Shown here one piece after another: positions 1 to 64,000 of a stretch of 64,000 nt of DNA (its first letter is position 1; the number at the start of each line of letters is the position of its first letter). The notes under the pieces were generated by a model that saw only the letters and a program-made list of their open reading frames with translations, was not told the DNA's origin and searched no databases. Origin of the DNA: Cucumis sativus (taxonomy: Eukaryota; Streptophyta; Magnoliopsida; Cucurbitales; Cucurbitaceae); contig NC_026656.2 in assembly GCF_000004075.3 (NCBI RefSeq), positions 310,001-374,000 of the forward strand. The letters are read 5' to 3'. The position numbers were made by a program, and so were the translations under genes.

Positions 1-137
1 GTCCTTTCTCTCCATTCAACACGACATCTTAAATTCCTTCTTCTTCTTCTTCTTCCTGCTTCCTACTCCCACCTTACCTATATTCCTCTAAACTCCCTTT
101 TCATTCTTCTTCTCATCTTCATTTCTCAATTCCCTCC
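1..137 (+). promoter_or_regulatory. 5' leader of the CFIm25 gene
   Basis: This pyrimidine-rich stretch (many ctt and ttc runs) lies directly before the ATG at 138. It has the composition of a plant 5' UTR. The promoter itself lies outside the window. Confidence 0.5.
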
Positions 138-2104
138 ATGGGTGACGACGGACGTCTGCATGCTATTGACGACGACGATGCTTCTTCCGCCCACCAGCTC
201 TCTTACATCGATATCTACCCTCTCAGCAACTACTACTTTGGATCCAAAGAGCCTCTTCTTTTCAAGGATGAGACCTTGTCTGATCGTGTCCTCAGGATGA
301 AATCCAAGTATCCATTCTCACTGTATTCCGTTGACTATACTTTGCTCTTTAATACCTTCCTTCAATTTCTCTATTCTGTTTTTATTTCTGCAGTTATGCT
401 GCTCACGGATTGAGGACTTGCGTCGAAGCAGTTATGCTGGTTCGTTCTTTCCTTACAATTATTTCATTTTATATACCTCAATCTTTAGTCTCCTAAGTCC
501 TATTGATTGATTTCTTTAAGGATATAGAGTTTTTATTCTGCCTCTGCTGTTACCGTCCTCCAATTGCTTGACGCGTACTTAATCGGTGGAGTTCTGATTT
601 TGTTGGCTTCTGTCAGTGTAGTTATAACTTCTACTGCAGTTTAAACAGCATCGACTTATTTGGCCTATTCTCCCGCTATTCTTAGATTCATAGATCATGA
701 TGCCTGATTACTAAGAGTAGCTGTTATGAAATCAACAAATAAAATTAAGAAGAAAAGTCCGAATGGTAGGAAACTGACACTAAAATTTACATGTTCACTA
801 ACAGTGTGTGAGTTTATTATTAGAGAATAATTCAGGATACAGATGGTTTCTAACTTTAGAGTTTACTTAGCGCACTTTTCTAACTTCTGTAGTAAATACA
901 ATTTAGGTTTCAACAATAATTAAATTCACAAGTTCTGTCTCCTGGCGGTATTGGCTTTTGTGGGATTGGTTCTTTATTTTTGTGGAATGAACATGATTTT
1001 TTGCATCCACACACATGATCTCCATACTTCATTTCCGTTTTGGGAGAAATCATGGTAGGTCGGCCTTTTCTATCCATAATACCTTTTAGGAGATAAGTTT
1101 TAGAATTATAAACCTCAATTCAGGACGCTTTTTTCTGCTATACAATTTCTAGATGTACATTTCATCTTGCGATCAGAAACAGTGCTTAGTATTCTGCATT
1201 ATAATTGAAAGTGCCTGTTGTTCTCAAATTAGGTTGAACTATTCAAGCATCCTCATTTGTTGCTGTTTCAAATACGTAATTCAATTTTCAAGCTTCCTGG
1301 TGGTCGCATAAGGCCCAATGAATCAGGTAAATTTGTTCTTTGGATCTCTTCTGCAGATGAGTTTGTCTGAGTTTAATAGTTATGCTGATATTTTATCATG
1401 GTTGATGATCTCAATTTACAGATATTGATGGCTTGACACGAAAGTTGACGAAGAAGCTTTCTGCCAACGGAGCCTCTGATGCATCTCATTGGGAGGTATT
1501 ATAATGCCCAAATCCATTCCTTTAATTTCTGTACCATATTACTGCTGCGATTGTGAATGATGGAATTTGAAATTTTCTGCTTTTAACGTTTAGGTTAGTG
1601 AGTGCCTCGGTATGTGGTGGAGGCCTGACTTTGAGACCTTGCTCTTCCCGTATTTGTCCACTAATGTTAAAGGGGCCAAGGTAGTTATTTGAATGCGAAT
1701 TACTTCCTTTAAACTACGACATGCATCATTTACCTTTAACTCACTTGCTCGCTCACTACCTGATGCAGGAGTGCACTAAACTTTTCTTGGTCAAGTTGCC
1801 GGAGAGTAGAAAATTTGTTGTGCCAAAGAACCTCAAGTTGATCGCAGTTCCTTTATGCCAAATTCACGAAAACCATAAGGTATCTTAATCAAGTCACTTT
1901 GTGGAAGTCCAATATGTAACATTTGAAAATCTTACTTTTTGTTGAAAGAATGAAAGAAAAGGACACAAGTTCGATTGTTGTATAAAAATGTGGTGCATAA
2001 TCTAACTACATGTAAATCCCGTCATCTTGCAGACATATGGACCAATTATATCGGGCATTCCGCAGCTTCTTTCCAAGTTCTCCTTCAACATCATCGGAAC
2101 CTAA
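138..2104 (+). CDS. Pre-mRNA cleavage factor Im 25 kDa subunit (CFIm25/NUDT21-like)
   Basis: Seven exons (138-307, 394-439, 1233-1326, 1422-1495, 1594-1680, 1769-1879, 2033-2104) join in frame to a protein of 217 residues. In the nucleus, the CFIm25 family binds UGUA elements upstream of poly(A) sites as part of cleavage factor I and influences poly(A) site choice. Recognition rests on DIYPLSNYYFGSKE near the N terminus, then GLRTCVEAVMLVELF, FKLPGGRIRP, WWRPDFE, KLFLVKLPE and the C-terminal YGPIISGIPQLLSKF, all closely matching the human and plant proteins. The Nudix box around LPGGRIRPNESD lacks the paired catalytic glutamates of true Nudix hydrolases, as expected for this non-hydrolytic family. 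Arabidopsis has two such genes, and I cannot say which one this matches. The gene lies head-to-tail with CCT2. Confidence 0.93.
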
Positions 2105-3920
2105 AAATCATCTTATTAATTATATAACAGACGAAGAACTATGGTCGGAGCAGTGAAAAAAAAATTTATTAGTCCATTATAGAGCTGTCAGCTAACTTTA
2201 TATGAATGTTGACAGACCCTTGTATAAAACATATTATAAGTACATAAACATATATGTTGATGATTTTGTAAGTATAGAGATAAATACATAGTAGTAATAT
2301 AGGTCCACATTGTCACTTTACAACTTGTGTGTTAAATGAGTGCTAAAAACTACATATGAGTGTGTAAATTGCTGCCAACTATCTTGACTTTCTTGAGGCA
2401 ATGAACAGAGTTTTGATCATTCTCTCACTGGAGGATGCGGAGAAGTGATGAGGTATGTTAGAGGAAACTGTGTGCATATGTATGGATAGCGAAGGTTGCG
2501 TTTATGCGTTTATGCGTTTATGCCGTGTCAAAAGTGGAAAATATATGTGTGTTATCCTTATCAGGACAGTATTTGTGGTACTGGAAGCGTCTTTGAAGCT
2601 TTATTAGGTGTGGCACTCGACTTGCTTGTTTCTGCCAGTTGAGTTGAATATTCTTATTTTGCTTCATGCTTTTCTACTTTGTTTTCTGCTACGTGGAAGC
2701 TTTGGATTTTTAAGGACAGTTGCACCGATTGAGTACATAACAGTATTAAGAATGAAATTTTCCAGCTCCTTATTTATTTATTATTTCTATTACACGTTAG
2801 ATGCAAATCACAACTTCAAATTTCAATTGAAACATAATCCAAATTTTGGTTCAGTAATATACACACGATTTTATGTTATTTTATGTTATTTTAGTTTACG
2901 ATCCTTCATACTTCAGAGTTTTTAAGACTGCTTTGTATTGTATGTTAGAATTTTGGAGTGTCTGTATTGTATTGTAATTCAAAATCTATGTTAGAATTGA
3001 GTTGAACAATTTGAATTTGTTATGCAATTTTCAATCCAACCCTTTTTTTTATTGTTTACAATTTTATATTTTTCATTTTCGATTACTCAAACATTTCTCT
3101 CATTTCTAGTAGACTAAATTCTTAGAGTAATTTTGTTTGGTTCCTATTTGTTAATTATTTGCTACCATTTTATTATTAAATGAAATTGTAAATTTTGAAA
3201 CATAAGAGAAATTGTAGCATGCTAAAACCTATGAATTAAAAATTTAAGGACCCAAGCTGTAATATTTTGATACAAACTAAAATTAAAGAAATGTACTCAA
3301 TTTTGAAAAAGGAAAGACAGAAAATGAAATTGTTTAATAGTTAATAAACAGGGCCTAAAAATATAAAATTTGAAAATCAGCGACTAAATAATAATTAGAT
3401 TAAAACTTGGGACCAAAAATCAATTTCCCCTCCATTTTATATTAGAAAAAAACACTACTTTCCCTCTTTTGCAAATAATTAATTGAAAAAAAAAAAAAAA
3501 AAAACCCTAGTCCCGTGACCTCCATCACCCTCTTCACTCCTCTCCATTATTTCACTCCAAGGTATCCGCAGCGCGCCACAAGCATCTTTAACATCCCCTC
3601 CCACTCATTCTTCTCAATCTCTGCTTCTACTTCTACTTCCGCATCCCGCCATCGTATTCTACGTAAGCATTCTTCTGTATCGAGGTCCACACACAAGTCT
3701 TCTGCAACTCCCTCCATCTCCAAGCCACTCGTTGCTTGTTGAGTTTGATCTTAGGGTTTAACGAACTTTGGCTAGGGTTTTATTTGTGTTTGTTTAATTT
3801 TTTTTCCCTGTGTTTGTTGGGCTGTTTTAGTTATATTCTGCTCATGTTCCGTTTCCATTTCTCTCTCTTTTAATTGTCTCAGCTTCATTCTACTGTTAGG
3901 TCCCCGTTTTCATCATTTCC
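2105..3920. other. CFIm25 3' flank and CCT2 promoter / 5' UTR
   Basis: The AT-rich 3' flank of CFIm25 runs into the CCT2 promoter. A short tandem array of the 8-mer gcgtttat lies at about 2498-2522. An A-tract at 3487-3503 is followed by a telo-box-like aaaccctag, and the sense-strand partners ttagggttta and ctagggtttt lie at 3751-3783, so 3500-3920 is probably CCT2 leader. Open frames at 2608-2925 and 3515-3742 have no recognisable product and are judged non-coding. Confidence 0.5.
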
Positions 3921-6900
3921 ATGGCGGTAAGTTTGTTCCTAGAGGCTACATTTTTTCCCGACTTTTCATTTCTCATCGAGTATGTGATTGTTTTTTTGTT
4001 TGGTTGTATCAATGTTGAAGGTCGATAAACTTCTGAAAGATGAAGCCAGCGAAGAGAAGGGAGAGCGTGCTAGAATGGTAAGTTTCTTATTTTGTTTTGT
4101 AGAGTTTTTTCACTTCCTAAATTTAATTTATTTTAATCACTTTTCATAGGCATCATTCGTTGGCGCTATGGCAATTGCTGATTTGGTTAAGACAACATTA
4201 GGACCCAAGGGAATGGTAAGTTCTACTCCTTGGAGCATTGACCTCCTTTATTTTTCCTTATTTTAGTAATAAACTTGTCTTTTGAGTAGAGATCGGGGGA
4301 AAAATAAAATAGTGGATATTAGATCCACCCTTAATCGTTCAGGTCCTACAGGGGAAGAACCATAATCTGATACCAATATGACAAAGTGTGATCTTTCTTT
4401 CGTATCTTTAGACTGTTCTATGACTCTGCATATGGTGCTTTCCAGGATAAAATTCTCCAATCTACTGGCAGAGGACGGCAAGTCACTGTCACCAATGATG
4501 GTGCCACCATTTTAAAATCTCTCCATATCGACAACCCAGCTGCCAAAGTTCTTGTTGGTATCCTTTTCTGTAGTGTTTACTCTGTTTATGCTCAATGGAA
4601 TTTCATGACTATTGTAGTTGTGGATGGCTGTTTAATTCTTGTAATGGATGCTTCATTTATCTTACTCGAAGTTGTGCCCTTTTTATGGCTTTGAATGGAG
4701 AATCTTTAACAACAAGGTTAAGATATTTCAAAAGTTCAAGATGATGAGGTGGGTGATGGTACAACCTCAGTTGTTGTTTTGGCTGGAGAACTTCTAAGGG
4801 AGGCAGAGAAGTTGGTTGCTTCAAAGATTCACCCAATGACAATTATAGCAGGTTATTTTTCTTCCTATTTTAATATTCATTACTTTATGGTCATTTAAAT
4901 GATGAGCCACATTCCATCACGGTGTTTAGCAACATGAAAACACATGATCTTCTTTTTTGAGTACATTGATTTCATTTGCGAAGGTAGGGGATTGAACCAC
5001 CATTGCCTTGTAGGAATTAGGATGGTCGTTAGTGTCTTTATTTTTCAATAGGTGTTCTAGTTGTGGATGCATGAACAGACAAACTTTTTTTAAGAATGTA
5101 GGGACGTACAGAAAGCCCATAAAAAGGAGCACCCTAAATAAGGACTTAAAATAAGCAAAATAATTATAAGACCAATCAAATAATTTCAAAAGGAACTTGT
5201 CACCAGCTTCAACAATTAGACATATAAATTTAAATCTCACAAGGGACCAATCATCAAAAGACTCCCAATCAGTCTGTCTAAAACTCTATTATTTCTTTTT
5301 GCTCAAACATCCCATAAGCACACACTCCTGCTTTTTTTAAAAAGTCTATTTCAATCACAATGACCAATAGAGTTAGAACTCATCAATCAGATGGAAGGTC
5401 AGACCTTTTTTCTCTCTTTCTCTATTTTGCATGAGTTTACCTATATCCTCTCTTTCCCTCCCCACTGGGGAACTTGCAGAGATAGAGGATTCTCAACCCT
5501 ATAATGACAAAAGTAGGGTGGTTTTGCCATTTACATTCTTTCATTTGATAAAGTTTAAACTTGGAACTCCTTCCCTTTTGAAGATCGAAGATTTTGTTGT
5601 TTGCTTCAGTTATGCTATTGTAGAAAAATCTCAGCGTCATGTTATCTTAATGGAATATCTCTCAAGCCATTCTATCTTGTTTGACGTCTCTGTATACCTG
5701 CATGCATGCAGCGCATCAAGCTCTCTCCTCTTTTTCATTCCTGGAAACTAGATGGATTAATATTTTTTTGTCTGGTACCTTTTACATTGTGATGTGTATT
5801 TGTTGCTAAAGCTTGTGATGATTCATTTAAACATTCAGGCTATAGAATGGCTGCAGAATGTGCTCGTAATGCCTTACTGCAGAAAGTGGTGGATAACAAA
5901 GCAGATCTAGGTAATATGCTCAGATTTTCCCATCATTTTAACTCTTCAAATCTTATATGTACTTATGATTTTGTGTTCTGAAGTTGTGTGTTGGCCTTTT
6001 TCAGAAAAATTTAAATCAGACTTGTTGAAGATTGCAATGACTACTTTGAGTTCCAAAATTCTCTCACAAGACAAGGAACATTTTGCTAAGTTGGCTGTGG
6101 ATGCTGTAATGAGGCTAAAGGTGAATGTTCACTCTTAATCCATATATTGTGCTTTGGGTTAAAAATTATGTATGAACAGGTTGATTGTAAGTCTAAATAT
6201 AATGATGTTTATTGTTCTGCTGTCTGATGGATTTTTCCTTTTCCTATATATTCTATTTTCATGCGTCTGTGAGAGAGAGGGAGGGACATTTTAAATGATG
6301 TGTACCTGTCTCCATGTTGTGTCAGTGTGTCTGATATTCCGTACCTTTGGATGTGTGTTCTTTCTTACTTTTACCTTGTTGAAATTGCAGGGGAGCACAA
6401 ACTTGGAATCAATTCAAATTATCAAGAAACCTGGAGGATCATTGAAGGATTCCTTTTTAGATGAAGGGTGAGTTTTGGTGTTGGTTTTGTTTTTGGTTTA
6501 TTATAACAAATTTGAAGCTAATGCTAATGCATTTTTTGTATGTCCTTCTATTCTTTTTTCTTTCTTTTTTTCAATGAAAGGAATTGTTTCTGTAAAAACC
6601 AAAAAGGAAGTTGGAAGATAATGCGTACTTGCATTCTGTGTTGCAAATTTTTAAGAAACCTAGAGGATTGTTGACGGACTATTTTATTGAGTAATAATTA
6701 TTCAAGTTGACACAGTTAAGGAATGTTTTCTGAAAAATGATTCAGTTTTACAAAGTATACTTACTAAGTCTACAAATGTTTTTTCGAAAAGTTGTTTTAA
6801 AGATTGAATTGTATAATCTTTGTTCAGGTTTATTCTTGACAAGAAAATTGGTATTGGCCAACCCAAACGCATAGAGAACGCCAAAATTTTAGTGGCAAAT

Positions 6901-8338
6901 ACTGCTATGGATACCGACAAAGTTAAGATTTATGGTGCTCGAGTTCGTGTTGACTCAATGTCAAAAGTTGCTGAGATCGAGGGTGCTGAAAAGGAAAAAA
7001 TGAGAGAAAAGGTGAAGAAGATAATTGGTCATGGAATCAACTGCTTTGTTAACAGACAGCTGATCTACAATTTCCCAGAGGAACTATTTGCAGATGCCGG
7101 AATACTTGCTATTGAGCATGCTGATTTTGATGGTATTGAACGTCTGGCTTTAGTAACTGGTGGTGAAATTGCTTCAACTTTTGACAATCCCGAATCTGTG
7201 AAACTTGGATATTGCAAGTTGATTGAGGAGATTATGATTGGCGAGGACAAACTGATCCATTTTTCAGGTGTGGAAATGGGTCAGGCTTGCACGATTGTAC
7301 TGAGGGGTGCAAGGTATTTGAAAAATTTGTGTAGATTTCAGTTCCTATCCCTCACCCCCATGTAACATTGTTCATACATTTCTATCATTGCTTATTTCTG
7401 ATTACAAAAGAAATGGAAGGCAAATATCAGAAAGTGCTTTCATTAAATAAGACATTATCACCTAAGGCTGTTACCATGCAAAATTGTGTCCAACATGTTC
7501 CCTCGGTTGGAAATTCTTAATGGTTATTTTTGCATTTACAATTTTTATCTTGGAGCTGTTTTATTTGCATTTCTATATGTTTTGACTGTACTTTTTGTCT
7601 TTGCCAGCCATCACGTCCTTGATGAGGCTGAAAGGTCTTTGCATGATGCCTTGTGTGTACTGTCTCAGACAGTTAATGACAGCAGGGTCGTGCTTGGAGG
7701 TGGATGGCCAGAGATGATCATGTCAAAAGAAGTGGATGAGTTGGCTAGAAAGACTCCCGGAAAGAAATCACATGCTATTGAAGCTTTTTCACGGGCTCTG
7801 CAGGCTATTCCAACAATCATTGCTGATAATGCTGGGTTGGATAGTGCTGACTTGATTGCACAGCTCCGGGCTGAGCATCACAAGGAGGGTTGCAATGCAG
7901 GGATTGATGTCATCACTGGATCGGTAAGTGCTGAGATTGAAATAAATTTAAGAAGACTAATACCTCAAGTGGTATAAAGCAACTGTTGCAGTGACTAAAC
8001 GTTATATGCAGGAAGATGGAGTCCTTCGTGATCTTATTATTCTTCTCGCTCACTTAGTGTTATTAATTGATCGTTAGTAACAGCATTTTTCATGTTATAA
8101 TATCGTAGCTCAATATGGCAATGACTGCGAACTGAAAATTTATCATTAGATTTTTATCATGACCTTTGATTGTCTCATTTGTATATGACAGGTAGGAGAT
8201 ATGGCAGAACTTGGTATTTCTGAAGCATTCAAAGTGAAGCAAGCCATATTACTTTCTGCAACAGAGGCAGCTGAGATGATTCTTAGAGTTGATGAAATCA
8301 TTACTTGTGCCCCCAGGAGGAGAGAGGATAGAATGTAA
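3921..8338 (+). CDS. CCT2: T-complex protein 1 subunit beta (CCT2 chaperonin)
   Basis: Eleven exons (3921-3926, 4021-4077, 4150-4215, 4446-4557, 4723-4851, 5839-5910, 6005-6120, 6391-6467, 6828-7313, 7608-7923, 8192-8338) encode 527 residues, the usual length for plant CCT2. The product is one of eight subunits of the cytosolic TRiC/CCT ring, which folds actin, tubulin and other clients using ATP. Visible motifs are [38 protein letters not shown] (GDGTT at about 91-95), the apical region [40 protein letters not shown], and the C terminus [12 protein letters not shown]. The first coding exon is only ATG GCG. The intron at 4558-4722 has U12-type signals. The beta subunit was chosen over other CCT subunits because of the N terminus [11 protein letters not shown] and the C terminus. 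Confidence 0.96.
4558..4722 (+). other. Probable U12-type (minor spliceosome) intron in CCT2
   Basis: The donor reads GTATCCTTTT, a full match to the U12 donor consensus. ATCTTTAAC at 4702-4710 matches 7 of 9 bases of the branch consensus TTCCTTAAC. The branch adenine lies about 13 nt before the acceptor AG (4721-4722), and there is no polypyrimidine tract before that acceptor. All three traits are typical of U12 introns. Confidence 0.75.
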
Positions 8339-10947
8339 AAGAGAGGTAATCTGTGGCAATGGGATACCTTCTTCTTCTGCAAGGACTGTTATCTTATGGC
8401 ATATTTATTATACTGCCATCAGTGCTAGTGCTAGTGCTAGTTCTAGTGTTGTGAATCCTTGTCATATTTAAGATTGGATTTTGTAGGGAGGTTGCATTTT
8501 CTTGCAAGAATTTTGGGTGTCTTTTTTTACTACCGATTTTTTCTGATCAGTGTGGGTGTAATGCTATTCATTCATCAACTGACTAGAGGGGATGTGGGAA
8601 GTTCGGTTCATGAGACCGCCGTGGATTGGAGCCAGCTGCAACATGAAAGCTCCTTATCTCCTAGCTGGTCCTAATTGTGTTATTTTCGTTTGGCTGTCTT
8701 ATCATTGTGTTTTTACATATTTTTCTTTCACTGTTGTGGATGATTATCTCGGATTCTGAATTTTGTCTTGAAAAAGTAAGTTAAAAGGTGCAGTAGGAAG
8801 TTGTTTTTTATTCTAAACTTGGAGAATCTTGAAGCCTCTCACTCTAGAAGACATCGGGCTTTTGTACTCTAATTTTATTTTCGTAAAATATGCAGTTTTT
8901 TCTGTGTTCAAAATTAGGCAAGTGATCCTTCTTTTGTTGGATTTTATGCTTGGGTGAACTTGAATCGTAAGGATTATTTGTGAAGTTTTATTAAATTATA
9001 AGGATAAGGGCTAGATTTAAATTTTCTTTTAATTTTAGGGCCATATTTGCAATTAAACTTTGTCTGTCTTTTTCACACGTCGCACACAAAGATTTAATAC
9101 TAGAGATACTCATAATTAATACATTCCTCATCTCACATTTAATATTGTATTTTCTTCATGATCTCAAAAAAGCATGAGAAACAAAGTTTTATTCATTTTT
9201 TAGTACTATATGTTTTTAAAGTAATTTAAAATTTTGATTACACAATATAAAAATGTTTTCTTTTTCATTATTTCTTTTTTTGAGTTATAGAATTTAGAAA
9301 TAGTTTAGAGATCGAATGTGTAAGTATTTGCAAAATCTATTTGATTTACAGAATCAGTAGAATTTAATTTTTCTATCAAACAAACTAATTTGACATGTTT
9401 CCAAAACAATTTTATATTATGTAACCATATCTCTGTTCTTTTAAAAATCATGTCTATATTGATGTACCAAAAATATATAGTATTACATCACTTACATCTA
9501 ATAGGTTAGTAATTAAATCACTAGTTATTTTTATTCTAAATAAACTTTAGGCAACTAATTCTAGATTTAAATACAATTCATACAGAAACAAACAAACAAA
9601 TAGATTGCACTCTAGTTTCTAATCAGTTGTTAATTTCCAAGAGATAGACATGATGTGGGTTAAATAAACAGTTCAAAAGGGGTATGGTATAAACATCAAC
9701 ATCATCATCTCTTGGACTATGATTAATATTTAATTAGAGGAGATTAAGCTATTTAACAATTTAATAATCGTAGGTGGAGACTTGGAATATGACAAAATTA
9801 TAAATATATATATATAGTCTAAGTAAACACGGTAGCTATGGTTTAAACTTAAAAGGGAGAATTTTCCAATTACATTAAAGTCAAAGACACGTGTGACGTG
9901 TGAGAGACTTTGGTTATGAATGAATGAAGTAAAACCAAATACTAATCTCTAAAATAAATCGAGTTTGAAACACGTGTGAACTGAAATGTTTTCACACCAC
10001 TGAAAAAGAAAGCACTACTAACTATATATGCTGAAAAGGAGAAAAAGAAAAGGAACGTTGAAAGAGAAGTGAAGAATATTGTAATTTTCTTTCTAAATTA
10101 ATTCACATGTTTGGTAAAGATTACAACTTAGTAACATCGTAAGAGTATTTTATAGTGTGTTTGGATTACATTCATAAGTATTTAATGTAGAAAATAAATG
10201 TTTGAAAGCAATTAAAATAGATTTTTAAGCGTATTTTAAACAATTTTTAGAAAAAAAGTGTTTAAACAAAAATGAGTTTCTTAAACAATAATTTTTTTAA
10301 AAAATTCAATCCAAACAAATCTTTTAATGTTTAGTGTGCAAGTGAATTATAAATCTTATATTGTATGTTAGATGTCTCCGAGAAAAAAGAAATCTAGAGT
10401 GAACTTATTTTTTTTCTTATAATGTCAAAAGAACATTATACATAACTTCAAAAGAATAAAGTAATGTTCAAAAGAAAAGCTTTTACATTACTTTAATTTT
10501 GTGCTTAACTCAACTATACTCAAAATTGGAAAGTGTACTTATTTTAATAATTGGAAGTGTATATATACATATAAATTGGAGATTCAAAATAATGATAAAA
10601 AAGAAAAAAATCCTTTTTAAAATGAAATATATATACAAAATTTGGGGAAGTAAAAAGGGGAGAGGGAGAGGGAGAGGCAGTGAAGAAGGAAACGCGGGTT
10701 AAATAGGAAGAGGTCAGCGGTCGTCTTCTTCACGGCCGGGTCCTCCACCAGACCGGTCGACGCTATTCCTTTCCTTCCCCAATTCCCAATATTTATACTA
10801 TTGGGTATTAGATAATAAATTTTAATTAATTGAAGGGCCAAATTGCAAACTCAAAACCAACTTTTATTTTTATTATTTCACTTCTCTTCGTTTCAAGAAG
10901 ACTTCACTACGACTCACAGCACGAGGATAATAATACGCCCGCCATTG
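8339..10947. other. CCT2 3' flank and MKK promoter
   Basis: The CCT2 3' UTR side includes a small tandem gtgcta repeat at about 8420-8440. The remainder is AT-rich spacer. CACGTG cores lie at 9888-9893 and 9971-9976, with TGACGTG next to the first. A purine-rich block (10655-10690) and a pyrimidine-rich leader (10720-10947) precede the MKK start. No further gene is recognisable. Confidence 0.5.
9888..9976. promoter_or_regulatory. Pair of CACGTG G-box cores upstream of MKK
   Basis: Two palindromic ACACGTGT sites (cores 9888-9893 and 9971-9976), plus an adjacent TGACGTG, lie about 1 kb upstream of the MKK ATG. G-boxes bind bHLH and bZIP factors in plants. The assignment to MKK rests only on position. 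Confidence 0.35.
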
Positions 10948-13308
10948 ATGAAGAAGGACACCTCCATGAATTCTAACTTAAAGCTTATTCTACCTCCTCC
11001 CGACGAACTTACCTTTGGCTTCATGTAATTTGCTTTCTCTTCTCCTCTCTCTCTCTCTGAGAATGCATTCCCGGTTTTGTTTCATAATTCCGTTTATGCC
11101 GTCTGTGATCATTCCAGAACTCGAAGCGGTACTTTCACCGATGGCGATTTGCTTGTTAATAAGGACGGCGTGCGGATTGTTTCTCAAACGGACGACGAAA
11201 GTGTACGCAATTTTGAGCTTGTTTTGTTTTTTCTAGTTTTTTTTTTTTCCCTTCCAACTGTTTCTCCATTGCTAGGGTACTGCTAAACAGATGGCTCTGG
11301 GGATTTTTGCCCTATGCTTGTCAATGCCGGAATAAAATGTGTTTTGTCTTTTTTAGTTTACCTTTTTCATTTTCTCTGTGTCGATGGAGCTGCCTCCCAT
11401 TTTTTTCTTGTGCTCTGTTTGGTATTCGAGAATATTCTGCTAGAAAGCTGAGAATCAGATCTAATTTCGCTATTTAATTGTTTCGTGGTTGTTTATGTTG
11501 TTGATTGATCAGCCTCCACCAATAAAGCCCTCAGACAACCATTTGTCTTTAGCAGATTTAGACTCGATAAAAGTCATTGGGAAAGGAAATGGTGGAATTG
11601 TTCAATTAGTCCGACATAAATGGACCAACCAGTTTTTTGCTCTAAAGGTTACTCTCTCTCTCTTTTCTTTTTTAGGCAACATTTTGTTGATTATTTGATT
11701 TGTTTGTTCATTAAATAGTACTTCAAATAGAATCAAAAGCATGTCTATAATTTCGCCATTATTCGAAAATTAGTCCATCGGCTACTTCTGATGACTCATT
11801 TGATGGTGAAGCACTTGCCCTTGCTACTTGGTTTAGAAAGATGAAAATGTCAGTTCTTTCACTATCGCTTTTTTCTGGTTTCTTACAAGCAAAGTTTCCA
11901 TTAGTTTCTGCCTAACTCGCTCATCCTTGCCGAGTTTTTCCATAAAATGGGCTCTTATACGACGAATGCTTGTGTTTCCTTCTCAATAGAGGTGAGGTTC
12001 TTTTGACGTGTCATTCTTTCTAATTCAGGTGATTCAAATGAATGCCGAGGAATCTTATTGTCGGTTGGTTGCTAAGGAGCTAAAAATTAATCAGTTGGCA
12101 CAAAACCCTTACATCGTTGTCTGTTATCAAATCTTCTATGACAATGGTGCCATTTTCATTATCTTGGAATACATGGATGGTGGATCGCTTGCAGATCTTC
12201 TGAAAAAAGTTGAAACAGTCCTTGAGCCGTATCTTGCAGCCATTTGTTACCAGGTACGAGGAAGTTTAACGCACATTTGATTTGTGAAAATCTGAACGAA
12301 ATTTCAATACTTTGTTGTCTCGTTGAATATAGGTACTAAACGGGTTAATATACCTTCACCATGAAAAACATGTCATCCACAGAGACCTTAAGCCTTCAAA
12401 TTTATTGATAAATCATAGAGGCGAAGTTAAGATTACTGACTTTGGTGTAAGCGCTATACTGGCGAATACGGCCGATCAAGCAAATTCTTTTGTTGGCACA
12501 TATGCTTACATGTCTGTAAGTAACTTAACAATTACTTAACTCGGTAGTAGTTGCTCGGTTTTCAACCATCTTTTATTTTCTAATATATGGTATAGAGCTC
12601 TAAATTCTTGTAGTTTCATGCTATGATTGCAGCCGGAGAGACTCAATGGGGACAAATACGACAACAAAAGTGACATATGGAGTTTGGGTTTGATTTTGCT
12701 TGAATGTGCGACGGGTCAATTTCCATATGCTCCACCAGATAAAGAAAAAGGATGGGAAGGCTTTTTTGATGTTATGGTGGCCGTAGTAGAACTAGCATCA
12801 CCTTCTGCGCCCGAACAATTTTCTCCAGAGTTTTGCTCTTTCATTTCTTCATGGTATACGAGCTTTTGGGTTTGCGAATCATATGAAATTGTCTCTGCTG
12901 TTTCTAGACCAAAAGATTTCATACTTCTATAGCGACCCTAAATTGCTGAAACTGTCCCCAAACTTAGGAAAAATATGGCTCAGTGTATTTTATTCTTCTA
13001 TTTTTGGAGCGAGAATTTTCTCCTTATGATGAATTGGCTTTTATGTTTTGGTTAGCTTACAGAAAGACCCACAGAAGAGAAGCTCTGCACGTGAACTTCT
13101 GGTATAATTGATCCTTCTGCTGTTCTTTACTACTATGATTACGATTAAATTATAACAAGTCATATTGGATTCTGAATGTGGATTAAACCTTGTTAATTGG
13201 ATACTTTTTTTCCGTAAGGTGCATCCTTTCATCAAAAAGTTCGAGAACTTCGATGTAGATCTCGCAGCTTACTTCAAAGATGCTGGTTCTCCATTGGCAA
13301 CCTTCTAA
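10948..13308 (+). CDS. MAP kinase kinase, group A (MKK1/MKK2-like)
   Basis: Eight exons (10948-11024, 11118-11202, 11513-11647, 12029-12253, 12333-12515, 12633-12853, 13056-13101, 13219-13308) give 353 residues. This is a dual-specificity kinase that phosphorylates MAP kinases, acting in stress or immune cascades in the Arabidopsis MKK1/2 branch. Order: an N-terminal [10 protein letters not shown] segment with a basic docking-like start (MKKDTS), the glycine loop [11 protein letters not shown], lysine K99 in [13 protein letters not shown] (190-197), DFG (210-212), and the plant MKK activation loop T-x5-S at T220 and S226, then GTYAYMSPER. The C-terminal tail ends AGSPLATF, as in MKK2. The alphaC region [11 protein letters not shown] differs from the usual form, so this may be a diverged paralog. 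The start is at the ATG that gives the conserved [13 protein letters not shown] beginning. It converges with the U-box kinase gene. Confidence 0.92.
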
Positions 13309-14231
13309 TTTTATATGGTAACTTGTGATCTCTTGTTGATCCTGATCCCAGAGCTTGAAATTTAACATGTTGACATCATATTACTTAGTCGCCCAAAGTG
13401 AGATCGGCTTAAAAACTATCCCCTATTCATGTTTTTCAAGTTTCATTTTCCAAATCTCATTTTATTTCCATCTAAACAACGTAAACTTGCTCACCAGGAA
13501 CAGGAGTAGGCCACAGGCTCTTCAACTTTAACATATCTCATTTAATTACTTCAATGCCTTTGATGGGAGGAAATAGGTTACTGCAAGATCCAAACTTCAC
13601 CGAGGGACATTCAAGAACCCAATTCATTTGTTGATGAGTTAAATAATCCTAATGTAAACTATGTAACGCTCGTTGTAATATAGTTTGTGTTTTTACTACA
13701 ATGTAAAATGAGGAATGTGATTCAATTATTTTAATGAAAATCATTTTAGGCAGTCGAGAAAACTGGAAAAACTTTTTGGTATATATATGTATTGTGTTAA
13801 TGTAATGGAAACTTTATAATACTTGATTGATATTTATTGCTTATCAACGAGTCAGCTAACAAGCTTGCATTAAAGTACTTAAATTAACCCAATTATATGT
13901 ATTCTAAACAGGTTCGCTTTCACTACTTTCAAGGAATTAAAAAATTCATGCAATATTTTATATTTTAAATCTGAAGTAAATAAGACCATTATTTTAATTT
14001 TCAATCTTATGGACAATTTGGTCAGTTAACGGCTTAGCTGTGAAAATATACCATTGAACTCTCAATTCATTTTCTAAATAAACTTTGAATATTGGACGTA
14101 GTTCACACAACAAACCAATACTCTCAATTCATTCCTGAGACTACGCTGTAACTATACACTATACAAATATTAACAAAGACGAAAGGAACAACCATACGAG
14201 TGCTTGAGAAATTACAATCAAATTGTCCAAC
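13309..14231. other. Convergent 3' flanks of MKK and the U-box kinase
   Basis: This AT-rich spacer lies between two genes that end toward each other. It should hold both 3' UTRs. No gene, repeat or hairpin stands out by eye. Confidence 0.5.
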
Positions 14232-17200
14232 TTAGGAAGACGAAAATGTCACTCTTGACCTCCACTCTCGTATGGCAGAACGTAGAGTGTAGTTTGGAAT
14301 AAAAAAAGAATGCCGGAGCTTAAGCTTTGTCGCCGGCGATACGTCGTGTTTCTCGAGCCATGCTTTAATGGCAACATACTCATAACTAAAGCCATCAGCT
14401 GCTATATAAGGATCCTCCATGACTTCCTGTGTTCAAAAGATAAAATACAACAAAACAAGTTTATACTCAAGCTTCTGAAGAACTGATGATGGTGTGTGTA
14501 GTGTGTGTTTTAAGTTCACCTGGAGGATTGGGCAGAAGTAGTGGCTGGGGGGGTTGCCAAAACCATTGTCTTCATTTTGAAAAGTGTCTGCAAAATCAAC
14601 AAGTCTTTTAAGGATTGGAAGAACTTCGGATTCAAGATCTGGCCTATCCCTGCATCTAAGTTTCAAGCACTTCAATGCAAGTCGAGCTAGCTCTTCAGCT
14701 TTAGCTAGAGGCCAGTTACTAATTGACTTGTCTAGAATATCTGCAAGGGAAGCGCTTGCAATGGAATTTTCAATAGCGAGAAGAAGACCGTGTGGCTGTC
14801 GCCCAGTCAATAACTGCAGAATTGTTACTCCAAGTGCGTAAGTATCCGACTTTGGCCGGAGTGTGCCAGTTCTCTGATATTCAGGATCCATGTAATGTAG
14901 AGTACCAGCAAGAACGGTGTTCTGGTACGCCGTGACATTGTCTGGCACGATATCGCCAATGATCTTAGCCATTCCAACATCTGAGATTTTGCTTACGAAG
15001 TTTCTGTCAAGTAAGATATTACCCGGTTTGAGATCTCTATGAATAATAGGCTCTGGCTTTGAATTGTGTAAAAATGCAAGCCCAGAAGCTACTTGAAAAA
15101 CTATTCTAAATCTAGTAGACCAAGGAAGGGGAGCTTTTCCATTCCGGAGCAAGATATGGTCATCTAAGCTTCCATTTTCCATGTATTCATAGATCAAGCA
15201 ACCTCGCTCGGGACAAGCTCCAAGCAGTAAAACCACGTGTGGATGTCGTATCTGGCTAAGAATTTCAACCTGCAGAGATAAGTTCAGGTGATGGAATGAG
15301 GATCATTAATCGGATTAAAAAAACATGAATGTCAGTAAGAAATTTTTTGTAACAAACGGTACCTCTTTTAGAAACTCGTCTTTTTTCTCGAATATGTCGT
15401 GTTGAAAAACCTTAATGGCTACAGGGGTATGATCAAGACTGCTTTTATAGACTTTCCCATATCCTCCCTCGCCGATCACATTAACTTCATTGAAGAAATT
15501 AGTTGCAGCCTCTATTTCAGCAGTGGTATATCTTCTGTATCTCCTATCATTAGTCAGAAGAGTATCGATAATTTTCTGCTTCTCCACGGACTCCTTTAAG
15601 GCATCAAGCTCAGCTAACTGTCTTTCATAAGCTTCTTTAGCCAGCAAGTCTTTAGCCTCCTCCAGCTCTTTAATGGCTTCCAAGTGCTTTGCTTTCTCCT
15701 TGGCAGCAACTTTCCTCAAAGCTTGTTCCCTTTCCACAGCATCAGTCACTTTTCTTGATTCTTCAAGGTATTCTTGTGTAAGTGACTGAACCTGAAAATT
15801 GAAGAATAAATAGGCATTTACATTGTTTCTTTTTAATTCTTGTAAAGCCAATAGTTGGGTTAAAATTCAAATTAAATCACCAAAATTGAGCTCTCTCACC
15901 TTCTTCTGAGTGCGTACTAGTTCTTCACAAGCTTGTTTGTACAAGGAAACAGTGGTCTCTAGTTCTAGCTGCAGAGATTCAACTTCAGACTGCATATCTT
16001 CCTGCAATTTAGGACCTTTATTAAAGATTCACTGTAGCATCACCTCGAAATTGTGACAAAATTCCATCGAGAAAACAAAACCGAGATGGAAGCAAAGCTT
16101 GAAACAATAAAACAAAAAGACAACAAAAACCTCCTCAGTAAGAGTACGCAGTTGCTCAGTAGAGTCAACTCCGATGCTGTCATCCCTTTGATGAACAATC
16201 GACAAGTAAGACGAAGACATATCAGTTCCCAATGATTTTTCACTATCAGCACTGGAACCCTTGTAGTAATCAGTGTCACCAAGCATCCACTGCCTCGAGT
16301 CAGTTTCTGCAAAAACAATTACACACATCATTGAAAATTAATATAAGTTGTATTCATATTTATCTTATTTACATCATTCACTCTCTAAAATTACCAATCA
16401 ACCAAACTCAATGGACAAAGACAAATTTAATATGATATCTAACACACTCCCTCTATTTGTGGACATAACTAACTTACTGTTAGTAAACCATGTAAATTTG
16501 TATCAATTATTTATTGTTTTCACTTTTTGTTTATTCTTTGATTGTCGATTTCTTAACATCTTGTATTAGAAAAAACTAACAAGAGAAGCAAACGGTTTCA
16601 ACAAATTACCAGTAGATGGAGCAGTACTAGCCTTTCTTGTGATAACTCTTCTCTTATATTTAACATAAATATCAAAAGAACTAGAAGCAGTTCTCATAAT
16701 AGCAGAGGGTACTGAATCACCTTTTAGCTTCCTTCAGATAAATTTTCCAAAAGTTAGTATCAAAATGTTGAAGATCAAATCATCATTTCATGAATGAATT
16801 TGAATTTTGACACAAACATTAGCACAAAATGTCATAGGCTGAATGATAAGTTAATAACATAAAATCTACCAAATTACCTTGCTATGCAAGTTCTAAAACA
16901 AGAACCCAAAACCAAGCTTTTAATCCCAGATTCAGATGCATATCTCAAAAGTGCAGTGGCAGGATTATCATCCTCCAAAATCAAAGTTTCTACCAAAATA
17001 AGAAACTGAAGAAAAAATGCCCATTTTCAGTTTACTACAAATTTGGAGCTAAACTTTAAAAAATGAAGTTGAAACTACCTTTTCTCTTTTACATAACTTC
17101 TTAAAAGGGACAAAAACTTGTTCATATTTCTGTTTCACATCATGAACATAAAGAGCTACCACATCTGCATCAAGTTCTGAGACAGCCACAAGATCCCCCA

Positions 17201-17475
17201 CTATATAACAAAAAGATTAAGAAGTTGTTGTCAAGATTTATTTTCCCAGTGTTTCCCAGCAACCAAACAAACAGTTTTAGAGAAAAAAAAATACTTGGGG
17301 TTGGGATGGAGGTGATTTTGGGCATAACGTGAACCAATATGAAACGATCGGCGGTCGGCAAGAGATTCTCGACGGCCCATCTGACAGCGCGGCGGCTTCC
17401 TCCACCGCCTTTGCCGCCGCGGACGCCGTTAACGGCAATCGCCACTGATGTCATTGCCTTAGAAAACACCACCAT
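14232..17475 (-). CDS. U-box domain-containing kinase (USP - coiled coil - kinase - U-box)
   Basis: Nine exons on the minus strand (17475-17295, 17200-17079, 17005-16878, 16731-16610, 16306-16131, 16001-15900, 15791-15363, 15269-14520, 14426-14232) encode about 734 residues. Order: an N-terminal universal-stress-protein-like domain (VAIAVNGVRGG..ALRYASESGIKSLVLGSCF), a serine-rich linker, a charged coiled coil (about 240-355), a kinase domain starting VIGEGGYGKVY with VAIKV and HRDLKPGNILLD, and a C-terminal U-box (HYFCPILQEVMEDPYIAADG). This is the PUB32-35/51-54 type of receptor-like cytoplasmic kinase with predicted E3 ligase activity. The metal-binding motif reads DVG instead of DFG, which is normal for this subfamily. 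A second in-frame ATG at 17454 is an equally good start and would remove seven residues. It is divergent from LCYE. Confidence 0.9.
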
Positions 17476-18892
17476 CAACAAGAATCAGTCCAAAAATTTA
17501 TTCATTTTTTGAATTTACTTTCCATTTTAATTCGTATAATTTAATTGGGTCTTCGTCGTTCTTAGCTCTGGGAGGAGTTGACGATTGACTTTTGGGTTTG
17601 GATGACAATTTTGTGCGTACCGGTGACCATAATTCGCCGTCATAAACGTGAAGATAACGAGTTCGGTATATTTAACCGCTAGTTTTATTTATTTACTCTC
17701 TGTTTGGTACAAAATTGTAATTTACTACTTTTTTGATAACCATGCTATTTGGGAAACAATCCTTTTTGTTACCAACATGGTTTGGATTTGTTATTTAACC
17801 ATAGCTAATTGATTGTGATATAAGGTCTCCAAAGTCCTTCTCGAGTTCATTTATCAAAATTCAAAGTTCAACAACCTATTTGAAGTTTATAAACATTTAC
17901 ACAAAGTTCAATGTTTACTAACCAGAAGAATTGAAAAAAATAGTAAATTTGACAAAATATTTATGTAATATAACAAAATATTCAGATTTCATCAAAAATA
18001 GATACAGATATGTTTCTATGTGTTGCATTGATAAATAGTGATAGAAAAATAGAAAATTGTAAAAAACAATTATTTTAATTTATTTGGGTTTTTTTTTTTA
18101 ATATTCTTATAAGCTATTATGTATTTTTACGACGTTTATGAGATGTAAATATAGATCATCCATCCAGCGAACTTGTAATTTATTGCTCTTATTTTGAGGT
18201 GTACTAGTTTGTTTTAATGTCATTAATACTTCGGTTGGGATGGTTTTAAAGTTAAAACTTGTAGGATTAAAAAGACTTCATTTAGTAAACATAAATGGAA
18301 AATAGGTAGTTAATCCTGAGCTACATCTCATCTTGTATATTATACTAAATGGTCAAAATCACAATTAAATTCTTATTGCTCAATAGTGAAAGAGAAAACA
18401 ATGCTTAAATTCAGGGGTATTTCAGTAAAACCATAGCTCATTGCTTTGGTACTCGAACAGGGCGCGGGTGCGGGTGCGGGTGCGGTATTAGAGAGTTGTA
18501 AGACGTGGGATTTCGAACCTTCCCGCCAGTCGAAAATGGGTGCCCAGCTGCCTCGCCCTCGACTCCAACGAAACGAATCGTTTGCTTCCATGGATAAGGT
18601 ATCTTTTTCAAGGGACTTAAAACCAATGAGTTGTTCACACGTGGAGTTGGGGGATGGCCGTTTGACAAATCAGTGAATAAAACACCACCATTTAATTTCC
18701 CTCCCTATCCCACAACCTACAAAATTGGAGGTTAAGCCCAAGTAAACAATTCCAGAACTAGCGAGGCATCGCCAAATCCCATTCTCATGCTCTCTTTTGC
18801 TTTTGCTTTTGCTTATTCCATCTTCTTTTCCAACTCTAAAGCTCCATTAATGGCGTAGTTGCTTGCTTCTTCTGTTACCAAAAAAACCTTCA
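17476..18892. other. Divergent spacer between U-box kinase and LCYE
   Basis: About 1.4 kb carries the promoters of two divergent genes. The left part is AT-rich. A GC-rich island spans about 18430-18600 and includes three tandem copies of gcgggt (about 18463-18483). A CACGTG G-box lies at 18638-18643. An open frame runs through the island but shows no known domain and is treated as chance. Confidence 0.5.
18638..18643. promoter_or_regulatory. G-box (CACGTG) upstream of LCYE
   Basis: A perfect CACGTG in the context ttcacacgtggag lies about 250 bp before the LCYE ATG. G-boxes bind HY5 and PIF factors, which control carotenoid genes in other plants. Use at this site is an inference. Confidence 0.4.
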
Positions 18893-21800
18893 ATGGAGTG
18901 TATGGGACTCACTGCTCGGAACTTTGCGGCAATGGCCGCTTCTTATACCTCTAATCTACCTTCCACTGGAACTAGGAGACTCCGGTTATTATGTAGAACA
19001 GAAAGTCTTCAGTTCCGTTTGCGTCGTCCTTCGGTGTTTGTTATGGCAAGTGCTGGAAGTGAGAGTTGTATCGCAGTCAGAGAAGGATTCGCAGACGACG
19101 AAGATTATATCAAGGGCGGTGGCTCTGAGCTTCTGTTTGTTCAAATGCAGCAGAACAAGACGATGGAGATGCAGTCCAAGCTCGCCGACGAGGTTCGGCT
19201 ATCTCTTCCCATTCTTCATACTATTTCATCGCTTACCTTTTTGCTATTTTACTCGCCATTGCTTTTTGCAGTTTGTCGATAATTATTAAATGCTCAAATT
19301 CATTTCAACTTTTTTTTTTTTTACTTGTTATTTGGATTGATGCCGCTATAATTTTAATATGATTGTGTTCGTAAAAGCTAAAACTCCCTACAATTTAATC
19401 TTGTATGCATTAATGACTCAATCCACCCTAATTTCAAAGCTTATGCATATGGGAATTTGGAGAATTTAAGATTATATATGTGGGCCTCTATTATTTGATT
19501 AAACTATGCAATTATACTTCAGATGCTTAGTTTAATGAAACTATTGTCTCTATGACTCACTCTCCATTTTTCAACTTCGGGTTATTACTCATGGCCAACG
19601 TTTCAGTTTTCTTTAACGTCCGGCATAAGAATTAGGATTGCACTGATATTGTTGGATTTGATCGAGGACGTTTCAATTTTGATACGACTAAAGATGTTAC
19701 TTCTCTAGAAGTTTGAAGTATATAATCAATACTTCTTTGATAATGCAATATTGTTTTGAAAAATAAGTAATTCTCGAAAGGGTTGAACTGTATTTTCTTT
19801 TCCATTATCTTTTGTGTGATTCTGTTTCTAGTAATGAGTATTATTCTACAGGCGTTTCAATTTAAGTGTGGGATACCTCCTTTTATTATTGTTGCAGCTA
19901 CCGCCAATATCAGTTGGAAATGGCGTATTGGACTTGGTTGTTATTGGTTGTGGTCCTGCTGGTCTTGCTCTGGCTGCGGAATCGGCTGCTTTGGGGTTAA
20001 AAGTTGGACTCATTGGTCCAGATCTGCCATTTACAAATAATTATGGCGTGTGGGAAGATGAATTTAAAGGTATGTTGATGCATGCTTCTCATTCTTTTAG
20101 CAACATTTCGTACCGCCCTGGACTTAGTTCAGTCTTAAACTATGCTCATAATAAGCGAATAACTAAGGAGAAATTGTTTCCAAAATCCATCTCACTATGT
20201 TATAGAATATATTTCTCCTTACCCTTCTAATATAACTCATTAAATCCATTCCAAAAGTTTTAAATGGTTATATTCTCACCTGTGTCATAAGGTGCGAATA
20301 TCCATTGAATGATAAATTACATCCAGTTTAATGCCTGGAAGCTTTCGTGTGAAGCGACAAGATAAATTACTATGGATGAACTCCAGCCTCCACTTTCATC
20401 TAAACTCTATTTTTCAACTTTACAGATCTTGGGCTTGAAGGGTGTATAGAGCATGTATGGCCGGATACAGTCATATATCTTGATGACAAGGATCCTGTTC
20501 TTATTGGCCGTGCATATGGACGTGTTAGTAGGCATTTGCTTCACGAAGAGCTGCTTAAAAAGTAAGTGTGATTTTTGGTACAACTACTTATTTGTACATT
20601 TGGAATTTATATAATGTAATAATTTCTGTAGGTGTATCAAGTCGGGTGTTTCATATCTCAACTCCAGAGTGGACAGCATTACGGAAACTGCCACTGGCCA
20701 TAGCCTTGTAGCCTGTGAACATGATATTTTTGTTCCGTGCAGGTAAAATGGCATTACCTTATTTTCATGCTGTTGGCCTCGTTGTGAATTTCGACGCAGC
20801 TCGCTTATATTAACTATTTGTTCCTTCCTCAAATATTAAAATTTGTATTGTAGACTGGCAACAGTTGCATCAGGAGCAGCTTCAGGTAAATTGTTGCAGT
20901 ACGAGGTTGGTGGGCCAAAGGTGTCTGTCCAAACAGCTTATGGTGTGGAGGTTGAGGTAGGAAGGAGAATTCCTCTGTTTATTTTTCTTTCTTTTCCTCC
21001 TACGTACAGACGACTTGTACAATCTCTAAACAAGTTGTATTGTTCTATGATAGTCACTGCTTAGTTTGCAAATCATTCCTTGAATACCGTGTTGAAAGAA
21101 ACTCTTAGACAGAGTTTCAACTTCCTTTAGCTAATATTAAAAATTAAGGTGTACTATATATTTCATGCAGTCTGCTACCTGAGGTAAAACGTGAAATGTA
21201 GAATTAGATGAGTTTTATCGAACCATTACTTGTAATTCTCGATAATGCGCTGTAGTGTTATTTTCTCAACAAAATAATCTTCGGTTCTTGAAATTTTGTT
21301 GTGTCGATAACTAATCTGTGCTTCTGTATGGCCATTTCAGGTGGAAAACAATCCTTATGATCCAAGTCTTATGGTTTTTATGGACTACAGGGACTACGCA
21401 AAGCAAGAAAATTCTTCTTTAGAAGCACAATATCCTACATTTCTTTACGCCATGCCCATGTCTCCGACAAAAGTATTCTTTGAGGTCTGCACAGTTGTTA
21501 TTTATTAGTTTATCTTTGTATTTTATTTTTCTCAGAATCATGTATGAATTATACTTGGAAATTAAAATTTTGCAGGAAACTTGTTTAGCTTCAAAAGAAG
21601 CTATGCCATTTGATCTGTTAAAGAAAAAACTCATGTCTAGATTAAAGACAATGGGGATCCGAATAGTGAAAACATATGAAGAGGTACTGTTCGTGAATGA
21701 TATTATTGCGTTTAAAGCATGTTACAACTTACTATTTGTTCGATACCTCCTTACATCTGACATCTGCTTCAGAACAATACTGAGATGGGCGTCCATGTCA

Positions 21801-23724
21801 TGTGTATGTCTGTTTTTTCCCCTCCATTCTTCCTACTAGTAGCGAGTCAACTAGGAGAGTGAAGTATATAGGAAACAAATCCCTTTCAAAATAAGATAGA
21901 AGACGTAGATGAATTATCAACCTTCCTTTTCTGGAAGTTTTGAATTGCACCCTTTTCGTGTGGCTTTTATGTGTCGTATTCTTATTGGTGCATGTTGACG
22001 TACAATTAACATGAAAAGGTGTGTAAGCATATGAAGTTTTACCATCTCTCATTACACTGTGAATGATGCTTTTGCATCAGTTGAGATCTATGACTGCAAA
22101 TCAGTGTAATGTTAGTTACACTCAAATATTTGCTTCCCTGCTTTTCAGCAGACCAACCAGAACTGAGTAAATTTCCACACCTATTGATGGATGGGGTAGA
22201 AGATCATTATTTGTGACGAAACTAGTTGTTTATAAATTTGTTTTCCTCAGAATAATGCATGGCATGAAGCTCTCTCCGGTTAAATTCCAATACTTTGTTT
22301 GTTTATCGCATATGCTATCAGTTTTCTTCCATTTCAAGTTATCAAATTTTGTACACCTTCTTATTCTTTACAGTTCTCGTATAAACCAGTTAAAGAATGA
22401 AAAGGATGTAATCTTTCATGTAGGAATGGTCTTATATTCCAGTTGGTGGATCCTTGCCAAACACAGAGCAGAAAAACCTCGCATTTGGTGCAGCTGCCAG
22501 CATGGTACATCCAGCCACCGGTATTAAAAAAGCGACCTGAACATACATCTTATAGAATAATCAGTCTAAAAAAATCTTATTCACTTCATTTTTATTCATC
22601 AAGCAGGTTATTCAGTTGTTAGATCTCTGTCTGAAGCTCCAAAATATGCTTCTGTTATTGCAAAAGTTTTGAAGCAAGGACAGCTAAAGGATGGTCTTGC
22701 TAGCGGAAGAAATTATGGGAATATCTCAATGCAGGGTGAGCCAGTTTTTTTGTTTAGATCTATCTCAAGGAGACCATTTTATTCTGTACATATATCTTTC
22801 AAGTAATTTTCAATGTTTATTAATTCATCTTCGATTCCAGCGTGGAACACTCTTTGGCCACGAGAAAGGAAACGCCAGAGAGCATTTTTTCTCTTTGGGC
22901 TTGCACTGATTGTTCAACTGGACATTGAAGGCATTCGAACATTTTTCCGGACTTTCTTCCAATTGCCAGATTGGTACGATCAATTTCCTCTTAAGATGAT
23001 GACATCAAAATTTACTTATGTAGTCTGATAATCTTGTGCTTAGACTTGTAACATCCTGGTACTTTAGCTTGTTGGATTCCATAAGAAAGTAGTAGTTACT
23101 CAACATAAAGGCTGCCAATTCTAATTGAAAGTCAGAATGTTTAATTGGATGAAGGACCTTCATTAACCAATTATGTTTTAGACTAGTGATTGACATTAAG
23201 ATGAAAAATCTTTTATAGTTACAAGTGAAATTGCTTTTATATCCAAGATCCTCCTCACTTCAAGCATGATACTAACCCAACCGACTAAAGCATTACGATG
23301 TAAGGAGTCTATCTAGAGAAGTGCACTATAAACTCTTTAACCTAAAAGGTGTATCTAATCTGTATATTCAATACTCTCTATACTCATGAATGTAGCTAAC
23401 ACTTCGGTAGTAAATTTGATGTAAATTTGTGTACAGAGTCTCTATTGTTTTACGTTTTCTTTTCTTCTTTTTCTTTAATTGTGGACAGAAGATTTTGCCG
23501 GATTGTTAATAAACTGAACGTTAGTTGTAGACTCAGTATCGTTCTTAACACGCAGGATGTGGCAAGGATTCCTTGGATCTACTTTATCTTCAGGAGACCT
23601 TGCACTTTTTGCATTGTATATGTTCGTCATTGCTCCAAATGACCTAAGAATGTGCCTCGTTAAACATCTCCTTTCTGATCCCACTGGAGCAACCATGATA
23701 AGAACATATCTCACAGTAGCTTGA
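18893..23724 (+). CDS. LCYE: Lycopene epsilon-cyclase, chloroplastic
   Basis: Eleven exons (18893-19192, 19898-20069, 20426-20561, 20632-20742, 20854-20956, 21341-21484, 21576-21683, 22424-22520, 22607-22735, 22841-22973, 23556-23724) encode 533 residues. The enzyme adds an epsilon ring to lycopene in plastids, which commits carbon to alpha-carotene and lutein. The first roughly 60 residues (MECMGLTARNFAAMAAS, then Arg- and Ser-rich) resemble a transit peptide. There follow ESCIAVREGFADDEDY, FVQMQQNKTMEMQSKL, the dinucleotide-binding loop VVIGCGPAGLALAAES (about 114-129), PFTNNYGVWEDEF, FLYAMPMSPTKVFFEETC, EEEWSYIPVGGSLPNTEQ and PATGYSVVRSLSEAPKY. EEEWSYIPVGG and the N-terminal MEC..RNFAAMA identify the epsilon type over beta-cyclase. 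All motifs are intact and the length is normal. Confidence 0.97.
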
Positions 23725-26233
23725 AATTACCCCTTCCAAAGATTGTAGTTCCCTGTTATGTAAGAACTATGTTTAGATTCCACGAGCAGCCTGAGAGGTA
23801 TTTCTTTTTTCTCCTTTTCTCTCTATGTTTCTTACTGGAGATTGTTATATGTAGTGTACATATTCACTAATCTCCTTCATCTCTTCTCTTAATTTCCATC
23901 TATTAAACTTTAGGTTGGATCTCTTACCCACTGCTGTACTTGAAAAAAAAAGGTATTTTCATATAGCTTATGGAAGAATATATCTATGTATACAATAAAT
24001 CATAAATCTTATCCAAAGTTAAATAGTGGTGGTTATTTTCTCTTCATAAAGGTTCCCAAACCCAATGGCCGGAAATAAGTGATTCAAGGACGATAGGGAA
24101 AGGATAATTGCAATAGATAGACATTTGTTCAATATATAAATAAAAAAGGTTCTAGCTTTTAGATTTTAAAATTTTAATTTTAATTTGATTTTAAATCTCA
24201 ACTAAAACAGGTAGCAAATGAAAGAAACTCATGAAAATATAATTAATGTTTATATTGATTTTTTTTAAAAAAAAACAATTATATCTGTTGGATACATAAT
24301 TAAAAAATATTTTAGATCTTGTTTTTCCCACTGTTGATTGAATTCTTCCATTCATTATATCTCCTACATTGGATCATAAAAATCTAGAGAGAGATGAACT
24401 GTTTTAATTCAACATGTGATATTGTAAGATTCAAGCCCATTAATCATTTAATGAACAATAATATACGACTTCATCAATCAGTTGTGTTGACCTCAAATTG
24501 ATAAGTGAGACATAACTATTTAAATTGTGAAATCAACTGAATATTAATTTTCAATTTTTGTTATCTTTCCAACTCACCATATGGTTGCTAGTACGACATT
24601 TGGACCAATGCTCAAATATTTGATTGGTGGTAGTTCTACATCATATTAAATCATTCAATGTCTCTTATTTATTGAAAGCTAAGTAAAGTCTCATCTGTAT
24701 AATTACAATATTTTACAAGTTATTTATTGTATTTTAAATAATTTTGTAGCATACTTGAACTAAGAAATATAAATACAGGATGAAAGATAACTATATGTGA
24801 ACTATTGAAAGACGTATTTTCATTTTTTTCCATTCTACAAAAAGGTGGAAACTATTGCCAAGGTTTGCACAGGCTTGGTAGTTAACAGTTGTATTTTTCA
24901 AAAGTAAATATTTGCTTGTAACCTAAGATTTCTATAAATAAAAAAATGAAAAATAAAACAGAACAAGAAATAGAATTGGGGAATTTTGCTTCTAGTAGAT
25001 AGTGTGAAGTGCAGCAATGTAGATTGAATAAATAGGACTTCCTTTACTTGTGATTGTAACATGGCTAATATATAAGATAGTCTTATCAATTCAAATGGAC
25101 AAATGTGCATAAACGCCAAAATAGTAATAATAATATCTAACCATATAATAACAATCAACCTATTATTTTTGAAAATGAAAGATCAAATCAAATCTAGGGC
25201 AACTGTCAATTTTCTTTTGAATATAGAATTTTATGTATTAAATAAGTGATAAATTTTTATGGGGAGGTTTACTATATGAAATAGGAGACTATTTAATAAG
25301 TTTGGATAATTCTCCAACCTCTTCTCCTAATAGCGCTAACGGAAAAAAGCCACCAAACCATCCTACCATCCAAAGTACATCATAATATTACATTGACACT
25401 TTTTGGTCTGCGATGAAAAAGTTAGTTATTTGTAATTGGTAAATACTAAAGTAACAAGACAAGAATAATAAAATATAATTATATTTTTAAAAAACCAATA
25501 AAAAGGTTTATTGAAACTACATAGTTAATCCACAAGTCAAACCAACAATCATACTGTATTTGATAGGAGAAGGTTCAAAGGTATATATATATTCTTATGA
25601 TAAATGTAAAGAAGGTATAAACTATGGATTTGGGTTAATATTTAAATTTAAAGAGAGAATCCGTCAAAGTATCTTAGCAATTAATAATAATTGAAGTTAT
25701 TTGTAGAAAGTTATAAATTATATTAATGACAGGATACTAATGTCCATAATACTTTATATTATATAATTAATAATTGTAGTATAAGATGAGTATGTGAAGG
25801 ATGTAATTCTAAACTAGGGATGATGAAACCAAATTAATTCGAAAATAAATAAACAAATATTGGGTGAATGAATGCAAAAAGCGGTGGGAATTGAATTGGT
25901 TCGTCACCACGTCGCGCATTTGTAAAGTGTGGCATCTCTAGATTCTTGACATTTCTCTGCAGTCTGTTCAACTTCAAATTCCTATTATTTGATTTTGCTT
26001 CTCTCTATCTCTCTCTCTCTCTCGAATGTGAAATTTCTTTTCCCTCTTCTATTTTTGGTTTTCTTCCAGGATTCCTCTTCTCTCCTTTTGCCTTCATTCA
26101 TATCTTCACCGACTATATGTGAGTTTCCATTTCTCCCGCTCTTTCTCTCTCTCTCTCTCTATGCTGTTTATGCGCGCTTCATAATCTATTCTCCTCTTTC
26201 CAGAATCTCTCTCTCATTGTTCTTCTTGATTTC
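23725..26233. other. LCYE 3' flank and DGAT1 promoter
   Basis: This is AT-rich spacer of about 2.5 kb. The last 300 bases are a pyrimidine-rich leader with CT microsatellites (about 26003-26022 and 26141-26160). An ACGT core in a ccacgtcgc context at about 25907-25914 lies some 320 bp upstream of the DGAT1 ATG. No coding gene or complete transposon is apparent. Confidence 0.5.
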
Positions 26234-29200
26234 ATGGCGATCGCCGATACGCTTGAGAGTACTACCCCCTCGGATAGCTCTTTAAGCGACTTAGATGCCA
26301 CACGCTTCCTTCGTCGGAGACCGACTTCTGCTACCACCGCTGTAACTGAGTCCGATACAATTTTCAGACCGGACATTCGTGGTACTCATACTTCGCCTCC
26401 AGATCATGCAGCTGTTAATGGTTTATTGCCTGCCAAGAGCTTTCAGGAGGATAATGAACGAAATGACGCTGTTGAAAATCCGAATCTAATGGAAACGGAG
26501 AAGGTTTCTGGTGAAATGGCTGAGAGTCGAGGCGAAGCCAATTCTGATGTTTCTGCTGTGAAATTTGCTTATCGACCTTCTGCTCCGGCTCATAGACGAG
26601 TGAAGGAAAGTCCTCTAAGCTCTGATGCGATATTCAGACAGGTAGGTGGTAATTCTTGTTTATTTTAGCTTCGGCTTCAATATAATTGTACTCACCATTA
26701 CAATCGCACACACTCACACATATATATCAGTTCTTCCGTTTAGCTATCATAAGTAGGCTTGAACAGTATAGCTGGAACCTGGAATCATTAAACAGCTATC
26801 TAAAGTCGATTTTCTGTTTCTACGTGAAATCATGCTTACGCCGACTGCTTTTCGGAGAAATTTTTTCTGTGATGAGAACAACTTAACTTGCATTGTCATC
26901 GAGTATATCGTACTCTCAAGAACTATGGAGTCTGGATAACATGCCGTGTTATTTCTGGCCTAAGGTTTTAGATCTGATTTGATGGTTAATGAATATATAT
27001 AATGCTGATAATTTTGTTAACTTTAAATGACAGAGCCACGCAGGTTTGTTCAACCTCTGTATAGTAGTGCTTGTTGCGGTAAACAGTAGACTAATCATTG
27101 AGAATCTTATGAAGGTGTGCCTCCTCTATACTCTGTTCATGTAAACTTGGCTCACAACAATTTAGAAGAAGTTAAATCCATTCAGTGGTCGTTTTTTTAC
27201 GTATTTCTTCCATTGTTTTTCATTTGGTCTATTCTGGAAGAGTAATATCTGTCTTCTCTTTTTCCCTCGTTTGGTTACTTTCTGCAGTATGGCTTGTTAA
27301 TTCAAACCGGTTTTTGGTTTAGTTCAAGATCCTTGCGAGACTGGCCACTTCTAATGTGTTGGTAAGTTCTCTATTGTTTCTTGTGCTACTAAATTAAGAT
27401 GCATGAGCTATTACTGATTTATTGGTGTATGCATTTCAAATTATTATCTGATATTAGGCAATGCCTCGCTCTTGCAGCCTTTCTCTCCCTGTCTTCCCTC
27501 TTTCTGCCTTTCTTGTTGAGAAGTTAGCTTCACAGAAAGATATATCTGAACCTGTACGTTTTCTTGGTTAACTCTATTGAAAATCTCTCTTCTTCTATTT
27601 CCTTGACGTTTTCAGGATAATAGTTGTTTCTTTGGGTGGATTCTGACTGTATATATGATAATTAGATGCTTAATGGCTGAAATTGTAATTGCAGGTTATT
27701 ATTTTTCTTCATATCATCATAACCACTACTGCAGTTCTGTATCCAGTTTTTATGATTCTCAGGTCAGTTATGGTTTACTCTGCCCATTTGGAAACTCACT
27801 GGAAAAGATTATCAATTGAATGAGAACAATGTTAAGATAATTTCTCATTTTATTTATATATTCTTACCTATGTCTTAACATTATGAAATTTCTTATATAA
27901 GTGAAGGGAGGGTTGATGTTATTATATATTTTTAACCTTGACATAAGGCTTTAGAAGAGGTAATGAAACCGTGCTGACTTTGGCAAGATAGTTATGGATG
28001 TTTTATGCATAGTTATCTTGCAATGTTGTTTTCAGAAATCAGAACAGTGTGTAAAATCTGGTCTAATTTGCTTGATGAAAAAATAGAGACTGCCTAGCTT
28101 CATCTAGCTACACAGTCTAGCTTCATAAAGATTATCATTAACATTCTCACTATCTATTATATAATTAGGAAGGGCATGTCGGCATTTACTTTCATTGGAG
28201 CCTTGTATGCTGGACACTATTATTCTTAATATCTATAATTGTACTTGCGTAAGTAGTATACCATTTAATCTCCTCTGCTTTCTGAATATTCTGGAGAATG
28301 TAATCTACTGTTTGTCTATGGGAATGATGCTAGATTCTATGATCCTAACTGAAATCTCAGAATATAAATTTGAAGCCTACAATCTGATTTTATGATTTTA
28401 AACTGGGCAGGTTTGACTCTGCTGTTTTGTCTGGTGTAACCTTGATGCTATTTGCATGCATTGTCTGGTTGAAATTGGTTTCATATGCCCATACCAATCA
28501 TGACATGAGAAAAATTTCCAGATCAGTTGATCAGGTATCAATCTGGTTTCCTTTCATAGGTCCGAACAAATTGTTTCTTGTAGGAAAATAGTATTCATTG
28601 AGCTGTATTGAAGTTCCTAATAAATTATTAATTTAAATTACAGTGTTTTATTTGATTGTTAATGTTATTATTTCTCATTCAAAAGAATATTATTGAACAT
28701 TTTAAGTTTAGAACTGAGGGTACGGAACCAAGAGCCAGATTTGATTAGATAGCTTACTTTTTACTGGCTTTTCCAAGTTTATTTGAAGCTATGCTCTTAA
28801 ATTTTATCCTCTTCATTCTGTGCTATGGTTAGAAATATGTATATTATCATTATTTCTGCATGATGCTTGATGTTTTGCTATCTGTCTGTTCTAATGTAAT
28901 AAAGTTATTTCTTTAGGGAGATGTCTTGCCTAGTTCCCTGGATGCAGAGGACCCTCACAATGATAGCTTCAAGAGTTTGGTTTACTTTATGCTTGCTCCA
29001 ACTTTATGTTATCAGGTATTGTGCTTATGCGAAAATGTACCAGACTTCCTTATGTTCATGAATCATGTGTAGATAAATTGCTTATCCATGTTTCTGTTAA
29101 CCCACTGTGATTGGTTCTGTTCCTGTTGATGGGAAATTTTTGCATTGTTTTCACAGCCAAGCTACCCACGAACAGCACACATACGAAAGGGTTGGGTGGT

Positions 29201-32200
29201 TCGACAATTTATTAAGCTAATAATATTTACAGGTGTTATGGGTTTCATTATTGAACAGGTATTGCCTGCACTTAAATCCTAATAATTTCCCGGCTCTGCT
29301 TTATTTTTAAGCTGCATAACTTGATGAATCTTTTGTGTTTCAAATTTTTGATCTTGCAGTACATAAATCCCATCGTCAAAAATTCTCAACACCCTTTAAA
29401 GGGTAACCTTTTGTATGCTACAGAGAGGATCCTAAAGCTTTCTGTGCCAAATTTATATGTTTGGCTCTGCATGTTCTACTGCTTTTTCCACCTTTGGTAT
29501 GTTTTTGCAGCAGTTAGAACGTTTTGGATGAAATTGCTTTGTTGAGCTTTGAAATTAAGAAGTTTGATTTCACCTGATAGGTTAAATATATTGGCGGAGC
29601 TTCTTTGTTTTGGAGATCGGGAGTTTTACAAGGACTGGTGGAATGCCAAAACAGTTGAAGAGGTTATATATATATGCCCAGTGAAAAATTATTTCTTACG
29701 CTTTCTTCACCCCTTCCGTTTTTGGAAGATAATTTTAACCATTTGTCTTGATTTTGTGGATTTTCCTTTGGCACCATGGCTGCAGTATTGGAGAATGTGG
29801 AATATGGTACGTTGCTCAATCCACTTTTTCAAAGTGATTTTCTTTTTCAGCTGTGATCTATCATTTCGCTGTTAGTTATATTTTTAGTTCATAGTACAAT
29901 CATTACTTACTAAGTGCTTGTATGACGTGCACACACTGAATTCCTACTACTGCATACTAGCTCTAATCACAGTCACTAATTATGTCTGAAATTAACCGTG
30001 TATAAAAGAAAGAGATGGTGAAATTAATTGTGCAACTGATTTGACTTCTGTAAACAGCCTGTCCACAAATGGATGGTTCGCCACATCTATTTTCCATGCC
30101 TAAGGAATGGGATACCGAAGGTACTAAATTTACACTGTACTTTGTCCTATTTTTTATTTTTTAGATAATTATTTGGTGTCAGCTTCGTGTATTGACATTT
30201 TATAGAATATATATTTACCATATTAACCTTTAAATGTTGATTTAACTTTTTACTGATATAATAAAAAAATGCATGAAAATATTTAAATTGATAAATACTT
30301 GGTGCTGGTTCCCCTATTGTTATTGATAAGGTTAAGTTCGTTACATTTATTTACCAAATGGACGAAGATGGTTATGTTATTTTATTGAAATTGTTACTTT
30401 CAATAAAGAGAGAGAGAGAGATAACGCATGTGATCACTGAAGAAAAATGAACACACCTTGGTGGTCTTGTCACTATTTATTAAGGATCAGTGATCTCAGC
30501 ACCCAAAAGATGATTTCGTTTCATTACTCAAAATATTCTGTTTGGTAAATGCTTTATCAAAATTTCACTTTCAATCAATCTCCAATTCATCTACAATTAT
30601 TAAATAATAGTGTAAGGGTAGGCAGGTAGGCGACAGAGGTAATAAATCTGACCAAGGAATTTTGGCATCTATTTATCCAATGTGATAACATTTAACATGA
30701 TGTTTATTATAGGCACGGCACAAACATTTTTGCAGTACTTTTTGCTTGACCACAAGCTTACTCCTAACCTTGGCCACATGATTTCTCCTTTCTTATTGAT
30801 GGCCTATGGCTGAAAAAGAAACACTTATCTTTTGGAACTTACTGAATGACGAGCACTTATCTGCTTTTTAAATCAAATTTGATTTGGTGAATTGAGTTGG
30901 GACATTCATTATAGGAGCTCATTCAAGAATGGAATCTACACAAGATTCTTCACTCACCTTTTTATGAGCGATATATTATAAACTAATTGTAAACCTGCCA
31001 CAATCAATTTTGTGTTATCTGCTGCATTGTTTGACTTTGTTCATCTAGTCCTAGAGAAGACTTGTCCATCTGCCAATTTCTTATCCTGGACTCTAAAAAT
31101 TTCATGTGTGAACTGAGCATTAAATTCAAATTCTTTAATTGTTGTATAGAAAATTATTGCATTAATTGCTGTGTTTTTTCCCCTAAACAAACACGTGCAG
31201 GGAGTAGCAGTTGTAATTGCATTTCTAGTTTCTGCGGTGTTCCATGAGGTATAATGCTTGCTTCTCATTTATCAGTGTTATTATCTCCTAGCTTTTCTAA
31301 AGTTTTGTTTGTTACGCTTCATCGAACTTTTGGCTTGTGGGAATAAGGAAAATTTTGTTTATACTCGAACCATGATTGAATGATTTGGAATTTTCATAGC
31401 TTCAATTCTAATGCAAACAATTATCTTTTCTGCTCTTGTTCTGCACCAAGTTCAGGAAAGATATAAAAGAGGAGCAATATACTTCGTTCTTGTCAATTGT
31501 AAAAAAAAAATAAAAAAAAAAATTAAAAATCCAATCTCAATTTAAAGCCAATATATATTTAATTTGAATCAATTTTAATAGTGTTATGATCTATGGAATT
31601 GCCCTCTTTACTTGCCTCTTCAAACTTTGATGCAAAAAGACCTGTCGTGTTGACATAAATGTTCCACGATTATTGAGTACAATCATAATGTTTGGTGGAG
31701 GGTTAGTCTATATTGTATTATTCTATTTAAATTCCTTGTGGTTTTTATTTCTGCAGTTGTGCATCGCTGTTCCTTGCCACATGTTCAAACTATGGGCTTT
31801 TATTGGAATTATGTTTCAGGTCAAATCTTTTCACTTCATTTTGTTATGAAATTTCACATCATATCCCCTTGTGCTGGACGTGAATCCGTTGGTCCCCTGT
31901 CTTCTTTTTTGCTCTTTGCTTCAACTGTTTTCTTGCTTGATGCAGGTTCCGCTGGTTTTAATAACAAATTACCTACAAAATATGTTCCAAAACTCTATGG
32001 TATGCCACTCTCTTCCAAGAAAATATCAAATTTACACATGAATCTTCAAGTTTGCAGTACCTAAAAGTGAACTTGTTGTCCATTAAAGTAAAATATCAGA
32101 GATACTTCATCTGAATTCAGAACTTGGCGTGATAAGAAAAAGCATATTCTGTTCGTTTCTATAAAACTGAATATGCAATTATGCATGTTTGCTCTCTGTT

Positions 32201-32314
32201 TTTGAATGTCAGGTTGGGAACATGATCTTCTGGTTCATATTCAGTATTCTAGGTCAACCAATGAGCGTGCTACTCTATTATCATGACTTGATGAACCGCA
32301 AAGGGATTGACTAA
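26234..32314 (+). CDS. DGAT1: Diacylglycerol O-acyltransferase 1 (DGAT1/TAG1)
   Basis: Sixteen exons (26234-26641, 27034-27114, 27288-27361, 27478-27553, 27695-27762, 28411-28534, 28917-29015, 29157-29258, 29360-29496, 29581-29662, 29786-29806, 30058-30120, 31201-31248, 31757-31819, 31946-31999, 32213-32314) encode 533 residues. The enzyme acylates diacylglycerol with acyl-CoA to make triacylglycerol in the ER membrane. Order: a disordered acidic N terminus with FLRRRP, the acyl-CoA binding region (FKFAYR-like KFAYRPSAPAHRRVKESPLSSDAIF), then hydrophobic MBOAT segments, YPRTAHIRKGW, FGDREFYKDWWNAKTVEEYW, and the catalytic-histidine segment SAVFHELCIAVP. The C terminus ends YYHDLMNRKGID. The sixteen-exon layout is the one known for plant DGAT1. 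The eleventh exon is only 21 nt. The donor of exon 10 (GTTATA) is weak. Confidence 0.97.
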
Positions 32315-33282
32315 GACCCTACTATGGACGGTAGCAATCCCACCACCCTGTTTCATTAAATCAAATCCTCAACTGCTTTTACTAGTTTTTGTATTCTTCT
32401 TCTTTACCTTCTGAAATCCGATTCAATTGTTTTCCTATTAAACTTATACTTGTAAATTGATTTAGGCTTCTTTCTAATTCCACATGGTTTTCAGACTACT
32501 ACTCTACCGGAGCTTCATTACCAAAAGATAAAACGTCCAGCCACGACTATAATAAAACGTTCCAACACAATGGCCAATTTCTAGAAAGGTTCCTATTTTA
32601 TCATCATAACCTCACTTTATAAAACCATTTTATTGCATGCTAGATTTTAAGTTCTCAGACCGTCACAACGTTCTTAGCTAGTGAATTATCAATGGAAGGT
32701 TCTAATTTAGTTTCACTTCAAATAGCAAATTTGGACTTTTTCAAGAATAATAAAAAATAAAAACTATTTAAAGATATCATACATTTGATTTTACTATAAT
32801 GTACAAATAATTTTTTCCATTGTCACTTTTTATAATTCTTCATTATTTTTAAATAGCGAAGTCTACTAAGTATTTTCAAATATGGTAATGTGGCAAAATG
32901 CTTACCATTTTCCCTTCTTTTTTATTGAAAACGTAAAGATGGATTGAAGTGTAAACGGAAAAGGAAGTATGAGCTGGAGATTTGAAAGCGTAACCATATA
33001 CACGGGCAATTTACGTTTTAATATGGATGGTAAAAAAGTATGTTAAATAGTGGGACGAATTTGTGAAGGACTTTACAATAACAAATCCCAAATAAAAGAC
33101 TTTAGTGGGTTTGTTTGTTGTCTGAGGAATCATAAATTGGAGTATGTTTCCGAATCACCACACCCCTTTTTAAATGGAGAAGAAGAAAATCCCTCCCAAT
33201 ATCCTAGAGCGGCAAATTGCATGAGTATTGTCCCACACCGGAAGGAAAAATTCTTGTACAAAGTGAGCTTTTTTTTACTTTT
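32315..33282. other. Convergent 3' flanks of DGAT1 and CKL
   Basis: AT-rich sequence lies between two genes that end toward each other. No gene or repeat is evident. A small open frame at 33050-33286 shows no known motif. Confidence 0.5.
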
Positions 33283-37784
<4,502 letters not shown>

Positions 37785-38131
37785 CCGGGAAGGGGAAAAA
37801 GGAGGAGGAAGAAGAAGAGGAAGAAAGAGAAAGGTAGAGATTGAAGAAGATTAGGAGAAGTTGAAGATAGAATCGAGGGAGTAGAGGGCGAAGAATTCAA
37901 AATTCAGCGCCATGAGAAGGGAGAGAAGAAGAATCGGAGGTTCATGGGATTAAGAAATGAAAGGAAAGGAAAGGGAGAAAATGAAATTAGAGATCTAGGG
38001 CAGGAATTTTGGTTATCATTTTCTTTGGATCACTCCATAGGCTTAGGGTTGGGTTAAAAACCTTTTAATAAATACGGTATGTTTTACTCCTAACGGAAAT
38101 GGAATTCGGAGAAAATATAATCAATTTTGAC

Positions 38132-38140
<9 letters not shown>

Positions 38141-38181
<41 letters not shown>
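38141..38181. repeat. Compound (CT)n(TA)n microsatellite
   Basis: About 12 CT units pass directly into about 8 TA units. A purine tract of agaaaa/aaaagg units follows at 38188-38231. Confidence 0.9.
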
Positions 38182-39312
38182 TCAAGAGAGAAAAAGAAAA
38201 AGAAAAAGAAAAAGGAAAAGGAAAAGAAAGAAAAAAGTCGTTACTGTCGCTATTGATTATCTGCTGAACTTAGCGCTCTTCTTTGCTTTCACTTTTCAAC
38301 TCTCCCTTTCGTTGTTGATTATGAGAATTTATATCATTTCATTTTAATTTTTGGAGCAAACTCTACATTTATGGTAAGGTTATCTCCCACTATACTAAAA
38401 CAAAAAAAAAAAAACCAAAGTATTTACAAAATTATAACCATATATATACGGCCAGCAATAATCAAAATAAATTAGTATTTATATTTTCTATTACTAATAT
38501 AGTGTATTTGTTAGATTTTTAATCTAATATATTTGAAGAAAAAAATAAGTTTAATTTTTTATATATCCACACGGGCTCGCCTACGTGCGCACCTCAACTA
38601 ATCTTACAATCCAACAAAAACAATTATAAAAATAAAGTTGTTTAATGAACTCTATAAATTTTAATAAATTCTTAAATTATCAATTTTACGTCTAAAAAAA
38701 CTATATTTTTTTTACTTCACATGCGATTGAAAGTTCAAGAAGTATTACTCGCACTAATGTGATACTTTAACACTTTACCTTTCAAAACCTAAATTATCAC
38801 TTGATTTAATTTGAATTATTGATGTTGAGTTAATTTTGAAAATCATGGTTAAATTTATTTTCAAAACGAAAGATGAACTGTTTATGTATGTTATAAGAAA
38901 TGTAATCGGAATGTTATTTTTTATTGGATTATGAAAGTGAAGGTAAGGGGTAAAGTATGTTAGTGTCGTATAAAACCTCTAAGGACATTACTACATTGTT
39001 TGGGTTGAAATAAATTAAAGTAAGAACGTGTTTTAAAGGCATTAACAAATATATAAATAAATTTAGCGCCATGAAAATAACGTGAGAGTATTATTTTATA
39101 TTTTGAAAAAGAAGAAGAAGAAGAAGAAGAAGGTGAGAGAATGAAGAGAGTGGAGGTGGGAAGGCAAAGTGAAAACGCGTGTTTAAAAGTGAGTCAGCCC
39201 CATGAATGCTAATAAAATGCAGCCACCTCATCACTCACCACCTTATTACCGCCTAACTTTCACGCCAAATTTAACCCTCCCTTCACACCCTTCCTCTTCA
39301 TGCAATAATCTA

Positions 39313-39320
<8 letters not shown>

Positions 39321-39375
<55 letters not shown>
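39321..39375. repeat. Compound (CT)15(AT)12 microsatellite
   Basis: Fifteen CT units (39321-39350) are followed by about twelve AT units. The architecture matches the locus 1.2 kb to the left. Confidence 0.92.
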
Positions 39376-39382
<7 letters not shown>

Positions 39383-39776
39383 GTATTGTGGTTCATTTTT
39401 TCTATTTTTAAAAATATCCATTTTATTAGCCTTTCTATTTTGAATTTTAATTTGTTTTGGTATTTGTGCTTTCAAAAATTTTCATTTTAGTTAAAATACT
39501 TTTAAGAAGTTAAAAAAAAAAAACTAAAGGAAATCAATGTAGAATTGAACCAAAATAAGCTTGAATTAAATTAGTGTTTTAACCTATGATCTTTTGTTTA
39601 ACCATTTAACATCTATCTATCCTTTTCATATTTATAGGAGTTGTTTTGGGCGTCAATTTAAGTTATAAAATCTAAATCTAAAAATACGTGTAAAGTCTAA
39701 TTTAATTATTGAATAAATAGGTATCAACTAATTGAGTATTTCTACTTCACGATTTGTAATTTAAAAAATAATAATC

Positions 39777-39852
39777 ATATTAAAATTAATAGTATTTCTT
39801 ATATTTAAATTACAAATGGTATTATATTAAAATTTAATAGTATTTCTTATAT
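39777..39852. repeat. Short direct repeat, two 28-29 bp copies
   Basis: The copies at 39777-39804 and 39824-39852 share the core taatagtatttcttatat and differ by a single inserted t. They are 47 bp apart start to start. They look like a local duplication. Confidence 0.75.
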
Positions 39853-40730
39853 GTGTAGTTTGGTTGTTACAAAATCGACGAAGAAAAAAGTCTACAAAAA
39901 TTTTGTAACACAAAATGATGTGGGTGAATTTAATGAGTTAATATAGTTCAATTTGATACCCGTCTACAATTAAGAATAGGTTATCGAGGAGTAAAAAAAA
40001 CAATAACTAAACTATCATATCCACCAAAAACAATTTGTTTCTATTTTTGTCTCCAACGTTGGCTGTTTTAGTCCCTAATATCCAAAAATCATTTGAAAAT
40101 GTCAATAAATTGATTTTTTTTTATATAGAAAAAGGACTAAGACAAAAATAATTTAATAGTTAACTTGTGATTAAATTTGTTGACTTGTTTTTTAATAAGT
40201 TGAAAATTGATCACAATTTCCTAGAAAGAATTTGTTGCCCAACTATTAAGATATTAAGAAACTAAACTCTTAACCTTTGCTCATTTCTTAAAATAATTTA
40301 GAAGTTAAACTAGTAAATACTCAAATCTTAATTTAACAAAGTTAACTTGCATATTTATTTCAACATATATAATTGCACATACTGTACTGTACTCTATCGT
40401 ATGTTATAAACCTAATCACCAACAGAAAATCAAAAGATTTACAAACTAATTCCAAATTCTATAAATCTCAAATCCCAAAAGCATGTAAGACTGTAAGTAA
40501 CAAACTGATGTATTTAGTATTTATAACCACAAACTTCCCAGTCAAATTACAAATATGCAACTATTGATATTCCCTACCACTATATATAGTCTATAACCCA
40601 ACAGCACATTTACTGCAGAAATTCCATCTCCAAATCTGCAAAGGTATGAAAGTAACATAACATCAAATTTTTCTGGTTAATATGGAATGATACGTGCAGG
40701 GCATTTTGTAATTATTCAGTAAGAAAGTAC

Positions 40731-42415
40731 TTATGGAATGGATCCTACAAAACCATAGAAACCTTGTTTCTGTACATAACCTGAGGGGCAATCTTGAGGC
40801 TTATTGAGCAGATCATCCAGTTTCAGGAAAAAATTGGAGTCATTACTACTCATTCCTTCATCAACAACCATACTCTCTGGTCTATTGGATGCTTGGAAGG
40901 GTGTTTCGATCGGTCCGATCGGTCCAGGTTCGATTACTTCCGGAAAGATTTCAGTGAGTTCGGAGTGCAAGCTCAATAGCTCTTCTTGGACTTGATTTTG
41001 AAAATTGACATCCTCAGATATGTCGAGGCCAAGATTTTGATGTGCTTGAATTCCAAGTATTTTCATCTTCTTTCCGAACTCATGATCCCCATTATTAAGC
41101 TCCATCTTCATTCTAAGCATCCTTTTCTGAAGCAACTGTCGACAAAACGCAGGGTTTTTCGACATTTTGGCAAGGAAATAGAACATTTGTTGATGCTTGG
41201 ATTCGGCACGTCGAACACGTTCTTCAACGAGGGTGAGTTGATTGTGTGAGTCCTGCTGCTGCTCTCTCAATTTGGACATCTCCACTCTTAAAATGTTGTT
41301 ATCAGTTCTAAGAGTTTGTAGTGGTTCTGTTTCCACCAGTAGTGGCTTTGTCAAATCTTCTAAAGTAGTATTATTGATGGATAAGCCTAAATGTCGTTGC
41401 TGCTTCTTGTGATTGTTATTGTACTTGTTTTTTCTCTTAATATTCTTCAGTAAATGTTTCTTCCCTCCTTGAAATCCTTCATTTGCAAACTCCCATTTAT
41501 CAGAATCGATCTTCCTAAAACCCTGCAATATATAATCCCCACAAATCAGCAATAATACTTATGGCTACACCAAAGTACATATTCTATACCCCATGAAGAC
41601 TAAAAATGTGTTTGGTCTAACAACCTACGTTTACCATTCAAGTTTCCATGTTTATATCCATAAACTCTATCTTCCCTTTCTTTTTCTAATGTTTTTTTAA
41701 CTTCCAACTAAACAACTATTCACTATCACCAAAGCAACGTCCAAAGAACAATACATTTGTCTACGTTCCAAATACCTTGCATATATATCGATTATAAAAA
41801 ATTCAAATCCACACAGTTGAAAACTGAAGTTCTAAAATTAGAAAACCTAAAGAAAAAACACTTAATGGTTTTGATATAATCCTAGGTGTTACTAACTTCC
41901 TTTGTTAATTTGTTTCAGTACAACTAAACCACAGAAACTAGTTAATAAACTAATATTTTCTAAGGAAATAAAATAAGAACAATATTTTTAAAAGAAATTA
42001 AATAATAAAAAAGCATATATATATAGAGAGAGAGAAATTAAAATAAATATATACTGACATAAGTATTGAGCTGGCGGATGAAACTGGAGAAATTGGAGTG
42101 CTTGAAGTATTTAGGAAGAAGGAATTTAGAGAGTTGATGAGAATCCCAAACAATGAAACTCTTACGAGTTTCACTCCAAGATACAACCGGGTCGGTTTCC
42201 GGATCCTCCACCATCTCATAAGTTTTCTTCAAGAACGGCGGTGGCCCTACATCATGCAATCCTTCCATTGGTTTCACCCAAACCCCGTCCTTATTCATCG
42301 TCGTCGCCGCCGTGCTTACTTCATCTTTCTCCTCTTCTTCCTTTACCTCACTCATCTTTTCATCCACCGACTCGCCGCTTCCAGTTTCAGCACCGTCGTC
42401 GTCAGGGAGGATCAT
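40731..42415 (-). CDS. Class A heat shock transcription factor, probably HSFA9-like
   Basis: Two exons (42415-42059, 41522-40731) encode 382 residues. The single intron falls after RQLNTY inside the DNA-binding domain, the conserved position in all plant HSFs. The domain (about 58-152) reads [60 protein letters not shown]. The basic stretch [13 protein letters not shown] follows, then a heptad-rich HR-A/B region ([18 protein letters not shown] to [13 protein letters not shown]) with the extended class A spacing. [14 protein letters not shown] favours HSFA9, a seed-maturation factor. A2 is the alternative. A hydrophobic/acidic FFLKLDDLL near the C terminus may serve as an activation (AHA-like) motif. 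The N terminus is acidic. The subclass is uncertain; membership of class A is secure. Confidence 0.9.
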
Positions 42416-42930
42416 TTTTCATTCATTAATTTATCTTTTGACAAAAAAAAAAGAAAAAAGAAAACAGAGAGAGATTGTTTCCGATAAATCTAGATTGAAT
42501 TTTTGGTACTGAAAATGGAAAGTAGGGTGCAGAAGATCTTCTCCGTTACTTAAGATGCAATTTTTTGGATTCATTTGTTGTCCATTCAGTGTTCAATGAA
42601 TCCCTTTTTTTAACTAGACTATCCACGTATCATATTCTCAACCCCATTTAAAAGGGTATTGGTTTTAAATATTTTTCGTGTTAAGTTAAAACTCTGGATA
42701 ATTAACTAGTTTTTAGTTCGAAATATGTTAATTAGGTAAGTAAAGGTTGCAATTTAGCTTTAATGGTATGATTAATTATTAATATTATGTTATATATTGT
42801 GGGTTTTGAATTTAGGAATAGATGAGAGGCAGTGAGGAAGTAACGATCACGTTGTTGGGTTTATAAAGGGAGGGGGGGTTTCAATTGAATTGGGGTGATG
42901 CGGTGATGTGGTGGTTGGGACCGATCAATC

Positions 42931-42947
42931 TGCATGATTGCCACGTG
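42931..42947 (-). promoter_or_regulatory. RY element plus G-box/ABRE upstream of the HSF
   Basis: On the HSF coding strand the order is CCACGTGG then CATGCA, 5 bp apart and about 520 bp before the ATG. RY (CATGCA) sites bind B3 factors such as ABI3 and FUS3, and the G-box/ABRE binds bZIPs. Together they mark seed-maturation promoters. Function here is inferred. Confidence 0.45.
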
Positions 42948-43249
42948 GGATTTGGGACTAATACTCACATTTGTCGTTTCCTTTATAACATCGAATTTAT
43001 ACCCAAAGGATCACTTCTCTACTTTAATTACTCTTATGCCAAATATTGGATCACCTCAAGTCCTATTTTTAACATTTTATAACTTCATATAATTCTGTCT
43101 TTTTCTTTTTCTCCAATAAATCACCCCTACTTGAATTGGGTTTATTTTGAACAATATATAGTTTTGTGTTTTAATTTACCATTTTTTTTTTTTTATCAAT
43201 TAACAAATTATTTGGCAAGTTCTGCCAGGAGATTCAAATATGCCTATTT

Positions 43250-43970
43250 AAGTAAGTTCTCACGATTAGTTTTGTTGTAGGTGAATCTTAGCTTATACAA
43301 GAGAATCCATAGAGGATAGCTTCAGAGGATAGCTTAAGTGAGCTTAGAGAGAACTTGGTGGATCTATGAGGTGAGTTCAAGAGGAGTACCATGGAGGGAA
43401 CCCACAAGGTGAATTAAACAGAAACTTAAATGAGCCCAAAAAAGAATTTAAGATGAGCATATGTGAGGGAGAGCTTAGACAGTTCCATAAAATGTAGGCT
43501 CAATAGGAGTTGATAGGAACCTAGAAGAGAGTAGTAAGAGTACTTATGGGAAAGATCGATCTTAGTAGTTCAATGGAATGCACGAAGTAGCCTCAAAGTA
43601 ATTCAAATGAGCCTATAAGATAGTTCAAGAGAAGGCCCTATGGAAGATGAACTCCACGAGACTTACAGGGTAAGCTCATATAAGCTAGAGAGAGCTCACC
43701 ATAAACTAAGAGAGACACTCCCGAGAAGAGAAGACTCATTATGTAGAGCTTAATCTTCTAACTAGGAAGAGCCTCTCCCTCATAAAAAAAGAAGGGTCAC
43801 TACATAGAGTCTAACCTTCTAAGAGGAGTGGGAACCATTATGGAGTACCTAACCTCCTAAGAGAAAGAAAAAACCCACAAGGAAAAGCACTCTTAGTACA
43901 ATACCAAGGAGAACTCAAAGGATCCACAAAGGAAGACCTTTGAGCCACTGAATGTAAAACCGTCCAGATT
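43250..43970. repeat. Degenerate purine-rich repeat tract, possible transposon fossil
   Basis: The plus strand is dense in gag, agctta and aagag words. Three diverged copies of a roughly 30-35 bp unit of the form (ca)tagag-taacct-tctaag(ag) lie at 43737-43771, 43799-43828 and 43836-43867. The base mix differs from the surrounding AT-rich spacer. It could be non-coding debris of an old repeat element. No terminal repeats or coding frames were found, so the family is unknown. Confidence 0.4.
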
Positions 43971-45666
43971 CCAAACAAACAAATGTCATAAAATGCAATC
44001 GTTAGGAGCATTCATGAGTTTATCGTAATAGAATTGTAACTTCTCATTGATTATCATATCAACAGTTGAAGTTTAAGAGGTGTAATAATGACCCGAACGT
44101 CGGTTACAAATCACCTTATTATATGAACAACCAATATTATTGATAGAAAGTATGCCCAAATAAGCCTAAATATCCCACTATACTACTCTCTAGTCACATA
44201 AAAGCACAAAACTAACTTGAAAACCACTTTTAAAACATACTTTTAGTCATTGAAAGTAAAACTCAATGGTATAAAGATTATATTTAAAAGTGTAAAATTA
44301 AATAAATTAAATGTGTAATGAAAAGCAAACTCATAAAAATTTTAAATATTACACAAATGACATCACTCAAAATGACTTTTCAAAAAATAAAATGAATTTG
44401 AGGAGGGCTCAAAACAATTAAAATTTAATTTTAGAAAAAAAAAAAGAGTTTTAGAATGTTTTGTCTCAAGGATGGATATGATATGAACACCAAGATATGT
44501 AGCCTATATAATTCGTACCTTTCACACTATACTTTTACATTTATAGATATCTTTTCATACTTGTTCACTTTTAGAAACGAGGTTGATGTGATAAACAGGA
44601 AATGTAATGAGTATCCACATTAAGAAAATACCTAAAATTTTTACTAACCATTTACGGGTGTATTTGAAATTTTGAAGGGGCAACTTTTGTCTTTTCCACA
44701 CAAGTCCATGAATATATAATTTATTGCATAACTATGAATGTGACAAACAAGAACTCTAAGCTATCCAAATTCTCTTTAATATAGTATAGATTTTATCATA
44801 ACGATGGGACTTATTGGTTAAGTATGTCAGGTTATAGTTCTACAAAACCTCTACAACAGTAGGTCCAAATTATCGCAATAAAGTTATCAAACTCACATTA
44901 TTTATTTTGAGTTCGGTGAATTCAGATTTTGGAACATAGGTTTCAATATTATTATTTTCGTATATAGAATAGGCTTCAAATTAATTTGCTTACTAATCAT
45001 TCCTTGCTTTTATTAAAACAAAATAAAAAAGAAGATAACAATTTTTAAAAAAATTAATATATAATTAGGATAGACAACGGAGTAAACGCATCAAACTCTT
45101 TAATAAAATAATTCAATTAATAAGCCAATTTTTTTTATAAAAAAATTCAACAACCAATGATAAGAGGGGGATGAAGAATTGAAAGCCGAGACTCAAGTGA
45201 TCAAATACTAAAAAAGACTAAAACTAAAACTAAAACTAAAAGAGATCTCAATATATAAATAAAAAGGCAACAAACAGGTTCAATAAATGTAACAACTTCA
45301 CATTGAAACTAATCCCCAACTTCTTCCCCAACAGACGACGACGCAGCAGAGCAAAAAAAACCTATCCTCTTCACAAGCCAGCGACAAAATGATGGAAAAA
45401 AAATATAATAATAATAATAATAAAAGAAAGGGAATGGACTCTACTAAATCCCCTTTTCAAGTACCAGAATGCATGGAAGAAAATTTTGAAGTAAAAATCA
45501 TAGACAATAGAGAGAACCCATAGGAAACTGCAAACTCATTCCCTCCCTCCCCCCCTACTTGCCCCTTCCCTCCCCCACACTCTTTCCAACCAAAAATTAC
45601 TTGTACGCGGACTATCAAAAGACGAGGACAACACCAAACAGTCTCACCGACCAATCGAATTCATTT

Positions 45667-48116
45667 CTACTGTTGTTTGCACTCTGGAGGCCTCTCCCCC
45701 TGCTGACCATCCCCACCTGCTGCTCGTCCACCCTTCTGTACATACCAAACAACATTACAATAATAATATGTGAGATAGACGAAAGTTCAAACACGTTCAT
45801 GGTCAGACATTTGTTCAACAATGGATTGGAAGTGTACCTTGTTCCCAGCTGAGGGCTGCTTCCACGCAAACACAAAACCCAGTCCAATGGAAAAAGGTTA
45901 AAAGACAGTTCATTCTAACTAATTATACAAAATGGGGAAGAATATATACATAAACAGACCAAATCAAAGTAATAACAAATTGGCTTACCTTTTTCCTTGA
46001 CTTCCCTTCATCTTCATCCTCGTCTTCATCATCATCTTCATCATCATCATCCTCGTCTTCGTCATCATCCTCTTCGTCATCGTTATCTTCGTCGTCTTCA
46101 TCATCATTGTCCATGTCCTCAAATTCCTCATCTTGAATAGCCTCCCCTGTAAACCATGAGACGGCGTGGGGGATAATCTTGTCCCGAATGGTTGACCTAA
46201 GGGAAAGAAATAAACAAATTTAAAGACATCAAAATCCACCCAAAGCTTGATTATCCATTCAACAATATTAGTCTCGTATATGAAACAACTTTATCGCACA
46301 AATATAGACAAGTCAACCTATTGCATATTGCTAATTAACACATCAATTCTCAAGAGATTAAGAATGTCAACAACTCACCCAATATCATAATCTTGCTCCA
46401 TTTGATTTTGTAGCTCCTCAGCCTGACATGAGAGAAAATATAAAAAAGAGCACGGCAAAAGCAATGCATAATGATTTCTTGCTAAAGGGATAATAAACCT
46501 ACTGTATCCTCATCAATATCTTCATCATCATCGGGTACTTGAGGTGGACTAAAAAAGTTGAAGAAGCTTTCACAATTTTCAGTCTTAGTGATCGGCTTAG
46601 CATTCTTCGATCCCTTCTTAGGCTTCTTCTTCAGAAGTTTCTGAGTAAGGCACTTCCCAGGATACCATTCAATCTCAGTTCTGCCAACAAGAGATTATCG
46701 TTTTCAGTTGAAGTGTAACAAAGTAGTTCAAAGTATGTCATCTTATACTACATAGCTAACACATATTTAGTCTAAATAGAATCCCAACAACCAATGAGGT
46801 AGAATGTAATTACCCAATTGCTTTCTCAAGAATTGGTTCATCTTCATCGATCATATGGTATGTCTTTGTTAAGACAGAATTTTTAAAGAATGGATTGGTC
46901 TCAAAATAAAACTCAAGCTTGAAGCCTTTGGGATTATCTATTCTACACCACTTGATATCTTTCAAGTATTTGAGTGCTCCTTCATCACGCTCGGTAATCT
47001 GGAACAAAGCAACCAAGAGATAAGATAGAAGGTGACAGAATATGCTATTCAGACAATTCTTCAAAACTAGCAGAAAATACAAACCTCCTCAGCTAATACT
47101 TCATTGTTCTTCATTGCTGTAAGCCAAAAATCGGGGACACCTTTCTCTGCAAAGGCAAAAAACACTTAATACGTAATCACAAAGAAAATCATCATACCAA
47201 ATGTCAGTAATGAATTACCTGCTGCGTCCTTGTCCTCTTGTCCGGTAGCGGATTCTTTTGGAACCCCTTCTGCTTCAACAACGCCATTAACAATATTGAA
47301 TCGCTGCAGACCAGGAAACCAATCAAGAACCAAACAATATTGTAACATCACGAAGCTAATATAGGATATATCCACACCTGAGTGTATAGTGGCTGATACA
47401 ACTTCTGGTATTTAGCCTCAAGCGCCAACCTTTCCTCAAAAAATTTTGCTTCTAATTCGTCGTGTTGGCTCTGTCGAATGGAAGAACTTATTATAAATAA
47501 CTCAAACAATAGAAACAATTCATGAATTCCTCTACGTTAGCACCAAACAACTGCAAAAACAGCAAAAGCGAGAAACCAACAAGTCCGTATAACGAAAACA
47601 TCAAACAACAGAAAAGTTATACTTGCCTGGATCTCTCTTAGCACATCAACGCGCTTACGAACAACAGGTGACAAATTCTCGAGGACATCGGAATGCTGCC
47701 CAGCAAGACTCTGTATCTTATTCTGCCAAGAATCGAAAACGCAAGTAAAGTCAATCACCGCATAACCCAAACTTCAGAATATATTTTATCAACTGATGTT
47801 TTAGAGTAAACAAGTACGGAAACAGATATTCAAATCCAATAAAACCAGACAAAAGTACTAACAAGAGAAGGAATATATTCCTGATTCTAGAGAAGCAAAA
47901 GAGAATCAATTGAAGTACCTTAAGAGCGTTGACGAGGCCTGCTCGATCCTCCTCATTGAGAGCTTGAAAATTAAATTAAAAACAAAAAAGGCTCGAAATC
48001 AGTTCGTGAAGAAAAGAAACGAGGAATGAAGAAAAATCGATAAAGAAAAAAAGAGAAAGAATTTGAATACCGGAACCGAGATCTGAGACATTGAAGTTGT
48101 CCTTGTTGTTACTCAT
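45667..48116 (-). CDS. Nucleosome assembly protein 1-like (NAP1;1-type)
   Basis: Twelve minus-strand exons (48116-48071, 47962-47919, 47722-47627, 47470-47378, 47303-47219, 47146-47085, 46998-46814, 46680-46503, 46422-46379, 46196-45989, 45855-45838, 45735-45667) encode 375 residues. NAP1 proteins carry H2A-H2B and assist nucleosome assembly. The N-terminal dimer helix region shows [24 protein letters not shown]. The core has [46 protein letters not shown]-like [13 protein letters not shown], and [19 protein letters not shown] long Asp/Glu tail (about 300-345) precedes KSRKK. The protein ends ECKQQ, a CaaX-type farnesylation box known from Arabidopsis NAP1;1. The intron after exon 3 has a GC donor (CAG|GCAAGT). 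Exon 11 is only 18 nt. Confidence 0.95.
45838..45855 (-). other. 18-nt micro-exon of NAP1
   Basis: This exon encodes PSAGNK and is flanked by clear AG (45857-45856) and GT (45837-45836) signals. It lies between the KSRKK exon and the exon that gives [10 protein letters not shown]. Skipping it keeps the frame, so a shorter isoform is possible. Confidence 0.75.
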
Positions 48117-50829
48117 TGAGAATATTGATGAGTAGAGAAGAAAGAAGGGAAGGGAGGAAGAGAAGTTGGAAACCTAAAACCCTAGATTGAACACGAGCGA
48201 GGAAAAAGGAGTGAAAAGGGCCGCCTCAACGTGGCCGACCTTTAAAATACCGTCGCACACTTGTTCGAGACCTAACACCCTCGACATTTATTTCCATTTA
48301 TAAGCAACTTCGCAGCCGCGCCGATTTTTGGGCGAACAAAATTTATCTAATCTAATTATTTTTAAAAACTAAATCACCCGCCGTGGGCTTCATCCCATTT
48401 GGGCTCGCCTTTATTCCCATTCTGGCCCATGTAAGTGTATTGAGTTATTAACTAAAGTATCAATTATTCCATATTTTTTTTACAAAATGTGAGGAAAATT
48501 TTAAAATAGTAGATATTACAAAAAAAATATATTTTTTTAAGTATAGTAAATTCTATTGATATAATATAATAATAAAATAGTACGAGTGATAATATAATAA
48601 TAAAAAACTATGAGTAATATAATCTAAAATTTTGTTATAACTTATAAATATTTTAATTTATTTTGTTATTAAAAAAATGCTTATAGTATTAATTTATATT
48701 TAAACCTTAAATTTAACGATCTCAAAATCGCTCAAACACCAGTAACCAACAAATTATCCTTTTCTTTCTTGCTCGGTTTTTAGCTTTTATAACATTTTTC
48801 TAGTTTTCTACGTAACAGTTTTTTTTATATATTTTATAACTTTTTTTAGTTATTTGTTAATAAAATTTTAAGGATCTTCTCGTTCTAGCTTCTAATTCTT
48901 TTTTTAGTTTCTTATTAATAAAATTTTAAACTAATAAAATTTTAAGGATCTTCTCGTTTTAGTTTATCGCCTGTTAGTAACTTTTCTCTTTTTACTTTTT
49001 TATTTGTTCGTAATAAAATGGTGCAAAATGGAAATAAAAAAAAAAAGGATAAAAGGTTAAATGGTAATTTTATAAATAAATGACATTAGCATAATACCAA
49101 AATTCATTCAACTTTTTAACCGGGCCAAACACTTATTCCATAGTCACATGCTCAAGTAAAAGAGGTTTAAGGAAATGACAAATATATGTGGACTTCTAGC
49201 AACAAAATGTGCATAATAAGTTTTATGGCAAAATATATATATATAATATTGTATGATATTTTCAACGTGTCAGATTTGATCTTCATATAGTAGGATATAT
49301 GACTTTTCGAAAACTTTGTATCTTATTCGTATATATTGTAAATGTAATAGTTGGAAACGACATGAATTTTCAATAGAAGTACAAGCAGCATTAGGACGTT
49401 GATTTAGTTGGATTTCGTATTGAGGCTACTGCCTTGGAGCACCGTCATTTGGCGGGTGGTGCTTGTCTTCTGAAAATTTACAAAAATACGACATGGTTTG
49501 TTTTGTCATGTTTAAATGAAAACAAATTTATGAATATGATGTAATTGTGAATAATCGAGCACTTTTTTTTATTTTTCTCACTCAATTTTTTTAAATCATA
49601 TTTTGTTATTAAGTTATATTTTATCTAAATACTTATCGAGTCAATCACAAATAAACATAATATTTATTATTTGTCTCTCCACTTCATACATGTACCTTAT
49701 TCAACATCGGTGTTATTGTTATTATTCGCAATATAGATAAAATAAGATAACAAAAAACTCTAAATCTCATTATTCGTTATTCTCTTACTTGACTCTAAAA
49801 ATGTGTGAACTAACTTTTGACAATCGCCTATCACTCAGTTTGTTGTCAATCATATTTCCAATAGTTATATGTATCGAAGTTGTAGTTTCTTTAAGTACTT
49901 ATTTACCAACACAAACTTCATTGGTATAGTCACTTTTGTCCCACCGAAAAACTATAACCTTGCTACCTTGCATACATGTTTTCTACAAGTGGCCAGAAGC
50001 GAATGAGAACCATATACTTATTTTAGTATTTATTTTGAATTGGTTATAAACTCTCACGATTTATTTCTTTTAATGTTAATTGAAATGAGTTGTTTTTTAG
50101 AATATCACACTTTTTTTTTAAAAAAAATTGTCATTTTAATAATATGTATTTTTTGTTATTTGTTGAAAGTAAATCCCCTTATCTTGTCATTGTTTAAATA
50201 TTGACTATAAAGTCCATCACAAATACGAGGGCTAATTATAAAAGTATATGAGAAACAACATATTTTTGGTTTTATAGCACATTTAAGAAAACTCGTAATT
50301 TTGTTTTATCGATCAATCTCATAAATGGCCACTAGAATGCATATCGATTGATAATTAAAGCTAGATTATACCATTTTAAAAATATAAACAAATTAAACAA
50401 GAATTGGAAGATTTAAAAAATAGTAGAATTTGGGTCTACCTATATATCCGAAAAAAAAACACAAATAGAAAAATTTTAATATTTAAAAAAGATACGAATT
50501 TTAAAAAATGTGTTAATTTTAAAAATAAAAACAAAACATGTGCTACTTTTCCAAATTTTCCAGTCATGCTTCTAATTGTAAGCAATGGAGGGAAAACCCT
50601 AGGAGAGAAAAAAAGCAAATAAAAAGAAAAAGAAAAAGAACCCTAAAAAGGGCAGAGTTAAGCGCATATTCTTTAAATGATCATCACCCTGTCTTCTTCT
50701 TCGTCTTTCGATTTCCACTTCCCTTTCATAACCTCTTCTCCTCACTCTTCTTCTTCTTATTCTTCACTTGCTGTTTATTCAACTTAGTTCTTCATTTCTC
50801 TTCCTCAGGGGAGTTTTTAAAGAGCTTTA
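48117..50829. other. Divergent spacer between NAP1 and the first RecA gene
   Basis: The NAP1 leader contains aaaccctag (about 48177-48185). The RecA leader contains aaaaccctagg (about 50591-50601) and gaaccctaaa (about 50639-50648), which are telo-box-like. A direct repeat sits at 48857-48958. The rest is AT-rich with no gene. Confidence 0.5.
48857..48958. repeat. Direct repeat, two copies 74 bp apart
   Basis: Copies at 48857-48884 and 48932-48958 share an identical run from taataaaattttaagg through atcttctcgtt. A partial third copy (taataaaattttaaa) lies between them at about 48916-48930. Confidence 0.75.
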
Positions 50830-53800
50830 ATGGCGAGGCTTGTTCGAAATGCATCTTTTCTTGCCCGCTCTCTTCTTCAGCGCGAGGTCGGTCTTTTTCA
50901 CTTACACTCTTAATCTTCTTTGTTTCACTGTATAACTCTTGGTGTATGCGTTCGTTGTGGCCACTCATTATTTTTTACTCTATTTACAGTTTAGAGTGAG
51001 CCCTCCTTATTTATAGAAGGACTAGAGACAAAATATTTCTTAGCTTTTACGTCTTTTGGTTTGAGTTTTTGCTTGCTTTCTTTGCAGGGCTACAGGAGAG
51101 GCGTATTGGTGACGTCTACTCCAATATGTAATTTTTCAACCAAAGGTGCGAAATGTTGGCTTTGATTACGTTAGTTCAAACATGGTTGTGAAGCAGAACG
51201 TTGGAAATTTTTTGACTATTTTGTTTGAAAAAACGTTCACTCACGACCTCTAAGGTTTAGATAATTTATTTTGTTCATTACAATGTGACTCAACGTCAAT
51301 GTTCAATCAATGTTGAAGGTAAAAAGAAGGCTTCTAAGTCATCAGATGGGAGTGATTCTTCTGAAGAGAAATTGTCTAAGAAAGAGCTGGCCTTACAACA
51401 AGCCTTGGATCAGATAACTACCGCATTTGGAAAGGGGTCTATCATGTGGCTTGGCCGTTCTCAATCATCTAAAAGCGTCCCTGTGGTTTCCTCAGGTTCG
51501 GTTTCTTTGGACATAGCACTAGGAGTTGGTGGCTTCCCTAAGGTATTATACACTTTTTTATGATGTCTTAGTGAGGTTGAAGCATTTCTTAATCACATAT
51601 ATTTGGATGGCCGTTTCACTTGTTTTAGAACTTTTTATGTAGCTTCTTTCATTTAAACATGTATTTGTAAATGGTAAATGAAAAAAAAATATTGAGACAT
51701 CATGCATGTGTTTCATGTTTGTGATGTAACTTCATTATATTTTTATAGGGTCGTGTAATTGAGATTTATGGTCCAGAGGCATCTGGAAAGACAACTCTTG
51801 CACTGCATGTAATCGCTGAAACCCAGAAGCAAGGAGGTACTGTTTAATTGATAAATTAATGTGCTCATTCAGTGTATAAGCAAGTAAATTTGAACGAGCA
51901 AAAATACCCAAAATTAATGGGCAGGTACACTGTAGAATAAGAAAAGTACAACCACCAACAAACCTAAAAATATTAATCAGCGTAATAGGGTTTAGAAAGC
52001 CTGTTACTTTGGTCTAGGTGCATCACAAAATTTTGTTTGTAGAGAAGGCGTGCGGTTTGCACTGAGTTATTTGACACTCCACTCCCATGATAGCACTTCC
52101 TTCGTCTAAGTTCTCTTACAAATTTCTATTAACTTCTACACTCAAGGAAACAGAAAAGTGCTGAAATTTCGTCTATCAAAGTCCTTTTCTACAGAATATT
52201 CTCTTTCCGTTGGGCATCATGTCAATGGGGATTTGTAAGATAGTTTACTTGCACTGATGCACACAATTTTTTTTGAAAGGATGTGTATATTGGGAATGGA
52301 GTGCCTAATAACTCAGTGCACATGGTATGCCTTTTTTAAGGACAGCATTTTGCTATGTGCGTTGACCCAAATAGCTGACTTTATATTTCTTACTTACTAT
52401 TATGTATATGCCATTCTTGGCCTTTGTTTTGCACATTTTATTCTTAAACCTTTTTCATACCACACACTAGAACTGTATATTATATCGTCCTTAAATTAAC
52501 TTATGTTTTTTGTTCAACAATAAAAGATAGTTTTGGAGATGTAATTTTAAAGTTTAACTTTATCACACACAAACATAATGCTGGAGTAATTTGCTTTGGT
52601 CTTTTTAATGCAGGTTGCTGTGTTTTTATTGATGCGGAGCATGCTCTTGATCCAGCCCTCGCACAGACTATTGGAGTGGACACTGAGAACCTCCTCCTAT
52701 CTCAACCTGACTGTGGTGAACAAGCTCTTAGTCTTGTGGACACCCTAATCCGAAGTGGTTCAGTTGATTGTGTTGTTGTTGACAGTGTGAGTATGATGGA
52801 AACTATTTTAAAGAGAACAGTTGGAAATTTGTTATTTTTATATGTTTAATTTTCCATTTTTATTTTTGGGTATAGGAAACATTGATATGTTGAAATTAGT
52901 TTAATCTTATTTTTTTGGTACATAGTAAGATCATGGTTGCCTCTATGACAGGTAGCTGCCCTTGTGCCTAAAGCTGAACTCGATGGTGAGATGGGTGATG
53001 CCCACATGGCTATGCAGGCTAGACTCATGAGCCAAGCACTTCGCAAATTATGCCATTCTTTATCCCAATCACAGACTATATTAATATTTATCAATCAGGT
53101 CTTATTTCATTTCTCAAATGTCATGGCAATGAACTGTGATTTTCTACATTGTGATGGCATCAATTATTTAGTTATCTGAGTTCAGTATTTTTGCACTCAT
53201 TGGTTCGTATGCGACTCTAGGTAAGGTCAAAGATGTCCACTTATGGATATGGTGGTCCATCTGAAGTTACTTGTGGTGGCAATGCATTAAAGTTTTATGC
53301 CTCGGTGCGTCTTAATATTAGAAGAATAGGTTCTGTCATGAGGGGGGAAGAGGTATAAAACATTAACTTGGCAGTAAATCTGGATACTGTGTAAATGCAT
53401 TTTTTTATGCGTATATTAATTTGTACATTGCTGTATATTTCAATGGCAGACAATAGGAAACCAGGTTCAAGTAAAAGTGATGAAGAATAAGGTTGCTCCT
53501 CCATTTCGCACCGCTAACTTCGAGCTCGAGTTTGGAAAAGGTATAAGTAAGGAGGCAGAGGTTATAGATTTGGGGTCGAAATATAAATTCATAAGCAAGG
53601 CAGGTTCATTTTTTAAGTATAATGGTCAAAGCTTCCACGGCAAAGAAACTTTCAAAACTTTTCTGTCGAATAATGAAGATGTTAGGAACGAACTAATTAC
53701 AAAAATTCAAGAGAAACTACTCGATGTGGAAATGGATAAGCCACAGGACGGAGATGAAACAGAAGGAAGTCCCCAAGAAGATACTATCGAGCCATCTGAA

Positions 53801-54845
53801 TCCAATGACGAAGATGCAGTTACTGCTGTAGAAGCATAAGCTTGTAGATGCCATTCTAATAGTGAATTCATGCATTTCCATCCTTATTATCCTAGATCTA
53901 TTCCTCCTCTCTTTGCCAGGCACAAAGTTTTGGGTCTCCATACCACAATTTTTGTATCTTGTAGTTCGTGCTTTTATGGTTCCGATGATGGCTGATGATT
54001 ACCCTTATTACCATCAGCCATTTTTCATGAAGAATAGAATGTTGACAATGGAGATTTTAGAAAATCAGAATGCCAGTCCAAGGCTTTTCATCCAAAATGC
54101 CGATTTTGCATTGCATCATGACTTAATTTGTAAGTGTGAGTAGCTGTATAACTGATCAACGTGTATTATTCCCTAATTATTGCATCTTATTAAATTGTTG
54201 GGCATTTTTACAAGTTTTACAGACTAATTTTGAACAAATTCTTGAGCGTGAGAATGCCTTTCTGCTTTACATTCTCTCTTCAGATAATATTGCTTACAAC
54301 AGCTATTATTATTTTGAGTTCGGTCTTTCGACTATGAGGGTATGATATGTTGGCATTATTGGAACTTCTTTTGAAGCTTTTTCAAGTTTTTTTTTTTTTT
54401 TCCAACTAATATATCAATGTTTATGAATCTATGAACTATGTATTTTCCTTATCATACAATTAGAATAATTGATTTTTGGTTTATGGTCTCAAGATTTTTT
54501 CTAAAGTTTGTACACAATCTATTTTGTCCTCGTTCTATTAGCTGAGAAGGAAAACTTCCTAGGTTCCTAATTTTCCACTATGGTTTGTAAAATTGCACTA
54601 CTTTGTCCACGCCTACATTAAATATAAAGATTAAAAGATTTGATAATAGAAGGTCAAGATAATTAAATATTTAATGTAAGCGTGGAATCTAACCCACGTT
54701 TATGTTTATTTTCATGTTCAGTACTATTTTTATTTGTATGGATCTCTTTGAATCTTCATGTTTTGTATCTGACCAACGTTCTGTTTACAAAAGTGTTTTT
54801 AATTGTATTCGAATTAAAACAAAGATTGAAAAAGAACTTAAATAA
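50590..54845 (+). repeat. Tandem segmental duplication, unit 1 (RecA copy 1)
   Basis: The block matches 55010-59410 from the leader (aaagaaccctaaaaa..gcag) through all eight exons and introns to the 3' flank (tgtattcgaattaaaacaaa). Introns are still alignable, so the duplication is not very old. About 440 bp at roughly 54052-54490 have no partner in unit 2. Confidence 0.9.
50830..53839 (+). CDS. Mitochondrial RecA homolog, copy 1 (RECA2/RECA3 type)
   Basis: Eight exons (50830-50886, 51088-51145, 51319-51542, 51749-51836, 52614-52786, 52952-53098, 53221-53352, 53450-53839) encode 422 residues. RecA recombinases carry out ATP-dependent strand exchange; the plant organellar forms repair organelle DNA and suppress recombination between short repeats. 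The N terminus [19 protein letters not shown] is basic and lacks acids until the end, as expected for a mitochondrial presequence. Core motifs are intact: GKGSIMWLG, Walker [10 protein letters not shown] (121-129), [11 protein letters not shown], Walker B VVVDS (D199), [26 protein letters not shown] (Q249), [14 protein letters not shown]. The C-terminal domain (about 295-385) is followed by an acidic tail ending [10 protein letters not shown]. Whether it corresponds to RECA2 or RECA3 is unresolved. Confidence 0.93.
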
Positions 54846-55276
54846 GCATAAATGAAAATTTGCTAAACCTTAGTAATGAAAATAATTGAATATTTAAGAC
54901 AAAATATTGTAGCTTATTTCTAGGTCCAAACAATGAGCTTCAAGCCCATAAGTCTGGGGCGCAATCATCGCAAGGCATGGAAATCCCGCCGCAAGGACGG
55001 AAAGAAAGAAACCAAAAGAAAAAGAAAAAGAGAAGGAAAAGAACCCTAAAAATGGCAGTGTTCAGCGCATAGTCTTAAATGGTCTCCCTGTCTTCTTCGT
55101 CTTTCGATATCCATTTCATAATTGCTCGTGCCTATGGCTTCTAGCAGCTCTTCTCCCCATTCTTCTTCTCCTTCTTCTTCTTCTTCTTCAGTTGCTATTT
55201 ATTCAAGTCAGTTCTCCGTTTCTTTTGGTCCGGTGTTGCTCTTTCTGTTCTGCAGGGGAGGTTTTCAAGAGGTTTA
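53840..55276. other. Spacer between the two RecA genes
   Basis: It holds the 3' flank of copy 1 (homologous to that of copy 2) and the duplicated promoter and leader of copy 2 (55010-55276). The segment 54052-54490 is absent after copy 2. No separate gene is supported. Confidence 0.55.
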
Positions 55277-58200
55277 ATGGCGAGGCTTATTCGAAATGCA
55301 TCTTTTCTTGGGCGCTCTCTTTTTCAGCGCGAGGTCTCATTCACTTACATTGTTAATCTTCTTTGTTTCACCGTACAGCACTTGGTGTATGCGTTGCCAC
55401 TCATTATTTTAACTCTATATGCAATTTAGAATGAGCCCTCCTTTATTTAAAGAAGGATTAGATTTTAAATATTTTTGAGCTAATTTCGCTTTTACGTCTT
55501 TTGGTTTGAATTTCTGCTTGTTTTCTTTGCAGGGCTACAGGAGAGGCATATTAGGAACTTCTACTCAAATATGTAATTTTTCAACCAAAGGTGCGATATA
55601 TTGGCTTTGATTACGTTAGTTCAAACATGATTGTGATGAACTTGTCGTGAAGCAGAATGTTGGAAATTTTTAGACTTTTGTTTGAAAAAACGTTTATTCA
55701 TTCATGCACGACCTCTTAGAAAAGGTTCAGATAATGTATTATGTTCATTACAATGTGACTCAATATCAATGTTATGTCGATCTTGAAAGTAAAAAGAAGC
55801 CTGCTAATTCATCAGATGGGAGTGATTCTTCTGAAAAGAAGTTGTCTAAGAAAGAGCTGGCCTTACAACAAGCCTTGGGTCAGATAACTACCACATTTGG
55901 AAAGGGGTCGATCATGTGGCTTGGCCGTTCTGCATCATCTAAAAATGTCCCTGTGGTTTCCACAGGTTCGTTTTCTTTGGATATGGCTCTAGGAGTAGGT
56001 GGCTTTCCTAAGGTATTTTACATTTCTTTATGATGTCGTAGTGAGGATGAAGTATTTCTTAATCATATGTATTTGAATGGCTGCTTCGCTTGTTTTAGAA
56101 CTCTTTATCTAGCACCTTTCCTCAAACCATGTTTTTGTAAATGGTAAATGAAAAAAGAATATTGAGACATCATGCATGTGTTTCATGTTTGTGATATAAC
56201 TTCATTAGATCTTTATAGGGTCGTGTAATCGAGATTTATGGTCCAGAGGCATCTGGAAAGACAACTCTTGCATTGCATGTAATCGCTGAATCCCAGAAGC
56301 AAGGAGGTACTGTTTAATTGATAAGTCAATGTGCTCATTCAGTCTTTAAGCAAGTAAATTAAACGAGCCCATTTGCTCCTGCAGAAAATTATAATCTGAT
56401 AACTGGCTTCCGCATTTAATTCGTTTAGGTCATTTTGTTGGATATGTTGGAAAAAATACGCAAAATAAATGGGCAGGAATACGGTAGATTAAGAAAAGTA
56501 ACAACCACCAACAAACATAAAAGTATCAATCAGTGTAATAGGGTTTAGAAAGTCTTTTACTTTGGTCTAGGTGCATCACAAAATTTTGTTCATAGAGAAA
56601 CATGCTGTTTGCACTGAGTTATTTGACACTCCTTTCCCACGATACCACTTCCTTCGAGGAAGCTTGTCTGCATCTAAGTTGTCTTACAAATTTCTATTAA
56701 CTTCTATGCTCAAGGAAATAAAAAATTGCTGAAATTTCTTCTATCAAAGTCCGTTTCTACGGAACATTCTACGCTCGACCGGGATTTGTAAGATAGTTTA
56801 GTTGCACTGATGCACAGAAGTTCCTTTGTTTTTTTGAAAGGATGTGTATCTTGGGAGTGGAGTGCCTAATCACTGAATGCACTTGGTATGCCTTCTTAAA
56901 GGACAACATTTTGCTATGTGCCTTACACAAATAGCTGACTTTACATCTCTTAGTTATATTTATGTATACACCATTCTTGGGCTTTGTTTTGCACATTTTA
57001 TTCTTAGACCTTTTTCATATCACACACACTAGAACTGTATATTATATTGTCCTTTGGGGAAGAGAACAATTCAAATTAACTTATGTTTTTTGTTCAACAA
57101 TAAAGGATAGTTTTGGAGGTGTAGTTTGAAAGTTTAACTTTAGTACACACAAACATAATGCTGGAGTAATCTGCTTCGGTCTTTTCAATGCAGGTAGCTG
57201 TGTCTTTGTTGATGCGGAGCATGCCTTTGATCCAGCCCTCGCTCAGGCTATTGGAGTGAACACTGAGAACCTCTACCTATCTCAACCTGACTGTGGTGAA
57301 CAAGCTCTTAGTTTTGTGGATTCCCAAATCCGACGTGGTTCTGTTGATGTTGTTGTTGTTAACAATGTGAGTATGATGCAAACTGTTTTGAAGAGAACAG
57401 TTGGAAATTTGTTATTTTTATATGTTGAATTTTCCTTTTTTATTTTCGGGTATAGGAAACAGAAACAGTTTCATTGATATGTTGAAATTACTTCAATCTT
57501 ATTTTCTTGGAACATCGTAAAATATTGAATGCCTCTGACCAGGTAGCTGCTCTTGTGCCTAAAGGTGAAGTCGATGGTGAGATGGGTGATACCCCCATGG
57601 CTATGCAGGCTAGACTCATGGGCCAAGCACTTCGCAAATTGTGCCATTCTTTATTCCTATCACAGACTATATTAATATTTATTAGTCAGGTATTATTTTG
57701 TTTCTCAACTTTTTCAGCAATAAACTGCGACTTTCTACATGGTGGTGGCATCGATTATTTAGTTATCACTTATCAGAGTTCAGTATTACTGCACTCCTTA
57801 ATACGTATTTATCTCTAGATAAGGTCAAAGCCATCCACTTTTGGAGGATCTGAAGTTGTTACATGTTGTGGTAATGCGGTAAAGTTTTATGCCTCGGTCC
57901 GTCTTTTTGTTTGCAGAATAGGTTATGTCAAGAAGGGGGAAGAGGTATAAACATTAAATTGCTAGTAAATCTGGATACTGTTTAAATGCATTTTTTAATG
58001 TGAATATTAATTTATGCATTGTTGTATATTCAATTGCAGGTGATAGGAAGCCGCGTTCAAGTAAAAGTGGTAAAGAATAAGCTTGCTCCTCCATTTCGTA
58101 TTGCTCAATTTGAGCTCGAGCGTGGAAAAGGTATATGTAAGGAGTCGGAGATTATAATTTTGGGGTTGAAATATAAATTCATGTCCCAGGCAGCTTCACT

Positions 58201-58720
58201 CTATCGCTTTCATGGTCGAAGCTTCTACGGGAAAGAATCCTTGAAAACTTTTCTGTTAGAGAGTGAAGATGCTAGGGAAGAACTAATTACGAAACTACGG
58301 GAGAAACTACTCGATGCTGAAATGGGTAAGCCACAGAATAGAGATGAAACAGAAGGAAGTCTTCAAGAAGATGTTATCACACCACCTAATTCTAGGGACG
58401 AAGATGCAGTTACTGCTGTAAAAGTGATGAAGAATAATAAGCATGCTCCATTTCGAAATGTTCAATTCGAGCTCAAGTCTGGAAAAGGTATAAGTAAGGA
58501 GTCAGAGATTATAGATTTGGCGTTGAAATATAAATTCATAACCAAGGCAGGTTCATTCTTTAAGTATAATGGTCGAAACTTCCATGGCAAAGAAGCCTTG
58601 AAAACTTTTCTGTCAAAGAATGAAGATGTTAGGAAAGAACTAATTACAAAACTTCAAGAATATATTATCACGCCACCTGATTCGACGGATGAAGATGCAG
58701 TTACTGCTGCAGAAGCATAA
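55277..58720 (+). CDS. Diverged mitochondrial RecA homolog, copy 2, with doubled C-terminal domain
   Basis: Exons parallel copy 1: 55277-55333, 55533-55590, exon 3 ending 56012, 56219-56306, 57194-57366, 57543-57689, 57819-57944, 58040-58720. Walker [10 protein letters not shown] is kept, but Walker B VVVDS is VVVNN, FINQ is FISQ, GDAHM is GDTPM, and CGGNALKF is [11 protein letters not shown] hydrolysis and strand exchange are therefore doubtful. The exon 3 acceptor used in copy 1 is altered by one base, so the matching AG would shift the frame. In-frame alternatives are an AG before 55720 (about 540 residues) or before 55816 (about 508 residues). The last exon encodes two successive RecA C-terminal domains. 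Long open exons with no stops suggest a product is still possible. It could also be a transcribed pseudogene. Confidence 0.7.
58061..58720 (+). repeat. In-frame duplication of the RecA C-terminal domain
   Basis: Unit A is 58061-58417 (119 codons) and unit B is 58418-58720. Both run from VKV(V/M)KN through FELxxGKGI(C/S)KESEII, KYKF, GKE(S/A)LKTFL and ELITKL to DEDAVTA. Unit B resembles the copy 1 domain more than unit A does ([18 protein letters not shown]). Unit B lacks about 24 codons of the acidic linker between two similar cttcaagaa words. Confidence 0.9.
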
Positions 58721-60392
58721 GCTTGTGGATGCCCTTCTAATTGTGAATTCAAGCACTTCCGTTCTTATTATCCTTCATCTATTCCTTCTCTCTCTTTGCC
58801 ATGCACAAAATTTTGGGTCTCCTTGCCACATTTTTATATCTTTTAGTTTGTGCTTTTGTGGTTCCAATGATGGATGATGATTACCATTGTAATTTTACAT
58901 GAAGGATAGAATATTGACAATGGATCTTTTTAAAGTTTGTAATACATATAATTTATTTTGTCCTCTTGACCCATATGTTCTTTTAGGATGCTGATAAGGA
59001 AAATTTTCTAGGTTCCTAATTTTCTATTATGGTTCATTTGATTATATTACTATGTCCACATCTACATTAAATATAAAGAATAAATGTTTGATAATAGAAG
59101 GTCAAAATAATCTAATGTTTGCCTCTATTGGATGTATGTTGGTCAATATTTAAAATTCTTTATATTAAAGTTAGACTCAGTACTATTTCTTATGGATCTC
59201 TTTGAATCTTCATAAATGGCATCTGACCCACTTTCTGTCCACAAAGTTCAAAGGTGTTTCTAAAATCAATCATCAATTCAAATACAAAATCTTGTGGAAA
59301 AATTTAATGAAATCTCCCCTTGTTGTTTCTGAAGGTGTTGGGTGGGACCCAATCATTCATAAAGATGAATTGTATTCGAATTAAAACAAATATTGGAAAA
59401 GAATTTAGAGAAACATTGTTTTGGGACTAATTCTCTCACATTTCATAACCACCGCTGAATTTTCACATTGAAATGAGATCAATAAGTTGATAGTGTTGTT
59501 CACAAACATGTGAAGTCTCTGTCCAATTTCTATAAAATTTTAAAACTAAATTTTGTTTTCAGAAAAAAGAAAAAACAATATTAATGTAACAATTTGATTT
59601 TGATTTTAATACAAAACCACATTCTACCGTCTATTTCGAGGGAATTTAAATAAGATTTTTATTAGTTTATAAGAGAAACAATCATGTTCACTTGTATGAA
59701 GCTTTTTGGATTAAGTCAAAAGTAAAATCACCAAGGTTTTATACTAAAATAACATTAACATTAAAAGTTTGTCCGATTCATGTGATCGTGATCGTAATTG
59801 ATTAATGAGTCTTTATTGTTATTTTTTAAAACAAACTAATATTATAAGAAAAATAAAACAGAAATATTGAACCCATTTATGTTATACCATCAAAAGAATT
59901 TATACACTTTAATTACTTTATATAGGCTAGAATGGTCTACAATAGATCATTAACATTAATATAAAAAATATAAAGATTCACCAGTAAAATTTATCAAGTA
60001 GTCTTTTTATATATATATATCAAAGAAGAATAAATGGCATGTAAACAGAAAATAGAGTATAAGATTCCTCGTAGAAAAACAACAGAGGTTCGGTGGGCAC
60101 ATTTTGAAAATCAAATTAAAAAGCAATTAATGTGACATCGTTCTTTATGGTATCCTAGAATTCAAACATCTAATATTATTAAATCAAGTACTTTTCCAAA
60201 AAAACAAAAACCTTAGGACTTGCTTAGGAAGATAGAGTATAATTTTCAACTTAATTAGCACCTTGATATCGATCCGATATTAGTTTGGATAAACAAAATT
60301 TGTATCTGTATTCAAATTGATTGATAGGGATGAATATCCAAAAAGAATACCAAAAATGTTGAAGCAGGACGTGTAGAAATGTGAATCGTTGA
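58721..60392. other. Convergent spacer after RecA copy 2
   Basis: To about 59410 this is the duplicated RecA 3' flank. From there to 60392 it is AT-rich and holds the bHLH 3' side. No gene is recognised. Confidence 0.5.
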
Positions 60393-62822
60393 TTACGATT
60401 TATTTTGGTATGATGATAGTGATGGTAAGTCGGAGACAATTCTTCTCACTGCTTCCAGGAAGGCCGACTCGTCCCATTCCCCACCCTAAAGAAAGGAAAA
60501 AACAAAAACAAACAATATAAAGATTCCATCATATATACTTTTTTAAAAAGTAGTTTAATTTAAGAAACTTAATTACTTGAATTCACAACTATTCAATGAA
60601 ACCCAATTTTATAATACTTTCAATTATAAGAAAAAAAGAAAAAGAATGAAGCAAATTAATTACCTGAAGGCTAAACCTGAAGCCGAGGCGGGTAAGAGGA
60701 GAAGGAGCGATCATATGGTTAGCATGAAATGACAAAACTACTCTTGCGTTAACAATAGACTTCAAGAATTGAAGAATGCGAATTGCGGTATCCGTCATTA
60801 ACTGACTACTATCGCCTCTTATGATTATTTCCAAATCTACGACGATCGTCTCGTCTGTTGATCCTGGTGGCGGTGGCTCGTAGGAAACGTTAACGGTAAA
60901 CTGTTGGTTAAGGGATGAAGTGGGAGTGGTTGGTTGGTGGTGTACTGTTCTAATATGAGGATCTTGAGCTTGTAGAAGAATGTGGTTTCTATGGCTAAGT
61001 TCTGATACTTGTGCTTTCAATTTGGTTAAGTATTCTCTTGCTGTTGCCAATACTGATGCTTTATCTTTCTACGTATACGTAAATATATTCATTAACCAAA
61101 TAATAATAACAACATCAATATAATATGCAATCCAAAACAGTATGTATTCATCAAACAATGTCATGATAAAAACATAATAATTATAAAAAAGAAAAAAAGG
61201 AAGGATTTAGTAATTGAGACACTAACCTTAGTTTGAGGTGGAAGAATAGATCTCAAAGCAAGAAAGCTTTCATTGAGTTTTTCTCTCCTTCTCCTCTCCG
61301 CTATCATATGAATCAGTTGAGCCGACGCTGGCCGCTTGGCCGCCTCTATTATTATTCTCTCTCCAATCCTCATTTTCTTTAACTTTCTATAAAACACTAA
61401 CCCTTTTTTCATCAAACTTTCCCTTTTCTGATTCTCCTCCGCCCCTTCCACCGCCGCCTTCTTCACATTATATTCCTCAAAAGCACTTTCTCTCGAACCT
61501 CCCGACAACGACGAACGGTCCGGTGGTAGCGGAAGCAATGGTATCGTAGAAAGATCGTTGTAAAACAGTAATGAAGGGATTTCTGGGGTTTCTTCAATGG
61601 ATGGAGATTTGGGAGAAAGGGAAGATGGAATAATATTGGGCGGAAGTTGATCAGAAGAAGAAGCCATTATTATTGATGAAACTTCTTCCCAAGCAGGAAA
61701 TAGTATTTGATTTGTTTGTTTCATCTCCTCTACCATTTCTACCTGAAAATTATATTTAAATTTCCTTTAACTAAACATAATAATTTGATAAAGAAATCTA
61801 ATTTTAGGGTTTACCTGTGAAAAGCCAAGTTCTATTTCTCCATTGCTGCTCCCCATGAAAACAACGCTCTGGCATGCATTGTTATTTTTTAGCAAAGTTG
61901 TATTGATAATTAATCAACCGAAAAGATCAGTGGGACTTCGAGGCCACATTTGATCTCTACACAGTATTAAGCTATATAATTACTAATACATCACAGTAAA
62001 TTTTAGATATTGTTTCATTTTTGGATTTTAAAACTAAGTTTAAACAGTTTGAGAGGAAAGGAATCATACAAAATACTAGCTAGAGAGTCTTAGTTTAATC
62101 AATAAGCCTATGATCCTATGTGATCAAGATGAATGAGAAGTTCATAGTTTGAGATAAGAAAATTTCATATATATCCGAAATTATTTAACAACAGCAGCTT
62201 ACCTTAATCCCAGCTGCCTGTGAGAAAAAAAAATCAAAAAATTAAAAAAAATTATGATGTATTTTAGCATAAAATAAAGTTATTATAACACACTTACAGC
62301 ATAAAATTGGGTTTGGATTCGAGAAGAAGAGTGGGTTAGAAGCACAGATTCCCGAACCTCTAAAAATGAAATTTTGTTCTTGAAAGCATGGCCAGGGACA
62401 AGGCTGTAATCAAGTGTGTTCATAATTTAAAACTTTTTAATTAATAAAAATATTATAATGATAATAAATAAAAAAAACTTACTTATTTTCAAGACTAAAT
62501 ATCACTTGTGTATACTCATTGAACAGCCTTCGTTGGAAACTTCCTAAAGAACTGCTGGGTTGTTTCTTCTGATCATCATCCTCATCCTCCCGAAACAACC
62601 CATCAAGATTCATTAAACAACTTAAAACATAAACATAAAGTTAATATCATTTTCCAATAAATAATCAGGGAAAAAAAAAGGGAAATGAAAATGATATAAT
62701 ATATACTTGGAAGGATGGGGTAAATAAGACCAAATGCAAATGTAAGTGGAATGAACAGATTGCAGAAGGGAATGCAAGAAGGAGGCTCGAGCATCCTGAT
62801 TGAGGGAAAATACAATTTCCAT
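60393..62822 (-). CDS. bHLH transcription factor, bHLH041-like
   Basis: Eight minus-strand exons (62822-62707, 62620-62483, 62403-62298, 62217-62203, 61868-61815, 61742-61227, 61068-60664, 60485-60393) encode 480 residues. The N-terminal region (MEIVFSLNQDARASFLHSL, STYICIWSYLPHPSN, LFNEYTQVIFSL, VRESVLLTHSSSRIQTQFY, AAGIKSVVFMGSSNGEIELG) is a GAF-like regulatory domain typical of bHLH041 and related plant bHLHs. The DNA-binding region (about 282-335) reads SAQLIHMIAERRRREKLNES with the H-x3-E-x2-R pattern expected for E-box binding, then ALRSILPPQTKKDKASVLATAREYLTKLKAQVSEL. A C-terminal ACT-like region follows. Exon 4 is only 15 nt. Targets are unknown. The start is the first ATG giving the conserved N terminus. 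Confidence 0.88.
62203..62217 (-). other. 15-nt micro-exon of the bHLH gene
   Basis: This exon encodes AAGIK, with CAG before it and GTAAGC after it. It joins QTQFYA to SVVFMGSSNGE and is needed for the conserved (A)AGI(K)xVVF strand of this family. Removing it keeps the frame. Confidence 0.75.
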
Positions 62823-64000
62823 ATACACACAAAAAAAATGATTAATTAAAAGGGAAGAAGAAATAATGGAAGAAATTTATAGGATGGGATCAACTGGGAA
62901 GTTGACAATAAGGAAGAAGACAGAGAAAAGAGAGAAACTAAAAGTAAGAAGCTGGAAAAACACGAAGCTCAGCAGCCACAGAAAATTAAAACAATATATA
63001 CATAACTTTGTTTATATATAAGTCCATCAAATTTTAAAGTTTCTATTTATTAATGGGTTCAGACTCTAAATCAATTAACATGTCTTTTTTCAATTTTATG
63101 TTTTAAATATAGGTTCTTCGAAGTGACATATTTATTTTAAAATTTTAAAAGTTAATGGTCTATTCAAAATAAAATTGAGTTTTTATATTCAAGTTAGAAT
63201 CTAAACCTAGATAATTAATGACTTATTGAATATAAAATTGAAAATTTAAAAGACTTAACCAATGAACTTTGTAATTTAACCCATAAATATGTGAATACTA
63301 TATCACACAATTATTAAAAAGGATCACGTTAAATAATTTGTGTGTAAGTAATTTTGTTTAGATTAATTCAAAATTTTGACTAAACCTTTGAAATTAAAAG
63401 AAATTTTTGTAGGCACAGCACGAAATTATAACTCTCCCTTTTTTAAAAAGATTGATAACATAGTTATTTTCCCTTGATAAGCGGTTAGTTTATGCACTAG
63501 CTAGGACAACCCCTTTTCTTTTTTAATTAATTGTTGAAAGTGATGAGTTTAGGAATATATTTACATTATTTTCTTTGTGTTTAATTAATTTAAATAATGA
63601 AATATAAATCAAAGTTAAAATTATAAGACTTATTTGTTGATAAAATTAAAACTTGATTGGAAGTCCAAGGTGATATAAGAAGAAGTTGTAGAGGTCAAAT
63701 TTGATTTATTGTTTTTATTATAATTTTGCTTTATATGGATATAAAAAAAAAAAGGTATGAAAATGATGGGGAAGAAAAGTAGGAGTGGATGATGATGTGG
63801 TCAAAGTCCACATTCGCGAGGGCTTGAAATGTAGGGTCCATTCATACATGATTTAACCATTGCTTCTTCTAAGGGTACCCTCCTCATTTTCTCAAACCAA
63901 ATTCTACTTTTAATTTAAGTACTCTAAGTTTGATTAACCCTTTTCCACTCTTTTTTAAAATTAATATTTATGATAACATCAAGAGAGAAATTAATATTTT
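62823..64000. other. bHLH promoter and upstream spacer
   Basis: AT-rich sequence lies upstream of the minus-strand bHLH gene. A TATA-like site is at 63011-63020. No gene is seen to the window end. Confidence 0.5.
63011..63020 (-). promoter_or_regulatory. TATA-box candidate of the bHLH gene
   Basis: The minus strand reads TATATATAAA about 190 bp before the ATG at 62822. The spacing allows a leader of about 160 nt. The surrounding DNA is AT-rich, so a chance match is possible. Confidence 0.4.

Follow-up and report, generated by a model that had tools for sequence, protein, structure and literature searches.

The last exon of the second of two tandem RecA genes in the Cucumis sativus genome encodes two consecutive units where its neighbour has one, and the doubled layout is genuine. 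With about even confidence, and judging from sequence, we read this gene (copy 2) as a non-catalytic, decaying paralogue of an organelle-type RecA, probably RECA2, in which the C-terminal domain of the second unit (B) would have replaced that of the first (A), at the level of either the protein or the RNA.

The two genes lie head to tail in the window (C2:310001-374000, the whole stretch of 64,000 nt that was analysed) and have eight exons in common (Table 1). Both proteins match the Pfam RecA core (PF00154) above its cut-off of 27 bits, copy 1 with 406.8 and copy 2 with 366.5 bits, and copy 2 has retained a leader-like N-terminal extension. A search of the genome (226.6 Mb in 88 contigs), scanned with the RecA_C profile, found two more RecA loci, one at C2:16.37 Mb and one at C4:16.89-16.90 Mb. 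The total is therefore four loci, compared with the three RecA genes reported for Arabidopsis in an excerpt of PMC6963530. Elsewhere in the window, open reading frames on the minus strand match nucleosome assembly protein (PF00956) at 46810-47088 (73 bits) and at 45923-46219 (23.8 bits, below the cut-off), the latter ending in a long Asp/Glu tail. Also on the minus strand, matches to bHLH (PF00010, 30 bits) at 61161-61766 and to DUF7049 (28 bits, cut-off 27) at 60589-61068 probably belong to one bHLH gene spanning 60589-61766.

Table 1. Coordinates of the tandem RecA genes and of the features discussed in the text, numbered from the first position of the window.
Feature	Positions	Strand	Description
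Copy 1, RecA gene, probably RECA2-type	50830..53839	+	8 exons, 422 aa; one C-terminal domain; seven introns, all of them GT-AG
Last exon of copy 1	53450..53839	+	Single unit, from 53471
Copy 2, tandem paralogue	55277..58720	+	8 exons by homology; 517 aa with homologous exon borders; exon-3 border without AG
Lost acceptor of intron 2	55787..55788	+	AG in copy 1, AA in copy 2
Walker B change	57361..57366	+	D199N and S200N (E. coli D144, S145); VVVVDS to VVVVNN
Exon 7 of copy 2	57819..57944	+	Loop L2 and site II: P206E, E207V, G211C, R226C (E. coli numbering); 6-nt deletion
Last exon of copy 2	58040..58720	+	681 nt; open throughout (226 codons and a stop; phase 0 at entry); two units
Unit A	58061..58417	+	Last core strands kept; C-terminal domain degraded; acidic tail
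Possible 357-nt phase-1 intron	58131..58487	+	GGAAAAG/GTATAT ... CTGGAAAAG/GTATAA (slashes mark the splice borders); prediction only
Unit B	58418..58720	+	Last core strands degraded, Lys250 equivalent lost; C-terminal domain kept; shortened tail

Judged by a motif, the locus at C2:16.37 Mb may be RECA1-like. An acidic C-terminal tail is present in copies 1 and 2 and absent from the last exon of the C4 gene, which ends soon after the domain. Such a tail is described for RECA1 and RECA2, and RECA3 is described as lacking it (excerpts of PMC9129000 and PMC6981420); the tandem pair is therefore called probably RECA2-type here. The C4 gene is a probable orthologue of RECA3 (At3g10140). Over the stretch compared, copy 1 is 57.5% identical to E. 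coli RecA (185/322), and the identities to E. coli RecA given for the Arabidopsis proteins are 53% for AtRECA2 and 41% for AtRECA3 (PMC6963530, in excerpt).

An earlier note on this DNA had described the last exon of copy 2 as running without a stop through two consecutive units, and both the open reading frame at 58040-58720 and the exon alignment bear this out. A repeat finder returned the same three unit copies (at 53439, 58029 and 58386), with A and B 357 nt apart, and the junction word GTA(A/G)AA reads as claimed. The note's view that the C-terminal domain is encoded twice holds for the doubling and its frame, but the repeat is wider than the domain: it sets in ~25 codons before the domain, where the final strands of the RecA core lie (E. 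coli K245-K250), and spans the C-terminal domain and the acidic tail. At the DNA level copy 1 and unit A are 80.3% identical (306/381), copy 1 and unit B 85.8% (260/303), and A and B 82.7% (243/294), so that by plain identity unit B is indeed nearer to copy 1 than to unit A. Since A and B differ at 17% of sites, the doubling is no echo of the assembly; near-identical units would be expected of such an artefact, which is thus ruled out.

Scanned alone, unit B matches the RecA_C profile (PF21096) with 47 bits (cut-off 27), and unit A has no match to it at E<=1e-3; likewise, the genome scan with this profile found unit B and not unit A. The complete protein of copy 2 reaches 58 bits, which indicates some contribution from unit A. 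In the excerpted text of PMC4666392, K286 and K302 of RecA are conserved gateway lysines and R226 belongs to the secondary DNA site II. The equivalent of Lys286 is retained in copy 1 and unit B and is Gln in unit A, and the equivalent of Lys302 is Lys in all three. Unit A has further exchanged an invariant Asp and an invariant Gly (positions 333 and 345 of copy 1) for Ile and Ala. Unit B is without 22 tail codons that are present in copy 1 and unit A, and a compensated 3-nt shift marks its start (NNKHAPF for NKVAPPF).

Damage is also found in the core of copy 2. In an alignment of 14 bacterial RecAs with 111 invariant columns, copy 1 keeps 101 of these positions and copy 2 keeps 88. Changes found in copy 2, at positions unchanged in copy 1, are D144N, S145N, H163P, N193S, P206E, E207V, G211C and R226C (E. 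coli numbering), with the exact placement of residues in L2 depending on alignment gaps. The E. coli motifs are given as 66-GPESSGKTT for Walker A and 140-VIVVD-144 for Walker B in an excerpt of PMC6472873. Walker A is intact in copy 2; its Walker B reads VVVVN, aligned with VVVVD in copy 1, and copy 2 thus does not carry the combination of Walker A and Walker B that marks an active recombinase. Polarisation of the 96 replacements between the copies assigned 53 to copy 2, 22 to copy 1 and 21 to neither.

Copy 2 has in addition lost the acceptor AG of intron 2, and its remaining six introns are GT-AG. Among the 16 AGs scanned between 55653 and 55857, three keep the frame. They would start exon 3 at 55720 (69 nt upstream of the lost site, +23 aa, with the best pyrimidine tract, 0.70), at 55816 (27 nt downstream, -9 aa) or at 55855 (66 nt downstream, -22 aa, tract 0.25). 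The additional residues encoded by 55720-55788, if the upstream AG is used, would stand between the leader and the core.

The idea that a doubled domain could change DNA binding, also put forward in the earlier note, is weakened by the loss of Walker B Asp/Ser, of L2 and site II residues of the core and of the gateway Lys286 in unit A, and because of this damage a working double-gated recombinase is unlikely.

The coding sequence of copy 2 has remained open. Comparison of copies 1 and 2 gives dN/dS values of 0.61 for exons 1-6, 0.76 for exon 7 and 0.81 for exon 8, which we consider high for RecA; pooled nonsynonymous change is not significantly below synonymous change (p 0.09), and the differences in exons 1-6 are distributed as 26/15/22 over the codon positions. 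No premature stop or frameshift was found in the 1251 aligned coding bases of copy 2. All coding indels are multiples of three (6 nt in exon 7, and 66 nt plus the compensated 3-nt shift in unit B), compared with 23 indels in 1707 aligned intron bases, 83% of which are not multiples of three. Neutral simulation from copy 2 produced on average 4.4 stops if half of the divergence falls on this copy (P(0)=0.01), and 3.2 stops if 35% does (P(0)=0.04). From the intron indel rate, 7.0 frameshifts would be expected on copy 2 (P(0)=0.001), and the product of the two neutral probabilities, for no stop and no frameshift, is ~1e-5 if half of the divergence lies on copy 2. Set against this neutral expectation, the intact frame makes it probable that copy 2 was translated during a large part of its history, under weak sequence constraint.

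Within the doubled exon, units A and B appear to have decayed in complement, with moderate statistical support: the core strands were kept in A and the C-terminal domain in B. Nonsynonymous changes relative to copy 1 amount to 7.5 in A and 12.7 in B over codons 301-324, and to 30.5 in A and 15.0 in B over codons 325-385. For the kept halves (A strands and B domain) dN/dS is 0.58, for the other halves 1.04, at similar dS (0.21 and 0.25). This contrast has p 0.006 in a Fisher test and p 0.001 in a sign-flip test, or 0.005 when the cluster of changes at 307-310 is taken as one event. On residue scores it has p 0.0003-0.008 depending on the border, ~0.02 with the cluster as one event and 0.07-0.08 without the cluster, all in a test that was framed after the data had been seen. 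Borders from 318 to 324 separate the constrained and free halves equally well. The C-terminal domain of unit A has diverged from copy 1 at about the neutral rate (0.213 nonsynonymous and 0.231 synonymous changes per site). Gene conversion of the start of exon 8, considered as the reason for A's intact core strands, was unsupported, as synonymous divergence between copy 1 and A is even along the unit (0.21-0.23).

The structures of A and B were predicted separately with AlphaFold, because the alignment had placed the bacterial rows on unit B; each prediction used 11 bacterial rows, all of the 14 except L038, L039 and L042. Both models are modest, with a mean pLDDT of 69.5 for A and 64.9 for B. 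The domain fold is present in both (block pLDDT 80-90 in A and 79-83 in B), and each model has matches among RecA structures, with a best E of 9e-7 for A and 2e-4 for B. The core strands are formed in the model of A (pLDDT 64-73) and not in that of B (about 44), the latter model starting at the first residue of the unit, without the residues that precede these strands in a real core.

In the explanation that we favour, a partial tandem duplication of ~357 nt within the last exon, joined at the short GTA(A/G)AA word, would have given the gene a second set of last core strands, C-terminal domain and acidic tail in the same frame. This redundancy would then have been resolved in complement: the core strands of A would have stayed because they complete the ATPase core, the C-terminal domain of A would have drifted, and that of B, with the equivalents of Lys286 and Lys302 kept, would have become the domain that counts. 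Such a product, if made, would be non-catalytic, with a dead ATPase and altered DNA loops, and could at most bind DNA or mix with copy 1 filaments. We infer that a product is made from copy 2, and that the gene is either being lost or retained only for a minor role outside catalysis. Some observations speak against this explanation: the open frame argues against simple decay, the loss of the exon-3 acceptor argues against a normally spliced product, and AlphaFold confidence is slightly higher for the domain of A than for that of B, so that B is not favoured by the models.

An ordinary pseudogene without a product, its frame left open by luck and by gene conversion from copy 1, is an unlikely alternative. 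It would fit the lost acceptor AG, the Walker B and L2 losses, the spread of exon 1-6 differences over codon positions together with dN/dS of 0.6-0.8 and the pooled p of 0.09, and the lower divergence of introns 1-5 than of intron 6 (p 0.003), which suggests conversion. It has difficulty with a coding sequence free of stops and frameshifts next to introns rich in indels (neutral probability ~1e-5) and with coding indels that are all multiples of three, and the lost AG weighs less when three in-frame acceptors can stand in for it. The same open frame, along with the retained leader-like extension, the intact Walker A and the predicted folding of both units into a domain matching RecA structures, would also suit a RecA that is translated with both C-terminal domains in working order and acts as a regulator of copy 1, for instance as a subunit of mixed filaments that adds dsDNA-binding surface or a further acidic brake. 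This we regard as very improbable, given that the domain of unit A evolves about neutrally and no longer has the Lys286 equivalent or two further invariant residues, and that the core is altered at its ATP site and DNA loops.

Rather unlikely, too, is a reading in which the duplication made a new spliceosomal intron at 58131-58487, with the AG/GT in GGAAAAGGTAT of both units serving as donor and acceptor; splicing would leave a single hybrid C-terminal domain, made of the A strands and the B domain, and no two-domain protein. Duplication of an exon segment carrying AGGT is a recognised route to a new intron, established in other genes (excerpts of PMC4974935 and PMC3443670). One AGGT lies in register in both units (at 58129 and +357), the predicted intron length is a multiple of 3 and would leave the frame intact after splicing, and the donor AAG/gtatat resembles the donors AAG/gtatta and GAG/gtataa of the same genes. 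This AGGT also falls within the border stretch 318-324 between the constrained and free halves. AGGT is not rare, however, with five occurrences in the 390-nt last exon of copy 1, and the 357-nt stretch contains no stop or frameshift, for which the joint probability is 0.07 to 0.002 if it has been an intron since the duplication. Its T content of 25.8% is exon-like (27-29%) and not intron-like (38-40%), and its acceptor tract has a C+T fraction of 0.45, below the range of the 14 homologous tracts in both genes (0.50-0.85). Because the border between the core and the C-terminal domain lies at the same spot as the AGGT, the decay pattern fits both ideas, and sequence alone cannot separate a new intron from a protein in which B works. 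Direct splicing of exon 7 to the AG just before unit B (near 58410) was considered and rejected, its phase being wrong as judged by eye. A combination, in which the intron would be spliced in part of the transcripts to give a hybrid single-domain protein and unspliced message would give a two-domain RecA whose dead ATPase form interferes with the filaments of copy 1 in organelles or modulates them, seems improbable.

The source of unit B is a separate matter. Its derivation from the neighbour by unequal exchange or conversion, as the earlier note proposed, could not be established. Silent differences do not differ significantly between the pair of copy 1 and B (10.8 in 62.7 sites) and the pair of A and B (14.3 in 64.3 sites; Fisher p 0.66 on rounded counts), an unconstrained tree rooted with the 14 bacterial RecAs places A next to B (ultrafast bootstrap 90), and all three groupings are acceptable in the AU test (copy 1 with B, p 0.27; A with B, p 0.61; copy 1 with A, p 0.44). 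Residues that are rarer in bacteria link copy 1 with B at 3 positions, A with B at 5 and copy 1 with A at 2. The higher identity of B to copy 1 is due mainly to faster amino-acid change in A, and unit B may stem from copy 1, from A or from a third copy that has since disappeared. Along the pair, the two genes are roughly twice as divergent in intron 6, exon 7 and unit A as they are in introns 1-5 (170/1490 sites in introns 1-5 and 26/122 in intron 6, p 0.003), and exons 1-6 are less divergent than exon 7 or unit A. The lower values suggest past conversion of the 5' two-thirds, and the pattern resembles a gene-conversion mosaic between the copies; the divergence of intron 7, low again at 11/95, misfits a single border.

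Mutants of Arabidopsis recA2 are seedling-lethal according to an excerpt of PMC9129000. A second copy in tandem, with altered catalysis, would be a natural candidate modifier of organelle recombination. The doubled exon lends itself to a clean test between two outcomes of partial duplication, a new protein layout and a new intron. Should copy 2 simply be decaying, it would represent ordinary gene-duplicate loss. Among the matches listed from the open-licence literature (titles and starts of abstracts), none described this locus or a RecA in which the C-terminal domain is doubled, which is weak evidence of absence. A second RecA_C match was found in none of the 56 distinct bacterial genomes with a match (14/14 in one set and 43/52 in another, one genome being in both), and 9 of the 52 genomes of the second set had no match at all; this search is blind to unit A, and a degraded second domain in other genomes would therefore be missed. 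Within what was searched, the doubled C-terminal layout is unusual.

Compared with known systems, the pair has the core, the C-terminal domain and the acidic tail in common with plant RECA2 (Arabidopsis At2g19490, a dual-targeted organelle RecA), but cucumber has two tandem copies, of which copy 2 is without the Walker B Asp and has the doubled last-exon unit. Plant RECA3 (At3g10140) has the same RecA fold but not the acidic tail found in copies 1 and 2. The units are predicted to fold like the C-terminal domain of bacterial RecA (the dsDNA gateway, PF21096), and the equivalents of Lys286 and Lys302 are present in copy 1 and unit B; bacterial RecA has a single RecA_C match per genome, whereas copy 2 is doubled with unit A degraded. 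As in the intron gains of ATP2A1 and potato RdRp, copy 2 carries an in-frame tandem duplication within an exon with a shared AGGT, but its intron is a prediction, its units are 17% diverged and its frame is still open.
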